Of a stretch of DNA of 64,000 nt, positions 1 to 64,000 are shown in pieces. The stretch comes from Myxococcales bacterium (lineage in GTDB: Bacteria > Myxococcota_A > Polyangia > Nannocystales > Nannocystaceae): NCBI GenBank assembly GCA_014240065.1, contig JAAZXR010000013.1, positions 1-64,000 on the forward strand. Direction: 5' to 3'. The notes beneath the pieces were generated by a model. The model worked only from the letters and a program-made list of their open reading frames with translations. It was not told the origin of the DNA and ran no database searches. Each line of letters begins with the position of its first letter. Position 1 is the stretch's first letter. The translations under genes were made by a program, and so were the position numbers.

Positions 1-55
1 TTCTTGGCCTTCGAGGAGGTCTTCTTCTTGGCCTTCGAGGAGGTCTTCTTCTTGG
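1..55 (-). repeat. 24-bp tandem repeat coding for an eight-residue Lys-rich unit
   Basis: Two near-identical 24-bp copies at the window edge encode Lys-Lys-Thr-Ser-Ser-Lys-Ala-Lys twice at the visible end of the charged-helix protein. The unit resembles a histone-H1-like tail. The array may continue beyond the window, so copy number is unknown. Confidence 0.7.
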
Positions 56-1259
56 ATCGCTCTTTGTCGCGCTGGGCTTTCAGGCGCTCTTTGTCACGTT
101 TGGATTTCTCGCGCGCCTTCTCGCGTTTGGCCTTCTCACGCTCCTTCTCGCGTTTGGCCTTCTCACGTTCGCGCTCCTTTTGAGCGCGCTCTTTGTCGCG
201 CTCCTTGTCGCGGCGGACTTTGTCGCGCTCCTTGTCGCGGCGGGCCTTGTCGCGCTCCTTGTCGCGGCGGGCCTTGTCACGTTCGCGCTCTTTGCGGGCG
301 CGCTCCTTGTCGCGCTCCTTGTCGCGGCGGGCCTTGTCACGCTCGCGTTCTTTATCGCGGCGCACTTTTTCGTTCTCACGCTCGCGCTGACGCCGTACTT
401 TCTCCTCTTCGCGCTCTTTGCGGCGGCGCTCAGCTTCTTCCACGCGCTCTTCCCGTCGACGCTGGGCTTCCTGCTCACGAATCCGCCGAGCCTCGATGCG
501 GGCCTCTTCCTTCTCTTTGCGAATGCGCGCGCGCTCTTCTTCCTTGCGCTTGCGTTCCTCTTCGCGGAGACGTCGTTTCTCTTCGCGCTCGGCCTCTCGG
601 CGTCGTCGATCTTCCTCTCGGCGCTCTTCTTCTTCGCGGCGCTTGCGCTCGCGCTCAAGGCGTCGCTCTTCGGCCTGGCGCTTGCGCTCCTCTTCCTCCT
701 CACGGAGTTTTTGCTCGCGAGCGGCGGCGATCTCCTCCGGGGAAGGGCCCATCTCGATCTTGATGATCTCGGCGACGCGCTCTGGAGGCACCGCGACCCC
801 CGCGCTCTCTTGCGGGGTCTGGCCACGGTCATGGACCAGCCGCTTGGTGTCGTTGCGGAAGACGATTTCGACCTTGTTGTCGCCCATGACCTCCGACACG
901 TATCCAATGCCGAAGCTGGTGTGCACGACCAGCTGCTCTTGGACCAGCGACACATTGGTGCTGTACTCCACAGCGCCATCGTGGCTGCACGAGGTCATGG
1001 CGCTACGCCAGTCGAGTTTTTTGATGCTCTTGCGCCGCGAGACGGCGATGGGCTCCGTGTCCTCCTCAGTGCCGCGGGGTTTTTTGTAGGGGTGCACGTC
1101 CGAGCAAACTGCGCATTGCACGCGGCGAATGTCCTCGCCATAACGCTCCAATATGACGTGCTGAGTGTCCGCTTTGCACTTATTGCAGTATCCGAGCGTC
1201 TCTCCACCGCTCGAGTTGTTGGAGCCCCCTCCAAAGTGACTTTCGAAGATTTGGTCCAT
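1..1259 (-). CDS. Zinc-ribbon / CarD-like / long charged-helix protein (partial, C-terminus outside window)
   Basis: The frame is open from an ATG at 1259 to the window edge (at least 419 residues) with no stop, so the gene is cut by the window. GGAGG lies about 5 bases before the ATG. The N-terminus carries a treble of CxxC pairs (Cys25/Cys28 and Cys49/Cys52), a likely zinc ribbon. Residues about 110-144 read like the small beta-barrel seen in CarD/RapA-type proteins (Leu-Val-Val-His-x-x-Phe-Gly-Ile-Gly, then Val-x-Ile-Val-Phe and Lys-Arg-Leu). From about residue 180 onward almost every residue is Glu, Arg, Lys or Asp in an ER/K pattern, predicting a very long single helix or coiled coil, and the visible end is Lys-rich. 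The role is unknown; nucleic-acid or RNA polymerase contact is an inference from the zinc ribbon plus CarD-like fold. Confidence 0.75.
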   Translation of the reverse strand, partial: MDQIFESHFGGGSNNSSGGETLGYCNKCKADTQHVILERYGEDIRRVQCAVCSDVHPYKKPRGTEEDTEPIAVSRRKSIKKLDWRSAMTSCSHDGAVEYSTNVSLVQEQLVVHTSFGIGYVSEVMGDNKVEIVFRNDTKRLVHDRGQTPQESAGVAVPPERVAEIIKIEMGPSPEEIAAAREQKLREEEEERKRQAEERRLERERKRREEEERREEDRRRREAEREEKRRLREEERKRKEEERARIRKEKEEARIEARRIREQEAQRRREERVEEAERRRKEREEEKVRRQRERENEKVRRDKERERDKARRDKERDKERARKERERDKARRDKERDKARRDKERDKVRRDKERDKERAQKEREREKAKREKEREKAKREKAREKSKRDKERLKAQRDKERSKKKTSSKAKKKTSSKAK

Positions 1260-1578
1260 GGTACGCCTCCGGCAAATGGCCTTGTGTTCGCGTACCACGC
1301 CCATTTCATGGAGTTCAAGCGCTAACTACGATGAAATTACGGGAAAAATAGGTGCTGACACCGACGCCATTTTGACCAAAAAAAGTCATAAGCCACTGAT
1401 TATATTGGAGAAAGTAGAGTTTTGTGAGCGAGTTGGGCGGTCGTGGGGGGCGATATCGTCCCACATCGTGCGCGCGGATCTACGGTGGATGTCGCCGATT
1501 TTACCAATCGACCACGCGGCCAGACGCGTAGGTGCGGGTCGCGTGTGGTGCCGGTCTCGTGCGGGTCTTGTCGCCGGT
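1260..1578. other. Intergenic region with AT-rich stretch
   Basis: No credible gene is seen here. Positions about 1325-1425 are distinctly AT-rich (runs of A, TTATATTGG-like sequence) compared with the rest of the window, which fits a promoter region for the minus-strand gene starting at 1259. The remainder to 1578 is GC-rich and lies just past the stop codon of the MCP-like gene. I could not assign a specific promoter or terminator. Confidence 0.4.
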
Positions 1579-2421
1579 TCACGTGGTGAAAGCGCGCGGC
1601 GTGCCCGCGCCCGCCGCTTCTTGCGTGCTTTGCACCTCGCTGGCGTCTGCCGGAGTGTCGGCGGCGTCTGCGGAGCCGGGCACCTCGCCGGCGTAGCGCT
1701 CCACCTCGTGAGCGGCTCGACGCGCCTGGATCCCCAGGGAGCTCATCTCGCGACAAACGACGCGAAACGCGCGTCCATGTGGCCCCGCTTGCGCAGCGAG
1801 GATATTGCCGTTGAGCGCGAGGAGCTGGAGCCTACGGGAGACGTTGTCGATGATCGAGGAGGCGTTGTGGAGCACCGCCGTCTGCGCCTCGAGGGTGAAG
1901 TGCTGTGACGCGAGCACCTGCCTCGTAAGATCGCTGATCACGCCGGATAAAAACTGCTGGTCTTGGTACGCCTCGACGATTCCCACGGGCGCGAGGCCGT
2001 CAGCCTGGGTCGATCCCAGGGGTCGTGCGGCGGACAAGTAGGCGCGTCCGTTGTACTGGACAGTGCCTGAGAACAGGTTCCGACGGCGCGATACCTGCTC
2101 GATGAGCTGGGGAGGAGCGAGATCACCGACGCGGGGGGGCGCGCCAGCTTCAGGTACGGAACCATTGGCAATTCGACGATTGCCCAAGTACAGGTTGATG
2201 CCAAGGCCGGTGGCGCTGGCGATCTGCTGCAGTCCTTGGCGTTCGCGCGCGAGGTCCACGTCCCCTGCGAACAGGCGGTCATCTTGGCGGCGCAGCTCGC
2301 CGTGACCGCGCACGATCTGCTCGCATAGGGCGGTGGCGTGCACGGCACGGTCCATGATTCGCCGCGAGAGAACCTCCCATACGGAGGCAAAGACCTCATC
2401 TTGTGGTGCTGGCGACGACAC
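1579..2421 (-). CDS. Soluble sensor with Cache-like region and degenerate MCP signalling hairpin
   Basis: From the GTG at 2421 the product is about 280 residues; an ATG at 2355 is an alternative. A longer frame runs back to 2556 but its first 45 residues overlap the gltX start and look non-coding. No membrane segment is visible. The middle (GLGINLYLGNRRIANG... then a Gly-Thr-Val-Gln-Tyr-Asn-Gly-Arg-Ala-Tyr strand and a Pro-Val-Gly-Ile-Val turn) resembles a single Cache/PAS-like ligand domain. The C-terminal third has ALNGNILAAQAG-x-HGRAF-x-VVCREM, matching the tip of methyl-accepting chemotaxis proteins (usually ALNAAIEAARAGExGRGFAVVADE), but lacking the conserved Glu and much of the hairpin length. 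It may be a non-canonical chemoreceptor-like adaptor; function is not established. Confidence 0.65.
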   Translation of the reverse strand: MSSPAPQDEVFASVWEVLSRRIMDRAVHATALCEQIVRGHGELRRQDDRLFAGDVDLARERQGLQQIASATGLGINLYLGNRRIANGSVPEAGAPPRVGDLAPPQLIEQVSRRRNLFSGTVQYNGRAYLSAARPLGSTQADGLAPVGIVEAYQDQQFLSGVISDLTRQVLASQHFTLEAQTAVLHNASSIIDNVSRRLQLLALNGNILAAQAGPHGRAFRVVCREMSSLGIQARRAAHEVERYAGEVPGSADAADTPADASEVQSTQEAAGAGTPRAFTT

Positions 2422-2469
2422 GTGGGGAGAGTGTAACGCGCCGCGCCTTGTTTGTGGTAGGCAAGCCGC

Positions 2470-3996
2470 ATGGTGGATGCCAACGACAGCGCAACGCCCC
2501 CCGGAGTCCTCCCTCCGAGGGTTCGTATAGCACCGAGCCCCACGGGAGACCCCCACGTAGGGACGGCGTATATCGGTCTGTTCAATTTTGTATTCGCGCG
2601 GAGGTGGGAGGGCGCGTTCGTGTTACGCATCGAAGACACGGACCAGACGCGCTCGTCGCGAAGCTCGGAGGAGTCGATCCTTGGGGCGCTCCGGTGGCTC
2701 GGAATCGAGTGGGACGAGGGGCCCGACGTGGGCGGTCCGCACGGACCCTACCGGCAGTCCGAGCGCCTGCCCATGTACCGCGAGGCAGTGGACAGGCTCC
2801 TCGACGATGGGAAGGCCTACCGTTGTTTCTGCTCGAAGGAGCGTCTCGATGAGGTGCGCAAGATCCAGATGGCGGAGCGCAAGCCCTCCGGCTACGATCG
2901 ACACTGCCGCGATCTCAGCGTGGAGGAGTCGACGGCTCGGGCCGCCGCTGGAGAGGGGCACACCGTGCGCATGATGGTCCCGCTCGCAGGGACCACCCAG
3001 TGGATCGATGAGTTACGCGGCACCCAGTCCTTTGAGAACCGGCTCATCGACGATCAGGTGATTTTGAAGTCGGACGGGTTCCCCACCTATCACCTCGCCA
3101 ATGTGGTCGACGATCATCATATGAGGATCACCCATGTGATCCGCGGGGAGGAGTGGATATCATCCACGCCCAAGCACGTGTTGTTGTACGAGGCGTTCGG
3201 CTGGGATCTGCCGCGATTTTATCACCTCGGGCTGCTGCGCAACTCCGACAAAAATAAGTCGAAGTTGTCGAAGCGAAAGAACCCGGTGTCGATTTTTCAC
3301 TACCGTGATCTGGGCTACATGCCAGCGACCTTCCTCAACTTCCTCGGGAACCTCGGGTACTCGTTCGGCGACGACCGCGAGCGTTTCAGCCTACGAGAGA
3401 TGATCGACACCTTCGACGCGCGCCGGCTGTCGGTGGGCGGCCCCGTCTTCGATCCCGTGAAGTTGGAGGCGTTCAATGGCGACGATATTCGAGCGATGGA
3501 CGCGGGGGCCTTGCAAGAGATGCTCATGAAGCACTGTCTCTCACCTGAGCGGCTCGGCCCGATCGTCGCGCAGGCCCAGGAGCGAATCACCCGGCTCGAC
3601 GATTTTCTACCCTATGTCTCCTTCTTCTACGGGGGCGCGGTCGACTACACGCAGGTGGAGGCCAAGCTGCGACTGAAGAAGCGAAACAAAAAGGAGGTCA
3701 TCAAGATCGTCGAGGCCTTCGTCCAAGAAATCGAGTCAGATCCGGAGGCCCGGGGGTTCGAGAAGGCGGCGTTGGAGAGCTACGCGCGAGCGTTTTGCGA
3801 GCGCCATGGTTGGAAGACCAAGGAAATATTCACGCTGTTGCGCCTCGGTTGCACCGGCCGCACGGCGGCGCCTCCTTTGTTCGACACCCTGGCGATCTGC
3901 GGCAAAGACCGCGTGCGGATGCGGCTTCGCGGGCTCGTCGCGTTCCTCAAGACCATGGATGACTGGGGTGGGGAGTCTCCCGCCCAGGGCGCCTAG
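2470..3996 (+). CDS. gltX: Glutamate--tRNA ligase
   Basis: Class I aminoacyl-tRNA synthetase that charges tRNA(Glu) with glutamate in the cytosol; 508 residues, normal for the family. The HIGH-type signature is PSPTGDPHVG near residue 25 and the KMSKS-type loop is SKLSKRKN near 265. A zinc-like Cys-x-Cys...Cys pattern follows the catalytic core insertion (YRCFCS... YDRHC), as in E. coli GluRS. The C-terminal anticodon-binding half is present, so the gene is intact. The ATG at 2470 lies about 50 bases from the start of the divergent sensor gene; the first 17 residues are poorly conserved, so a slightly later start is possible. Whether it is discriminating or also charges tRNA(Gln) cannot be read from the sequence with confidence. 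Confidence 0.97.
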   Translation: MVDANDSATPPGVLPPRVRIAPSPTGDPHVGTAYIGLFNFVFARRWEGAFVLRIEDTDQTRSSRSSEESILGALRWLGIEWDEGPDVGGPHGPYRQSERLPMYREAVDRLLDDGKAYRCFCSKERLDEVRKIQMAERKPSGYDRHCRDLSVEESTARAAAGEGHTVRMMVPLAGTTQWIDELRGTQSFENRLIDDQVILKSDGFPTYHLANVVDDHHMRITHVIRGEEWISSTPKHVLLYEAFGWDLPRFYHLGLLRNSDKNKSKLSKRKNPVSIFHYRDLGYMPATFLNFLGNLGYSFGDDRERFSLREMIDTFDARRLSVGGPVFDPVKLEAFNGDDIRAMDAGALQEMLMKHCLSPERLGPIVAQAQERITRLDDFLPYVSFFYGGAVDYTQVEAKLRLKKRNKKEVIKIVEAFVQEIESDPEARGFEKAALESYARAFCERHGWKTKEIFTLLRLGCTGRTAAPPLFDTLAICGKDRVRMRLRGLVAFLKTMDDWGGESPAQGA

Positions 3997-4011
3997 CGTG
4001 GCGCCGCCAAC

Positions 4012-4917
4012 CTAGCGCAGGAGCCGACCTTCGACGGCGGGGGCCGTGATGAGGGCGCCTGAGTCGGCGCCGAGGGCAGAGAGTTTCTCAGCGAGGTTGC
4101 CGGGCGCGCCAAAGTCCCATTGAGACAGCCGAAGCCCGAACAGTCGAAACGACGACCAGTCTTCTTGGACCTCCCCGGCGTCGTCGCGGGAGAGCACTCT
4201 CCCGGCGCAGTAGCGCGCGTGAGGGCTGGCTTCGAACGCGTCAAAGAGGGCGCCTAGCCACCCCACCGTGGGGACTACTTGCGGGTCGACCACGGCGACG
4301 ATCTCGGAGCGAGCGCGCTCCATCCCCATGGCGATGGCCTGCTCAAGGGTGGCCTCTCGCGTGAGGAGGACCACCTCGATAGATCCCTCCACGGCCCCAA
4401 GCAGCGAGGAGGTCTCGTCGAACGATCCTCGGTCGCAGACGATGAGCTCCCACGACGGCGCCTCATCGTCCCCTGCGAGGGCCGTGAGCAGTCGCCAGAG
4501 CGGCCGCGCCTGGTCTTGACACGGCACGATCACGGAGATTTTGAGGGGGGTGGGGGGAGAGGTCGGCTGCCTCGCGAACAGCATCCACTCGACGTCTCCG
4601 GCGCGCACCCGCGAAATCTTGGAGAGTTCGCGTCGGGCGTCGGGCGTCACGGCGGCAAATTTCGTGTTGATCGGGCGTTGCACGAGCAGGAGGGAGGTGG
4701 GCGCGCAGACCTCGAGGGCGCGCCCGAACTGGTCTGCCTCACACACTACGAGGTCGTAGGGCTCGATGCTGCACGCGCCGGGGACGTTGTCTCTCACCCA
4801 CGCGGCGCCGGTGTTCGCGGCCGACATATCGAGGAACGATACGGCTCGCAGGTCCGCGCGAATCGACGCGAGGATAGCCTCGAGGACTTCATCGGAGGAG
4901 CTTGTCAACAGGCACAT
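4012..4917 (-). CDS. Family 2-like glycosyltransferase domain protein
   Basis: About 301 residues from the ATG at 4917 (an in-frame TTG at 4944 adds nine). The second half carries a GT-A nucleotide-diphosphosugar fold: ISVIVPCQDQARPLWRLL opens the first beta-alpha unit, followed by WELIVCDRGSFDET and AIAMGMERARSEIVAVVDPQ, where Asp-Pro-Gln sits in the place of the usual DxD metal motif. The first ~125 residues have a Rossmann-like look (alternating hydrophobic strands and helices, DLVVCEADQFGRAL) that I do not recognise. The C-terminal catalytic part appears short (no clear acceptor domain), so it could be inactive or regulatory. It is convergent with gltX, 15 bases away. Confidence 0.7.
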   Translation of the reverse strand: MCLLTSSSDEVLEAILASIRADLRAVSFLDMSAANTGAAWVRDNVPGACSIEPYDLVVCEADQFGRALEVCAPTSLLLVQRPINTKFAAVTPDARRELSKISRVRAGDVEWMLFARQPTSPPTPLKISVIVPCQDQARPLWRLLTALAGDDEAPSWELIVCDRGSFDETSSLLGAVEGSIEVVLLTREATLEQAIAMGMERARSEIVAVVDPQVVPTVGWLGALFDAFEASPHARYCAGRVLSRDDAGEVQEDWSSFRLFGLRLSQWDFGAPGNLAEKLSALGADSGALITAPAVEGRLLR

Positions 4918-5215
4918 CGTCGCTCGTGACGATGCGCGCTGCAAGTACGCGACAAGAAAGACTCAGCGGACTGCGCTTGGCTTCAAGTTCAACCCCTACA
5001 TTTTTGAGGTGGGGTCTGCGGTAATCGCTTCGGGCTTCCCGCCGAACGGGCGTGCTCTCCCACGAAAAGAGACGGACCCCTGGTTGAACGATGTAGGTAG
5101 AACTTCTGGCTGTTGCGCAGCCCGCTGTCGTCAGTTTAGCACACGGCGCTCGACGTCAAGCAAGAGCCGCGCGCCGAAGAGCAAATTGTACGGTTCGGCC
5201 CGAGCGCCGCACGGA

Positions 5216-6763
5216 TCAGGTCCGAGAACGAGGCACGATGCCAATTAAAAAACCGAGTCTTTTAGCGAAAATGGACAGCGATCCATCAAGTAAGATCCAA
5301 AATGCGACATGCATCGCGATCGTCGCGAGGAGCAGGTGGCTGGGCCCTGGGAGGAGGTGTGGTAGGCGGACCCACCAACTGCGGGGCGCGTAATGGACGA
5401 GCTCATTGGTGAGCAACACGAGCGTCGCGAGGCGCTGCAGACGAGTCAGGTACGCGGTGGTGCCGACGCGCCACAGCGCGCCTGCGCCCGCGAGGAGGAG
5501 CGCCGCCGCGGAGCAAGGAAGGAGCCAACCATCGGCGAGCGCGGGCACGCGGGACAGGTGAGAGATCCAGAGGCCGACGAGGATGATCGCCGCCGCGCGG
5601 GTGCGGTGGAGGGCGCCGCGGATCCCCGCGGAGGAGGTGAGGGCGGACAGCGCCATCGACCACGCGCACAAGACCCACGGGAGGAGCACCGGCACCGGCC
5701 AGGGCCACACGCCGATGCGCAGCGCGCCCGCGCCCTCAATGCAGGTGGACGGTCCCGCGGCGAGGGCCGGCACCACGGGCCATGAGGCGCACCACGCGGG
5801 CGTGAGGGGGACGGTCGCCAGCGACCCGAGGACGCACGCCGCGGACAGGGCCAAGAGTGGGCGGGGACCGAGGGCCCGATCCCGATCCGCGACAGGCCCA
5901 CCGTCGAGAGGGGGACGCGCGAGCGCGAGGCTGGCCAGGACGAGGAGGAGCGCGGTGGCGACGGAGGTCCGCCACGGAGGAGAGGGGCGATTGCCGTGGA
6001 ACGTGACCGGGATCTCAATCAGCTCGGCGCCGAGGCGAAACGACAATGACGCGGCCCCGTCGCGATAGTGGCGGTAACCGGCGGTGGCGCCGCCGGCTCC
6101 GGCGTGGACGAGAAACTGATCGGGGGCGCCGCGCAGACGAACGGTGGTCATCGCGCCCGGTGTGACGAGCGCCGGCCCGTCGACGAGCGGCACGAAGGCG
6201 CGCCAGTCTTCGCCGCTCACGCGCACCTCTCGAAGCGGGCGCGGGTTGACGCCGCGGTTGTGCACGCGGAGGGCGGCCGACGGGGAGTCCCACGCGAGGT
6301 GGAGGGACGATGGCGCGACCGTGGTGATGGCGGCGCCGCGTGCGGCCATCGTACCCCGTCGCATCACCGAAGGATCCGCGGCGATCCACAGGCTCCAGAC
6401 GCCGAGGAGCCCGAGGGCCCAGAGCGCGACCGAGCGCAGGCGGGTCGTCTTCATGGGCCGCTCGACAGCAGGCGGCGGTCGCGCGGGGAGACCTGCGCCG
6501 GTGAAGGTCCAGGCGAGCGCGGCCAGGCCGACGAAGACGAGCGCGGTCAGGCCCGAGGGGGAGAGGGAGCCCAGCGCCCCGGCGACGGTGAGCACCACGA
6601 GCGCGAGGCCGAGGCGGCGATGTGCTGCCGCGCCGGCCTCGGTGTCCGCCGCCGGCGGTCGCGGCGGGATCCAGTGGCGACGGGACCAGGCCACACCGAT
6701 CACGAGGAGCGCGAGGGCTGCGAGGAGCGCCGGGGCGGCGAGCGCGACGAATGGGGAGTGCAT
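5216..6763 (-). CDS. Polytopic membrane protein with an internal beta-rich soluble domain
   Basis: The 515-residue product starts at an ATG with an immediate hydrophobic segment. About four transmembrane segments occupy the first ~130 residues. A soluble stretch of roughly 140 residues follows (repeated Val-Arg-Leu, Ala-Leu-Arg-Val-His and Ile-Pro-Val-Thr-Phe patterns, likely an Ig-like beta sandwich), then about seven more membrane segments to the C-terminus. I do not recognise the family. Charged residues just inside the last helices and the C-terminal RSRT tail suggest a cytoplasmic end. The gene lies 29 bases downstream of the macro-domain gene on the same strand and may be co-transcribed. 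No catalytic motif was seen. Confidence 0.65.
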   Translation of the reverse strand: MHSPFVALAAPALLAALALLVIGVAWSRRHWIPPRPPAADTEAGAAAHRRLGLALVVLTVAGALGSLSPSGLTALVFVGLAALAWTFTGAGLPARPPPAVERPMKTTRLRSVALWALGLLGVWSLWIAADPSVMRRGTMAARGAAITTVAPSSLHLAWDSPSAALRVHNRGVNPRPLREVRVSGEDWRAFVPLVDGPALVTPGAMTTVRLRGAPDQFLVHAGAGGATAGYRHYRDGAASLSFRLGAELIEIPVTFHGNRPSPPWRTSVATALLLVLASLALARPPLDGGPVADRDRALGPRPLLALSAACVLGSLATVPLTPAWCASWPVVPALAAGPSTCIEGAGALRIGVWPWPVPVLLPWVLCAWSMALSALTSSAGIRGALHRTRAAAIILVGLWISHLSRVPALADGWLLPCSAAALLLAGAGALWRVGTTAYLTRLQRLATLVLLTNELVHYAPRSWWVRLPHLLPGPSHLLLATIAMHVAFWILLDGSLSIFAKRLGFLIGIVPRSRT

Positions 6764-6792
6764 CGAGACGACCGGCGTGGGCCTCGCGGAGG

Positions 6793-7293
6793 CTAGCTCG
6801 TGGCCTCGATCGCCATCTCGAACATCTCGTGCTCTTCGGGGGTGCGCGGCGCGAGGGTGACGCGCGCCGGGTACTCGCCCTTGTACGCGCGGAGTTGACT
6901 GGTGATCGCGCGGGCGGCCTCGGCTCCTGGGATCCCCGCATCGAACGCGCCCATCAAGGGGATCGCGATGGACGCGAACCGTCGCGCCTCACAGGCGACG
7001 AGGACCGCTGACGCCGCGCGGAGCACATCCTCCACTTGCACGCTGCCGCCGGGTTGGTCGGTATTCGGCACGTGAATTAAGTAGTGCGCGCGCATATTCC
7101 CTGCGGAGGTCACGAACGCCGCGCCCACAGCGAGCGGGGTGTGCGGACGGAGGACCGGCTCCAGCGGAATCCCCACCAGGTCTTGCACTCTCGAGGTGGG
7201 GTGCTGGGTCATCATGCCTACGCTGTTGGTCGGGCAGACAAACGCGTCCACTTCCAGCGTCTCCCAGGGCTCGTTGCTGATGAGGATCTCCAT
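6793..7293 (-). CDS. Macro-domain (ADP-ribose-binding) family protein
   Basis: The 166-residue product is close to the size of a stand-alone macro domain. It begins with a strand leading to VDAFVCPTNSVGMM, the position of the usual VDAIVNAAN loop, then AVGAAFVTSAGNMRAHYLIHVPN (family form: G.a..T.g..L...yiiH..) and FASIAIPLMGAFDAGIPGAEAARAI (family form: si..P.lgtG..g.p...a). Known relatives bind ADP-ribose or remove ADP-ribose and O-acetyl groups. The catalytic Asn pair of MacroD enzymes is only partly preserved (CPTNS), and the Gly-rich loop has Met-Gly-Ala, so binding without hydrolysis is plausible. It lies between nadB and a membrane protein on the same strand; a link with NAD metabolism is suggestive only. 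Confidence 0.75.
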   Translation of the reverse strand: MEILISNEPWETLEVDAFVCPTNSVGMMTQHPTSRVQDLVGIPLEPVLRPHTPLAVGAAFVTSAGNMRAHYLIHVPNTDQPGGSVQVEDVLRAASAVLVACEARRFASIAIPLMGAFDAGIPGAEAARAITSQLRAYKGEYPARVTLAPRTPEEHEMFEMAIEATS

Positions 7294-7369
7294 AGGAGGC
7301 CATTTAGGGCCAACCGAGGCGGCGGATCAAGCGTTGATGACCGTTTGATCGCTCGGACGCTCGGATTTC

Positions 7370-7384
7370 AGCGCCGAAGGCGCT
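7370..7384. other. Short perfect hairpin at the end of the lipoprotein gene
   Basis: AGCGCC-GAA-GGCGCT forms a six-base-pair stem with a three-base loop, overlapping the TAG stop of the minus-strand lipoprotein gene. On the transcript it would sit right at the end of the nadB unit. No run of U follows, so a classical rho-independent terminator is not supported. Confidence 0.4.
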
Positions 7385-8048
7385 AGTCGCCCACGCTCAC
7401 CACGCGCCATCCGTCCGCAAATCGTTGCAGGCGGATGAGGACCCCGGGCTCGATGAGCGCGCGGGCCTGGTCATCTCCCACGAGGGTGATGCGGGAGGGG
7501 TCCTCAAGGAGCGCCTCGATGCCGCTGGCGCGAGTGGCGAGGAGGGCCGTCGACGCGCGCGCCAGCTCGGGGCCCACCACGTCGCTCAGGGCGGCCATGT
7601 CGAGTCCTCGGAGCGCGCGCGCGAAGGCGGAGAGCGCCGCGAGGGGAGAGCGCCGCGAGGGAAGCTCCCCCAGGCCTCCCGTGGCCACGAACGCGCCGTC
7701 GACCCGGGTCCACGTCACGCGGCGCCCCCGTTCGTGAATCGTGACCCCTTCGAGCCAGGTCGCGGGCGCGCCGGCGCCCTCGGGGGCCTGCTCGAGGGGA
7801 GGGCTCGCGGCGAGAGCCTGTCGCTCTCGTCGCGTCTCCTCCCACCGGCGGTCAAAGGTGGAGCGGTCGGTGGCGGCGCGCGCCTCTGGGGCCATGAGCT
7901 CCCACGCGCGGGCTGGGTCGTCATCGCTCAGCGCGGCGCGATACGTGGCGCCCAGCGTCGCAGGATCGGGCCCGTGCGCGCACGCGACCACGGGGGGCGC
8001 GGCGAAGGCGGCGATCCGGACAGACGCGGCGAATATTTTGACGCTCAC
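7383..8048 (-). CDS. Putative lipoprotein, coupled to nadB
   Basis: Start GTG at 8048 overlaps the nadB stop (GTGA), giving 221 residues and translational coupling. A longer open frame reaching back to 8609 only shadows nadB. The N-terminus is hydrophobic and ends with Val-Val-Ala-Cys23, a reasonable lipobox. The mature part has a helix-rich region (YRAALSDDDPARAWELMAPEAR) followed by paired strands ending in a tryptophan-containing VRL-type C-terminus (RFADGWRVVSVGD). This layout recalls NTF2-like or DUF4878-like lipoproteins whose pocket is formed by a helix plus curved sheet; that assignment is inference. No catalytic residues recognised. Confidence 0.7.
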   Translation of the reverse strand: MSVKIFAASVRIAAFAAPPVVACAHGPDPATLGATYRAALSDDDPARAWELMAPEARAATDRSTFDRRWEETRRERQALAASPPLEQAPEGAGAPATWLEGVTIHERGRRVTWTRVDGAFVATGGLGELPSRRSPLAALSAFARALRGLDMAALSDVVGPELARASTALLATRASGIEALLEDPSRITLVGDDQARALIEPGVLIRLQRFADGWRVVSVGD

Positions 8049-9655
8049 GACTTCGGACCGCCCGATTTGTTGAAAATATTGGAGCGCTGGAACGCGGTCT
8101 TTGAATTCGGAAAGTCCACCGTATAGTGCAGGCCCCGGCTCTCTTTGCGCTGCCCTGCGCTCTCGACGATGAGGTCCCCTACGAGCGCGATATTGCGGAG
8201 GTCCAGGACGTCTGGGGTCACGCGAAACTTCCAGTAGTACTCGTCGATCTCCGCGCGCATCAGCTGAACCCGCCGGCGGGCCCGCGCGAGGCGCTTGTCG
8301 GAGCGGACGATGCCCACGAAGTTCCACATCATGGCGCGGAACTCCTCCCAGTTGGCGCTGACCATCACCGCTTCGTCGGAATTCACCGCCGCCCCCTCGT
8401 CCCAGCGGGTGTTGGAGGATATCGGGGGTGGGGCCCTCCCGAAGTCTGGGCACACGTTGGCCGCCCCCTCTGCGAGGACCACCGCTTCGAGGAGGCTGTT
8501 GGACGCGAGTCGGCACGCGCCGTGGAGCCCCGAGAGCGCCGTCTCGCCGATGGCCAGGAGGCCAGGGATGCTCGTGCGTCCTGAGCGATCCACGGACACG
8601 CCGCCACACATATAGTGCGCCGCCGGCACCACGGGGATCGGTTGCTTGCGCATGTCGATGCCGAGGGTGCTGCAGCGGGCATGGATCCCAGGGAAGCGCC
8701 CCGTGATGTAGTCTCCGTCGAGGGAGGTCATGTTGAGATGCACGCAGCGGTCGCCGCTGCGCTTGAGCTCCGCGTCGATCTCTCGGGCGACGACGTCGCG
8801 CGGGGCGAGGCTCCCGAGGGGGTGCTTGTCGTCCATGAGGGGAGAGCCGTCCGCGCGCTCAAGCACTCCGCCCTCGCCTCGCAGCGCCTCCGAGATGAGG
8901 AAGTTCTTCGCGTCCGGGTGGTGGAGGCAGGTGGGGTGGAATTGCATGAACTCCAGGTTGCCGACGTCGGCGCCGATTCGGTACGCCATGGCGATGCCAT
9001 CCCCGGTGGCGACGGGTGGGTTGCTCGTGTAGCGGTAGACCTTGCCGCAGCCGCCGGTGGCGAGCACGGTGACGCGGGCCGTGAAGACGTCCACACGCTG
9101 CGCGGGGACGTTGAGGGCGAAGCAGCCGAAGCAGCCGGCGGTCCCGTCCACCTTGTGCCAGCTGAGGAGATCGATGGCGTCGTGGTGTTCGAGGATGGTG
9201 ATGTTGGGGTGGCGCTCGGCCGCGAGCAGCAGCGCCCGACTGATCTCCGCCCCCGTGGAGTCGCGGTGATGCACGACGCGGCGGGCGGAGTGTCCGCCTT
9301 CCCGGCCGAGCTGGAACGGCGCGCCAGGCTCGAGGGCGGGGTCGAATTGCACGTCGTATTTCGTCGCCAGTCGAGACACGAGCCCGGGGCCGAGGGACAC
9401 CGCGTGCTTGACCATCTCCGGATCGCACAGGCCCGCGCCCACGCTCATCGTGTCTTTCACATGCGACTCGATCGAGTCGTCCGGGCCGAAGACCGCGGAG
9501 ATCCCCCCTTGGGCCCATCGCGTATTGGAGTTCTCCTTGCGGTGCTTGGTCAACACGATGACCTGACCGCGCTCGGCGACCTCAAGCGCGAAGTAGAGCC
9601 CCGCGATACCGGTGCCCAGCACGAGGAAATCACACTGGTGGTGCCCATGGGTCAC
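8045..9655 (-). CDS. nadB: L-aspartate oxidase
   Basis: Flavoprotein that oxidises L-aspartate to iminoaspartate, the first step of de novo NAD synthesis. The FAD-binding Rossmann signature DFLVLGTGIAGLYFALEVAERG is near the N-terminus. NTRWAQGGISAVFG and the SIESHVKDTMSVGAGLCD stretch match NadB rather than succinate dehydrogenase. The C-terminal helical domain (MWNFVGIVRSDKRLARARRR) is complete. I prefer the GTG at 9655, giving 536 residues (E. coli NadB is 540). An upstream in-frame ATG at 9736 would overlap the divergent lytic transglycosylase start and adds an unconserved leader. nadA and nadC are not in the window. Confidence 0.95.
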   Translation of the reverse strand: MTHGHHQCDFLVLGTGIAGLYFALEVAERGQVIVLTKHRKENSNTRWAQGGISAVFGPDDSIESHVKDTMSVGAGLCDPEMVKHAVSLGPGLVSRLATKYDVQFDPALEPGAPFQLGREGGHSARRVVHHRDSTGAEISRALLLAAERHPNITILEHHDAIDLLSWHKVDGTAGCFGCFALNVPAQRVDVFTARVTVLATGGCGKVYRYTSNPPVATGDGIAMAYRIGADVGNLEFMQFHPTCLHHPDAKNFLISEALRGEGGVLERADGSPLMDDKHPLGSLAPRDVVAREIDAELKRSGDRCVHLNMTSLDGDYITGRFPGIHARCSTLGIDMRKQPIPVVPAAHYMCGGVSVDRSGRTSIPGLLAIGETALSGLHGACRLASNSLLEAVVLAEGAANVCPDFGRAPPPISSNTRWDEGAAVNSDEAVMVSANWEEFRAMMWNFVGIVRSDKRLARARRRVQLMRAEIDEYYWKFRVTPDVLDLRNIALVGDLIVESAGQRKESRGLHYTVDFPNSKTAFQRSNIFNKSGGPKS

Positions 9656-9728
9656 GACGACGGACTCTAGCAACGGCCGGTTGAAATGGACACGTTCTTC
9701 ACGGTCGGCCGCATGCTGGTGTAGCGTG

Positions 9729-10469
9729 ATGCGCATGGCCGCCCTCCGAATTCTTCGCGCGCGATTGACGCGCACGCTCGCCGTCGGCGCTTTGTTCGCG
9801 CTCGCCCTGGTCGGGACGGCCTCCTCCTCGTTCGCCAAGGAGACCCGGCATGGTCGCACCAACTACTACTCGTACAGGGACGCGAACGGGATGTTGCACA
9901 TCTCGAATATCCGGCGCTCCGAGGGGGATTGGAGGCTGTGGAAGACCTTTGAGGGGAGCGGGAGCGGGCGGCTCGAGACCCCGCTGCCGCGGCGACCGTC
10001 CGTGAAGCTCGGCCGCACGGCGCGCGCGCGTAAGTACGACAGCTTGATTCGAGGCGCGGCGCGTCGCTACGATCTCCCCGTGGCCTTGGTGCGCGCGGTC
10101 GTCCACACCGAGAGCAACTACAACCCGCGGGCCGTGAGCAGCGTCGGCGCGATGGGCTTGATGCAGATCATGCCTTCGACGGCCAAGTATCTCGGGGTGC
10201 GGGACGCGTTCGATCCGAATCAAAACGTGTACGGCGGCTGCAAATTTCTGCGGCTCCTCGCGAACAGATTCAACGGCGACATGGTGCTCACCATCGCCGG
10301 GTACCACGCGGGGGCGGGCGCGGTGCAAAAGTATGGAGGGGTCCCGCCGTACGAGAGCACGCGGGCCTACGTGAAGGCCGTGATGCGGCGCTACTACGCA
10401 TACGAGCGGCAGCAGCGGATCGGCATTCGCGGCGCCCGGAGAGAACCCGCGCGGCATATATTGCCGTAG
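9729..10469 (+). CDS. Secreted lytic transglycosylase (SLT domain) with DUF4124-like N-terminal region
   Basis: 246 residues from the ATG at 9729 (a second Met two codons on is equally possible). Arg-rich start, hydrophobic core and Ala-x-Ala-type end near residue 35 form a signal peptide. Next, TNYYSYRDANGMLHISNI resembles the short DUF4124 domain often attached to transglycosylases. The catalytic SLT domain has VVHTESNYNPRAVSS with the conserved Glu-Ser, then GAMGLMQIMPSTAKYLG and the AGYHAGAGAV motif. Family members cleave peptidoglycan between MurNAc and GlcNAc with 1,6-anhydro product formation. It is divergent from nadB with only about 75 bases between likely starts. Confidence 0.92.
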   Translation: MRMAALRILRARLTRTLAVGALFALALVGTASSSFAKETRHGRTNYYSYRDANGMLHISNIRRSEGDWRLWKTFEGSGSGRLETPLPRRPSVKLGRTARARKYDSLIRGAARRYDLPVALVRAVVHTESNYNPRAVSSVGAMGLMQIMPSTAKYLGVRDAFDPNQNVYGGCKFLRLLANRFNGDMVLTIAGYHAGAGAVQKYGGVPPYESTRAYVKAVMRRYYAYERQQRIGIRGARREPARHILP

Positions 10470-10537
10470 CCGGCCACAATCACGGAGCCGGCGTTTCCTT
10501 TCCGGACGCGGAGGGTTTACTCTGTGGCGAGCGCGCT

Positions 10538-11200
10538 ATGAAGGATCCGCAACAACCCCTGGGCGTGAGCACGTTCGCGCACGGTCGCCTGCTTGGCGGC
10601 GCGCACGACCACGGTTCGCTGGCGCTGACCGAGGACGGGCACTTGGTGGTGACCGTTCGCGGAGAGATGATGTCGCGTACGGACGGGCTGCTGCTGTGCA
10701 GCGACAACGTGCGCATGCGGCCCTTGAATTGGCGGATGCAGGGCCGGGAGGTGGAGGAGGTCTTTCATCGCCTCGCGGCCATCGAGGGCGAGGGCTACTT
10801 CGTCCTCGGTCGGGAGGATGAGCAATTTTTCGTAGTGACCTTGGAGCGCGACCTCTGCTTCTTCGTGGAGTCACGCCTCTGGGCGCTCGAGTCGACGTTA
10901 ATGTGGGACGTGGGGACGCTCCCTGGCAGCCGCGGCGACACCCAGATACAGCTCGTCCGCGTCGCGGGCGAGGGGCGCATCGCCATGCGCGTGCCGGGCG
11001 ACTTGGTCACTATTAAGGTGACCCCGGAGCGCCCTCACCGGGTTCGGACCGACGCCTTTGTCGGTTGGGTAGGTCACGTCGTGCCCGCGATGGACGACTA
11101 CAAGGACTACCTTCGATGTGAGGGGGAGGGGGCGGTCTTTGTGAGCCTACCGCGAGACAGAGAACGGCCCGGTGCCCCCGTTGGCGACGGCGCCAAATGA
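10538..11200 (+). CDS. AIM24-like (DUF124) family protein
   Basis: 220 residues of mostly beta structure with many short strand-turn repeats and Gly/Leu spacing (HLVVTVRGEMMSRTDGLLLCSDNV; EGYFVLGREDEQFFVVTLERDLCFFVESRLWALE; DLVTIKVTPERPHRVRTDAFVGW; YLRCEGEGAVFVS). The final motifs match the AIM24/DUF124 family, where a phrase like 'G.G.vfl' closes the fold. Bacterial members have no established enzymatic role; the eukaryotic homologue acts in mitochondrial inner-membrane organisation. No signal peptide is seen. GGCGAG upstream may serve as ribosome binding site. The pgsA gene follows 50 bases later on the same strand. Family assignment is moderately confident. Confidence 0.6.
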   Translation: MKDPQQPLGVSTFAHGRLLGGAHDHGSLALTEDGHLVVTVRGEMMSRTDGLLLCSDNVRMRPLNWRMQGREVEEVFHRLAAIEGEGYFVLGREDEQFFVVTLERDLCFFVESRLWALESTLMWDVGTLPGSRGDTQIQLVRVAGEGRIAMRVPGDLVTIKVTPERPHRVRTDAFVGWVGHVVPAMDDYKDYLRCEGEGAVFVSLPRDRERPGAPVGDGAK

Positions 11201-11250
11201 CCGGACACATTGGAACGAAGTTGGCGCGAAAGAAAGAACGGCAGGGCTGA

Positions 11251-11847
11251 TTGGGACGACGCCTAGGCAAGCTAAAAAGCGAGGTGGGGAACCTCCCCAA
11301 CATGATCACGATCGGTCGGTTGTTTCTGATCCCGCCGACGGTGATGTTGTTGGGCTACGGCGACCCGTTCGCGAACCTCTACGCGTGCCTGGTCTTTTTG
11401 CTCGCCAGCCTCCTCGACGTGGTGGACGGGTGGTTGGCGCGCCGTCAGAACTTGGTCACCTTCTTCGGGAAGTTCGTGGACCCGCTCGCGGACAAGGTCA
11501 TGGTGATGTCCGTGCTGGTGTTCTTGGTGGCGTACGGTCGCTTGGGGCCTACGCTCGTCGTGTTGATCGTGTTTCGCGAGTTTTATATCTCTGGGATTCG
11601 AATGCTCGCGCTGAGGGATCGCATCGAGATCGTGGCGGGGGCGGGGGGGAAATTCAAGACCGGCCTGCAGCTGATAGGCATCGCCCTCATGTTGATTCAG
11701 TTCACCTATCGAGATCCGATATGGGGGCTCTCGTACGACACGCAGGCGATCGGTCTCACGTTGTTATGGCTGTCGGTCATTTTCTCGCTCACGAGCGCGA
11801 TCGCGTATACGGCGAAGTACCTCCGTGGACTCGAGCGAGCGGACTGA
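11251..11847 (+). CDS. pgsA: CDP-diacylglycerol--glycerol-3-phosphate 3-phosphatidyltransferase
   Basis: Integral membrane enzyme that joins CDP-diacylglycerol and glycerol-3-phosphate, the committed step to phosphatidylglycerol. The CDP-alcohol phosphotransferase signature is complete: DVVDGWLARRQNLVTFFGKF then VDPLADK, giving D-x2-D-G-x2-A-R-x8-G-x3-D-x3-D. NLPNMITIGRLFLIP is the typical N-terminal start of the fold and several hydrophobic helices follow. The TTG at 11251 is chosen because AGGG lies about six bases upstream and the sequence before the first Met (11302) is conserved-looking; GTG at 11284 is another option. 198 residues, normal length. pabB begins nine bases downstream. Confidence 0.95.
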   Translation: MGRRLGKLKSEVGNLPNMITIGRLFLIPPTVMLLGYGDPFANLYACLVFLLASLLDVVDGWLARRQNLVTFFGKFVDPLADKVMVMSVLVFLVAYGRLGPTLVVLIVFREFYISGIRMLALRDRIEIVAGAGGKFKTGLQLIGIALMLIQFTYRDPIWGLSYDTQAIGLTLLWLSVIFSLTSAIAYTAKYLRGLERAD

Positions 11848-11856
11848 GGGCGAGGC

Positions 11857-13110
11857 GTGCGGGAGACGACACAACCGTTCTTGGAGGAGAGGGAGTCTGT
11901 CGCGACGGCCTGGCTCGACGGGGGCGCCGAGGAGTGCGGATGGTATGGATCAAAAGTCTGCGCGGAGATCCGCGGAGAGGACTTCGACGCGCTCGACGCC
12001 CTCGACCGCGCGTGGCGGGCAGATCCGCACGCCATATGGATCGGGTGGCTGACCTATGAGTTCGGGCGCGCGCGGGAGGGCGCCGCGAGGCTGCCTGGGC
12101 TGTGCATGCGCAAGTACGAAGACGGCGTGCGCCTCGCTCCCGGAGAGGCGCCGATCCCTGCGCGCTCGGCCATCGCGCAGGCGGATCCCTCCTGGTGGCC
12201 GTTTCATGCCTTGAACGCCAAGACAGATCCGCAGAGGTTCCGCGAGCTGGTGGCGAGCGCGAAGGCGCTGATCGCGGCGGGGGACACCTACCAAGTGAAC
12301 CTCTCGCAGGAGTTTTGGGCGCCCTTTGACGCCACGATCCCGCGAGACGGGCGCGGCGACGCGCGGTGGCTGCGGGAGATGGCCGGGCGCGTGTTCGCGG
12401 CGCTCCGGGCCCGGGCGCCCGCGTCCATGGGCGGGCTGGTACAAGCGGAGGACGCGTGGATCGTGTCGAACTCTCCCGAGCGGCTGTTGTCGGTCACGCG
12501 GGGGAGAGACGGCGGCCCCGACGTCGCCCGCTCGTCGCCGATCAAGGGCACGCGCAGGCGGTGGGAATCCGCGGAAGCCGACGCCGCAGCGATCAAGGAG
12601 CTGCGCGCGTGCGCCAAGGAGCGGGCAGAGCACGTCATGATCGTCGACCTCGTTCGAAACGACCTCGGGCGGTCTGCCGCGCCGGGGAGCGTGCGCGCGT
12701 CGTCGGCGCCGCGCGTGGTGACGTTCCCTACGGTGCATCACTTGGTGACGGACGTGGAATGCGACCTGCGCTCGGGCTGGACGCTCCGCGCCCTCGTCGA
12801 GGCGGTGTTCCCTGGGGGCAGCGTGACGGGGGCGCCCAAACGCCGCACCATGGAGATCATTGACGGGCTGGAGCAGGGGAGGCGTGAGATCTATTGTGGC
12901 GCCCTCGTGGTCCTCCACCCCGACGGCCTCGACATGAGCATCCCGATTCGAACAGGCATGCTCGACAAGGACGGTCTGTGGCTGCGAAGCGGGGGCGGCA
13001 TCGTGGCCGACTCGGATCCAGAACGAGAGCGCCTCGAGACGATCACCAAGACCTTGGCCTTCGATCCGCACCGGGGCTGGTCGCCAAATTCAAAAAGAAA
13101 CGACGTATAG
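11857..13110 (+). CDS. pabB: Aminodeoxychorismate synthase component I
   Basis: Chorismate-utilising enzyme of 417 residues starting at GTG. The key PIKGT motif (SSPIKGTRRRW) has the lysine that distinguishes PabB from anthranilate synthase TrpE, which has alanine there. NLSQEFWAPF, SNSPERLL, VMIVDLVRNDLGR, VTFPTVHHLV, VFPGGSVTGAPKRR and IRTGMLDKDGLWLRSGGGIVADSD are all family motifs covering the whole active-site barrel. It converts chorismate and glutamine-derived ammonia to 4-amino-4-deoxychorismate for folate synthesis. A glutaminase partner (PabA) and lyase (PabC) are not in the window. The short N-terminal region is reduced compared with E. coli PabB. Confidence 0.92.
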   Translation: MRETTQPFLEERESVATAWLDGGAEECGWYGSKVCAEIRGEDFDALDALDRAWRADPHAIWIGWLTYEFGRAREGAARLPGLCMRKYEDGVRLAPGEAPIPARSAIAQADPSWWPFHALNAKTDPQRFRELVASAKALIAAGDTYQVNLSQEFWAPFDATIPRDGRGDARWLREMAGRVFAALRARAPASMGGLVQAEDAWIVSNSPERLLSVTRGRDGGPDVARSSPIKGTRRRWESAEADAAAIKELRACAKERAEHVMIVDLVRNDLGRSAAPGSVRASSAPRVVTFPTVHHLVTDVECDLRSGWTLRALVEAVFPGGSVTGAPKRRTMEIIDGLEQGRREIYCGALVVLHPDGLDMSIPIRTGMLDKDGLWLRSGGGIVADSDPERERLETITKTLAFDPHRGWSPNSKRNDV

Positions 13111-13122
13111 TGTGCGGCGAGC

Positions 13123-13443
13123 ATGAAACAGTCGATCCCCCACTCACTCGATGTCGATAAAGCCAAGCTCGTCGCGAAGAGAGCCGTCGAGGCGTATCAA
13201 GAACGCTTTGCGAAGTACAACTTCGCGCCGCGGTGGGTGGACGACGGGAGGGTGGAGTTCGGATTCGCCGTGAAAGGGCAGCGGCTCGAGGGCGCGATGC
13301 AAGTGCGCGAGCGATCACTGGACTTCGAATTGGAGGTGCCCTTCTTGTTTCGGGCGTTCAGCGGAAAGGCCACGTCCATCATCGAAGAGGAGGTGCGCAA
13401 GTGGATCGGTCGCGCGGAGCGAGGGGAGCTCGAGGAGCGGTAG
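13123..13443 (+). CDS. Polyhydroxyalkanoic acid system-like small protein
   Basis: 106 residues. The sequence (SLDVDKAKLVAKRAVEAYQERFAKY then VEFGFAVKGQRLEGAMQVRERSLDFELEVPFLFRAF and IEEEVRKWI) matches the compact helix-sheet-helix pattern of the PHA-granule region protein family, which is often found without any PHA genes nearby. No PHA synthase is in the window, so the link to polyester metabolism is unproven. GGCGAG precedes the ATG. The gene ends four bases before the convergent lspA stop. Confidence 0.75.
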   Translation: MKQSIPHSLDVDKAKLVAKRAVEAYQERFAKYNFAPRWVDDGRVEFGFAVKGQRLEGAMQVRERSLDFELEVPFLFRAFSGKATSIIEEEVRKWIGRAERGELEER

Positions 13444-13447
13444 GCGT

Positions 13448-14065
13448 CTAGCTGGAGGGGGGCTCGAGCACGGGCGCCGCCGGGGCCTCAGGGTCAGCGG
13501 GCTGCAACTCCGCCTCATCGGCCGCGCCAAAGAACTGAACGTAGACCAACAACAGCACCATGCCGACGACGAGGGCGCTGTCTGCCACGTTAAAGATCGG
13601 CCAGTAGTTGTCGGGATCCCAGGGATAGTAGAATTGCAGGAAGTCCACGACGCCGTGCTTTTCTTGGTACTGCCCCTGAAAGGGCACCTTCCACACGCGC
13701 ACGAACCGGTCGTGCAGGTTGCCGATGGCGCCGCCGGCGATGAAGCCGATGGACACGAAGATCCACTTTCGCTTGGGCGGGAGCGTCGCTGCGAGCCACG
13801 CCATATAGGCGAGGGCCGCGAAGGTCACGACGATGAAGAACACCCTCGCCCACGACTTGTCGCGCAGGAGGCTGAACGCCGAGCCGGTGTTGAAGCCAAA
13901 TTTGAGGTAGAACAGCCCGTCGATCACCGTGACCGGGTGGTCGGGTTGGCCGGGGCTCGCGGGTTTGAGGTGCTCCCACGCCCACGCCTTGGTCCAGAGG
14001 TCCAAGGAGAGCGCGAAGACCAGCGCGAGGATGGCGATCAAATATCCTTTTTGACGTTGGGTCAT
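13448..14065 (-). CDS. lspA: Lipoprotein signal peptidase (signal peptidase II)
   Basis: Inner-membrane aspartic peptidase that cleaves prolipoproteins before the lipidated cysteine. DLWTKAWAW opens the first helix region, FNTGSAFSLL matches the N-T-G-x-A-F/A motif, GNLHDRF the GN-x2-DR motif, and the two catalytic Asp residues are in GVVDFLQF and FNVADSALVVG. About four membrane helices are visible. At 205 residues it is longer than E. coli LspA (164): it has an insertion before the NVAD motif and a 30-residue acidic, proline-rich C-terminal tail. It has obvious clients in this window, the lipoproteins at 23783-37476. It is the last gene of the minus-strand prfA run. Confidence 0.95.
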   Translation of the reverse strand: MTQRQKGYLIAILALVFALSLDLWTKAWAWEHLKPASPGQPDHPVTVIDGLFYLKFGFNTGSAFSLLRDKSWARVFFIVVTFAALAYMAWLAATLPPKRKWIFVSIGFIAGGAIGNLHDRFVRVWKVPFQGQYQEKHGVVDFLQFYYPWDPDNYWPIFNVADSALVVGMVLLLVYVQFFGAADEAELQPADPEAPAAPVLEPPSS

Positions 14066-14171
14066 CGAGTGCGTCCCTGCTTCGGGACGCAGACCTTATG
14101 CCATCGGTCGCGTCGCGGCAAACACCGGAGTGACGCCACCCGACGTCAGTTGATCGCGGCTTTAAGGGGCC

Positions 14172-15107
14172 TCAGCCCTGCGCGCCGACGGACTCGCGGA
14201 ACAGATCAAAGAGCGCGGGCGCCTTGCGCGCAGGCCACTTCGCCGGATCGCGGGTGAGGGCCTTTCGGCTCCGAGACACGCGCTGATCCATGGCTTGGCG
14301 GGTGAGCTCACCGAGGGCGAGCGGGTGTCTGCGCTGCAACTCGGGCAGCTCGTGGCGGGGGGAGCCGAGCAAGTTGGACAGGGCGTTCTCGAGCAGGCGC
14401 GACTCGGGCAGCCGCAACTCGCGGAGCGCGGCGCGGAGGCGGGCCTGCATGCGCAACTCGCCGACGGTGTCCGAGCTGCCGTGCTCAAGCTCCAAGGCGC
14501 GCTCCATCGCGTCTGCGTTGAGCATGACTGACGCGGACGCCATCATCACCTGTTCAAGCCGGACATCTTCGACCTCCGACCTCGCCGAGGCCTGGGACAA
14601 GACGGCGTCCACCTCATGCCACGCGATGGCGTCGATGGTGGCCTCATCTCCCCCGAGTGATTCGTAGTCCTGCGAACTCCACGCGAGCAGCAGCAGCCGC
14701 AGTCGAACGGTCTCGAACAGCAAAAATTCGGCGGCGGCGGTGTCGCGGTCGACCTCGTGGGCCTCCTCGCCGGTCGGGACGCCGCGAGCCTTCGCGCGCT
14801 CGACCAAGGTGTCCATCCAATCGCCCACGTCCGCAACATCTCGCCCGGCGCGGATGGACTCCACCCATTGGAGGAGGTCGCGTGGAAGCTCGAAGAAAAG
14901 CGCGTCCTTGAGCCCCCGGTGAAACTCGGAGAGGGCGGGCCACCGGGCGTCGTCTTGGACCGCGGCGTCGAAGCCGATCCCATGGGCGCGGGCGTCGCTC
15001 GCCTCTTCGATCACGGGCGCGAGCTCCGCGCGGAGACCGTCGAGGTTTGTGCCTTCACCTACGATTGAAGACGGGAGGGAGGCGGTGAGAGCGGCGACGG
15101 CGTCCAT
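14172..15107 (-). CDS. Hypothetical helical protein
   Basis: 311 residues, acidic and almost entirely helical by composition, with no signal peptide and no membrane segment. I recognise no domain. Noticeable stretches are ALFFELPRDLLQWVESIRAGRDVADVGDWMDTLVERAK near residues 70-105 and repeated Leu-rich helices (FETVRLRLLLLAWSSQ). The C-terminus is basic (SRSRKALTRDPAKWPARKAP). It sits between the SDR gene (38 bases upstream) and lspA (about 106 bases downstream) on the same strand, so it is probably in the same transcription unit. Real coding is supported by codon bias and context; function unknown. Confidence 0.65.
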   Translation of the reverse strand: MDAVAALTASLPSSIVGEGTNLDGLRAELAPVIEEASDARAHGIGFDAAVQDDARWPALSEFHRGLKDALFFELPRDLLQWVESIRAGRDVADVGDWMDTLVERAKARGVPTGEEAHEVDRDTAAAEFLLFETVRLRLLLLAWSSQDYESLGGDEATIDAIAWHEVDAVLSQASARSEVEDVRLEQVMMASASVMLNADAMERALELEHGSSDTVGELRMQARLRAALRELRLPESRLLENALSNLLGSPRHELPELQRRHPLALGELTRQAMDQRVSRSRKALTRDPAKWPARKAPALFDLFRESVGAQG

Positions 15108-15145
15108 ACACCCGTTCTAATCACCCACGCGGGCCTGGCAACCCC

Positions 15146-15988
15146 TCAGTCAGAATCAAACTGAAAATCGCGGTGTGGATGGCGCAGCTCTACCCCGAGG
15201 ACGGGGCCGAGGCGCGTGCTGACCACTCGCTTGCCGCGCGTGGCGCCGGAGGTGGGGGCCGCCGCTGCGAACGTCGGCCCTCGCGCGCCGGCGGCGTGGC
15301 ACACGCGCTGAATCATCATTCGCCGCGGCGTGTGGTCTTCGTCGCAGACGTGGATGAGGCCGGCGTAGGGGGTGACCCGCGTGACCGCGGCGAGCACGGC
15401 CGCGACGGCGTCCTCCACGTGGACAAGGTTGGTCGCCTCCATGCCGTCTCCCCCGATCGTGGTGGACGGATCTCTCAAATACAGCCGTCGCAGGTCGCGG
15501 CCGGGGCCGTACAACCCAGCGAGGCGCAGGATCGTGAGCGGGACGTTGGCCCGAGTCAGCCCCTCGTGGAGGGTCTGTTCTGCTTGGCGCTGCACGCGAC
15601 CGCGAGGGAGGTCGGGCCATCGGGATTCGGTCTCGTCGACGACTCCCGAGATGTCGGGGAGGGCAGAGGTCGACGAGGTGTAGATCACCCGCGACGGGCC
15701 CGCCCGTTCGCACGCGTTCGCGATGACCCGCGCTCCGTCCACATAGACTTGAGAGGCGTCTTGAGACCGCCCGGCGGCGTGACAGACGATGAGCGGCGCG
15801 TCGCCCTGGATGTGCGCGGCGAGCTCGTCGGTGGAGCAGGTGGTGAGGTCGCAGCGGCGGAGCACGACGTGCCCGAGCGCGCGACCCCTCCACGCTCCGC
15901 TGCGCGAGATCGCGACGACGGACGCGTCCGAGAGCTGCTCCGCCACTCTCCGCCCGAGGTAGCCGTGGCCTATGAGCGTCGCCTTCAC
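15146..15988 (-). CDS. NAD(P)-dependent epimerase/dehydratase-like (atypical extended SDR) protein
   Basis: 280 residues. The N-terminus has a dinucleotide-binding turn, ATLIGHGYLGRRVAEQL, which is G-x-G-x2-G as in atypical SDRs. APLIVCHAAGRSQD then RVIYTSSTSALPD match the NNAG-like and serine strand regions. The catalytic Tyr-x3-Lys is not seen: the position near GRVQRQAEQTLHEGL lacks Tyr and Lys, so classical reductase chemistry is doubtful. LTILRLAGLYGPGRDLRRLYL and LVHVEDAVAAVLAAV are family motifs of the extended SDR group. It follows tyrS by 35 bases and is probably co-transcribed. Substrate is unknown. Confidence 0.8.
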   Translation of the reverse strand: MKATLIGHGYLGRRVAEQLSDASVVAISRSGAWRGRALGHVVLRRCDLTTCSTDELAAHIQGDAPLIVCHAAGRSQDASQVYVDGARVIANACERAGPSRVIYTSSTSALPDISGVVDETESRWPDLPRGRVQRQAEQTLHEGLTRANVPLTILRLAGLYGPGRDLRRLYLRDPSTTIGGDGMEATNLVHVEDAVAAVLAAVTRVTPYAGLIHVCDEDHTPRRMMIQRVCHAAGARGPTFAAAAPTSGATRGKRVVSTRLGPVLGVELRHPHRDFQFDSD

Positions 15989-16022
15989 GACGAAGACGTT
16001 ACCATCGATGACGCGGGATCTC

Positions 16023-17330
16023 CTACGCGCCGAAGCGCACGCGGAAGCGGCGTTTTTTGCCCGCTTGAAGTCTCAGTTCGGGACAGCTTGGATCGGACAA
16101 GTCGATGCTCATATTTGGATCGAGGGCCGCGTCACCGTTGAGCCTCACGGCCCCGTCTTCGATGCGCTGGCGCGCCTCTCGCTTGGACTTGAACGCGGCG
16201 ATGTCCGGCCGCACGACCAAGTCGACCAGCTTAATGGACGGCGCATCGATCTCCACGCACGGGACCGCGCTCCAGTCGCCGCCGCCGCCAAAGGCTTGGC
16301 GAGAGGCACGGCGAGACTGCTCCGCGAGCTCCTCGCCGTGGCACAGCTTCGTCGCCTCGTAGGCGAGCGCCTCCTTCGCCTCACGCAGGTCCGCGCCGGT
16401 GAGGGCGCGGAGGCGGCTTCGCGCCTCCAACGGGAGCTCGGTGAAGATGTCGAGGAGCCGTCCGACGTCGCGGTCGGCGCGACCGACCCAGAATTGATAG
16501 TAGTCAAATGGCGAGACCATCTCAGGATCGAGCCACACCGCGCCGCTCTCCGTCTTGCCCATTTTCTTCCCGTCCGAGGTCGTCAACAACGGGTAGGTGA
16601 TGCAGTGGGCGACGGTGTGGGGGCGCTCGGATCCGGGGTCGTCATCCTCGACCGCGAAGACCCGGCGAATAAGCTCGACCCCGGCGACCATATTCCCCCA
16701 CTGATCGGATCCGCCGAGCTGGAGGGTGCAGTCGTAGGTGCGGAACAGATGCAAAAAGTCGTAGGCCTGGAACAGCTGATAGTTGAACTCAAGGAAGGAC
16801 AGCGGGAGCTCTTGCTCGAGGCGGTCCCGGTAGGTCTTCGCCGCGATCATACGGTTCACGGTGAAGTGCCGGCCGTAGTCGCGCAAGAACTCCACGTACC
16901 CGACGCTCATCAGCCACGCGGAATTGTCGAGCAAGATGGCGTCGTTGGCCGCGCCCGAATCGAAGTGTACGAAGCGAGACAGCTGCGCGCGGATGGCCGC
17001 GATGTTCGCCGCGATGGTGTCGGCAGACAGCATCTTCCGCGTCTCCGACTTGCCCGTCGGGTCGCCGACCATCGCGGTGGCTCCGCCGATGATGATGATG
17101 GGGCGGTGTCCGTCGCGCTGCATCTGTCGCATGGCCATCATCGTCAGCAGATGCCCCAGGTGCAGCGACGGCGCGGTGGGGTCGTAGCCGGTATAAAAAG
17201 ACACCATGCCACCGGCGAGGGCGGCGTCGATGGCCTGAAGATCCGTCGACTGCTCGATCAGGCCGCGCGCGCTCAGATTTTGGAGGGCGGAGGAGACGAG
17301 GGGTGTCTCCGGCTGGTCTCGACCCGTCAT
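16023..17330 (-). CDS. tyrS: Tyrosine--tRNA ligase
   Basis: Class I synthetase charging tRNA(Tyr); 435 residues. FYTGYDPTAPSLHLGHLLTM holds the HIGH motif (HLGHL). GATAMVGDPTGK and YNYQLFQAYDFLHLF with GGSDQWGNMVAG form the tyrosine pocket, and KKMGKTESGAVWLD is the KMSKS-type loop (KMGKT). An S4 RNA-binding domain closes the protein (SKREARQRIEDGAVRLNG). It lies 16 bases after zapA within the prfA-zapA-tyrS run. All expected domains are present, so it is intact. Confidence 0.97.
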   Translation of the reverse strand: MTGRDQPETPLVSSALQNLSARGLIEQSTDLQAIDAALAGGMVSFYTGYDPTAPSLHLGHLLTMMAMRQMQRDGHRPIIIIGGATAMVGDPTGKSETRKMLSADTIAANIAAIRAQLSRFVHFDSGAANDAILLDNSAWLMSVGYVEFLRDYGRHFTVNRMIAAKTYRDRLEQELPLSFLEFNYQLFQAYDFLHLFRTYDCTLQLGGSDQWGNMVAGVELIRRVFAVEDDDPGSERPHTVAHCITYPLLTTSDGKKMGKTESGAVWLDPEMVSPFDYYQFWVGRADRDVGRLLDIFTELPLEARSRLRALTGADLREAKEALAYEATKLCHGEELAEQSRRASRQAFGGGGDWSAVPCVEIDAPSIKLVDLVVRPDIAAFKSKREARQRIEDGAVRLNGDAALDPNMSIDLSDPSCPELRLQAGKKRRFRVRFGA

Positions 17331-17345
17331 GTCGGCACCATACTC

Positions 17346-17645
17346 TCAGGTGGGGGGCTCGGAAAGCAAAGTCTGGTGTTCCGCGAGGGCGGCCTCCAGG
17401 GCGTCTAGGCGGCCTTGCACCTGCGCTCGGAAACGATCGTGGAGATCGCGGGCACGAAATAGATCATCCGCGAGCTGCATCGCGACGAGCAGGGCGAGGC
17501 GCTGCGGAACCGCGACCTTGGTGCCCACCGCCAGACGCCGCAGGTGGGCGTCGACAAAGTCGGCGAGCTCCCCGACGTACTCGGGGGTCTCGTCGCTGCG
17601 AATGGAGAGTTGTTGACCCGCGATGTCGACTTGAACGGAGCGCAC
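17346..17645 (-). CDS. zapA: Cell division protein ZapA
   Basis: 99 residues, typical for ZapA. The N-terminal VQVDIAGQQLSIRSDETPEYVGELADFVDAHLRRL is the beta-hairpin plus helix of the family, followed by QRLALLVAMQLADDLFRARD and a C-terminal coiled coil. Known ZapA tetramers cross-link FtsZ filaments at the division ring. It lies 12 bases after prfA and before tyrS. No 6S RNA gene is visible beside it, unlike in many gammaproteobacteria. Confidence 0.88.
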   Translation of the reverse strand: MRSVQVDIAGQQLSIRSDETPEYVGELADFVDAHLRRLAVGTKVAVPQRLALLVAMQLADDLFRARDLHDRFRAQVQGRLDALEAALAEHQTLLSEPPT

Positions 17646-17657
17646 CGCGCTAAAATA

Positions 17658-18752
17658 TCAACTCTCTTTGAGCTCCGCCATGCGAGAAGCCTCGTCTTCG
17701 GCCCGGAGCGCCTCGATGACGTCGAGGATGTCGCCGTCGATGAACCCCGACAAATTATGCCGTGTCATCCCAATTCGATGATCTGTGACCCGGTCTTGTG
17801 GATAATTGTAGGTGCGCACTTTTTCGGAGCGATCTCCCGTCCCGACCTGGTTCTTGCGGTGCGCGGCGCGCTCGGCCTCCACCCGCTGGATCTCTCGGTC
17901 GAGGATGCGGCTGCGCAACAGCGCCATGGCGATCTCTCGATTCTTGATCTGCGATTTTTCCTGCTGGCAGTGGACCGCGATATTTGTGGGGAGGTGCGTG
18001 ATGCGAACGGCCGAGTCGGTGGTGTTGACGTGCTGCCCACCGGCGCCGCTCGACCGCATGACGTCGATGCGCAGGTCCGTCGGGTTGATCTCCACGTCGA
18101 CCTCTTCGGCCTCGGGCATGACCGCGACGGTCGCTGTGGAGGTGTGGATTCTGCCCTGGGACTCTGTGACCGGCACGCGCTGCACCCGGTGCGCGCCCGA
18201 TTCAAACTTGAGGGTGCCGTACACGTCTTTACCGCGGATCAGGCCGGCGACCTCGCGGAAGCCGCCGGAGGGCGACTCCGAGTGGCCCATGGGTTCGATG
18301 CTCCAGCGCCGCTGCTCCGCGTGGCGGCTGTACATGCGCCACAGGTCGGCCGCGAACAGCGCCGCTTCATCCCCGCCGGCGCCGGCTCGGATCTCCAGCA
18401 CGACGTTCTTGCTGTCGTTGGGGTCTTTGGGGATCAGCAGCCGCTGGACCTCCTGCGTCGCGCGCTCAATGCTCTGTTGCAGGGAGGCGGCGTCCGCCTC
18501 CGCCATCTCTCGCATGTCGGGATCCTCGAGCAGCTCGCGGACACCCTCAAGATCGTTCTCTTGCTTGGCGAGCGAGAGATAGGCGCGGGCCACCGGGTCA
18601 AGATCGGCGTGCTCGCGCGACAGCTCGAGAAACCTCGCCTTGTCCGCGACGACTTCGCTGTCGCAGAGCATGGCGGCGAGTTCGTCATGGCGCTCGACGA
18701 TGTGCTCGAGCTTGCTGCGGAGAGAGCTTTCCAAGGCCGCGAACGCTAGCAC
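17658..18752 (-). CDS. prfA: Peptide chain release factor 1
   Basis: Recognises UAA and UAG stop codons and triggers peptide release. The GGQ motif is in SSGAGGQHVNTTDSAVR, and the codon-recognition tripeptide is Pro-Val-Thr in RVPVTESQGRIHTS, the RF1 form (RF2 would read SPF). IRAGAGGDEAALFA and the C-terminal RTYNYPQDRVTDHRI are also characteristic. 364 residues. The start is a GTG at 18752 with no clear Shine-Dalgarno; a TTG six codons later would fit the E. coli N-terminus equally well. It is the first gene of the minus-strand run that ends at lspA. prmC does not follow it, unlike in many bacteria. Confidence 0.97.
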   Translation of the reverse strand: MLAFAALESSLRSKLEHIVERHDELAAMLCDSEVVADKARFLELSREHADLDPVARAYLSLAKQENDLEGVRELLEDPDMREMAEADAASLQQSIERATQEVQRLLIPKDPNDSKNVVLEIRAGAGGDEAALFAADLWRMYSRHAEQRRWSIEPMGHSESPSGGFREVAGLIRGKDVYGTLKFESGAHRVQRVPVTESQGRIHTSTATVAVMPEAEEVDVEINPTDLRIDVMRSSGAGGQHVNTTDSAVRITHLPTNIAVHCQQEKSQIKNREIAMALLRSRILDREIQRVEAERAAHRKNQVGTGDRSEKVRTYNYPQDRVTDHRIGMTRHNLSGFIDGDILDVIEALRAEDEASRMAELKES

Positions 18753-18901
18753 CGGTGGCGTGGAGTCTCAACGGGCAAAGGAAAACGGGGCGTCGGTGCT
18801 CCCGACGGGGGGGGAATGCCGTCTAACTGTGCCCGGAGCGCATTCCTCGTCGCTCCGTGTGAGGACCGTTGCCATGGGGGCGATGAACAAGCTAAGACTC
18901 C

Positions 18902-20527
18902 ATGGGCATGTTTGACCCGCACATCTGCGCCGCCCGCTATCAATTCCTCAAGGAAGTTTGGGGCGGGCGAGATCGCGTGGTGTACGACCCTGACCTGGTG
19001 AAGTGGCTGGCGTCGTCGCCGGGCGAGGCAGACACGCCGTGGCGAGATTTGCTCGAGGAGGTGTTGCCGTCGCGGCCTGGTGGCAGCGTCGTGTGGGCCG
19101 TCGTGTCGTCCGAGGAGGAGGTGGTGCGCCACGCGTCGGCGCTGCAAGGGTGCCGCCTCGTGACGGTGGAGCAAGCCTTCGATCTCGGCGCTGACGCGCT
19201 CTGGTCCGTGGCCCTGGTCGAGGTGAGCGGGGCGCTGCGGCCCCACGCTCTCGACGGCGAGCCCTCGGGGGGGATCCGGTGCGCTCCGGAGGTCACCGGG
19301 TTGGTGGAGCGCTTCGTCGAGGAGTTGGGACGCGGGCGCACCATGTGCGTGAGCGTGGGCGGGGCCGCCGCGCGGGCCCACGAGGCGGCCGCCTTCGCCG
19401 ATTTTTTTGACGAGTTCGTACCTGAGGCCGCGACATACCTCGTGGCCAAGTCCACCGTCGCGGTCGTCTATCCGTTGGGTGTGGAGCGGGGAGAGGACGA
19501 CGGAGACCTCGATGAGGATTTTGACGAGGACGCGGACGACGGGTGGCTCGACGTGACGGAGCCACCCCGATCGGCTTCGATCGACGTGAACCCGTGGCGC
19601 ACATCGTCGCGCAGCGAGGCCGACGATTCCGAGAGTGACTACGACAAGGACCTCGCCGACGCCGAACAGAGTTGGACCGGCGATTGGAGCGGGAGGCCCA
19701 CGCGAGCTCCCGCCCCGCGGCGTCCCGCGAGCGAGGCGCCGGCCCGCGCCGCAGATGAGGGCGGTGAGCTCCCGGTGGGGTACGACAATTCTCTCGGCGA
19801 TGAGGAGCCCGCGGGGCACGTGTGGCTGGCGGTGCTCGGGCGGTCGGGCGCCGCCGAGGAGGTGACGTTGGTGGAGCTGGGAGGGGAGGAGCCCGCCGCG
19901 GCGCAGCCGCAGCCGGTGACGCAAGGCGCGAACGCAGACGTCGAGCGCCGGCGTGGCCAGAGCGAGGACGCTTCGCAGGTCAGAGAGCTCAAGGCGCGCT
20001 TGAATCAAGCGCGGCTGCGGGCGGACGCCGCGGTGATCGAGCATCAGCGGCTGACCGAGGTGGTGCACGCGCTGCGAGAGCAGGCCGAGGACGAGCGCCC
20101 GTTGGCCGCGGACGCGGTGGCGCTCGAGGCAGAGTTGATCTCCGCGCGCTGGAATTTGACCCAGGCGAATGAGCAGATCGAGGCGCTGCGTGGGCGGCCG
20201 GTGACGGAGCTGGAGGCCTTGGTGTGCTCTTTGAGGGCGCAGGTCGGAGAGGATGAGGGCGCCGCGAGCCCCGCGATTCGCGAGGCCAAGACGTCACATA
20301 TGATCCAGGTCGCGCGGGATCGCGGACCTTCAGAGCCGCGGGCGGCAGCGGCGCCACGCGACACCAGTCCAAGGAGGGTGGATCCAGCGTCTTCGTGCGA
20401 CGCTCGCCGAGCGCGGGAGCGCGCCGCGTTAAAATCGCTGTTGCGCAAGCTCGAGCGCGGTGGGGGGTCGGCGTTTGAGTTTCACGCCGAGCTGCGGGCC
20501 ATTTTGGCCATGGTAGAGCGGCGCTGA
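18902..20527 (+). CDS. Hypothetical protein with C-terminal coiled coil
   Basis: 541 residues. The first ~190 form a mixed alpha/beta domain (RVVYDPDLVKWLASS; SVVWAVVSSEEEVVRHASALQGCRLVTVEQAFDLGA; TVAVVYPLGVERG). I do not recognise it. An acidic, disordered region follows (about 195-320, rich in Asp, Glu, Pro). Residues about 345-430 form a coiled coil (VRELKARLNQARLRADAAVIEHQRL and similar heptads), and the C-terminal ~40 residues are a separate helical piece (RARERAALKSLLRKLERGG). No signal peptide or membrane segment. It starts about 150 bases from the divergent prfA start. Two starts two codons apart (18902, 18908) are indistinguishable. Confidence 0.7.
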   Translation: MGMFDPHICAARYQFLKEVWGGRDRVVYDPDLVKWLASSPGEADTPWRDLLEEVLPSRPGGSVVWAVVSSEEEVVRHASALQGCRLVTVEQAFDLGADALWSVALVEVSGALRPHALDGEPSGGIRCAPEVTGLVERFVEELGRGRTMCVSVGGAAARAHEAAAFADFFDEFVPEAATYLVAKSTVAVVYPLGVERGEDDGDLDEDFDEDADDGWLDVTEPPRSASIDVNPWRTSSRSEADDSESDYDKDLADAEQSWTGDWSGRPTRAPAPRRPASEAPARAADEGGELPVGYDNSLGDEEPAGHVWLAVLGRSGAAEEVTLVELGGEEPAAAQPQPVTQGANADVERRRGQSEDASQVRELKARLNQARLRADAAVIEHQRLTEVVHALREQAEDERPLAADAVALEAELISARWNLTQANEQIEALRGRPVTELEALVCSLRAQVGEDEGAASPAIREAKTSHMIQVARDRGPSEPRAAAAPRDTSPRRVDPASSCDARRARERAALKSLLRKLERGGGSAFEFHAELRAILAMVERR

Positions 20528-20773
20528 GGCTCGGCGGGTCGCTCAGGGCAGTCTTGGGAGCCGGGAACGGAGCCCAGGCGATCTGGATTTTTTTCAACTT
20601 CAGATTGCGCGCCTCGGGGTGCTGGCGCTATGCTTTGCTCGAAGGTCTGCAGCACGCCTTCGCCGCTTCCGCTCACAAAGGAGCCTGACCAGCCCCTGGG
20701 AAGCATGCTCAAACCACGACCAGAAACAGTGCGGATGTCGCAGAATTCATGCGACCAGAATGCGAACAATTAC

Positions 20774-21418
20774 ATGAAAATATCTACGACGGGCCCCAAG
20801 GTGGATTGGGCCGCAATGGAGGCGGCGTTCGAACACAACGCGCCACAGTCTTCGAGTTATCTCGATCTTCACAACGGCCGCGTGGTCAATATCGTCGATT
20901 CTCGGGTCGAGGACTACGAGCAGCGCGACGCCATCCGTAGAGAGCCCTCGCGCTTTGTGCGGCTCACGCCTGCGAGCTCGAGAGAGCAGTATCGGTGGAT
21001 GGAGCGCTTCGTGACCTCTGTCGAGGACGGAGCCCTGCGCGATCGGCTGATCCTCGCCATCGACGGGAAGGGGGCTTTTCGCAGGTTTAAGGACGTGCTG
21101 CTCTCCTATCCTGTCGACCGAGATCGCTGGTTTGAGTACCGCTCTACGCTCTTGCGCATCTACATCAGCGAATGGCTCGATGCGCGCGATATGACGCTCG
21201 GCGAGGCGCCCCCGTGGGGGGATCTCGCGCAGCCGGAGGAGCCGGATGTACCGCTTGAGAAACCCGCGGGTGCGCGCGGCGAGGGGCCCTCGGACGCTCT
21301 CCGGCGCCGCGCGAGGGACCTCATCGAGGAGCTGCCCGCGCTCGAGCTCCCCGCGGCCGTCGCCTATCTGGGCTTCTTGGGGCAGCACATGCCGTCGGTG
21401 GAAGACACCGAACATTGA
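20774..21418 (+). CDS. UPF0158-family protein
   Basis: From the ATG at 20774 the product has 214 residues; the frame extends upstream to 20630 with a Cys/Pro-rich leader that does not look coding, and an ATG at 20735 is another option. KVDWAAMEAAFEHNAPQSSSYLDLHNGRVVNI, RFVRLTPASSREQYRWMERFV, then IDGKGAFRRFKDVLLSYP and WFEYRSTLLRIYISEWL are the hallmark blocks of UPF0158, a family of unknown function. An extra C-terminal helix region (SDALRRRARDLIEELPALELPAAVAYLGFL) is appended. Its stop overlaps the TTG start of the next gene. Confidence 0.78.
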   Translation: MKISTTGPKVDWAAMEAAFEHNAPQSSSYLDLHNGRVVNIVDSRVEDYEQRDAIRREPSRFVRLTPASSREQYRWMERFVTSVEDGALRDRLILAIDGKGAFRRFKDVLLSYPVDRDRWFEYRSTLLRIYISEWLDARDMTLGEAPPWGDLAQPEEPDVPLEKPAGARGEGPSDALRRRARDLIEELPALELPAAVAYLGFLGQHMPSVEDTEH

Positions 21419-22416
21419 GCGAGTCGCCGCAGGTCGGCCGCGAGGGATTTCACCGGTTCATTGGGATCAGCCTCGGCGGTGGCCGCGGCAAGACGACCGC
21501 CGTGGCGCGTCTTGAACTCGGCGACGACGACACCTACGTGCTCGAAGAAGCGCGCGTGAAGGGGGAGCACCGCGGCGGCGGGCCGGGCGATTCGCGGCCG
21601 GGGTCATTTCGAGATGGTGTCTTGATCGAGTATCTTCAGCGGTACGTCGATGAGCGGACAGTGGTGGCCGTGGACGCGCCGATGACCTTGCCGCCGTGCA
21701 TGCGCTGCCAGCTCGCGTGCCCCGGCTCCGAGGTGTGTGAGGTGCCCGTGGTGGCGTGGATGCGGCGGCATGGTGAGGCGCTGTCAGTGCACCGGGGGCG
21801 GCGGGATCCAGGCAAGCCCTACGTCACGCCCTACACTCAGCGGGCGACGGAGATTCTGCTTGAGCACGCGACGCTGCAGCCGCGGGAGGCGCTCGGGCAG
21901 GGCATGGGTCCGTTGGCTGCCCGCGGGGTGTACCTGCGGCGGCTCCTCTCTCCCCAGCTCCGGCTGCATGAGAATTTGATCGAGGTGCATCCGCGCGCCA
22001 CGCTGACGCGGCTGTTCGGTCGAGAACAAGAGCGCACGACTCGGCACGGAGATCTCGAGACCGTGTGGGCGTGCAGGAAGACCGTGTTGCATGATCTGGT
22101 GCACCCGCTGCGATTTCGCCAGGTGTGGCCGGAGTTGGTGGTGCGAAATTCCAACGTGTTCTACGCGGTGATTGGCGCGATTAGCGCCGCGCGGTGGCGT
22201 GCGCACGGGTGGGCGGGACCGCGCGATCTTGTCGGCAAGGGGAGACAGCCGCCGCCATCCTCCGCGGAGCGCGCGGAACCGGAGCAGCCATCGGGTGCGC
22301 GGATTCGCGGGCCGACGGGCGATGTAGCCCGGATGTCCGCCGCGATCGACGAGCTCGGGGAGCTGTGGCTAGAAGATGGTTGGATTTGGACACCGCCGGT
22401 CGTGCGGGTGTCGTGA
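21415..22416 (+). CDS. DUF429 domain protein
   Basis: 333 residues from a TTG at 21415 that overlaps the previous stop (TTGA), implying coupled translation. RFIGISLGGGRGKTTAVARLE is the N-terminal RNase-H-like first strand, and TVVAVDAPMTLPPCMRC carries the conserved Asp-Ala-Pro. Four cysteines follow in C-x2-C-x3-C-x5-C spacing, suggesting a metal site. TPYTQRATEILL and LIEVHPRATLTRLFG are further family motifs. DUF429 proteins adopt an RNase-H/ASKHA-like fold and have been suggested to be nucleases, without settled function. The C-terminal WLEDGWIWTP is the usual end of the family. Confidence 0.78.
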   Translation: MSESPQVGREGFHRFIGISLGGGRGKTTAVARLELGDDDTYVLEEARVKGEHRGGGPGDSRPGSFRDGVLIEYLQRYVDERTVVAVDAPMTLPPCMRCQLACPGSEVCEVPVVAWMRRHGEALSVHRGRRDPGKPYVTPYTQRATEILLEHATLQPREALGQGMGPLAARGVYLRRLLSPQLRLHENLIEVHPRATLTRLFGREQERTTRHGDLETVWACRKTVLHDLVHPLRFRQVWPELVVRNSNVFYAVIGAISAARWRAHGWAGPRDLVGKGRQPPPSSAERAEPEQPSGARIRGPTGDVARMSAAIDELGELWLEDGWIWTPPVVRVS

Positions 22417-22548
22417 CGCCCGCGTAGCAAAACCGAGCGCGTTCGCCTCGGGCGCGCGAAAAAGTATGTCGCGGAGTTGACCTGCCCGCCCACGCGGGGG
22501 AAAACACCGGCGTTGCTTCGACCCGTCGGGCGGAGACTTCGGAGATGT

Positions 22549-22956
22549 ATGTCAGTTCGTATCCATCTTTTCAAATCCAAACTCCATCGCGCCACGGTGA
22601 CCCACGCGGATCTTGAGTATGAGGGGAGCGTGACCATCAGCGCAGAGCTGTTGGACGCCGCGAAAATTCGAGAACACGAGCAGGTGCACATTTGGAATGT
22701 GACGCGGGGCACTCGCATGGTCACCTACGCGCTTCGCGGGGACGAGGACAGCGGCGTCGTGTGCATCAACGGGGCGGCCGCCCATCTAGCGAGCCCTGGC
22801 GACAAGGTCATCATTTCAACCTTCGCGGAGGTGCCCGAAGAGGTCGCGCACGAGTGGGAGCCTACCGTCGTCCTCGTCGGGGACGAGAACCGCATCGTAG
22901 AGCCCGAGTACGTGGAGGTCGCGGGCCCTCGACGTCGGCAGAACATGCTGCAGTAG
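22549..22956 (+). CDS. panD: Aspartate 1-decarboxylase
   Basis: Pyruvoyl-dependent enzyme making beta-alanine for pantothenate and CoA. The start is the ATG at 22549, preceded by [32 protein letters not shown] contains the self-processing Gly26-Ser27 bond (E. coli Gly24-Ser25), with Lys9 and the Tyr-Glu-Gly-Ser block conserved. [21 protein letters not shown] and [17 protein letters not shown] complete the double-psi barrel. At 135 residues it is normal in length. An upstream extension to 22477 is not conserved. It is about 130 bases after the DUF429 gene. Confidence 0.95.
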
Positions 22957-23013
22957 GGCGCTGGCGTCGATTGGGGCCGGGCGGGCGCGTCCCCACAGGG
23001 GCGGCGGGGAGCG

Positions 23014-23634
23014 CTATCGGAAGCGAGCCCCAGACGGCAACGTTCGCCGCAGGCAGGTGATGGTGTTCGGGGCGTTGGGCGCGCTCCAATAGGACCGTCG
23101 AGGGTCGTGAGCGGTCCCTTCTGCGATCCCTTCCGTCGGCGACCACGACGGGGCCACGCCCGGTGCGAGGATGTGAAGGCCGCTTTGTAGCGGTCCAATG
23201 ATGTAGGTGTGCCCAGCGATCCGGGCGCCGACCTGCTCGGAGAGCCGCCGCCCGAAGTCGTGGCCGGTGTGCGCGCCGAGGGTCTCGCAGGTTCGAAACC
23301 ACAACGTCGCGTCCGAGGAGCGCATGTGTCGACCCACCTCCGAGAGCAGGTGGGGCAGCTCGCCTCGGCCCGACAGGGCAGGGAGGTCGAGGCTCTCGGC
23401 CCCGAGGAGCGCGCGGCCCCACTTTCCGTGCCCCCAAAACTGGATCTCGTCGATCGCATGGTGATCGGCCGCGTCGAGGGTCGCCCGGAGCGCTTGCGCC
23501 CATGACCGGGAGGGGATCACCGCGTCAAAAAACCGCGCACGACCGAACAGCTTCGCCCCGATCGCAAACGAGCGAGACAACCATCGCGTCGCCCCCGGTC
23601 CCTCGCAGTCTCGGTCGTAGATCAATATGCGCAT
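23014..23634 (-). CDS. Small protein with possible caspase-like (clan CD) His/Cys dyad
   Basis: 206 residues from an ATG. The N-terminal MRILIYDRDCEG begins like a Rossmann-type strand. Two blocks stand out: AIDEIQFWGHGKWGRALLG, with His69 followed by Gly at the end of a hydrophobic strand, and DATLWFRTCETLGAH, with Cys116 at the end of the next strand. This His-Gly and Cys placement after successive strands is the layout of caspase-hemoglobinase fold proteins (CHAT, DUF4347, gingipain-like). The 47-residue spacing is plausible for the fold. No signal peptide is visible and no second domain. Function is unknown; protease activity is inference only. It is convergent with panD. Confidence 0.6.
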   Translation of the reverse strand: MRILIYDRDCEGPGATRWLSRSFAIGAKLFGRARFFDAVIPSRSWAQALRATLDAADHHAIDEIQFWGHGKWGRALLGAESLDLPALSGRGELPHLLSEVGRHMRSSDATLWFRTCETLGAHTGHDFGRRLSEQVGARIAGHTYIIGPLQSGLHILAPGVAPSWSPTEGIAEGTAHDPRRSYWSAPNAPNTITCLRRTLPSGARFR

Positions 23635-23782
23635 GAACGCAGGCCGGTTAACGATAGCGCGGATGTGACGGGCAGCGGCGTCGACTGGCGCGGGGATTCG
23701 CGGGACCGTGACTGCGTGGTCTGCGCTGCTTTTTTCACGGCGCCAAAACCTCTACTATCTCGGGAGCTAAGGACCTGCATTT

Positions 23783-26700
23783 ATGAATCGTATTGCGTTG
23801 TTGTTGTCTTCTTCTCTTTTGGTGGTGACCGGCTGTTCGGACGGCTCAAACGCGAGCATGGGCTCTGGCTCTGCGTCCGAATCGGTCAGTGCGACCGGTG
23901 ACGGCGACGGCGACGGCGACGCTGACGCTGACGCTGGAACTGAAACCGGTGGGATGGACGCGGATTCGGACTCGTCTGGGGACGGGGACGGAGATGGAGA
24001 CGGGGATGGAGACGGGGATGGAGATGGAGACGGGGATGGAGATGGTGACGGAGACGGAGACGGAGACGGGGACGGGGACGGGGACGGGGACGGGGACGGG
24101 GACGGAGACGGGGACGGGGACGGGGACGGGGACGGCGACGGAGACTCGGCAACCGGCGGCGACGGCGACGGCGACGGGGACGGAGACGGAGACTCGGCAA
24201 CCGGCGGCGATGGCGATGGCGACGGCGATGGTGATGGTGACGGGGACGGCGACGGGGACGGCGATGGCGACGGAGACGGCGACGGTGACGTCTGCGGGGA
24301 CGGGATGGTCACGGGGAGTGAGGCCTGCGACGATGGGAACACGAACACCGAGGCGTGCCCCTACGGGGAGACGAGCTGTGTGGTGTGTGGGCCGGACTGC
24401 GAGGTGGTCTCGGGGATCGCCAGCTACTGCGGCGACAACGTGATCGATGGGATCAACGGGGAGACCTGCGACGACGGGAACGCGGTCACGGAAGCGTGCG
24501 CCTACGGAACGCTGTCGTGCACCGTCTGCGACGCCAACTGCGTGGAGGTGCCAGGGGCGGTGAGCTACTGCGGCGACGGCACGGCGGACCCGGGGAACGG
24601 AGAGGCGTGCGACGACGCCGGGGAGTCCGCCGATTGCGACGGCGACTGCAGCGCTGTGGAGTGCGGCGACGGACAGATCAACGCCGCCGCCGGAGAGGCG
24701 TGCGACGACGGCGCGGCCAACGGCGATGGCGTCTCAGACTGCAGCGCGACCTGCAGCGTGAATATCTGTGGAGACGGCTACGTGGGGCCCGGTGAGACGT
24801 GCGACGCGGGCGCCAACAACGGCGACGGCACCTCCACCTGCGGACCCGATTGTGCGCTCAATACGTGTGGGGATGACTACCTCGGTCCCGGCGAAGCGTG
24901 TGACGACAACAACACCATGGGCGGGGATGGTTGCTCGGCGACCTGCGCGCTCGAGAGCTGTGGCAACGGCGTCCAAGATGTGGGGGAGGCGTGTGACGAC
25001 GGCAACGCCGACAACGACGACGGGTGCACCGCGGCGTGCCTGCCCCCGACCTGCGGAGACGGGTTCGTGCAATCGGCGACCAACGGCGAGACCTGCGACG
25101 GAGATGGCGCCGGGACCGGCGGGGCCACGGCCATCTGCGACGAGGACTGTACGGCGGTCACGTGCGGCGATGGCGTCGTCAACACCCTGGCCGGGGAGTC
25201 GTGCGATGGGAATAGCCTCGGCACAGGCGGTGAGACGGCGTCCTGCGACGCGGACTGCACCCCCGCGGTGTGTGGGGACAGCGTGACCAACCCGACCGCC
25301 GGGGAGACCTGTGATCTCGGCGTCGTCAACGGCAACGGCCTGGTGACGTGCAGCGGGGCGTGCAAGCTCAACGTCTGCGGCGACGGTTACCTGCTGACCT
25401 CCCAGGAAGCCTGCGACGACGGCGTGAACACCGGGGTCGAGGGGCTCTCCGACTGCAAACTGAATTGCTCCCTCACCACCTGCGGCGACAGCTACCAGGG
25501 GAGCTCCGAGGGCTGTGATGACGGCGGCAACGGAGACCCCGACGACGGCTGCACCGACGCGTGCGCGCTGCCCACCTGCGGGGATGGGATCGTGCAGCCC
25601 AACTCCAACGGAGAAGCATGCGATGGCGACGGCGCCGGCAATGGAGGCGAGACCGCCGCGTGCAACAGCGACTGCACCGCCGCGTCCTGTGGCGATGGGA
25701 TCGTGAACGCCTCCAACAATGAGGAGTGTGACGGGGATGGCGCGGGGAACGGGGGAGAGACGGCCAGCTGTGATCTCGATTGTACGGTGGCGACCTGCGG
25801 GGATGGGACCGTGAACGCCGCGAACAACGAGACCTGTGACGGAGACGGGGTCGGGAACGGGGGCGAGACCGCGACCTGCGACGTCGACTGTACGGCGGCG
25901 TCGTGCGGGGATGGCGTCGTGAACACCTTGAACGGCGAAGTTTGTGATGGGGACGGCGCGGGCAATGGGGGGGAGACGGCCACCTGCAACACCGATTGCG
26001 CCGAGGTCGCCTGCGGGGACGGGATCGTCAACGCGACCGCCGGGGAGGTCTGCGATGAGCTTAACGCCAACAACGACGACGGGTGCACAGCGGAGTGCAA
26101 GGCGCCCGCCTGCGGCGATGGCTACGCCCAGCCCTCCTCCAATGGAGAGGTGTGCGACGGCGGCGATATCGGCGCGGAGACCTGCGTGAGCCAGGGGTTC
26201 GGGAGCGGTGATCTCGCGTGCGCGCCAGCATGCGACGTCTACGACACCTCGGCCTGTGATTCGTGCGGCAACGGGGTCGTCGAAGAGAGCTTGGGCGAGG
26301 AGTGCGAGGACGTGGGGTGGCCACCACCACCGTGTACACAAGACTGCAAGTGTGAGGTTGGTACCACCTACTGTGCATCCGACCCTGGCGATCCAGGGAG
26401 CGAGCCTGTCTGTGCCAACACGGCCAATGATACCCAGAACTGTGGCACCTGCGGGAACGTGTGCCCGACGGGCTACTTTTGTGGGTTGTTCGCAAGTGGC
26501 GAGTGCGCCGACAATCGCACATTGAGTAGGCGTGGGGTCGTGTACGACGGCGTGGATGGAGCGGTCGGGTACCCAAGGCCCACGACGGATCCGCAGGTGG
26601 ACGTGGGGCCACGCTCCGCGCTTGGCCTCGAGCAACTGTACCCGACGGTGGCGTTCAAGGTGCGCGATCCGTATTTTGTGCCGCAGGTGGACGCGCCCAT

Positions 26701-27943
26701 GGAAATCCACGTGGCGAAGGCGTTGGACTTGGCGGGATTTCCTGTGGGGATTCCCAGCGGCGCGGACGCGGAGGCGAGCGCGGCGAGCCTGGCGTGGCGA
26801 CGGACGACGCCGACCGAGGGCCCGATGGTCGCCTACGTGGACGAGGGCAGCCCCGACATCGTCTATGTCACAGAAGCGGTCGTGCCCGACCTCGCGAGCG
26901 ACTGGGGGGCGCCGGTGGCTCGCTCATCCACCTCGGCCACAGCGACCTCCTCTGGAATTCAGGCGCCGGTCCTCGCCGACAGCACGGGCGGGCAAGCGCT
27001 CGCGTGGTTGCAGCACGACCCGCTGAGCGTGGCGGTCAAGGTGCATACGCACGTCACCTACCAGCCCTTGGTTCAAGACCAGATCCTCGATCCGGGGGTG
27101 AGCGGACCCGCCGATTTCGTGGATCTCGACGTGAACGACGTGGGTGATGGCTGGGCGCTCTGGCGGGAGTCGGACAGCGGCGTCTCCAAGGTGTACGCGC
27201 GCCACCTGACCTCGTCGGGGTGGTCCACGGAGGATTACTCTGTGCCCGTCTGCAACGACGCGGGGGTCGCCGACTCTCCGCCGGCGCTCGCGGTGCACGA
27301 CGTGGGCACGGGGGCGTTTTTCGCGTGCGAGGTGAGCGGGGATATTCATGTGGGCCGCCTCGAAGCACCCAACACGGTCCTCGACTTCGTGAACCTTGAG
27401 GGGGATGGCATCGAAGACTCCACCGAGGTCCGACTCATCGTCGAGCCGGGCACCGACAACCCGCGGGCGCTCGTGACGTGGGAGGCTTCTTCCTCCAACA
27501 CGATCCAGTACCGCTTCTACGATCCCAGCCTGGGGTGGGGTGCGGAAGGGACGCTCTACGCCGACACGCAGAACCTCATCGCCTACGAGATCGGCATGGA
27601 CAATCGTGGGGAGGTGTGGGGAATCTCGTTCGTTGACGGCACCGGGACCACAGGGGATGCCTGCGCCGTCGACGCGGACTGCGGACCGGACAGTCGCTGC
27701 ACGTCGGGCGGTGTGTGTGATGTGACCATGGGCTCCCTCGCTTCTTCCAAATACGTGTTCCTCCCCGGAGGCGGGATGGGGCAGTTCCAAGAGGACTTCT
27801 CGTCAAGGGCCGTCAATGGCATGGCCACCAAGACCGACCTGGATGTGGACGAGGACGGCAACGTGATCCTCGCGGTGGAGGAGTGGAGCTCGAGCGTTGG
27901 GGGCTCCAGGGTCGCCGTCTATGTGAACTTCACCATTTTTTAG
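23783..27943 (+). CDS. Giant surface lipoprotein: Gly-Asp spacer plus 19 cysteine-rich repeats
   Basis: 1386 residues. AAGGA lies 11 bases before the ATG. A short signal peptide ends with Val-Thr-Gly-Cys18, a lipobox. Residues about 39-169 form an acidic Gly-Asp spacer. Then come 19 tandem units starting CGDG/CGDx and continuing with a CDDG or CDGD block, as in the Myxococcus cysteine-rich repeat (DUF4215). Two CGxC-type units ([16 protein letters not shown]) precede a ~430-residue C-terminal domain of repeated beta strands that may be a propeller ([39 protein letters not shown]). Such proteins are exported and disulphide-rich. A cell-surface role is inferred. It is the first gene of the (GD)n lipoprotein island. 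Confidence 0.88.
23897..24289 (+). repeat. Hexanucleotide array coding for the Gly-Asp spacer
   Basis: About 390 bp of imperfect GGGGAC/GGNGAY repeats coding for Gly-Asp dipeptides, interrupted twice by Asp-Ser-Ala-Thr-Gly-Gly. The unit is six bases, so slipped-strand gain or loss keeps the reading frame and changes only spacer length. Similar shorter arrays occur at 31488-31571, 33901-34053 and 36088-36195. Confidence 0.92.
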
Positions 27944-27992
27944 TGCGCGCCGGGAGACGGGGCCCGCGAGGGGGGAGGCGCCGTGACCGTGT

Positions 27993-30215
27993 TCAGTTGT
28001 CCGAACGCGCCGCGTCGTGGGAGGCCGACGCGGTCGCCGCGGGGGACACCGCGCTGGGCTGCCGCGGGGTCTCCGGTCGCCCTCCTGATCGCTCGCTCTG
28101 AGCACGCTCGAGCTCGGCGACGATCGTGTCGATCGCGTAGGGCTTGTAGACCACACCAAAGAGCCCGTCGTCGAGCATTTGACGGAGCTGCTCATCCTCG
28201 GCGTAGCCGGTGGTGACGAGGACCGAGGGTGGGTTTGGGAGCTCTTGGATCGCGTAGAATGTGTCTCTCCCGCTCATGATGGGCATGAGCATGTCGAGCA
28301 CGACGACGTCGAAGGAGGTCTCGGCGAGGCGCGCCAAGGCCTCTGCGCCGTTGTCACAAGACTCGACGTCGTACGCTCGGCCCGACAGGGCGAGGTGCAG
28401 CGACTTTCGTACCGCGGCTTCATCATCGATCACCATCACGCGGGCGTTCGGATGGGCTTCACTCAGCCGGGGATTCGCCGGCGCGACGGGGGGGGGCGAG
28501 CGCGGAGGGTCGAACGCTTCGGTGTGTAGCGGGATAAATATAGAGAACAGCGCGCCGTGTCCAGGGCGGCTCTCCACGGTGATTCCGCCACCCGCGGCCC
28601 GCAACGACTGGTAGGAGGTCGCGAGCCCGAGCCCGGTCCCTTCGCCGCGAGTCTTCGTGGTGAAGAAGGGCTCGAAGATTTTGTCTTGGAGCTCAAGTGG
28701 GATTCCCTCCCCCGTGTCCTTGACCTCAATGAGCGCGTACTCCCCTGGCTCTGGGGAGCCACGTATACCCTGAGCAAACTCTGCATCGACGGTCTTGGTG
28801 TCGGTTCGAAAGGTGATGTGACCTCCATTGGGCATCGCTTGAGCGGCGTTGAGCGCGAGGTTTAAGAACGTGCCTTGCAAGAGGGTCTCGTCCATCCGGA
28901 CGGCGAGCTCGCGTGCGGGGGATTCGAGCGAGATATCGACGCCCCGATCGAGGGTTTTTTGCAGGAGTCCGATCGTCTCACGGATGCGCTGCGTGACTTC
29001 GATGACTTCGGGCTCTGGGGTCGCCCTCGCCCCATGGGCGAGGAGCCTGCGGGTGAGCAGGCCGGCGCGTTCCGAGGAGTCGATGATGAGCTCCAAGAGT
29101 TCGGTCTGTTCGCTCGAGGCGTCCTCGGCCAGGACCTCTGCGGAGGAACGGATTCCGGTGAGGATGTTGTTAAAGTCGTGGGCGATCCCGCTGGCGAGCT
29201 GGCCGATAGCTTCCATCTTCTGGAACTGCGACCAATGCTCGCGTTGGCGCATGTCCTCGGTGATGTCGCGCACGAGGACCGCGAGTCCGGTGCTCTGCAC
29301 CGCGAGCGTCGGAGCCACCGACGCCGCGGTGATCTCGAAAAATCGAATATCGTCCTCGGCCGGAGCGATGCGAACCACCACCCGCTGTGGACCGTCCTTC
29401 GCGGTGAAGCGTGTCAGCGTGTCTCGGACGCTCTGGACCATCTCACCTCGAACGAGGGTGGGGAACTCCAAAAGTTCGTGCCATGGCGCGCCATGAAATA
29501 CGGGGACGCTCGCGGGGGCGGCGTCCTCCACGCTCACGATGTTCAGGTCTTCGTCCAGCAAAATGACGGTGTCGTCGATGGCGGCGAAGACGGATTCGAG
29601 GATGAGGGAGGTCTTTTTTGTCTGGTACAGCGCGCCGCGCAAGAGCGTGCGGACGGTCGCGAGGGTAAAGCCGATGGTGACCGCGAGGGTCGTGAGGACG
29701 CCCGTGTACCAGCGGCCGTCGGGGAGCGGCTTGGGAGCGATGACACCGGCCTCCATGAGCTGCGTGGTGATCAACCCAAGAGTAAAAAACGCGACGACAT
29801 AGGCAGCGATGGCGCGGTTCGACACGAACCAGGCGCCCATGGCCAACAGCGCCAACATCGCGACGTAGGCCGGTTCAAAGAGACCGCCGGTGAACAAAAC
29901 CCCGCCGACGGTGATGAGCAAGATTGACGACAGCGCCCACGCGAGTCCTCTCAGGTTCTTGTTGCGGCGGCGATAGATCCAGGGGACGATGGCGCCGAGG
30001 CCGGTGGCGACGGCCACGGCGAGTCGCTCAGGGTACAGGGTGGGGATGCTCGACAAGATCCCCACCGTCAGCGCGACGAAGACCATGCACGGGATGAAGA
30101 CCCGCAACAGCGCGCGCGCGATATATCTGCGAATTTCTTCCCAGCCCTGGTCCCCAACTCCAGCCTCACCAGCTGACACGGCGCGATCCTTAAGTGATGT
30201 CCACGGGGATTTCAT
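27993..30215 (-). CDS. Hybrid sensor histidine kinase with C-terminal receiver
   Basis: 740 residues. The N-terminus has about five or six membrane helices (residues ~38-190) with no large periplasmic domain. A PAS-like region follows (~205-320, VFAAIDDTVILLDEDLNIVSVE ... LVRDITE). HisKA is at ~333-395 with the phospho-accepting His346 in ASGIAHDFNNILTG. HATPase has NLALNAAQAM, KDTGEGIP, FEPFFTTK and GEGTGLGLAT. A receiver domain (~592-705) has VIDDE, the phosphoacceptor Asp641 in VVVLDMLMP and Lys691. This is a NtrB-like family hybrid kinase that would pass phosphate to its own receiver or onward. Its ligand and output gene are unknown. It ends 50 bases from the convergent cysteine-rich gene, and its divergent upstream region holds a perfect inverted repeat. 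Confidence 0.93.
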   Translation of the reverse strand: MKSPWTSLKDRAVSAGEAGVGDQGWEEIRRYIARALLRVFIPCMVFVALTVGILSSIPTLYPERLAVAVATGLGAIVPWIYRRRNKNLRGLAWALSSILLITVGGVLFTGGLFEPAYVAMLALLAMGAWFVSNRAIAAYVVAFFTLGLITTQLMEAGVIAPKPLPDGRWYTGVLTTLAVTIGFTLATVRTLLRGALYQTKKTSLILESVFAAIDDTVILLDEDLNIVSVEDAAPASVPVFHGAPWHELLEFPTLVRGEMVQSVRDTLTRFTAKDGPQRVVVRIAPAEDDIRFFEITAASVAPTLAVQSTGLAVLVRDITEDMRQREHWSQFQKMEAIGQLASGIAHDFNNILTGIRSSAEVLAEDASSEQTELLELIIDSSERAGLLTRRLLAHGARATPEPEVIEVTQRIRETIGLLQKTLDRGVDISLESPARELAVRMDETLLQGTFLNLALNAAQAMPNGGHITFRTDTKTVDAEFAQGIRGSPEPGEYALIEVKDTGEGIPLELQDKIFEPFFTTKTRGEGTGLGLATSYQSLRAAGGGITVESRPGHGALFSIFIPLHTEAFDPPRSPPPVAPANPRLSEAHPNARVMVIDDEAAVRKSLHLALSGRAYDVESCDNGAEALARLAETSFDVVVLDMLMPIMSGRDTFYAIQELPNPPSVLVTTGYAEDEQLRQMLDDGLFGVVYKPYAIDTIVAELERAQSERSGGRPETPRQPSAVSPAATASASHDAARSDN

Positions 30216-30343
30216 GGGGTTGCGTGGAGGGCTTTGGCGCGGCGTGGCGTGATGAGGTCACGAACCCGAGGAATGCGCGTTGCGGCGGTCTTGGAGCGGG
30301 CGCGGAGCGAGTGTTCGCGTAGGCGTCCGAACAGACCATAGCT

Positions 30344-30377
30344 GGCGACGATTCGAGAAGATACGCGAATCGTCGCC
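30344..30377. promoter_or_regulatory. Perfect 12-bp inverted repeat in divergent promoter region
   Basis: GGCGACGATTCG and its exact complement CGAATCGTCGCC are separated by ten bases (AGAAGATACG). They lie between the divergent starts of the histidine kinase (30215) and the methyltransferase (30478). It could be an operator for a dimeric regulator or an RNA hairpin in the methyltransferase leader; the sequence alone does not decide. The gap to the next start is 100 bases. Confidence 0.6.
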
Positions 30378-30477
30378 GAGAGTGGATCGTTCACTTTTCC
30401 ACTTCGTCCTTAAGGGGCGGACCCTCTCGCCAGCGAGGGATGATGGTTCCAGTCGACTCACGTACCCTGGGGGGGAG

Positions 30478-31305
30478 GTGACTCCTCCGGACATAAATTT
30501 CCGCGGGCAACGCGCCGACGCGACCACGCGGTTTTCGAGTCGCGTCCGGGCATATCAATCCACGCGACCTGCGTATCCGTCGCCGCTCCTCGATTGGATT
30601 CACGCGAACTTTGGGTTGTGCCGTGGGCAGGTCGTCGCTGATGTGGGGGCTGGGACGGGGATCTTCACCCTGCAACTGTTGGGGTTCGAGGCCAGCGTGG
30701 TCGCCGTCGAACCGAACGCGCCCATGCGCGGGGCGCTTGAGGCTCGCACGGCGGTCGAGCAGCGAGGAGGAACGCTGCGTGTGTGCGACGGCGCGGCGGA
30801 GGGCACAGGGCTCATGGACGCCTCGGTGGACGGGGTCGTGGCGGCGCAGGCGTTTCACTGGTTCGACCCCGTGGCCTTCGCGGCGGAGTGCCGCCGGATT
30901 CTCCGACCGGGTGGCTGGGCGGCGATGGTATGGAACAACCGCCGGAGCACCGGCACGCCGTTCGCGCGGGCGTACGAGGGGTTCATCAAGCGGTGGGAGG
31001 TGGACTACGCGCGGGTTGGTGCGTCCTACGCCAACCTCGACGATCTCGGACGTTTGTTCGAGAGCGTGCCTGAGCCCCAGCGCTTCGAGCACGCCCAGAC
31101 GCTCGATCGCGGGGGCTTGCTCGGACGTCTGCAGTCATCGTCGTATATGCCAGGCGCGACCCACCCCGATTTTGGGTCGATGTGTGACGCTGCCGGCCAG
31201 CGGTTTGAGGCGCATGCGCAGTCCGGCCGAGTCGAGTGGGCCTACGTGACCGTGGTGTTCGGGGCTCGTCTCCCCGCTGGGGTGAGCACATCCGGAGACA
31301 GATGA
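30478..31305 (+). CDS. Class I SAM-dependent methyltransferase
   Basis: From the GTG at 30478 the product has 275 residues; the frame is open back to 30280 but that part carries the inverted repeat and looks non-coding. RFSSRVRAYQSTRPAYPSPLLDWI is the conserved N-terminal helix of the UbiE/trans-aconitate methyltransferase-like group. Motif I is VVADVGAGTGIFTLQL, an acidic residue ends beta2 (VVAVEPNAPM), and FHWFDPVAFAAECRRILRPGGWAAMVWNN are motifs III-IV. The substrate is unknown. A run of G and GAGG immediately precedes the GTG, with no proper spacing, so a downstream start cannot be excluded. Confidence 0.85.
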   Translation: MTPPDINFRGQRADATTRFSSRVRAYQSTRPAYPSPLLDWIHANFGLCRGQVVADVGAGTGIFTLQLLGFEASVVAVEPNAPMRGALEARTAVEQRGGTLRVCDGAAEGTGLMDASVDGVVAAQAFHWFDPVAFAAECRRILRPGGWAAMVWNNRRSTGTPFARAYEGFIKRWEVDYARVGASYANLDDLGRLFESVPEPQRFEHAQTLDRGGLLGRLQSSSYMPGATHPDFGSMCDAAGQRFEAHAQSGRVEWAYVTVVFGARLPAGVSTSGDR

Positions 31306-31370
31306 GACCTCAGGCTCCACCCGGCCCGGACGGCTTGACCGGCTTTTCCTGTCTCCGTTAGGGTGGCGCG

Positions 31371-32645
31371 GTGCAACGCGTGACTCAGTTTTGTTCGACG
31401 CTCCTGCTCCTCCTCGCGCTCGTGGGGTGCGGTGACGACGATGCCGATGACTCCGGTTCCAGCGACAGCGGGAGCGATGAAACCGCGGGAGACGGGGATG
31501 GAGACGGGGACGGGGACGGGGATGGCGACGGGGACGGAGACGGGGACGGGGACGGCGACGGGGACGGCGACGCGGCCTGCCCGCCGACGGTGGGCCCGGA
31601 CAACGCGGACCTCGACGCCGCCTTCGAGTCCTTGCTGGCCACGAATCACCACGCGGGCATGGCCGCCTGCACGATCAAAGGGGGCGAGGTGACCTGGTGC
31701 CGCGGCTACGGCATGGGCAATATTGAGGTGGGGCTCGAGGTGACCGCGCAGACCCCGTTCATGTTGGCGTCGATCTCCAAGCTGTTCACGGCGACGGCGC
31801 TGATGCAGCTGTGGGAGGCGGAGGCCTTCGCCCTTGATGACGCGGTGGAGGATGCGGTGGATTTTCCCGCGTCGCACCCGAGCTTCGCTACGCCGTTCTC
31901 CTATCGCATGCTGTTGGCGCACGCCTCGTCCATCGTGGATTCGGGCCAGCTCAACAACTGGTACCAGTATGGAAATATGGACCCGTCCATCTCCTTGTAC
32001 GACGCGGTGTCGGGCTATTTGGACCCGGACGGCGCGTACTACGGTGCCAATAACTTCAGCAACGCCGAGCCGGGAACTAGCTACAGCTACTCCAACGTCG
32101 GCTACGCCTTCGTGGGGTTGCTCGCCCAGATCCTCGGCGGGCAAGACTTCGCGGATCTGACCCACGCGACGATTTTTGAACCGTTGGACATGGCGCACAC
32201 GGCGTGGAGGCTCGCAGACTTCGATCTCGACACCCTCGCCATGCCGTATCGCTACGAGAACGACACCTACACACCGCTGGATCACTACACCTTCGCCGAC
32301 TATCCCAACGGGGCGCTGCGCTCCTCCGCGTGCGACGTCGCCCGCTTCCTCGCGTCGCAGGCGGCGGGCGGGGCCCCGGTGCTAGAGAGCGAGACGCTCG
32401 CGTTGATGCAGACGCCAACGTACCCGAGTTTGGACGGGACCCAGGGACTTGGCTGGTACGAGGAGAACATTGGGCCGGGGATGTGGCTTGGTCACTCGGG
32501 GGGAGAGCAGGGGGTGTTCACCGACGCCTTCTATCGCACCTCGGACGGCGTCGGCTTCGTGCTGTTGACCAACAGCAATGGAGACGACGACTACGCCATC
32601 TTCGACGTCGAAGATCAGTTGATCGCGTGGGGCGAGAGCCTCTAG
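31371..32645 (+). CDS. Serine hydrolase lipoprotein (class C beta-lactamase-like) with Gly-Asp spacer
   Basis: 424 residues from a GTG. The lipobox is Leu-Val-Gly-Cys20. Residues ~40-67 are a pure Gly-Asp spacer. The hydrolase domain has all three elements of penicillin-binding-protein-like enzymes: Ser134-Ile-Ser-Lys137 (S-x-x-K), Tyr240-Ser-Asn242 (Y-x-N), and His375-Ser-Gly377 (H-x-G). The ALGNG-like HTSGxxD loop is replaced by LLAHASSIVDSG. Members are esterases, D-aminopeptidases or carboxypeptidases; the substrate cannot be told. It is likely tethered to a membrane by lipid, with the spacer holding the enzyme away from it. Upstream TTGACC is a possible -35 but no good -10 follows. Confidence 0.9.
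   Translation: MQRVTQFCSTLLLLLALVGCGDDDADDSGSSDSGSDETAGDGDGDGDGDGDGDGDGDGDGDGDGDGDAACPPTVGPDNADLDAAFESLLATNHHAGMAACTIKGGEVTWCRGYGMGNIEVGLEVTAQTPFMLASISKLFTATALMQLWEAEAFALDDAVEDAVDFPASHPSFATPFSYRMLLAHASSIVDSGQLNNWYQYGNMDPSISLYDAVSGYLDPDGAYYGANNFSNAEPGTSYSYSNVGYAFVGLLAQILGGQDFADLTHATIFEPLDMAHTAWRLADFDLDTLAMPYRYENDTYTPLDHYTFADYPNGALRSSACDVARFLASQAAGGAPVLESETLALMQTPTYPSLDGTQGLGWYEENIGPGMWLGHSGGEQGVFTDAFYRTSDGVGFVLLTNSNGDDDYAIFDVEDQLIAWGESL
31488..31571 (+). repeat. Hexanucleotide Gly-Asp array in the serine hydrolase gene
   Basis: Fourteen consecutive six-base GGNGAY units without interruption encode the Gly-Asp spacer just after the lipid-anchored N-terminus. Confidence 0.92.
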
Positions 32646-32743
32646 CGAGCTTCAGCGGTCGAGGACCGCGGTCCTTGCACTAGCGGAAGGCCGCGGCGCG
32701 TTGGCCGTGCAATCCGCGCTCAAAGTCGGATATGCTCTGAGCG

Positions 32744-33679
32744 ATGAGGCGTCGCTCCATTCCACACCGGCCGAGCTCCGCGCGGAGCCGAGGCCTCGGC
32801 TCCTGCCTCGGCGTGGTCATGGCGGTGGGGGCGTGCGCGCTGACGCCAGCGTCTGCAAAGGCAGGGGTCTCAGCGGCGGCGGCGTGGTCGGCGGCAGACC
32901 CGGGGCCGGCGGAGCAGGGGCGCAAGATGTTCATCGAGGGCGTGAACCTGTACGAGACCTCCGACTACCAAGGGGCCATCGACAAGTTCACCCAGGCCTA
33001 TGGATTCTCTCGGCAAATCGAGGGAGAGGAGCGCCGCGGGAAGGCCTTGCACGCGCTGCAGTTCAATCTCGCGCGCGCGCACTTGAAGATGCATGAGATC
33101 GATGAAGACGCGCAGCACATTCGCACGGCCATCGACCTGCTTGGAAAATACCTGGACCGCGGCGATGAGTACGGGGTGGATCGAGACGCAGAGCTGTTGT
33201 TGCAGCAGGCCGAAGCGGCGCTCGAAGCCGTGAATGAGGGGGGAGCGTCGGCGACGCCAGAACCCGCGTCCGAAGAGGAGCAGACCCCCCAGGATCCGTC
33301 CGAGCAAGGCAGCGGGGCGGATCGGGCGGACACGCCCAGCGCCAAGAAACTTCGGGTGGGGGGATACGTCTTTGTGGGGTTGGCGGCGGCGAGCTTGGGG
33401 GTCATGGGCGGGGGGATGGCGATGGCCAAGAAAGCCGACGGTGACTTTGACACTGCGGGGACGAGCGGTCCTTTCGAAGATGCTCAACGTCGCGGGAAGC
33501 TGGGCAACGCCTTGACGATCAGCGGCGCGGTGATGGCAGGTGTGTTCGCGGTGACCGGTGTGACAGTGTTGGTGGTGGCAGCGAAGGCGCGCGGCCGGGC
33601 TGGCCGCACGGCGCGAGTCAAGATCGCGCCGATGGCGGGCCGCGCGGGCGCGGGTCTGATGCTCGGAGGGCGGTTCTAG
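32744..33679 (+). CDS. Exported TPR-like protein with two C-terminal membrane segments
   Basis: 311 residues. The N-terminus is Arg-rich then hydrophobic (GLGSCLGVVMAVGACALTPASAKA), a signal peptide. Residues ~55-150 form tetratricopeptide-like helices (GRKMFIEGVNLYETSDYQGAIDKFTQAY; ALQFNLARAHLKMHE). A Pro/Glu-rich linker (~158-205) leads to two hydrophobic stretches, YVFVGLAAASLGVMGGGMAMA and LTISGAVMAGVFAVTGVTVLVVAA, with a basic C-terminus. This TPR-plus-two-helix arrangement is common in myxobacterial genomes; function is unknown. It ends two bases before the FG-GAP lipoprotein gene, so the two are probably co-transcribed. Confidence 0.8.
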   Translation: MRRRSIPHRPSSARSRGLGSCLGVVMAVGACALTPASAKAGVSAAAAWSAADPGPAEQGRKMFIEGVNLYETSDYQGAIDKFTQAYGFSRQIEGEERRGKALHALQFNLARAHLKMHEIDEDAQHIRTAIDLLGKYLDRGDEYGVDRDAELLLQQAEAALEAVNEGGASATPEPASEEEQTPQDPSEQGSGADRADTPSAKKLRVGGYVFVGLAAASLGVMGGGMAMAKKADGDFDTAGTSGPFEDAQRRGKLGNALTISGAVMAGVFAVTGVTVLVVAAKARGRAGRTARVKIAPMAGRAGAGLMLGGRF

Positions 33680-33681
33680 CG

Positions 33682-35715
33682 ATGCGAAGAATGCGTGGCA
33701 TCACGGCCCTCGCGTGGCTCGTGGGGAGCGGTTGTCTGCCGGCGGGATGTTTGTACAGCCCGAGCTCTCGCGTGGGCGCTCCGTGCGACGGCGATGACGT
33801 GTGCGTCGACGGCAACGTCTGCGACTTGGTGCTCGGGGAGTGCGTCCCGCCCGAGATGGCGTCCATGGGCGAAGACGGGGCCGAATCGGGGACGATGGAG
33901 ACGACCACCGGCGACGGGGACGGGGACGGAGACGGGGACGGAGATCCGACGACCACGGGAGACGGAGACGGGGACGGGGATCCGACGACCACGGGCGACG
34001 GGGACGGGGACGGGGATCCGACGACCACGGGGGACGGGGACGGGGACGGGGACGTGTGTGGCGATGGGAACGTGACCGGGCCGGAGGCCTGCGACGACGG
34101 GGTCAACGACGGGAGCTACGGAGGTTGCAGCGCGGACTGCACGGCGCTCGGCCCCTACTGCGGCGACATGACCATCGACGTCGGTGAGTTTTGTGAGATC
34201 GGGGGTTCAAATCTGAGCTGCACCGAGTGCTCCGTGGAGCAGGTGTGGCACGGCTACCAGTTCGTGGGGGAGAACCCCGGCGATGGCAGCGGCCGAAGTG
34301 TCGCCTACGTGCCAGACCTGGACGGGGACACCTTCCCCGAGATTCTCATCGGCGCTTACGGTCATGGGAGCTTTGCCGGGAAGACCTACCTGTTTTTGAG
34401 TTCCACCGTGATCGGCAACCCCGCCGGGACCCTCTTCGACCTCGGCGCCGCCGATTTCCTGTTTGTGGGAGAGCTCGCCGGCGACTACAGCGGCTGGTCT
34501 GTGGCGGCGGGAGACCTCGACGGAGACGGCCTCGGGGACGTGGTCATCGGCGCGCCCTACAGCGACAATACCGACGCTGGCAAGACCTACATCTATCTCG
34601 GGAAGACCATCGAGATGGCGCCGCAGGGGTCGAGCTTCTTCCTCTTCGCCGCGGATCATATCCTCACCGGGGCGACGGCGGGTGATCGGAGCGGCTACGC
34701 GGTGGCGGTGGCCGGGGATGTGGACGGCGATCTCAAGGACGACCTCGTCATCGGGGCGCCCTTCAACGACGAGGGCTTTGACGGTGATACCGGCACCCTG
34801 GACGAAGGCATGGCCTACTTGATGCTCGGGGGCCCCCTCACCGCAGGGGGTGCTCCGCAGACGGTGTCGTTGTCGGACGCGGACTACGAGTTCCCAGGTG
34901 AGGCCGCCGGCGACAACCTCGGCATTCACGTCTCCACCGCGGGCCGCGTCGATTCCGATGCCACAGACGACCTGCTGCTCGCGGCGTACCACCACGACGG
35001 CGGAGTGGGCGCAGCCACCGGCAAGACCTACTTGTTCTTCAGCGCCACGGTCACCGCGGCGGCAGCGGGTACGCAGTTCAGCGTGGGGAGTGAAGCCGAC
35101 CGCGCGTTTCTTGGGGCCACCTCGGGCGAGCAGAGCGGCGCCGCGATCGCAGCGGCGGGAGACGTGGACGGGGACGGCCACGGGGATCTGTTGATCGGAG
35201 CGAACACGAACGGTGAGGGAGGCACGGACGCCGGCAAGACCTACCTGATGACGAGCGAGACCATCATGGCCGCTCCGGCGGGCACGACCTTCGACTTGGG
35301 GGCGTCGGACTATGCCTTCGTCGGAGCGGGTTTGGGAGATTGGAGCGGTCGAGGTGTCGCGCCGGGGGGAGACGTGGACGGCGACGGGCGCGACGTGTTC
35401 CTCGGGGCGCCGCGGAGCGATAATAACTGCAGCAACTGTGACGACGGGACCTCGTACCTCATCTTCGGCAGCACGCTGGCGGGGGTGACCGCGGGCACCC
35501 CGGCGGCGACCCTCCCGCTCTCGTCGGCGGACGCGGCCTTCTATGGGGATTGGCAGTCGGGGGAGGCGGGCTTCGGCGTCACAGCGCACGGCGACGTCAG
35601 CGGCGACGGGAAGGACGATCTCCTCATCGGGGCCCAGGGAGACGACCGCGGCAAGGACGACGACCCGAACACCCTGGACGAAGGCCGCACCTACCTGATC
35701 TTAAGCCCGTACTAG
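33682..35715 (+). CDS. FG-GAP repeat lipoprotein with Gly-Asp spacer
   Basis: 677 residues. The signal peptide ends at a cysteine (Gly-Ser-Gly-Cys18 or Pro-Ala-Gly-Cys23). A Cys-rich segment (PCDGDDVCVDGNVCDL) and four Thr-Thr-Thr-(Gly-Asp)n blocks follow. A single cysteine-rich unit (CGDGNVTGPEACDDG) comes next, closely matching the first unit of the protein at 23783. From ~residue 190 there are about seven integrin-alpha-like FG-GAP blades (VAYVPDLDGDTFPEILIGAYG; VAAGDLDGDGLGDVVIGAP; VAVAGDVDGDLKDDLVIGAP and others). Each has a D-x-D-x-D-x3-D calcium loop and Asp-rich turn. It likely forms a calcium-binding beta propeller at the surface. Ligand is unknown. Confidence 0.9.
   Translation: MRRMRGITALAWLVGSGCLPAGCLYSPSSRVGAPCDGDDVCVDGNVCDLVLGECVPPEMASMGEDGAESGTMETTTGDGDGDGDGDGDPTTTGDGDGDGDPTTTGDGDGDGDPTTTGDGDGDGDVCGDGNVTGPEACDDGVNDGSYGGCSADCTALGPYCGDMTIDVGEFCEIGGSNLSCTECSVEQVWHGYQFVGENPGDGSGRSVAYVPDLDGDTFPEILIGAYGHGSFAGKTYLFLSSTVIGNPAGTLFDLGAADFLFVGELAGDYSGWSVAAGDLDGDGLGDVVIGAPYSDNTDAGKTYIYLGKTIEMAPQGSSFFLFAADHILTGATAGDRSGYAVAVAGDVDGDLKDDLVIGAPFNDEGFDGDTGTLDEGMAYLMLGGPLTAGGAPQTVSLSDADYEFPGEAAGDNLGIHVSTAGRVDSDATDDLLLAAYHHDGGVGAATGKTYLFFSATVTAAAAGTQFSVGSEADRAFLGATSGEQSGAAIAAAGDVDGDGHGDLLIGANTNGEGGTDAGKTYLMTSETIMAAPAGTTFDLGASDYAFVGAGLGDWSGRGVAPGGDVDGDGRDVFLGAPRSDNNCSNCDDGTSYLIFGSTLAGVTAGTPAATLPLSSADAAFYGDWQSGEAGFGVTAHGDVSGDGKDDLLIGAQGDDRGKDDDPNTLDEGRTYLILSPY
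33901..34053 (+). repeat. Gly-Asp / Thr-Thr-Thr hexanucleotide array in the FG-GAP gene
   Basis: Four blocks of GGNGAY units separated by codons for Asp-Pro-Thr-Thr-Thr. The larger period (about 33 bp) is nearly identical between blocks, indicating recent duplication. Confidence 0.88.
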
Positions 35716-35997
35716 TGGTGAAGGCCGGGGCGCTCGCGGCTCGTTGGCCGTGCCACGAGGGAGTTGCGCGGGTCGCAGCGGTGTTCGCGCGGTACGTGGA
35801 CGCAACGATCGGCGGCGGAGGGCGAGGGAGCAGTTGGGGGGCGAAGCCCCGGGCCGCCCCCACTCGGATATCGAAGTTCAGCGAAATATTTCCACGGTTC
35901 GGACGTGGAGCCTGGGGCGGGAGACAGGCACTTCGCCTCAGGTGCGGTATAGTCCACCCCGCGCGCGTGCGCGCGAACAACGGAAGAGAGCAGACAG
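35716..35997. other. Intergenic region upstream of the VWA lipoprotein
   Basis: No gene is visible. TATAGT at 35948-35953 is a good match to a -10 element. A GC-rich palindromic stretch (GCGCGCGTGCGCGC) follows at about 35961-35974. GGAAGAGAG before the ATG at 35998 is a plausible ribosome binding site. A -35 is not convincing. Confidence 0.4.
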
Positions 35998-37476
35998 ATG
36001 CAGCTACGACGAATAATTGGCTTGTCGGCAGGGACCTTAATCACGCTCATGGGGATCAGCGCCTGCGGGGGCGGCTCGGCCGATGGTGGAGACACCACCA
36101 CCACGATCACCGGAGACGGCGACGGCGACTCGACGATTACGGGGGACGGGGACGGAGACGGAGACGGGGACATGGACGGAGGAGACGGCGATCCGTGTCC
36201 ACCGGGCGGCTGTCTCGATGTGGCCGTGGGCGGAGACGGCGACGACGGTGGCGGGGGGATCGGGACCGGCGCGGTGGACCTGCTGTTCGTCATCGACAAC
36301 TCCGGCACCATGGCCGAGGAGCAGGTGAACCTCGCGCAAAACTTCGCCGGGCTCGTGGACCAGCTCAACAGCTTGGAGGACGCCATGGGGAATCCGGTGC
36401 AAGGAGATATCCAGATCATGGTGACCACCACCGACATGGATCACTCCTTGTGTACTGATTTCCATCCCATGGGGTACGCACCAGCCAAGGGCGCCCCGGT
36501 GGCGACCCCGTGCCTCGATCGACTCTCTGATTTTGAAAACAACACGAGCAGCGCGTTTGGCTCGTGTCTGTCGGTGTGTGAGAAGAGCGTGACGCTCAAC
36601 AATGGTGACCAGTTCATCAAGTGGAACGGTGAGAACACCAACATCAACGCCACGGATCTCAGCAACAACCAACTCTCAGGCGTGGCCGCTGTCACCGCGG
36701 CGCTCGAGTGTATTGGTCCTCAGGGGATCAGCGGATGTGGATACGAGGCGCCGCTGGAGTCCATGCTCCAGGCGCTCAACCCGAACCAGGCGTGGAACTC
36801 TGGCGCCGAGCCGTTCTTGCGCGACAACTCGCTGCTCGCGATCGCGGTGGTCACGGATGAGGCGGACTGCTCAACGCGCCCTGACGGCCAGGTCTACTTC
36901 TACGATCAGATGTTCGACAACTACTGGCCGCTCGATCCCACCACCATGGAGAAAAAGCGGGCGACGTCCGCGACCTGTTGGTACGCGGGGGTCGACTGCG
37001 GCAGCCCCGACATGAACGGCATCTACGCCGACTGCACCGCGGTGGACAACGGCGTGCTGCACTCCGTGTACAACCGCTACGTCGGTTACCTGAAGAACGC
37101 GCTCAATCGTGATGTGATCATGTTGGGGATCCTCGGCGTCCCGGAGGTGACCGCGCACAACCCCGAGGCGCCATTTGAGCCGACCGCCGGGGGCGTGCTC
37201 GACTTGGTCTACCGTGACTGGCAGGCGGCGGATATCTTGGCAGGTGACCCTGATACCCCGGAGGAGAAAACCTTCAACTTCGGCATTGGGCCCGGCTGTA
37301 CGAACACCGCGACGGGACAAGCCATCCCTCCGGTGCGCGTGCGAGAGGTGTGTGAGTCCCTCGACGAGGAGGACGCGGTCAAATGCTGCATCGAGTCGAT
37401 CTGCGACGATGACTTCTCCCCGGCCATCGGCTGCCTCACTGGAGCTATCGAAGAGACCATTGTTCCGCAGGGGTGA
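35998..37476 (+). CDS. VWA-like lipoprotein with Gly-Asp spacer
   Basis: 492 residues. The lipobox is Ile-Ser-Ala-Cys23. A Thr-rich stretch and short Gly-Asp blocks follow (residues ~31-66). VDLLFVIDNSGTMAEEQVNL, near residue 97, is the first strand of a von Willebrand A domain, with the metal motif D-x-S-G-T (family form D-x-S-x-S). A conserved LLAIAVVTDEADCS block holds a second metal-site Asp. Several Cys pairs (CLSVCEK, KCCIES) suggest disulphides. VWA domains bind protein ligands through a Mg2+ site. Nothing suggests an enzyme. Its position suggests it belongs to the surface island together with the FG-GAP gene. Confidence 0.88.
   Translation: MQLRRIIGLSAGTLITLMGISACGGGSADGGDTTTTITGDGDGDSTITGDGDGDGDGDMDGGDGDPCPPGGCLDVAVGGDGDDGGGGIGTGAVDLLFVIDNSGTMAEEQVNLAQNFAGLVDQLNSLEDAMGNPVQGDIQIMVTTTDMDHSLCTDFHPMGYAPAKGAPVATPCLDRLSDFENNTSSAFGSCLSVCEKSVTLNNGDQFIKWNGENTNINATDLSNNQLSGVAAVTAALECIGPQGISGCGYEAPLESMLQALNPNQAWNSGAEPFLRDNSLLAIAVVTDEADCSTRPDGQVYFYDQMFDNYWPLDPTTMEKKRATSATCWYAGVDCGSPDMNGIYADCTAVDNGVLHSVYNRYVGYLKNALNRDVIMLGILGVPEVTAHNPEAPFEPTAGGVLDLVYRDWQAADILAGDPDTPEEKTFNFGIGPGCTNTATGQAIPPVRVREVCESLDEEDAVKCCIESICDDDFSPAIGCLTGAIEETIVPQG
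36088..36195 (+). repeat. Short Gly-Asp hexanucleotide array in the VWA gene
   Basis: Repeated GGNGAY units interrupted by Ser-Thr-Ile-Thr and Met-Asp-Gly codons encode the spacer after the lipobox. It is shorter and more degenerate than in the three sister genes. Confidence 0.8.
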
Positions 37477-37564
37477 GCCTCGCTCGCTCGCAGCGTGACC
37501 CGCCGCTCGCGTGTGCCGCTCGCGGGGTGCGCCGCCGCGCCCGTGGGCGACGGGGGGGGCCGTC

Positions 37565-38140
37565 TCAGGCGCCAGTTTGGCCGGCGTATTTCGCGAGGAA
37601 CTGGGTCCCGGCGCGGGTGATGCGGTTGCGTCGCTTGGCGCCGCTCCCCTCCGAATGGATGAGGCCCTTCTTGCGGAGGTGTCGCACCACGAGCCTCACC
37701 TGATCCGCGTCGAGGCGAGTGCCGCGCGAGATGGAGAGCTCGGTGTGTGCGCCGGCCCTCGAGAGGAAGTTGAGGACCGAGAGGTTGCCCTCCTCCACGT
37801 CGGCCTTGCGTCGCACGACGGCGGCGGCGCCGTCGAGGAGGTCGGTGGTGTAGTTGCCGTCCTCGTCGAGGTACACGCCGTCTTCGTCGCTGCCAGGGGT
37901 GGGGGAGGTGACGGTGGGTCGCGGGCGGGTTTTTCCCCACTCAAGGATATGCTGCACAGTGAGGACCTCGAGCACCGGACGAAGCTCGTCGCGCGTCTCT
38001 AGCTGCTCTACCAGTTGGCCCAAGGTAGCGTCGCAGGGGAGGCTGTGGACCACGTCTCGCACGAGGTTGAGCAGAGCCTCTCGAATGGCGTCGGTGCTGC
38101 CTTCGACGGGGGCTCTGGGGGTTGTGGCGCGGTCTTCCAT
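37565..38140 (-). CDS. Winged-helix-type DNA-binding protein (putative)
   Basis: 191 residues from an ATG. The first ~75 residues are helical (AIREALLNLVRDVVHSLP... LGQLVEQLETRDELRPVLEVLTVQHILEWG). An acidic linker (GSDEDGVYLDEDGNY) leads to a C-terminal winged helix: NLSVLNFLSRAGAHTELSISRGTRLDADQVRLVVRHLRKKGLIHSEGSGAKRRNRITRAG has the helix-turn-helix followed by a basic wing (GAKRRNR) typical of MarR- or ArsR-type domains. No ligand-binding domain is recognised. It is divergent from purL across a 414-base region with phased repeats, so it may regulate purL; this is inference. Confidence 0.7.
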   Translation of the reverse strand: MEDRATTPRAPVEGSTDAIREALLNLVRDVVHSLPCDATLGQLVEQLETRDELRPVLEVLTVQHILEWGKTRPRPTVTSPTPGSDEDGVYLDEDGNYTTDLLDGAAAVVRRKADVEEGNLSVLNFLSRAGAHTELSISRGTRLDADQVRLVVRHLRKKGLIHSEGSGAKRRNRITRAGTQFLAKYAGQTGA

Positions 38141-38554
38141 GTTCGCTTGTTTCGTGCGGACGGGCAGCGCTCATGTCGCATGACCCGGGGAGATCTCGAT
38201 GGCTGCGGGAAATGCGGCTCTCCCAGCGGTTCACCGGGGGCGCAGGTCGGGCACGGATGAGGACCACCGCATCACCAGACTCCTCCGCAGCGACCTTAGA
38301 ATGGGCGCTCTTCCGGGCGGTGTCAAGCGCGTCGGACCGGATCCGGCGGCCGCGGAGGCGAACCTGAGGGCGGCATCGTGGCGGACAGTGGCTCGCGTGC
38401 TGCGGGGATCTTTCGGGAATTTTCCGGGAATCTGCCGGGAATCCACACCCCGCGCAGGCAGCCCGCAGCGCCCGCAGGCTCGGGAGACGCGACCCCGGGT
38501 GGCCTCGCGAAGCGGGTGCTTGACAGGCTCGCGCCAGCGCGGGAGACACCCCCC
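38141..38554. other. Intergenic region between the winged-helix gene and purL
   Basis: An open frame continues upstream of the purL start, but it lacks conserved protein motifs. The stretch at 38411-38443 holds an 11-bp tandem repeat, which is not a multiple of three. The region probably carries the divergent promoters. I saw no riboswitch that I could recognise. Confidence 0.5.
38411..38443. promoter_or_regulatory. Three helically phased CGGGAAT repeats upstream of purL
   Basis: CGGGAAT occurs at 38414, 38425 and 38436, exactly 11 bases apart, with flanks TTT, TTC and TGC. One turn of B-DNA is about 10.5 bp, so the copies lie on one face. TTCCGGGAA is itself palindromic. It lies about 110 bases before the purL start and opposite the winged-helix gene. 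Regulatory function is inferred. Confidence 0.55.
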
Positions 38555-41539
38555 GTGGCGATCCATCGGCTCGAAATCGAAACCCGGCCCGATCTCACCG
38601 ACGCGCTCGCGACCCGGACGCGCGCGCGGCTGGACGCGTGGCTGCAGATGGCGCCGACTCAGCTTCGGACGCGGCGTGTCTTTCATCTCGACGTGACGAC
38701 CGAAGATGGCGCGGAGCTGACGGACGCCCAGGTCCAGACCGCGCTGGAGGCCCTCGTCGACCCCGTGGCGGAGGTGGGCGGTGTGGGGATGCTCGCGGAT
38801 CCAGCGTTCAGCGCCGGCGTCGCGTTGGCGGTGGGTTTTCGGCCGGGGGTCACCGACACTGTGGGCGCGACGGTCCGCCTCGCCATCGGGGACGCCCTGG
38901 GGCGACCAGCGCGGGGCCGGGTGTACAGCTCGACCCTGTACCTGTTCGACGGCCTGAGCGAGGTGGAGGTGAGGCGCGCCGCGGACCAGCTGCTCCATAA
39001 CCGCCTCATCGAGCGTGCCTCCATCTCGGAGTTCCCTCGCGACCTCGATCTTTGGGTGCCGACCGCAGGATCGCAGGCCACGCCGACCGTCCGACGAGTG
39101 CCGCTGTGTGACGCGGAGGACGAGGCGCTCGCGCGGCTCTCGAAAGAGGGGATGCTCGCGCTGTCACTTGAGGAGATGCGCGCGATTCAGGCGCACTTCA
39201 AGGCGTCGGGGCGGGATCCCAACGACGCGGAGCTGGAGTGTCTCGCGCAGACATGGAGCGAGCACTGCAAGCACAAGATCTTCGCGTCCTCGATCAGCTA
39301 CGAGGGACCGGACGGGGGCTCCACGCGGCTCGACGAGGGGCTGTTCAAGACCTACGTGCGCGGGGCCACAGAGACCGTGGCGAAGCAGCGTGAGGAGGCC
39401 GGGCTCGACGAAGAGGGGGCGTCCTTCTTGGTGTCTGTGTTTCACGACAACGCGGGGGTGGTGCGTTTTACGGAGGAGGACCACCTCGCGTACAAAGTGG
39501 AGACCCACAACTCACCGTCGGCGCTGGACCCGTACGGAGGGGCGATGACGGGGATCGTGGGCGTCAACCGTGACAGCTTCGGCACGGGGCGGGGCGCTGA
39601 CCTGTTGACCAATGTGTGGGGCTACTGCCTGGGGGATCCTCGACACGACGGGGCCCTGCCGAAGGGACTGATGCATCCGCGTCGGATTCGCGACGGCGTG
39701 CACGACGGGGTGATCGACGGGGGGAACCACTCCGGGGTTCCGTACAGCCGTGGTTTCGAGCTGTTCGACGACCGGTACGCGGGCAAGCCCCTGGTGTACT
39801 GCGGCACCGTCTCGGTGATGCCGGCGATCTGCGCGGGGGTGCCGACGCACGAGAAACCGGTCTCGGTGGGGGACGCCATCGTCATGCTCGGCGGCCGCAT
39901 CGGGAAAGATGGGATTCACGGAGCCACCTTCTCCAGCGTGGAGCTCGACGAGGACTCGCCGGTGCAAGCGGTGCAAATCGGCGATCCCATCACCCAGCGC
40001 ATGATGTTTGACATGCTCGCGGAGGCCCGCGACGGTGGGCTCTATTCCGGGATGACCGACAACGGCGCGGGGGGGCTCTCAAGCTCGGTGGGCGAGATGG
40101 CGGAGTTCACCGACGGGGCTCGGATCGATCTCGCGAAGGCGCCGGTCAAATATCCAGGGCTCGCCCCGTGGGAGATCCTCATCTCTGAGGCCCAAGAGCG
40201 CATGACTGTGGCGGTGCCCGTGGAGCACCTCGACACGTTCATGGCCCTCGCCGAGCGACGAGAAGTGGAGGCCAGTGTGTTGGGTGTGTTTACAGATTCC
40301 GGCCGTTTTGAGGTCGCCTACGGGGACGAGATGGTCTGCGATCTCGACCTCGCGTTCTTGCACGAGGGGGTGCCGTTGCCGACCCTGCAGGCGCGGTGGA
40401 GCCCTCCCTCACGCGAGTCAACAGATAACGAGACGCTGTCGTCGCTGGTGAGCGACCAGGGGATCGCAGCGATCATGAGCCGGCTGCTCGCGCGCCCGAG
40501 CATCGCGAGCCAAGAAGACCGCGCGCGCGCCTACGACCACGAGGTTAAGGGCTTGAGCGTGATCAAACCCTGGTGTGGTCACCGCGGTGACGTCCCCTCG
40601 ACGGCGTCGGTCATGCGAGCCCGCCATGGGAGGCGCGAAGGGGTCGTGCTCGGAGAGGGGATCCACCCGTTTTATTCGGACATTGACGCGCACGCGATGG
40701 GGCACGCGTGCGTCGACGAGGCGTTGCGACGGGTGCTCTGCGCGGGCGCTCGAATCGACCGCGTGAGCGCGCTCGATAATTTTTGTTGGCCGGATCCCGT
40801 CGAGAGCGAGAAAAATCCGGACGGCGCGCATAAGCTGGCGCAGCTCGTGCGCTGCTGCGAGGCCTTGTACGAGTCGTGTGTGGCCCACGGGATCCCGCTC
40901 ATCAGCGGGAAAGACTCCATGAAGAACGACGCCTATCTCGACGGCGTCCGCATCTCGATCCCGCCGACCCTGCTGGTGTCCGTGATGGGCCAGATGGAGG
41001 ACGTGGGGGCGGCGTTGAGCCTCGAACCTCGGGCCGAAGGCGACGTGGTGTTCGTGCTCGGACACACCCGCGCTGAGTTCGGTGGGAGCGAGCTGTGCCG
41101 CATGCTCGGCCGCTGGTCAGACAGCGTGCCGCGCACGGACGCGCGGGCCTGCGCCGCCTCGTATCGGGCGTTCGCGGCGCTGCGCGATCGAGGCGCCGTC
41201 AAGAGCGCGCACATCGTCGGTCGTGGGGGCCTCGCGGTGACCCTCGGACACATGGTCATGTCCTCCCCGCTCGGTATCTGTGTGGAGCGCGCGCCGGGAG
41301 GCCTCGAACCGCCGCTCGCGTGGTTCTCGGAGTCCACGGGCCGCATCGTCTTTACGGTGGCGGAGTCGGACGCCGAGGAGGCGGCGGCGCTCGTGGAAGC
41401 GCATGGAGGCGAGTGCCTCGGGAGCGTCGAGGAATCGGAGGAGGGCGGACACCTCCGCTTCATCCACGAGACGCACGGGTTCGGTGTCGGCGCGGATGTG
41501 CTGCGCGCGAGCTTCAAGGAGGGACTCCATGGACTTTGA
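38555..41539 (+). CDS. purL: Phosphoribosylformylglycinamidine synthase, synthetase subunit
   Basis: From the GTG at 38555 (GGGAG 10 bases upstream) the product has 994 residues. It converts FGAR, ATP and ammonia to FGAM in purine synthesis. The N-terminal ~230 residues look like PurS-type domain plus linker (IHRLEIETRPDLTDALATRTRARLDAW). WSEHCKHKIF is the FGAM synthase signature; VETHNSPSALDPYGGAMTGIVG and TDNGAGGLSS with GEMAEFTDGARIDL belong to the ATP-grasp-like AIRS domains. GISLISGKDSMKNDAY-like sequence (IPLISGKDSMKND) is the second half's Lys-Asp-Ser-Met motif. The C-terminal glutaminase domain found in E. coli PurL (1295 residues) is absent and is encoded separately by the next gene, which overlaps by 11 bases. 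Confidence 0.95.
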   Translation: MAIHRLEIETRPDLTDALATRTRARLDAWLQMAPTQLRTRRVFHLDVTTEDGAELTDAQVQTALEALVDPVAEVGGVGMLADPAFSAGVALAVGFRPGVTDTVGATVRLAIGDALGRPARGRVYSSTLYLFDGLSEVEVRRAADQLLHNRLIERASISEFPRDLDLWVPTAGSQATPTVRRVPLCDAEDEALARLSKEGMLALSLEEMRAIQAHFKASGRDPNDAELECLAQTWSEHCKHKIFASSISYEGPDGGSTRLDEGLFKTYVRGATETVAKQREEAGLDEEGASFLVSVFHDNAGVVRFTEEDHLAYKVETHNSPSALDPYGGAMTGIVGVNRDSFGTGRGADLLTNVWGYCLGDPRHDGALPKGLMHPRRIRDGVHDGVIDGGNHSGVPYSRGFELFDDRYAGKPLVYCGTVSVMPAICAGVPTHEKPVSVGDAIVMLGGRIGKDGIHGATFSSVELDEDSPVQAVQIGDPITQRMMFDMLAEARDGGLYSGMTDNGAGGLSSSVGEMAEFTDGARIDLAKAPVKYPGLAPWEILISEAQERMTVAVPVEHLDTFMALAERREVEASVLGVFTDSGRFEVAYGDEMVCDLDLAFLHEGVPLPTLQARWSPPSRESTDNETLSSLVSDQGIAAIMSRLLARPSIASQEDRARAYDHEVKGLSVIKPWCGHRGDVPSTASVMRARHGRREGVVLGEGIHPFYSDIDAHAMGHACVDEALRRVLCAGARIDRVSALDNFCWPDPVESEKNPDGAHKLAQLVRCCEALYESCVAHGIPLISGKDSMKNDAYLDGVRISIPPTLLVSVMGQMEDVGAALSLEPRAEGDVVFVLGHTRAEFGGSELCRMLGRWSDSVPRTDARACAASYRAFAALRDRGAVKSAHIVGRGGLAVTLGHMVMSSPLGICVERAPGGLEPPLAWFSESTGRIVFTVAESDAEEAAALVEAHGGECLGSVEESEEGGHLRFIHETHGFGVGADVLRASFKEGLHGL

Positions 41540-42398
41540 CCCCCAACTTTGCGAGGCCATGCGCCTCGACCCGCGGCACGCCGCGAACGTGCGCGTGCTG
41601 GTGATGACCGGCTACGGGCTCAACTGCGAGGACGAGACCGCGGCGGGGTTTCAGCGGCTCGGGTGCGCCGTGGACAGGGTGCACGTGGGGGATTTGATCG
41701 CCGAGTCGTCGGCGGATCGCCTCTCGCGGTGGGACGTGCTCGCGTTCATCGGCGGATTCTCGTTTGGTGATCACGTGGCCTCCGGGCGCGTCTACGCCAA
41801 CCGGCTGCGATACCGACTCGGCGAGGGGCTCGCGCGCTTCGTGGACCGGGGGGGCTTGGCCGTGGGCATGTGCAACGGCTTTCAGACCATGGTGAAGCTG
41901 GGCATATTGCCAGGGTTTGATCGACCTCAAGGTGAGCTCGCGCCGCAGCAGGCGTCGCTGGTCTCCAACGAGCGCCTCGGCTACTACGATGGCTGGGTGA
42001 CGATGCGCGCCGACGCCCAGAGCCCCTGTGTGTGGACACGCGGCGTGGATCGGATTGAACTGCCGAGTCGTCACGGCGAAGGCAAGCTGGTGTACGGCTC
42101 GAGTGGGCTGAGGGAGCGGCTCGACGGCGCGCACCAAATCCCGCTACGCTACGTGGACGGTGATGGGGACCCGACGCGCGAGTGGCCCCACAATCCGAAT
42201 GGATCGGAGGGTGGGGCAGGCGCGCTGTGCGATGCAAGCGGGCGCCTGTTCGGGCTCATGCCGCACCCGGAGGCGTTCTTGTACGCGGAGAACCATCCGC
42301 GGTGGCGCGCGCGGCGAGACGCTGGCGACGAGCGGACTTGGGGCGAAGGCGTGGCCCTGCTCGCCAACGGTGTCCGGGCCGCGATCGAGGCGCGCTAG
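41529..42398 (+). CDS. purQ: Phosphoribosylformylglycinamidine synthase, glutamine amidotransferase subunit
   Basis: 289 residues. The ATG at 41529 lies inside the end of purL in another frame. It supplies ammonia from glutamine to PurL. The class I amidotransferase triad is present: nucleophile Cys in GLAVGMCNGFQTMVKLG, and His/Glu in LFGLMPHPEAFLY. RVLVMTGYGLNCEDETAAGF and FIGGFSFGDHVASGRVYANRLRY match PurQ rather than PurL C-terminal domains of E. coli type, but the length (289) is closer to the fused domain than to short PurQ (about 225). It looks like the C-terminal domain of a large FGAM synthase that has become a separate gene. Confidence 0.93.
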   Translation: MDFDPQLCEAMRLDPRHAANVRVLVMTGYGLNCEDETAAGFQRLGCAVDRVHVGDLIAESSADRLSRWDVLAFIGGFSFGDHVASGRVYANRLRYRLGEGLARFVDRGGLAVGMCNGFQTMVKLGILPGFDRPQGELAPQQASLVSNERLGYYDGWVTMRADAQSPCVWTRGVDRIELPSRHGEGKLVYGSSGLRERLDGAHQIPLRYVDGDGDPTREWPHNPNGSEGGAGALCDASGRLFGLMPHPEAFLYAENHPRWRARRDAGDERTWGEGVALLANGVRAAIEAR

Positions 42399-42419
42399 CC
42401 GAGGACGAGCACTCCGCGC

Positions 42420-42629
42420 TCACTCGCGGCGGTGACCAGGGACGGCGCGGCCGTCCATGTCGAGGGTCTTCCAAAAATCGGGCCAGCGAGGGATCTCGAC
42501 CATCGTGGGGGCGACGGCGTCGAAGTTGTGGGGGTAGGTGCGCTTGAGGAACGCCAGGACCGCCTCGGGCGAGGGCGCCTGGACGAAGTGGGCCTCCATC
42601 GGCGGATATTCGTAACGGAACTTTTTCAC
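42420..42629 (-). CDS. Small hypothetical protein downstream of the adenosyltransferase
   Basis: 69 residues from a GTG at 42629, nine bases after GAGG. It begins KKFRYEYPPMEAHFVQAPSPEAVLAFLKRTYPHNF and ends PRWPDFWKTLDMDGRAVPGHRRE. It is aromatic-rich, has no membrane segment and I recognise no family. A longer frame (to 42680) overlaps the adenosyltransferase stop. Its close spacing to that gene (10 bases) suggests co-transcription. Confidence 0.6.
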   Translation of the reverse strand: MKKFRYEYPPMEAHFVQAPSPEAVLAFLKRTYPHNFDAVAPTMVEIPRWPDFWKTLDMDGRAVPGHRRE

Positions 42630-42639
42630 GGGTTGGACC

Positions 42640-43239
42640 TCATGTGGTCTTTGGGTTCCACAGCACCTCGGGCGCCCCAAACTCTCGACTCGCGTCCCGC
42701 GAGAGCACGAACAGGAGGTCGCTGAGGCGATTGAGGTAGACCTGGGTCTCGGGGCGGACGGGCTCGCTCTCCATCAGGGCGACCACGTGACGCTCGGCTC
42801 GTCGGCACACGGTGCGCGCGAGGTGTCCCATGGTCGCGACGGCGCCGCCGCCGGGCAAGATGAAGCTGGTGAGCGGTCCGAGCGCGTCGTTGCGCGCGTC
42901 GATCTCAGCCTCGAGCGCCTTGATGTGGCGGCCCTCTACGACCGTCGCGGTGGCCGAGCCCTCGGCGCCGGGCGTGGCCAGCTCCGCGCCGAGGTTGAAC
43001 AGTTCCTGCTGGATGCGCTCCAAGGTGGCATCCAGCGCCGCGCACCACGCACTCGCGCGTGGGCTCTCCGCGCCGCCGCGGCTGATCTCCAAGCGCAACA
43101 CTCCGAGGCACGCGTTCAGCTCGTCCACGTCCCCGTAGCTTTGAACGCGCGCCGAGGATTTGGAGACGGTGGCGCCGTTGGCCAGCATCGTCTCGCCTTT
43201 GTCTCCAAAGCGGGTGTAGACCTTGTTGATGTAGACCAT
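42640..43239 (-). CDS. Cob(I)alamin adenosyltransferase, PduO type
   Basis: 199 residues from the ATG at 43239. INKVYTRFGDKGETMLANGATVSKSSARVQSYGDVDELNACLG is the ATP-binding N-terminus, and GPLTSFILPGGGAVATMGHLARTVCRRAERHVVAL is the hallmark helix with conserved Arg-Arg-Ala-Glu-Arg. QVYLNRLSDLLFVLSRDASRE completes the trimeric helical bundle. The enzyme transfers the adenosyl group of ATP to cob(I)alamin to make coenzyme B12. B12-dependent users are not in the window. It is divergent from the sulfurtransferase gene with about 70 bases between starts. Confidence 0.93.
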   Translation of the reverse strand: MVYINKVYTRFGDKGETMLANGATVSKSSARVQSYGDVDELNACLGVLRLEISRGGAESPRASAWCAALDATLERIQQELFNLGAELATPGAEGSATATVVEGRHIKALEAEIDARNDALGPLTSFILPGGGAVATMGHLARTVCRRAERHVVALMESEPVRPETQVYLNRLSDLLFVLSRDASREFGAPEVLWNPKTT

Positions 43240-43309
43240 CGAGCGGAGCGTAGCACCCCAATTGAATTCTGCGGGGGGCGCGGCCGCGGGAGCATGCATC
43301 GATTGCGGT

Positions 43310-44209
43310 ATGCTCTCGGAGATGTTTGAGACCCTGATCACCGTGGAGCAGGCGCGACGAGGTCTTGGACTCGCGGACTGGCGATTCGTGGACTGCCGCT
43401 TTGATTTGCGTGACGTGGACGCGGGGCGGGCGGCCTACGAGCGCGGACACATCCCTGGAGCGGTCTATGCGCATCTCGACGACGATCTCTCCGGGCAGGT
43501 CGTCACGGGCGAGACCGGTCGCCATCCGCTCCCAGACGACACCGCGATGGCGTCGCTCGTTCAGCGGCTGGGGGTGGACGCGCACACCCAGGTGGTCGTG
43601 TACGACGATCTCGGCGGTCGCATCGCCGCGCGGCTCTGGTGGATGTTGAGGTATGCGGGGCTCGAGAAAGTAGCGGTGCTCGACGGTGGGTGGCCGGCAT
43701 GGACGGCGGGCACGCGAGAACGAGAGCGCACAGTGAGGTCAGTCGCCCCGAGTCACTACGCGCCGTCCTTTCGCAGACGACAGGTCGTGTCCACTGCGAT
43801 GGTAGAGGCGTGGGTGCGCGAGGGAGGGGCGCCCACGCTGCTCGACGCCCGCGCCGCAGCGCGATATCGCGGCGAGGTGGAGCCGCTCGATCCGGTCGCT
43901 GGCCACATCCCCGGGGCGCGGTCGTCACCGTGCGCGAACAGCCTGGATGGAGCGGGGATGTTTCGCGCCCGTCCGATCCTCCGCGAAGCGTTCTTGTCTG
44001 TCATGCCTGAGGAGGGCCCGGGGCGCGGAGCGTCGGTCGCATACTGCGGTTCGGGAGTCACCGCCTGCCATCTCATTTTGGCGATGACGCACGCGGGCCT
44101 CGCTCCTCCGCGCTTGTATCCCGGATCGTGGAGTGCGTGGTGTGGCGATGCGACGCGTCCCATCTCGACGGGACCGACAGCGGGTAACGAGACCTCACGA
44201 ACAACGTAG
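43310..44209 (+). CDS. Thiosulfate/3-mercaptopyruvate sulfurtransferase, two rhodanese domains
   Basis: 299 residues from the ATG at 43310 (ATG at 43322 is also possible). The first rhodanese domain (FVDCRFDLRDVDAGRAAYERGHIPGAVYAHLDDDLSG ... VAVLDGGWPAW) is the structural one. The second has APTLLDARAAARYRGEVEPLDPVAGHIPGARSSP and the active-site loop YCGSGVTACHL, whose Cys carries the persulfide. The CGSGVTA form is typical of mercaptopyruvate-type enzymes (rhodanese has CRKGVT). The linker and length match the family. It is divergent from the cobalamin adenosyltransferase; a functional tie is not obvious. Confidence 0.92.
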   Translation: MLSEMFETLITVEQARRGLGLADWRFVDCRFDLRDVDAGRAAYERGHIPGAVYAHLDDDLSGQVVTGETGRHPLPDDTAMASLVQRLGVDAHTQVVVYDDLGGRIAARLWWMLRYAGLEKVAVLDGGWPAWTAGTRERERTVRSVAPSHYAPSFRRRQVVSTAMVEAWVREGGAPTLLDARAAARYRGEVEPLDPVAGHIPGARSSPCANSLDGAGMFRARPILREAFLSVMPEEGPGRGASVAYCGSGVTACHLILAMTHAGLAPPRLYPGSWSAWCGDATRPISTGPTAGNETSRTT

Positions 44210-44308
44210 GTCGAGCGAGGCGGCCGGTGCTTGAACATGGTCCCGGACCGGAACTCAAAGGCCGGTGCGCTTGTGCGATACTCTCTGGGGGGGGCGCGTT
44301 GAACGTTC

Positions 44309-46420
44309 ATGGACATCAACCCTGAAGAAACGGTCGAGTCTTTGGTGGAGCACGCCGTGGATGGATCGGGCGAGCCTCCCCCGTCCACGAGCGCGCGATC
44401 ATCGGTGGAGGGAAAACACGCTGATCGCGCGGTACAGCCCGCGATGACCGAAGAGGTGACGCGCCCCGCGTTTGGGCCGGGAGACCTCGGGACTGACCGA
44501 TACGAGCAAGGGGGGCTGCTCGGGAAGGGCGGAATGGGAGAGGTCCGCACGCACGTCGATACGCGGATCGGTCGAGAGGTGGCGATCAAGGTGCTCTCGC
44601 CTCGGAAGGCGCCCGGAGGGCGCTCGGCGAAGCGCTTCGTCCAAGAGGCGATGCTGCAAGGGCAGCTCGAACATCCGACGGTGGTGCCGATCTACGACGT
44701 CGGATCGACCGTCGATGGGCGCCCGTATTTCTCGATGAAGCGGGTGCGCGGGCAGACGCTCTCGCAGGTGTTGCGTGGGCGACGCTCGGGGGAGCCCTCG
44801 ATGACCGCGGCCTTCTCCATCAGGCGATTGCTCGAGGACTTCTCCCGGCTGTGCCTCGCGGTTGACTTTATTCACCAGCGCGGCGTCATCCACCGAGACA
44901 TCAAGCCGGCCAATGTCATGCTTGGGGAGTTTGGTGAGGTCTACTTGCTGGACTGGGGCCTGGCGAAGTACGAGGTCGAAGAGAGCGTCGCGGACTCGGG
45001 CGAGGACGAGGTCTCGCTCGACACCGATGGGGTGTTTGAACCGCCGGATCCGACCAAGGACGGAGTCATGCTCGGAACGCCGGGCTATATGGCCCCGGAG
45101 CAGGCGAGGGGGAATCACGTGGTGAAAGTGGGTCCGGAGGCCGATGTCTACGCGCTCGGGGTGCTGCTCTACGAGATCGTGACGGGTCGGCGGCTGCATC
45201 GCGGACGCACGGCCAAAGAGCGCGTGAAATCCACGATGAGCACGGGGCTCATCCGGGTCATCAAGCTGTTCCCCGAGCTCGCGATCTCTCCGGAGATCAG
45301 CGAGCTCATCGAGATCGCGCTTAATCCAGTGGCCGAGCTCCGCACGTGCAGCCCCCGCGAGATGCACGAGCAGATCCAACGACACCTCGACGGATATCGG
45401 GACATGGAGTCGCGCGGCCGTCAAGCGGAGGATCTTTATGAACTCGCGACGTGCGTCGTGAGGGACTACCAGCATGAGTCGATGGAGGAGGTGCGCGCGA
45501 GGAAGCTCGAGCTGTTGGGGAGGGCGCTCGCCTTGCAGCCCGATCACGCCGGCGCGCTCTCCGATTTCGTAGAGCTGCTCGGGGCGCCCGTGCGGGAGGT
45601 CCCGGCGGAGGTCGTCGAGGAGATTAAGGAGGTCGAGGCGAACCAGGTGAAGAGCGCGGGGCGGCTGGGGGCGCTCGTGTTCCTGGGACTCAACGCGTTC
45701 AGCCTGTGGCTCGCGGAGATGGCAGACCTCGATGAGTGGGCCCATCTGCTCCCGTTCATCGCCTGCACCACCGCCACGAGCGTCGTGAGCTTCGCGGTGT
45801 CAAGAATGCGGGCGCCGGGGCCTCAGCACTCCTATATCGTCTTCGTCCTCGCGGTCTTGACGACCGCCTCGCTCGTGAATTTCTTTGGTGTCTACGTGGT
45901 GGTGCCGTCCATGCTCGCCGTGGTCACCATGGCCTTCGCGCTCAACACTCCCGCGCGGTGGGGGTGGCGGGTCATCGCGACCGGCGGCGGAGCGATCATC
46001 GCGCTGTCCCTGCTCCCATTCCTTGGCGTCGTGCCGTCTACCGTGACTTCGGACGTCGGGAAGTTCATGGTGGTCGTCCCACTCAAGGTGAAGACCTCTG
46101 GTGAGATGCAGCTGTTCGTGACCATCGCCGGATGCGCGGTGGTGATGTTGGCCGGCTTCGCGATCGTTCCGCTCCGCATCCGCCTCGACATCGCTCAGCG
46201 CCGCGCGCGGACGACGACGTGGCAGCTTCGGCACCTGATCCCCGCGCAGATCCGCTTCATGGGTGACGTGTACAGCTCCACCATGATGAAGACCTCCGAG
46301 CTCGAGAGCGGCGACTCCGATGGCGTCGCGCGCGTCGGCGCGGGCAGCCAGGCCGGGGTGTCTGGCGCCTACCCCTCGAAGAGCATGGCCACCCGTCGGG
46401 ATCCGTTGGAGAAATCGTGA
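44309..46420 (+). CDS. Eukaryotic-like Ser/Thr protein kinase with six-helix membrane tail
   Basis: 703 residues. The glycine loop is LGKGGMGEV (~71-79), the ATP-binding lysine Lys94 (VAIKVL), alpha-C Glu113, the catalytic loop HRDIKPANVM (Asp197), and the APE motif (~262). The metal-binding DFG is Asp215-Trp-Gly. An acidic insertion sits in the activation segment (~222-250), then GTPGYMAPEQA. After a helical linker (~300-450) come six hydrophobic segments (about 452-469, 479-498, 508-527, 528-546, 553-575, 601-622) and a Ser/Thr-rich basic C-terminal tail that could be phosphorylated. No extracellular ligand domain is evident. The first 60 residues are disordered. Target unknown. Confidence 0.93.
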   Translation: MDINPEETVESLVEHAVDGSGEPPPSTSARSSVEGKHADRAVQPAMTEEVTRPAFGPGDLGTDRYEQGGLLGKGGMGEVRTHVDTRIGREVAIKVLSPRKAPGGRSAKRFVQEAMLQGQLEHPTVVPIYDVGSTVDGRPYFSMKRVRGQTLSQVLRGRRSGEPSMTAAFSIRRLLEDFSRLCLAVDFIHQRGVIHRDIKPANVMLGEFGEVYLLDWGLAKYEVEESVADSGEDEVSLDTDGVFEPPDPTKDGVMLGTPGYMAPEQARGNHVVKVGPEADVYALGVLLYEIVTGRRLHRGRTAKERVKSTMSTGLIRVIKLFPELAISPEISELIEIALNPVAELRTCSPREMHEQIQRHLDGYRDMESRGRQAEDLYELATCVVRDYQHESMEEVRARKLELLGRALALQPDHAGALSDFVELLGAPVREVPAEVVEEIKEVEANQVKSAGRLGALVFLGLNAFSLWLAEMADLDEWAHLLPFIACTTATSVVSFAVSRMRAPGPQHSYIVFVLAVLTTASLVNFFGVYVVVPSMLAVVTMAFALNTPARWGWRVIATGGGAIIALSLLPFLGVVPSTVTSDVGKFMVVVPLKVKTSGEMQLFVTIAGCAVVMLAGFAIVPLRIRLDIAQRRARTTTWQLRHLIPAQIRFMGDVYSSTMMKTSELESGDSDGVARVGAGSQAGVSGAYPSKSMATRRDPLEKS

Positions 46421-46517
46421 GCGAGTCGCTCGCGTCGGCGGCGCGCACCACAGCAGCCTGAGGCGGCGAGAGGGCGGGGCCCGCGACGCCTCATGTCTGC
46501 CCCGAGCGGAGGCGCGC

Positions 46518-47393
46518 TCACATTTGGGCGGCCATCGTGGTGCCGATGTCGCTGGGCGTATCTGCGATGGCGACGCCGGCGTCTCGCATGGCGGAGAGCT
46601 TGCCTTCGGCCGTGCCCTTGCCACCGGAGACGATGGCGCCCGCGTGTCCCATGCGCTTGCCGGGCGGCGCCGTGACGCCCGCGATAAACCCGGCCACAGG
46701 TTTCTTGACGTGCGCCTTGATGAACGCGGCGCCCTCCTCTTCGTCGGTGCCACCGATCTCACCGATCATCACGATGCCCTCGGTCGCCGGATCCTCGTTA
46801 AAGAGCTTGAGGCAGTCGACGAAGTTTGTGCCGTTGACCGGGTCGCCGCCGATGCCGATGGCGGTGGTCTGGCCGAGCCCGAGGCTCGTGAGCTGGTGGA
46901 CCGCTTCGTAGGTCAAGGTGCCAGATCGGGAGATGACGCCGACGCGCCCAGGCTTGTGGATGTAGCCCGGCATGATGCCGATGCGGCACTGCTCTGGCGT
47001 GATGATCCCCGGACAGTTGGGGCCGATCAGCCGGCTCGAGCGACCCTGCAGGTAGCGCTTGACGCGGATCATGTCGGACACGGGGATGCCCTCCGTGATG
47101 CACACGATGAGCGGGATCTCAGCGTCGGCGGCCTCCATGATCGCGTCGGCGGCGAACGGCGGCGGCACGAAGATGACCGTGGCGTTCGCCCCGGTGCCCT
47201 CCACAGCGCCCACGACGGTGTCGAACACCGGCACGCGCCCGTCGAGCACGGCGCCGCCGCCCTTTCCCGGGGTGCAGCCGGCGACGACTTGGGTGCCCGC
47301 GTAACCGAGCGACTGCTCCGCGTGGAACATGCCGGTCTTGCCGGTGATTCCCTGTACGAGGAGGCGGGTGTTCTTGTCGACGAGTACGCTCAT
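46518..47393 (-). CDS. sucD: Succinate--CoA ligase, alpha subunit
   Basis: 291 residues. [23 protein letters not shown] begins the CoA-binding Rossmann domain, and [16 protein letters not shown] and [18 protein letters not shown] are standard. The phosphohistidine loop is in [12 protein letters not shown]. It forms a heterodimer with SucC and makes GTP or ATP from succinyl-CoA in the TCA cycle. Its start overlaps the sucC stop by four bases (ATGA). Confidence 0.97.
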
Positions 47394-48586
47394 TGTGTCA
47401 GCTCCACGATTTTCTGGGCGGCGTCACGCAGGGAGTCACCGGTGGTGACGTTGAGTCCGCTCTCTTGAATGATTTTCTTGCCGAGTTCGACGTTCGTGCC
47501 CTCAAGTCGCACGACGAGGGGGACCTGTAAGCCGACCTCTTTGACGGCGCTGACGACGCCCTCGGCGATGGTGTCGCACTTCATGATCCCGCCGAAGATA
47601 TTGACCAAGATGCCGGTGAGCTTTGGATCTTGGGTGATGATCTTAAAGGCCTCCGTGACCTTCTCCTTGGTCGCGCCGCCGCCCACGTCGAGGAAGTTGG
47701 CGGGCTCCGACCCGAAGTATTTGATGATGTCCATGGTGGCCATGGCGAGCCCCGCGCCGTTGACCATGCAGCCGATGGTGCCGTCGAGGTTGACGTAGCT
47801 GAGGTCCCACTTCTTGGCCTCAAGCTCCGCGGCGTCCTCCTCTTCGGGGTCGCGCAGCTCCTCGATGGAGGGGTGGCGATACAGGGCGTTGTCGTCGAAG
47901 TTCGCCTTGGCATCGAGCGCGAGCACCTGCCCGTCGCCGGTGACGACGAGGGGGTTGATCTCAAGGATCGAGCAGTCGAGCTCGTCGTAGGCCGCGACCA
48001 CCTTGCCCAAGAACGACGCCATGGTGCGCGCGGTCTTGCCCTCGAGCCCGAGGGCGTAGGCGAGCTTGCGCCCCTGGAAACCGCCGAGCCCGATGGCCGG
48101 GTCGATGGTCTCGGTGAGGATTTTCTCGGGGGTCGCGTGCGCGACCTCCTCGATCTCGGTGCCGCCTTCGGTCGATGCCATCACGGTGTTGCGGCCGCTC
48201 TCGCGGTCGAGCGTGACCCCGAGGTAGAGCTCTCGCTTGATGTCCATGCCCTGCTCGATGAGCAGCCGATTCACGCGCTTGCCCTCCGGGCCGGTCTGGA
48301 TCGTGACGAGGGTGCTGCCGAGCATCTTCTCTGCGGCCGCGGCCGCCGCCTCGGCGCCCTTGACGACCTTCACACCGCCGAGGTCGGGGTGCTCCTTGAA
48401 GCGGCCCTTGCCACGGCCGCCCGCGTGGATCTGAGACTTCACCACCACGATTTCGTTGCCGGTGGTCTCGATGAGCTTCTTCGCCGCGGCGGCGGCTGCC
48501 GGGGCGTCAAAGACCACCTCGGACAATGGGACCGGGACGCCGGCTTCGCGGAGCAGTTGTTTGCCTTGGTACTCGTGAATTTTCAT
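47390..48586 (-). CDS. sucC: Succinate--CoA ligase, beta subunit
   Basis: 398 residues with GAGG upstream of the [21 protein letters not shown] opens the ATP-grasp fold, [18 protein letters not shown] is the nucleotide-binding loop, and [17 protein letters not shown] and [17 protein letters not shown] finish it. It couples succinyl-CoA cleavage to nucleotide formation. The gene follows mdh by 29 bases on the same strand, so mdh-sucC-sucD form a unit. Confidence 0.97.
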
Positions 48587-48615
48587 GGGACGCCTCGCAG
48601 TCGCTGGGGCAGGGG

Positions 48616-49563
48616 TTAGTAAGGGAGGAGCTTGACCACGTCGCGGACGGCGTTGGCCGAGATCTCCAGCATCTCTTTCTCTTTGTCACCGAGCTTCATC
48701 TCAATGATCTTCTCGACGCCGGCCTTTCCGAGGACGGCGGGGACGCCGATGTACAGGTTCTCGTAGCCGTACTCGCCGTTGAGCAGGCAGGCGGTGGGCA
48801 GGACGCGCTTGCGGTCGCGGACGACGGACTCGACCATGGCGCACACCGAGGCGGCGGGCGCGTAGTAGCCCGAGTATCCGAGGAGCCCGACGATCTCTCC
48901 GCCGCCCTTGCGGGTGCGGTGGATGATCTTGTCGATGGTCTCGCTGTCCATGAGCTCGGTGAGCGGGATGCCGCCGACCGAGGTGTGGCTCGGCACGGGC
49001 ACCATGGTGTCACCGTGACCGCCGAGCACCATGCCGTGGATGTCGTCCACGCTCACGCCGAGTTTCTCGGAGATAAAGTACTTGTATCGGGCGGTGTCGA
49101 GCACGCCGGCCATGCCGATGACGCGCTCTTTCGGGAATCCAGATTCCGCCAGCATCACGTGGCACATGGCGTCGAGTGGGTTCGAGACGCAGATGAGCAC
49201 GGCGTTCGGGGACCGGCCCGCGATCTCGCGCGTGACGGACCCGACGATTTTGCGGTTGATTTCGACGAGGTCGTCGCGGCTGGTGAACTCACCGGTCTCT
49301 GGATCTTTGCGGCGCGGGACGCCGGCGGTGATGACGACCACATCGGAATCAGCGGTCTCGTCGTAGCCGTTGGTGCCGGTCAAGGTGCAGTCGAAGCCCA
49401 TGACCGGGGCGGCCTCGGAGAGGTCGAGCGCCTTGCCTTGGGGCAGGCCTTCTTTGATGTCGACCAAGACGACATCGCCGAGGTGTTTTTGGACGGCCCA
49501 ATGGGCCATGGTGGCGCCTACGTTTCCGGCGCCAACGACAGTGATTTTGTTACGACGGGGCAT
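48616..49563 (-). CDS. mdh: Malate dehydrogenase with lengthened substrate loop
   Basis: 315 residues; GGAG precedes the [20 protein letters not shown] is the NAD-binding loop, [10 protein letters not shown] the beta2 acidic end, and [10 protein letters not shown] carries the catalytic His. The mobile substrate loop reads [22 protein letters not shown], about six residues longer than the usual ITAGxxRKPGMSRDDL while keeping the Arg and Asp of the dehydrogenase. That places it in the LDH-like MDH group. It interconverts malate and oxaloacetate. The insertion is not disruptive to reading frame. Confidence 0.93.
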
Positions 49564-49730
49564 GCTATCTCCTGCCCGCGCGGTATACCTAGCCAGCGGG
49601 ACGTAGTACAGGCGTAAACGCGAGGAAATCGGGACGAGTCGTGAACGGCGCCTGTCACGCGTGCTCTTCGCGCGGATCCGGTGGCGTGGCGGCTTGCATC
49701 CGGCGCCCCATCGCCAGCAAAGTAGGCGGG

Positions 49731-50891
49731 ATGGAGGAACGAAGACGGGGGCTCACGACGACCTTGGTGCACGCGCGCGCAGACGCTCAAGGGGCAGGCC
49801 TGGCGCCGCCGCTGGAGCGGTCTACCACCTTTCGGCTCGACGCCCAGGCAGAGGAGGCGCTGGCGACCCGCGCGGACGTGGACCGCATCGACACCTATGG
49901 CCGGTTTGGTTGCACGACGACCCGCCTCGCGGGGGCGATGGTCGCCGCCGTGGAGGGGGCCCCCGCGGGGCTCGTGCTGTCGTCGGGGATGGCCGCGGTC
50001 CACGGCGTCCTCACTGCCTTGGTGCCGCCCGGCGGCCGGGTGGTGGCCGGGGGGGTGCTGTACGGCGGGACCGAAGAGGTGCTCGCACGAGATCTCTCGG
50101 CGCGCGGTGTGGAGGTCAGTCGGTTCGACGCGGCTGATCCAGGGAGCCTCGAGGGGGCGCTCGAGCGCCCCGCGGACCTCGTGTGGTGCGAGGCCATCTC
50201 CAACCCGTTGATGCAGGTGGCGGAGGTGGGCGCGATCGCTCAGCGTTGTCAGGCCCACGGGGCGTTGCTGGCGGTGGACGCGACCTTCGCGGCGGGGATG
50301 GCCATGCAGCCGTGGTCGCTGGGGGCGGATCTCGTGGTCCACAGCGCCACCAAGTTCCTCAACGGGCACAGCGACGTGACCGCCGGCGCGGTGGCGGGGG
50401 CCGCCCGGATCGTGGCCGAGGTCTACGCGTGCATGACCCGTGTGGGGAGCAACCTCGACCCCGGCGCCGCGTGGCTGCTGACCCGCGGCATCAAGACCCT
50501 GCCGCTGCGATGGGCGGCCATGCGAGACAACGCGCGGGTGCTGGCTGGGTGGCTCGCGCGGCGACCCGAGGTGAGGGCGCTCCATTATCCGCGCGCCGAG
50601 GAGCACGGGGACTGCATGCGCGACGATGGCGCCATGCTCGCGTTCGAGCTGGGTGACGCCGCCGCCGCTCGCCGCTTCGTGGATCGTGTCGCCGTCGCGG
50701 CCCACGCGACCTCCTTGGGAGGGATCGAGACCCTCGTCAGCGTGCCAGCGCGCTCGAGCCACTCGACGATGTCGGCGGAGCGTCGCGCGCACCTCGGGAT
50801 CACCGACGGCGTGGTGCGGGTGAGCGTGGGCATCGAAGACGTCGAAGACCTCGTCGCAGACTTTGAGCGCGCGCTCGGGGGCGGACAATGA
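49731..50891 (+). CDS. PLP-dependent trans-sulfuration (Cys/Met metabolism) enzyme
   Basis: 386 residues from the ATG at 49731; a longer frame to 49641 is not conserved. [56 protein letters not shown] and [22 protein letters not shown] follow the family order. The PLP lysine is in [18 protein letters not shown]. The usual N-terminal YSRxxNPT is YGRFGCTTT here, so the substrate loop is atypical. It could be a cystathionine gamma-synthase, gamma-lyase or O-acyl-homoserine sulfhydrylase; sequence does not decide. The stop overlaps the start of the PepSY gene by four bases. Confidence 0.9.
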
Positions 50892-51367
50892 ACACCGCGC
50901 GGCGCCGCCTGTTCAAGGTTCACAACGCGGTGGGGATCGCGGCGTGTCTGTTCCTCTCCCTCATCGCGGTCACGGGGATCTTGCTGACATTCCGCGGCAA
51001 CTTCCGGCAGCCGAAGCCGACGGTCGCGCCGGTCGAGCGCTCATTGGGGATCGAGGAGATCGTGGCCATCGCGACGGAGGAGGTCGGCGCTGCGGCGACG
51101 GACGTGGAGATTCCCTCCAGCGAGGGCGCGCCCTTCGTGGTGTGGCTCGACGACGAGGACGCGACGATCATGTTTTTGGACCGCGCTGGCGCCGTCGTGG
51201 AGCGCCGCTCGGGCAAGGGCGGGTGGCTGCGCGTGGTCTTCAAGCTCCACACGGGGGAGCTCATCGGGCTCCCGGGGCAGGCGTTGTCGGTGCTCGCCGG
51301 GCTCTCCTTGTTGCTGCTCTCGCTCAGCGGCGCGGGGATGGTGTGGAGCCGCCGCCGCCGGGCCTGA
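50888..51367 (+). CDS. PepSY-associated membrane protein
   Basis: 159 residues, ATG overlapping the previous stop (ATGA). The N-terminus is basic then hydrophobic (KVHNAVGIAACLFLSLIAVTGILLTFRG), followed by a ~85-residue soluble PepSY-like domain (EEIVAIATEEVGAAATDVEIPSSEGAPFVVWLD). VVFKLHTGELIGLPGQALSVLAGLSLLLLSLSGAGMVWSRRRR is the second membrane span preceded by HTGE, the classical PepSY-TM motif. It usually appears with larger iron-reductase-like proteins; none is here. Being translationally coupled to the PLP enzyme is unusual. Confidence 0.8.
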   Translation: MNTARRRLFKVHNAVGIAACLFLSLIAVTGILLTFRGNFRQPKPTVAPVERSLGIEEIVAIATEEVGAAATDVEIPSSEGAPFVVWLDDEDATIMFLDRAGAVVERRSGKGGWLRVVFKLHTGELIGLPGQALSVLAGLSLLLLSLSGAGMVWSRRRRA

Positions 51368-51389
51368 CGACGTCGTGGCGCGGGGCTCC

Positions 51390-52132
51390 TCAACGGGGCG
51401 AGAGGTTGGCGGCCATCACCTCGCGATTGAGCATCGCGATGGCGTCCACGCTGATCTCCTTGGGGCACGAGGCTTCGCACTCTCCGTGGTTGGTGCAACC
51501 TCCAAACCCCTCGTGCTCCATGGCTTGGACCATGCGCGTGACGCGGGTGGTGCGCTCCACTCGGCCCTGCGGGAGCAGGGCGAGGTGCGCGACCTTCGCC
51601 GAGGAGAAGAGCATCGCGGAGGCGTTCGGGCACGCGGCGACGCACGCACCACACCCGATGCAGGCGGCGTAGTCGAAGGCCTCGTCCGCCGTGGCCTTGC
51701 CGATCGGGAGCGCGTTCGCGTCGGGAGGCGCGCCCGTGCTCACGGAGATGTAGCCACCCGCTTGTTGCACGCGGTCGAGGGGGGAGCGGTCGACCACGAG
51801 ATCCTTGAGCACCTTGAAGGCGCGGGCGCGAAACGGCTCCACAGTGATCTCGTCACCGTCCGCGAATTGCCGCATGTGGAGCTGGCAGGTGGTCGTCCCT
51901 TTTTGTGGGCCGTGCGGGAGCCCGTCGATGACCATGGAGCACATGCCGCAGATTCCCTCGCGGCAGTCGTGATCGAAGGCCACGGGAGACTCGCCCGCCG
52001 AGATCAGGCGCTCGTTCAACGTGTCGAACATCTCGAGGAACGACATGTCCTCTGTGCAGTCCACGTGGTGGTGTTCGAAGCGCCCTTGATCCGTGGGACC
52101 ATCTTGTCGCCAAACGTTGAGTTTTATCTTCA

Positions 52133-52136
<4 letters not shown>
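51390..52136 (-). CDS. sdhB: Succinate dehydrogenase/fumarate reductase, iron-sulfur subunit
   Basis: 248 residues. The [2Fe-2S] cluster site is [20 protein letters not shown] plus CQLHM. The [4Fe-4S] and [3Fe-4S] sites are [15 protein letters not shown] and [15 protein letters not shown]. The subunit relays electrons from SdhA to the quinone site. It overlaps the sdhA stop by four bases. Two consecutive ATG codons give alternate starts. Codon spacing and length are typical of the non-classical (Bacillus/Wolinella-like) subclass. Confidence 0.96.
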
Positions 52137-54061
<1,925 letters not shown>

Positions 54062-54080
54062 GGTGACGTTCCTTCGGGGC

Positions 54081-54830
54081 TCAGCGTTGGGCTGTTGAGC
54101 TTGAGAGGGCCGGAGCGTCGGCGACCTCATATTGAGGATTCAGCGTGCCGGTGAAGCACGCGAGGGGAGGGAGCAAAAACCCGAGCAGGCAGACGCCGGC
54201 GAACGCGGGGCCGAGCGGCTCAAAGAGGCCCTTGAAGCGGCCGGTGGACAACCCTAGGGTCTTGAACATGCTGCTGAGGGCGTGGCTCAAATGACCAGCG
54301 AGCGCGCAGTTGGCGACCACATAGGCGCCGAAGATCAGCGGGTCTTGAAAGCTGAGGACGAAGTTATTGAACACGTCCGGGCGGCCCGAGGGGTCGAGCT
54401 GTGCGAAGTGCTCGCCGTGGACGACGCCGAGGGTGAAGTGGAGCACGTGATAGATCACGAAGGCCAGCACCGTGAGCCCGCTCCACATCATCGTCCGCGC
54501 GAACACCGACGTGCGCTGGTGCTTGACGACCCGGTAGCCTCGTGGACGGGCGGCGCGGTTGAGGTTGGACAGATACGCCGCGGCGGCGACGTGCAGCGCG
54601 ACGCAGGCGAGCAAGGAGAGCCGCGCGATCCACAGCAGCTTGACGATGTCGTGCTTGAGGAAGTGGGCGTAGCCGTTGTACGCGTCGCGGCCGAGGAACA
54701 TCTGAAGATGCCCGACCATGTGGCCGAGGACGAAGCCCGCGAGGGCGAAGCCCGTGACAGCCATCACAATTTTAAGCATGACCGTCGAGCGAAGGAGTGA
54801 TCTGGGATTCCCTGGAGATGCGGCGCTCAT
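54081..54830 (-). CDS. sdhC: Succinate dehydrogenase cytochrome b membrane anchor
   Basis: 249 residues, about five membrane helices, beginning [48 protein letters not shown]. Conserved histidines ([21 protein letters not shown]) are likely diheme ligands as in the single-anchor (type B) complexes of Bacillus and Wolinella. The length is close to the family. It anchors the SdhAB dimer, donates electrons to menaquinone and is first in the sdhC-sdhA-sdhB order. Confidence 0.92.
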
Positions 54831-54947
54831 CGTTCTCTACGCTCTCTTGTGGGGTGCAGCGTCCCTGCTCCCCGGTGCTGCGTCTAACATAAAGGCGCCG
54901 CGTGAGGGCCAAAAACCTCGGTCGGAGCGAGACGTGGGACGCAGGCG

Positions 54948-54983
54948 GAGACGCGAGGGGAGACGCGAGGGGAGACGCGAGGG
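54948..54983. repeat. Three tandem 12-bp units upstream of sdhC
   Basis: GAGACGCGAGGG is repeated three times exactly. It lies in the gap between the sdhC start (54830) and the FHA gene stop (55063), so it may belong to the sdh promoter region. Nothing else of note is seen in that gap. Confidence 0.65.
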
Positions 54984-55062
54984 GCGCCGCCGACTGCGCC
55001 CTCACGTGGCGCGCCTCGTCGCACATGGCGCGCACCGCGGCGGGAGGGGACACGCTGCGATG

Positions 55063-56043
55063 TCAGTGCACTGTGGGCGCCGCGAACGGGGTCCACGACA
55101 GCTCGAAGTGGCCGAGGAGGCACGGCGCGTCGGGCGTCAGCCGGACCACCGCCCGCGAGGGCCCGTCTGGGTCGTCGATGGGCCGCACGCCGTTGGTGCT
55201 CGCGAGGTCGTAGACCAAGAGCGTGTTGGGGGATTCCTCGCAGACCAGCGCGTGGACTCGAGACAAGTTCCGCCCGCTCCCGGCGAGGGAGCAGCGATCG
55301 CTGTATCGCCCGATAAGCAGGCCTTGGCGCAGCTGCCCTTCGTCGATCTCCAGCGTGCGGCTCTCGATGCGCCCGAGGGTGGAGCGCGGCGCGCTCAAGC
55401 GCAGCTCGCCGCGGAAGTCGTTGGGGCGCTCGATCACATCGGAGCTACGGTACCCGCCGACATGCGCCAGCCCCGGGAGGCATTCGAGGCCGTCCATGAT
55501 GGCCAGGTCGTCGCGGGAGACCCGCGTGAGGCGCCGGTGTACCTCGTCGGTGGCGCCTTCGAGGCGCTCCATGCCCGCCTCCCCGCCCGGCAATACGAAC
55601 AAGGTGGACGTGCCCACGACGATGCCCAGGTGCGACTCCGCCAGAACGCCGTCTACACGCTGTCCGTCGGCGAGCAGGATGCCACCGCGGCCGCCGAGAT
55701 CGTAGGCGCGCATGCGCAAGATCCCTTCGACGCCCTGCCAGATCGTAAGGAGCACGTGGCGCAAGCTCACCGATCGATCGCTTCGGATCCAGAGCGCGCA
55801 GCGCTGGTGACGACCTATCACCATGGCGGAGGGGAGATCGAACGGGCGGTCGAGTCGCATCTGCGCCGTCGGGAATCCCGAGGCGTCGAATGTCGCCACC
55901 AAAAACTGAGAGCTCGGAACTGCCCCGAGCATCGAGCGCAGCATGGAGAGGATCTGCTGCGGCCGCGAGTTTGCGACCGCGAACGATTCCCCGCCACCCT
56001 CTCGCGGGAGAGGTGGCTCCGACTGCCGGGATTTACGCGCCAT
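55063..56043 (-). CDS. Tandem FHA-domain protein
   Basis: 326 residues from the ATG at 56043; an in-frame extension to 56097 is possible. Two forkhead-associated domains are visible. The first is in residues ~65-155 (AMVIGRHQRCALWI ... VSLRHVLLTIWQG ... YDLGGRGGILLADG), with Gly-Arg, Ser-x2-His and Asn/Gly turns partly altered. The second (~245-326) has LLIGRYSDRCSLAGSGRNLSRVHALVCEE and LLVYDLASTNGVRPI, which retain Gly-Arg, Ser-Arg-x-His and the Thr-Asn-Gly loop. FHA domains bind phosphothreonine, so it may read kinase output such as that of the kinase at 44309. It is divergent from the bactofilin gene. Confidence 0.85.
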   Translation of the reverse strand: MARKSRQSEPPLPREGGGESFAVANSRPQQILSMLRSMLGAVPSSQFLVATFDASGFPTAQMRLDRPFDLPSAMVIGRHQRCALWIRSDRSVSLRHVLLTIWQGVEGILRMRAYDLGGRGGILLADGQRVDGVLAESHLGIVVGTSTLFVLPGGEAGMERLEGATDEVHRRLTRVSRDDLAIMDGLECLPGLAHVGGYRSSDVIERPNDFRGELRLSAPRSTLGRIESRTLEIDEGQLRQGLLIGRYSDRCSLAGSGRNLSRVHALVCEESPNTLLVYDLASTNGVRPIDDPDGPSRAVVRLTPDAPCLLGHFELSWTPFAAPTVH

Positions 56044-56294
56044 TGCACCACCATCGTACGTCTGTGACGCAGCGGCGTCTACTCCACGGGCCCGCACCGT
56101 TTTGCGGGGAAGGTGGCAAGATCAGTTGCCTCGGCATTCGCAGACCCCTTTGGCCTGCTAGGAGGGGGGATCCTCCCAAAGGCGGGGCCGGTGGGAGGGG
56201 AGCGGATCGCAGGCCGGGGGGGGGGCCGGCCGCCCAGATCGGAGGGGAGCGGAGGCCGCAGACGGCGCCGTGGGGCCGAAGGTCGGGCAAATGT

Positions 56295-56310
56295 ACCCGA
56301 CGCGTCGGGT
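56295..56310. promoter_or_regulatory. 16-bp perfect palindrome upstream of bactofilin
   Basis: ACCCGACGCGTCGGGT is fully self-complementary. It sits about 130 bases before the bactofilin ATG and fits a homodimeric regulator site. Confidence 0.5.
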
Positions 56311-56327
56311 TCGGCGGGGCGAGGTAT

Positions 56328-56342
56328 CGAACGCAGCGTTCG
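56328..56342. promoter_or_regulatory. 15-bp palindrome CGAACGC-A-GCGTTCG
   Basis: Seven-base arms with a one-base centre, 18 bases after the previous palindrome and directly before an AT-rich patch. It resembles, but does not match, the CGAAC-N4-GTTCG LexA box, because the inner spacing is five. Confidence 0.5.
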
Positions 56343-56441
56343 CTCCAAGCTTGGAAAATTAGTTGCAAAAAAACGCTACCCAACCGGCCCACGGTTAGGC
56401 GACCATGTGAGAGACGCGCCTGATCGGCGCCGCAGCTCACG

Positions 56442-56828
56442 ATGAAGAACGACGAGATCACAACGATATTGGGCAGAGGCTCGAAGTTTGAAGGAAAACT
56501 CACGTTTGAAGGCACCGTCCGCGTCGATGGAGACTTCTCGGGAGAGATCGAAACCGAAGGGGGCTTGATCATCGGTGAGACCGCTCAGGTGGAGGCCCAA
56601 GTCCACGCGGGCCGGGTGGTGGTGGAAGGCCAAGTGCGAGGCGATCTCAGCGCGAGCACCGACCTTGAGGTCCGGGCGACGGCGCGGGTGCAGGGCAACG
56701 TCATGGCGCCATCCTTGTCCGTAGATCGCGGCGCGATCATTCAAGGTCAGGTGCGGATGGTGGCGGATTCTTCGGTCAGGGCTCCCGCGGCCCCCCCCGA
56801 GCGACCGGTCGCGCAGCCCGCGAACTAG
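56442..56828 (+). CDS. Bactofilin
   Basis: 128 residues. The core is a beta-helix of hydrophobic-spaced turns (GSKFEGKLTFEGTVRVDGDFSGEIETEGGLIIGETAQVEAQVHAGRVVVEGQVRGDLSAS) as in BacM of Myxococcus. The short N-terminus and a Pro/Ala-rich C-terminal tail are typical. Bactofilins polymerise into cytoskeletal filaments without nucleotide and take part in cell shape and polar localisation. It is divergent from a tandem FHA protein. Confidence 0.92.
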   Translation: MKNDEITTILGRGSKFEGKLTFEGTVRVDGDFSGEIETEGGLIIGETAQVEAQVHAGRVVVEGQVRGDLSASTDLEVRATARVQGNVMAPSLSVDRGAIIQGQVRMVADSSVRAPAAPPERPVAQPAN

Positions 56829-57028
56829 CCGCGAAGCCGCGTAACTGGGCTGCGGAGGGGCACGCGTCACATCCGCGCATGGCCGCGCTTGCGGAGCCGA
56901 TAAATGGTGGCGTGGACGTTGACGCCCATGTGTCAGCGTGATAACTGCCGCCCGCCTGGTCCATGCGACGCGAAACGGAGCTTTCGCCACACGTCGCGCC
57001 TTCACGATCAACAGGCCAGGGAGCCCCG

Positions 57029-57490
57029 ATGCCCTACCCAACGTTCACGCTGCTCGCCGCGCCCGTCGTCGATATCGACGGCACCTTCTTTGTGCAGGGC
57101 GGCATATTTCTCCTCCTTTGTCTCATCCTTCACGTGCTGCTCTTTAAACCTTGGCTTAAAGTGCGTGACCTTCGAACGGTGCGCATCGACGGGGCGCTTG
57201 AGCGCTCTGAAGAGGTGCTCGCGCAGGCGAACGCGCTCGGCGACGAGTACGCCATGAACCTCAAGTCGGCGCGCGAGAAGGCCATGGGCACGCGCAGCGA
57301 TCAGCGCGTGGTGGCGGAGCGAGAGGAGGCCGCGGTGGTCGGGCGGGCTCGGTCCGAGGCCGCCGCGATGCTCGAGCAGACGCGCGGCGCGCTCGAGCAG
57401 GACGCCGCGGTCGCGCGCGACTCGCTGAGCGGCCGCGTGGACTCGCTCGCGAAAGACGTGGTCGCGAAGATCCTCGGGAGGGCAGCATGA
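57029..57490 (+). CDS. atpF': ATP synthase subunit b'
   Basis: 153 residues from the ATG at 57029, seven bases after AGGGAG; an earlier frame to 56963 is non-coding. A single hydrophobic helix (FFVQGGIFLLLCLILHVLLFKPWL) near the N-terminus is followed by a long charged helix. It is a short b-type stator subunit, one of two b-like subunits here. It starts the operon, and its stop overlaps the atpF start by four bases. Confidence 0.85.
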   Translation: MPYPTFTLLAAPVVDIDGTFFVQGGIFLLLCLILHVLLFKPWLKVRDLRTVRIDGALERSEEVLAQANALGDEYAMNLKSAREKAMGTRSDQRVVAEREEAAVVGRARSEAAAMLEQTRGALEQDAAVARDSLSGRVDSLAKDVVAKILGRAA

Positions 57491-58188
57491 GCCGCTTCGT
57501 GACCATCGCCCTCGCGTGTGCCGTCTTCGCCGGCGGCGTGAGCCTCGGGGCGGCCGCGACGCAAGCGGCGACCCTCACCGCGGTCGCGCCGGTTGACGAC
57601 GCGGGCGCGCCCTTGCTGGCGACCTCGCCCAGCGCGCAGGGAGGCGAGCACAAGGGGATCGCGTGGGGGTTCAAGAAACCCACCGCCGACGACCCGCGCA
57701 CGGGCATCGCGATCTTGTTCATCAACTTTGGCGTGCTGGCCTTCGTGCTGAACATGCTCTTGTTCAAGGCGCTCCGCGCCAAGCACGGGGTGAACCGCGC
57801 GACCATCCTCGAGGCGCTCGAGAAGGCGACCACCGCGACGGCGAACGCCGAGGCCGCCTTGGCCGAGTACCGACACAAGGTGGGGGGCCTCGACGCGGAA
57901 GTCGCCGACATCCTCGCCACCGCAGAGGCGCGCGCGCGCGAAGAGGCCGCGGCCATCGTCGCGCAGGCGCAGGTGGAGGCCGAGAAGATCAAGAGTGGCG
58001 CGGAGGCGACCGTGGCGCGCGAGACCGCCGCGAAGGTGCGCGCGCTCGAGTCCGAGGTCGTGGACCTGGCCATGGATCGCGCAGAGACGCTCTTGAAAGA
58101 GAAGTTCGGCGCGTCGGATCAACAGAGCGCGATCACGGCCTACGTCGGTGAAGTGTCGAGCGCCGAGCTTGGAGGGTCCGTCCGATGA
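57487..58188 (+). CDS. atpF: ATP synthase subunit b with N-terminal signal-like extension
   Basis: 233 residues. It has a hydrophobic, Ala-rich N-terminus (FVTIALACAVFAGGVSLGAAATQAA) resembling a cleavable signal peptide, a ~45-residue linker, then the membrane helix (TGIAILFINFGVLAFVLNMLLFKALRAK) and a long Ala/Glu-rich coiled coil. The second stator arm joins F1 to the membrane a subunit. It is longer than E. coli b (156). It overlaps atpH by four bases. Confidence 0.88.
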   Translation: MSRFVTIALACAVFAGGVSLGAAATQAATLTAVAPVDDAGAPLLATSPSAQGGEHKGIAWGFKKPTADDPRTGIAILFINFGVLAFVLNMLLFKALRAKHGVNRATILEALEKATTATANAEAALAEYRHKVGGLDAEVADILATAEARAREEAAAIVAQAQVEAEKIKSGAEATVARETAAKVRALESEVVDLAMDRAETLLKEKFGASDQQSAITAYVGEVSSAELGGSVR

Positions 58189-58742
58189 TTCCAGGAAACT
58201 TAGCCAAACGGTACGCGCGGGCGCTCCTTGAGCTCGCGGACTCTCCGATGAAGCGCGATCGCTTCGAGAAAGACTTGAACGCGTTGGCCGCGACCAGCGA
58301 GGTCCCCGATGAGACCGGCACGCCGCTCGCGCTCACGCTCGACGCGGGCCGCTACCCCTTGTCCCAGCGGCGTGCGCTCGGCGCGGCGATCTGCAAGCGG
58401 CTCATGGCCGACCCCACGGTCACCAAGTTCCTCGACCTCGTCGTCGAGCGCGGCCGCGCCTCCGGGCTGCCGCAAATCGCGAGGCAATACGCGGAGCTGG
58501 CCGACGCCCAAGCCGGCCGCGTGCGGGCCACGGTCAGCGCGGCGACCGCCATGGGGCCGGGCGCGCTGGCGCAGGTGAAGACGGCGCTTGAAGGAGCCAC
58601 CGGCAAGAAGGTGCTGCTCGAGCAAGAAGTGGATCCAGAGCTGATCGGCGGGGTGGTGACCCAAGTAGGGAGCTACCGCCTCGACCGCAGCGTGAAGACG
58701 ATGCTCGAGCAGATGCGCTCGGGACTCAAGCAGGGGGCCTGA
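58185..58742 (+). CDS. atpH: ATP synthase delta subunit
   Basis: 185 residues. NLAKRYARALLELADSP opens the N-terminal helical domain of the OSCP/delta family, and VTQVGSYRLDRSVKTMLEQMRSGL is the conserved end (family form: GG.....D...D.S....L..L...L). It caps F1 and binds the b subunits. It is coupled to atpF and precedes atpA by 65 bases. Confidence 0.93.
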   Translation: MIPGNLAKRYARALLELADSPMKRDRFEKDLNALAATSEVPDETGTPLALTLDAGRYPLSQRRALGAAICKRLMADPTVTKFLDLVVERGRASGLPQIARQYAELADAQAGRVRATVSAATAMGPGALAQVKTALEGATGKKVLLEQEVDPELIGGVVTQVGSYRLDRSVKTMLEQMRSGLKQGA

Positions 58743-58807
58743 CCCTCAGGCATTTTTCAACCTCAACGAACTTCCAACGAAAACGAAATTAGAGAGCGAC
58801 GAGACAC

Positions 58808-60328
58808 ATGGAGATCAGAGCGGACGAAATCAGCCGGATCATCAAAGAGCAGATCCAAGGTGCAGACACCAAAACCTCGGTGATGGAGACCGGGACGGTC
58901 CTGACAGTCGGCGACGGTATCGCCCGCTGTTACGGCCTCGCGAACGCCATGGCCGGGGAGATGCTGGAGTTCCCGCACGGCGTGCGGGGGATGGTGCTCA
59001 ACCTCGAGGACGGCAACGTGGGCGTGGCGCTGCTCGGCAACGACCAGCTCATCAAAGAGGGCGACACCGTCAAGCGCACCGGCACCATCATGAGCGTGCC
59101 CGTGGGACAAGGCCTCGTCGGCCGCGTCGTGAACGCGCTCGGAGAGCCCATCGACGGCAAGGGCCCCATCGAGTCCAGCGAGGACCGCATCATCGAGGTG
59201 AAGGCGCCCGGCATCATCGCTCGAAAGTCGGTGCATGAGCCCATGCAGACCGGTCTCAAGCCGATCGACTCCATGGTGCCGATCGGTCGTGGTCAGCGCG
59301 AGCTCATCATCGGTGACCGCCAGACCGGTAAGACCGCCGTGGCTGTCGACGCCATCATCAATCAAAAGGGCCAGAACATGGTCTGCGTGTACGTGGCCAT
59401 CGGACAAAAGCAGTCCACGGTCGCCTCGGTCGTGGACCGCCTCGCCCGAGAGGGCGCCATGGAGTACACCATCGTGGTCGCGGCTTCGTCCTCCGAGTCG
59501 GCGCCGCTCCAATTCCTCGCGCCCTACACCGGCGTGACGATGGGCGAGTTCTTCCGTGACAACGGCGGCCACGCGCTGCTCGTGTACGACGATCTCTCCA
59601 AGCAGGCGGTGGCCTACCGCCAACTCTCGCTCCTGCTGCGCCGCCCACCCGGTCGTGAGGCCTACCCGGGCGACGTGTTCTACCTGCACAGCCGCCTGCT
59701 TGAGCGCGCGTGCAAGCTCTCGGACAAGGAGGGGGCCGGCTCGCTCACCGCGCTGCCCATCATCGAGACCCAGGCGGGCGACGTCTCGGCGTACATCCCC
59801 ACCAACGTCATCTCCATCACCGACGGCCAGATCTACCTCGAGAGCAACCTGTTCGCGTCGGGCATCCGCCCCGCGATCAACGTGGGCCTGTCCGTCTCTC
59901 GCGTCGGCGGATCCGCGCAGATCCCCGCCATGAAGAAGTACGCGGGGCCGCTGCGCACATCGCTGGCGCGCTATCGTGAGCTCGAGGCCTTCTCGCAGTT
60001 CGCCTCCGATCTCGACGCCGCCACGAAGGCGGAGTTGGATCGTGGTCAGCGGATGGTGGAGCTGCTCAAGCAGGGGCAGTACATCCCGATGAACGTGTCG
60101 CTGCAGGTGCTCTCGATCTTCGCGGGCACCCAGGGGTTCCTGGACGACATCGCGGTCGCGGACATCGGCCGCTTCGAGAAAGAGCTGCACGGCTTCATCT
60201 CCGACACGTACTCCAGCCTCCTGGACGACATCGCCAAGGCGCGCAAAAAGCCGGAGCTCAAGGCGGTCGAGGAGGGGCTCAAGGACGCCATCAGCACCTT
60301 CAAGTCCTCTCACTGGACGGCCAAGTAA
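58808..60328 (+). CDS. atpA: ATP synthase alpha subunit
   Basis: 506 residues. Walker A is [13 protein letters not shown], the conserved [14 protein letters not shown] and [29 protein letters not shown] lie before it, and [30 protein letters not shown] and the DELSEFD-like [27 protein letters not shown] motifs follow. Non-catalytic nucleotide-binding subunit of F1. Complete and typical. Confidence 0.98.
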
Positions 60329-60351
60329 CGACGAAAGGCTGACAGAGCACC

Positions 60352-61230
60352 ATGGCCACGCTTAAAGAAATTCGCGCGCGCATCGGGTCGGTGAAGAACA
60401 CCCGCAAGATCACGAGCGCCATGAGCCGCATCGCGAGCGCTCGCCTCGCGCGCGCGCAAAACGCCATGATGGCCGCGCGTCCCTTCGCGGAGCGCATGTC
60501 GACGATGGTGAGTCAGATCGTGGGTGAGCTCGGAGACGAGCAGGGCCACGAGCTGCTGTTGCAGCGCGGAGTCGAGCGCGTGGGGATCATCGTCGTGACC
60601 GCGGATCGCGGCCTCTGCGGCGGCTTCAACACCAACGCGACGCGGGTCGCCCAAGACCTCATCGAGCAAGAAAAGGCGGCGGGGCACGAGGTGGTCATCT
60701 CGTGTGTCGGCCGCAAAGGCGCCGTGTCCCTCGGGCACGCAGGACACGAGATCTTCGACAAGTATCCCGCGCCGGATCCAAAGACGAGCCTCGAGATCGC
60801 AGAGCGCGTCGCGGCGGACGCCGTGGAGGCGTTTAGCTTCCACGACGAGGGCGTCGAGGGTCTGCGCGTGGACCGTGTGGTCATCGTCTACAACCACTTT
60901 ATCAACGTGCTGACGCAGGACGTCCGCGCCGTCCAGCTCCTCCCGGTGCCCGCCGAGGGGGCCGAGGAGGGCCTCGGCGAGCGCAAAGTGGAGCCCAGCA
61001 TGGAGCAGCTGCTCTCGCACCTCCTGCCGATCTCCGTCGAGACCTCCGTGCAGACGGCCATGCTGAACTCTGCGGCGGCGGAGCTCGCCGCCAAACGCGT
61101 GGCCATGGACGCCGCGACCGACAACGCCTCTGAGCTCGTGGACGAGCTCACTCTTGAATACAACCGCGGCCGACAAGCCGCCATCACCACAGAACTTATC
61201 GAAATCGTCAGCGGCGCCCAAGCGGTGTAG
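60352..61230 (+). CDS. atpG: ATP synthase gamma subunit
   Basis: 292 residues. ATLKEIRARIGSVKNTRKITSAMSRIASARLARAQ is the N-terminal rotor helix, ITADRGLCGGFNTNATR-like (VVTADRGLCGGFN) the middle fold, and LNSAAAELAAKRVAMDAATDNASELV the C-terminal helix. It forms the rotating shaft inside alpha3beta3. Confidence 0.97.
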   Translation: MATLKEIRARIGSVKNTRKITSAMSRIASARLARAQNAMMAARPFAERMSTMVSQIVGELGDEQGHELLLQRGVERVGIIVVTADRGLCGGFNTNATRVAQDLIEQEKAAGHEVVISCVGRKGAVSLGHAGHEIFDKYPAPDPKTSLEIAERVAADAVEAFSFHDEGVEGLRVDRVVIVYNHFINVLTQDVRAVQLLPVPAEGAEEGLGERKVEPSMEQLLSHLLPISVETSVQTAMLNSAAAELAAKRVAMDAATDNASELVDELTLEYNRGRQAAITTELIEIVSGAQAV

Positions 61231-62874
<1,644 letters not shown>

Positions 62875-62892
62875 TCTGCGAGGAGCATCACC

Positions 62893-63327
62893 GTGGATGA
62901 ACTACTGACACTGGAGATCTTGACGCCTTCGGGCCCGTTGCTGACGGTGGAGGCCGGCGAAGAGCTGAGCGTTCCAGGCGTCGAGGTGCCAGGGCTCCTC
63001 GGTGAGCTCGGGGTGCTGCCGAGCCACATCCCCTTCGTGTCGCCGGTGCGACCCGGGGTGGTTCGCTTTAAGGTGGGCGACACCTCCCACCGCGTGGCGG
63101 TGGGCCAGGGCTTCGTGGAAATCTCGAACGTCGGGCGCGTGTCGATCCTCGTGGATCGTGCGGAGCGCGGCGCCGACGTGGACGTGGCGCAGGCCACCGC
63201 AGACGCGCAGGCCGCCGAGGGAGAGCTCGCGGGGCTCAAGGACGCCATCGACGACGCGGAGCACACCGTGGCCCGTGAGCGCCTCGGATGGCACCAGGCC
63301 CGCGTGCGCGCGGCCGAAGGGTCGTAG
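62893..63327 (+). CDS. atpC: ATP synthase epsilon subunit
   Basis: 144 residues from a GTG with GAGGAG upstream. LTLEILTPSGPLLTVEAGEELSVPGVEVPGLLGELGVLPSHIPFVSPVRPGVVRF is the beta-sandwich domain of the epsilon/delta family, and the C-terminal Ala-rich helices (QATADAQAAEGELAGLKDAIDDAEHTVARERL) are regulatory. It inhibits idle hydrolysis. It is the last gene of the operon, 18 bases after atpD. Confidence 0.95.
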   Translation: MDELLTLEILTPSGPLLTVEAGEELSVPGVEVPGLLGELGVLPSHIPFVSPVRPGVVRFKVGDTSHRVAVGQGFVEISNVGRVSILVDRAERGADVDVAQATADAQAAEGELAGLKDAIDDAEHTVARERLGWHQARVRAAEGS

Positions 63328-63359
63328 CCGGGGGCCGCGCCAGCGCTCGTGGCGGAGCG

Positions 63360-64000
63360 CTACGTGGCGCCGAGTCGCCTGCGCAAGAGCCACTCGCCGC
63401 AAAACCCGATGAGCATCAAGATGAGCGCCCACACGGAGGGCCACGCGGGCTCCATGTCGGCGCGGCTGACCGAGCGCGAGCCCTGCGGCGCGAGGGGGAC
63501 TCGCGCGGGGAAATTTGGGGTCTCGCTCAAGTCGTGCCACGCCCCCTTTGTTTCGCGAGCGAGCGCGCGGAGGTGCGGGCTTCCGAGGCGCGCGTCGAGG
63601 GGATAGAGCTCTTGGGAGGCGCGGGTGACTCGGAAGACCCGGCGCGCGGAGGTCGGGGGACGCTCGCGCTCGGAGACGGGAGCCGCGGTCTCGCCGGCAT
63701 CGTCAGGGCGCGGGGATGTCGGCGCGAAGCGGGCGGTGGCGACGAAGTTCCCCTCGGACTCGGGGGCGGTGAGGCTGAGGATCCCGGCGCCGTCGGGACC
63801 GGTGGTGAGCGTGCCCGTCTGGATCTCAAGGTCGTCGTCGAGGCCGCGGATCGACCACTCGATCTCCGCGTCTGGCTTGGGCGCGTACTCCTCGGACAAG
63901 GCCTCCACGCGCAGCGTGAGCGGAGCGCCGGGCGCGAGGCGAGTGTCGTTGGCTTCCAGGGAGAGGCGCTCTTCAGATTCGTCTTGCAAGAGCCAGCGCA
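63360..64000 (-). CDS. Membrane protein, C-terminal part (VWA/GATase-like membrane family, partial)
   Basis: The frame is open to the window edge (no start seen; the ATG-like start at 63989 is actually an in-frame TTG). RWLLQDESEERLSLEANDTRLAPGAPLTLRVEALSEEYAPKPDAEIEWSIRG resembles the C-terminal region of large myxobacterial membrane proteins that combine a VWA or glutamine-amidotransferase-like domain. That portion is outside the window. The visible part has Ig-like strands, then a single C-terminal membrane helix (PSVWALILMLIGFCGEWLLRRRL). Family assignment is from memory of similar sequences, so moderate confidence. It is convergent with atpC. Confidence 0.6.
   Translation of the reverse strand, partial: RWLLQDESEERLSLEANDTRLAPGAPLTLRVEALSEEYAPKPDAEIEWSIRGLDDDLEIQTGTLTTGPDGAGILSLTAPESEGNFVATARFAPTSPRPDDAGETAAPVSERERPPTSARRVFRVTRASQELYPLDARLGSPHLRALARETKGAWHDLSETPNFPARVPLAPQGSRSVSRADMEPAWPSVWALILMLIGFCGEWLLRRRLGAT

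Follow-up and report, generated by a model that had tools for sequence, protein, structure and literature searches.

A stand-alone DUF4347 protein with a predicted caspase-type fold, near-universal in one myxobacterial family and shared with phages

A short gene lying next to a lipoprotein island in the window, the whole 64,000-nucleotide stretch of DNA that was analysed, raises two questions: whether its product has the caspase-like (clan CD) fold suggested by the placing of a His-Gly and a Cys, and whether it serves the surface proteins encoded beside it. The open reading frame at 23014-23634 runs on the minus strand from an ATG at 23634 and encodes a protein of 206 residues. Coordinates, motifs and residue numbers in the original prediction all proved correct on re-reading; the strand, absent from it, is added here. 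In the translation His69 indeed stands in AIDEIQFWGHG (QFWGHG) and Cys116 in DATLWFRTCETLG (WFRTCET). The protein was also rightly said to have no signal peptide, since the first strand of its structural model spans residues 2-7 and leaves no room for one. Judged by sequence comparison, the gene is real, far beyond chance: it has orthologues in the genomes of its bacterial family, and both residues are invariant in 57 sequences.

Pfam searches assign the protein to a single family, DUF4347 (PF14252), with a score of 27.6 bits against a curated gathering cut-off of 24.6, the match being partial and covering model positions 37-133 of 164. Its own genome contains no further DUF4347 match, and 27 of 30 orthologues match the family at E-values up to 1. 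It had been stated that the protein contains no other recognised domain; this is true, with the correction that the protein is itself a member of a Pfam family. Other searches gave little. The Pfam CHAT family did not match at E-values up to 10, DUF4347 alone being listed, and NCBIfam produced a chance match only, so that no peptidase family in either collection matches the protein. Neither single-sequence phmmer nor profile searches of the chains of solved structures gave a match, and PHROGs yielded nothing for the bacterial protein.

The relationship to DUF4347 is clearest when the protein is aligned, using hhalign, with a canonical domain (locus L093): His69 falls on the conserved HG and Cys116 on the conserved GC of the family. 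The canonical domain lies close to the N-terminus of a large repeat protein, rich in Cys and apparently exported, whereas the window protein is a single domain without export signal and bears a signature of its own, comprising QFWGHGxWG, WFRTCE, AGHT and QSGLH. It belongs, in short, to a new, well defined, stand-alone subfamily of a known domain.

The fold was modelled with AlphaFold2 for the window protein along with 30 orthologues (pLDDT 92.8, pTM 0.90) and for a phage-borne copy, L087, with 32 sequences (pLDDT 93.4, pTM 0.89). Proteins of clan CD have an alpha/beta topology in which the catalytic His follows strand 3 and the Cys follows strand 4. The two models agree in showing this expected order, strand-helix-strand-helix-strand(His)-hairpin-helix-strand(Cys)-helix-strand. 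In the window protein the elements are strand 2-7, helix 17-32, strand 38-42, helix 45-56, strand 63-67, after which comes His69, and strand 110-114, after which comes Cys116.

In Foldseek comparisons with the PDB both models rank Tce1 first (9qpe_G, from a complex with Hcp3; E-values 8e-4 and 1.3e-4, TM-scores 0.55-0.63), followed mostly by C11 peptidase, SAVED-CHAT, caspases and legumain, with a few lower matches to unrelated folds. Matches in the viral library were mostly of low confidence, clostripain and caspase-domain proteins among them. As the TM-scores are modest, only around 0.4 for caspases, the kinship is at superfamily level. For caspases, orthocaspases, C11/clostripain and legumain the likeness consists of predicted topology and dyad placement; there is no sequence-level match, no p10-like unit is recognised and the conserved pocket residues are different. 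SAVED-CHAT shows a clan-CD fold likeness at a Foldseek probability of about 1 but, unlike the CHAT proteases (SAVED-CHAT and the Craspase component Csx29), the window protein has no Pfam CHAT match, TPR, SAVED or sensor partner. The Pfam match, the two confident models, the clan-CD-dominated Foldseek results and the conservation of the dyad together support the caspase-like fold originally proposed, and a caspase-type fold with His69 and Cys116 at the two catalytic places of clan CD is well supported as a structural prediction.

Conservation was assessed in two sets. In an alignment of 53 sequences the invariant residues are D7, Q65, W67, H69, G73, W112, R114, C116, G124, F127, H142, T143, Q150-L153, W164, S184 and T191. 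The set of 57 contains, in addition, four remote phage copies that are 29-36% identical to the window protein, and 52 of its members are below 80% mutual identity; here 15 columns remain invariant, including D7, W67, H69, W112, R114, C116, H142, W164, S184 and T191. The conservation of His69 and Cys116 in homologues, put forward beforehand as a check on the fold, is thus complete: the codons of the predicted general base (23428..23430, minus strand) and of the predicted nucleophile (23287..23289, minus) are matched in 53/53 and 57/57 sequences. Asp7, at the end of strand 1 (23614..23616, minus), is present in 50/50 and invariant in the larger set. A further subfamily signature, from AGHT (140-143) to QSGLH (150-154) and encoded at 23173..23217 (minus), may form a pocket loop; in it H142 is invariant and T143, Q150, S151 and G152 are each found in at least 55 of 57 sequences. 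The window protein is a divergent member, differing at about 12 well conserved positions (for example F23 for W, A51 for W and H103 for R); despite these departures it keeps every active-site candidate.

The subfamily is unevenly distributed. The gene itself or an orthologue is found, as one strong match each at 35-100% identity, in 28 of the 29 genomes searched from this bacterial family, the sole exception being a genome that is 54% complete. In the phylum as a whole it is present in 43 of 379 genomes, near-universal in this one family and patchy elsewhere. The gene tree is poorly resolved, with the phage rows on long branches. The bacterial family does not form one clade in it, at least two label changes being forced by well-supported branches, and this suggests, as far as such a tree can be read, that some transfer of the gene has taken place.

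Genomic context is much less conserved. Across 32 of 47 loci (at the other 15, left out, gene calling missed the core gene) no operon is conserved across the family, and local synteny is confined to subclades. In one of these (L038:7235-9370, with orthologues in L040, L044, L047, L048 and L054, partial in L039) the gene follows one whose proline-rich product has a membrane segment and, at its C-terminus, a weak Lcl_C match of 21.1 bits, below the cut-off; in several genomes of the same subclade it is convergent with a gene for an M74 endopeptidase. In the window the gene is convergent with panD (an Asp_decarbox match), beyond which come genes for a DUF429 and a UPF0158 protein. A promoter scan found nothing.

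On its other side lies the gene for a Cys-rich GDGDGD lipoprotein with DUF4215 repeats (23783-27943), and it was this neighbour that had led to the idea of a processing or signalling component of a lipoprotein island. The two genes are adjacent, as described; they are transcribed divergently, with 148 bp between their starts, and so are not operonic. That divergent adjacency, and the observation that the distant relative in L093 fuses a canonical DUF4347 domain to Cys-rich CGD repeats of the same general kind, would favour such a role. Against it, none of the other neighbourhoods examined shows the adjacency, and a protein without a signal peptide is in the wrong compartment. With the neighbour not conserved and no export signal, a role in the surface island is unsupported and we regard it as extremely improbable. 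The caspase-fold protein instead looks like one that is probably intracellular and not part of the neighbouring surface-protein genes. The original structural reading is thus supported while the functional setting proposed with it is not.

Two features of the Cys-rich proteins may be recorded separately. The window lipoprotein has a long in-frame (Gly-Asp)n tract at 23783-24348, opposite which a (Pro-Ser)n open reading frame occupies 23767-24348 on the minus strand. In L093 (1-2184, minus) the repeats following the DUF4347 domain are of the form CGD...CDTGG.

The top structural match raises a different possibility, that a type VI or related contractile system injects the protein as cargo, in the role of an effector. 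Tce1 (PA0256) of Pseudomonas aeruginosa itself contains DUF4347 (PMC8262886) and is a cargo of the H3-T6SS; both it and Tce2 have been proposed to be cysteine proteases (PMC13323088). Tce2 has 190 residues, with His65 and Cys115, and its toxicity to yeast is relieved by the C115S mutation (PMC13323088), so that size and dyad spacing are similar to those of the window protein. This likeness rests on published numbers and is a lead rather than a tested homology, the comparison with Tce1 and Tce2 being based on the papers and the Foldseek match, not on their sequences.

The match to Tce1 in its Hcp3 complex and the presence of Hcp in 22 of 29 family genomes are what an injected cargo would lead one to expect. 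In contrast to Tce1 and Tce2, however, the window protein has no sequence match to solved chains and is encoded by a near-universal chromosomal gene in a genome without T6SS markers: although 97.7% complete, that genome has no match to Hcp, VipB or Phage_sheath_1, and therefore the protein is not T6SS cargo in this organism. Two genomes (G011 and G019) likewise keep the caspase-fold gene yet have no match to any of the three, and VipB is absent from 27 of the 43 genomes of the phylum that carry it. Where an Hcp gene is present it lies elsewhere in the genome, and the occurrence of one copy in nearly every family genome, as well as of copies on phages, also counts against delivery as cargo. It is thus unlikely that in this organism the protein is an effector injected by a contractile system, and as an account of the protein generally we give this idea very little chance.

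What, then, might the protein do? The reading that we prefer, and think probable, is that it is a free-standing cytosolic DUF4347 cysteine peptidase of clan-CD fold using Cys116 and His69. It would be an endopeptidase whose nucleophile is Cys116 and whose base is His69, and it would cleave a specific cytosolic protein, or a few such proteins, in a pocket that may be built from other invariant residues (D7, W67, R114, H142/T143, the QSG loop and W164). Proteolysis itself is something we infer. Proteins of the clan whose His-Cys dyad is intact are for the most part peptidases.

The same conservation can be read otherwise. Outside the dyad, the set of invariant Trp, Gln and His is not what one usually finds in a general peptidase; a different Cys-dependent reaction would fit it. 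Fold and Cys-His pair would then be real and the reaction not proteolysis, the protein being a Cys-dependent transferase or ligase, or a binding protein that makes use of the conserved pocket. The number of invariant residues outside the dyad (W67, W112, R114, H142, W164, S184 and T191), beyond what a general peptidase needs, and the lack of any Pfam or NCBIfam peptidase match speak for this. The prevalence of peptidases in the clan speaks against it, as does the dependence of the yeast effect of Tce2, so similar in size and dyad spacing, on its Cys (PMC13323088). On balance we consider a non-proteolytic reaction a minority prospect.

A CHAT-like part in immunity or in regulated cell death has also to be considered, phage copies then being counter-defence or hijacked versions. 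Clan-CD proteins act in bacterial immunity, Craspase being one case (PMC9729208); SAVED-CHAT is among the fold matches and phage-borne relatives exist. Nevertheless, no PADLOC match was obtained for any of 30 members and there is no conserved partner gene, which argues against a known defence system, though not against one of a type yet to be described. The protein has no sensor domain, and its near-universal single-copy presence in the family differs from the patchy distribution of most defence genes. An immunity role therefore seems improbable to us.

To return to the peptidase, phages with relatives would presumably apply the same activity to host or phage proteins. More speculatively, and with considerable doubt, a cytosolic caspase-fold cysteine peptidase that is near-universal in one myxobacterial family and present on several phages could belong to an undescribed host-phage or cell-fate pathway. 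The finding would gain in interest should the phage copies and the host protein share a substrate.

DUF4347 is still labelled as of unknown function and, as a protein of interest, has been discussed for the P. aeruginosa T6SS effector (PMC8262886). What is new here is that a subfamily is described which stands alone, is near-universal and is shared with phages; being conserved and without secretion partners, it indicates that the fold serves, in addition, a role that looks intracellular. With its small size, its single domain and so strict a set of invariant residues, the protein is, moreover, directly testable.

The phage-borne relatives share 29-40% identity with the window protein and lie on viral contigs of 36-176 kb, whose viral status is the label given by the collection except for two judged phage-like by gene content. 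One of these looks like a real phage in that RuvC, RecA and a Toprim protein of DnaG type are encoded immediately ahead of the gene and on its strand, the other in having a weak match to a head maturation protease and a DNA methyltransferase. With the window protein and two of the phage copies as queries, tblastn found nothing in deposited phages; with one phage copy it found nothing in plasmids.

Some neighbours on these contigs merit mention in their own right. Directly after the caspase-fold gene, overlapping it or nearly so, L136 (10540-11226) and L138 (10531-11148) have a gene whose product, 205-228 residues long, combines a membrane segment at the N-terminus with an HExxH motif; BLASTP shows no likeness between the two products, and in the phage loci HExxH turns up five times among 37,456 residues. 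In L087 (5974-6657), two genes after the caspase-fold gene, there is a lipoprotein-like trypsin-family protease (Trypsin_2, E-value 3.5e-17). Finally, several phage proteins (L085 193-696, 1157-2407 and 6547-7023, all minus strand; L133:18201-19601, minus) have in common an N-terminal stretch resembling ALRAAAAVLA, which is reminiscent of a capsid-targeting or prohead leader.
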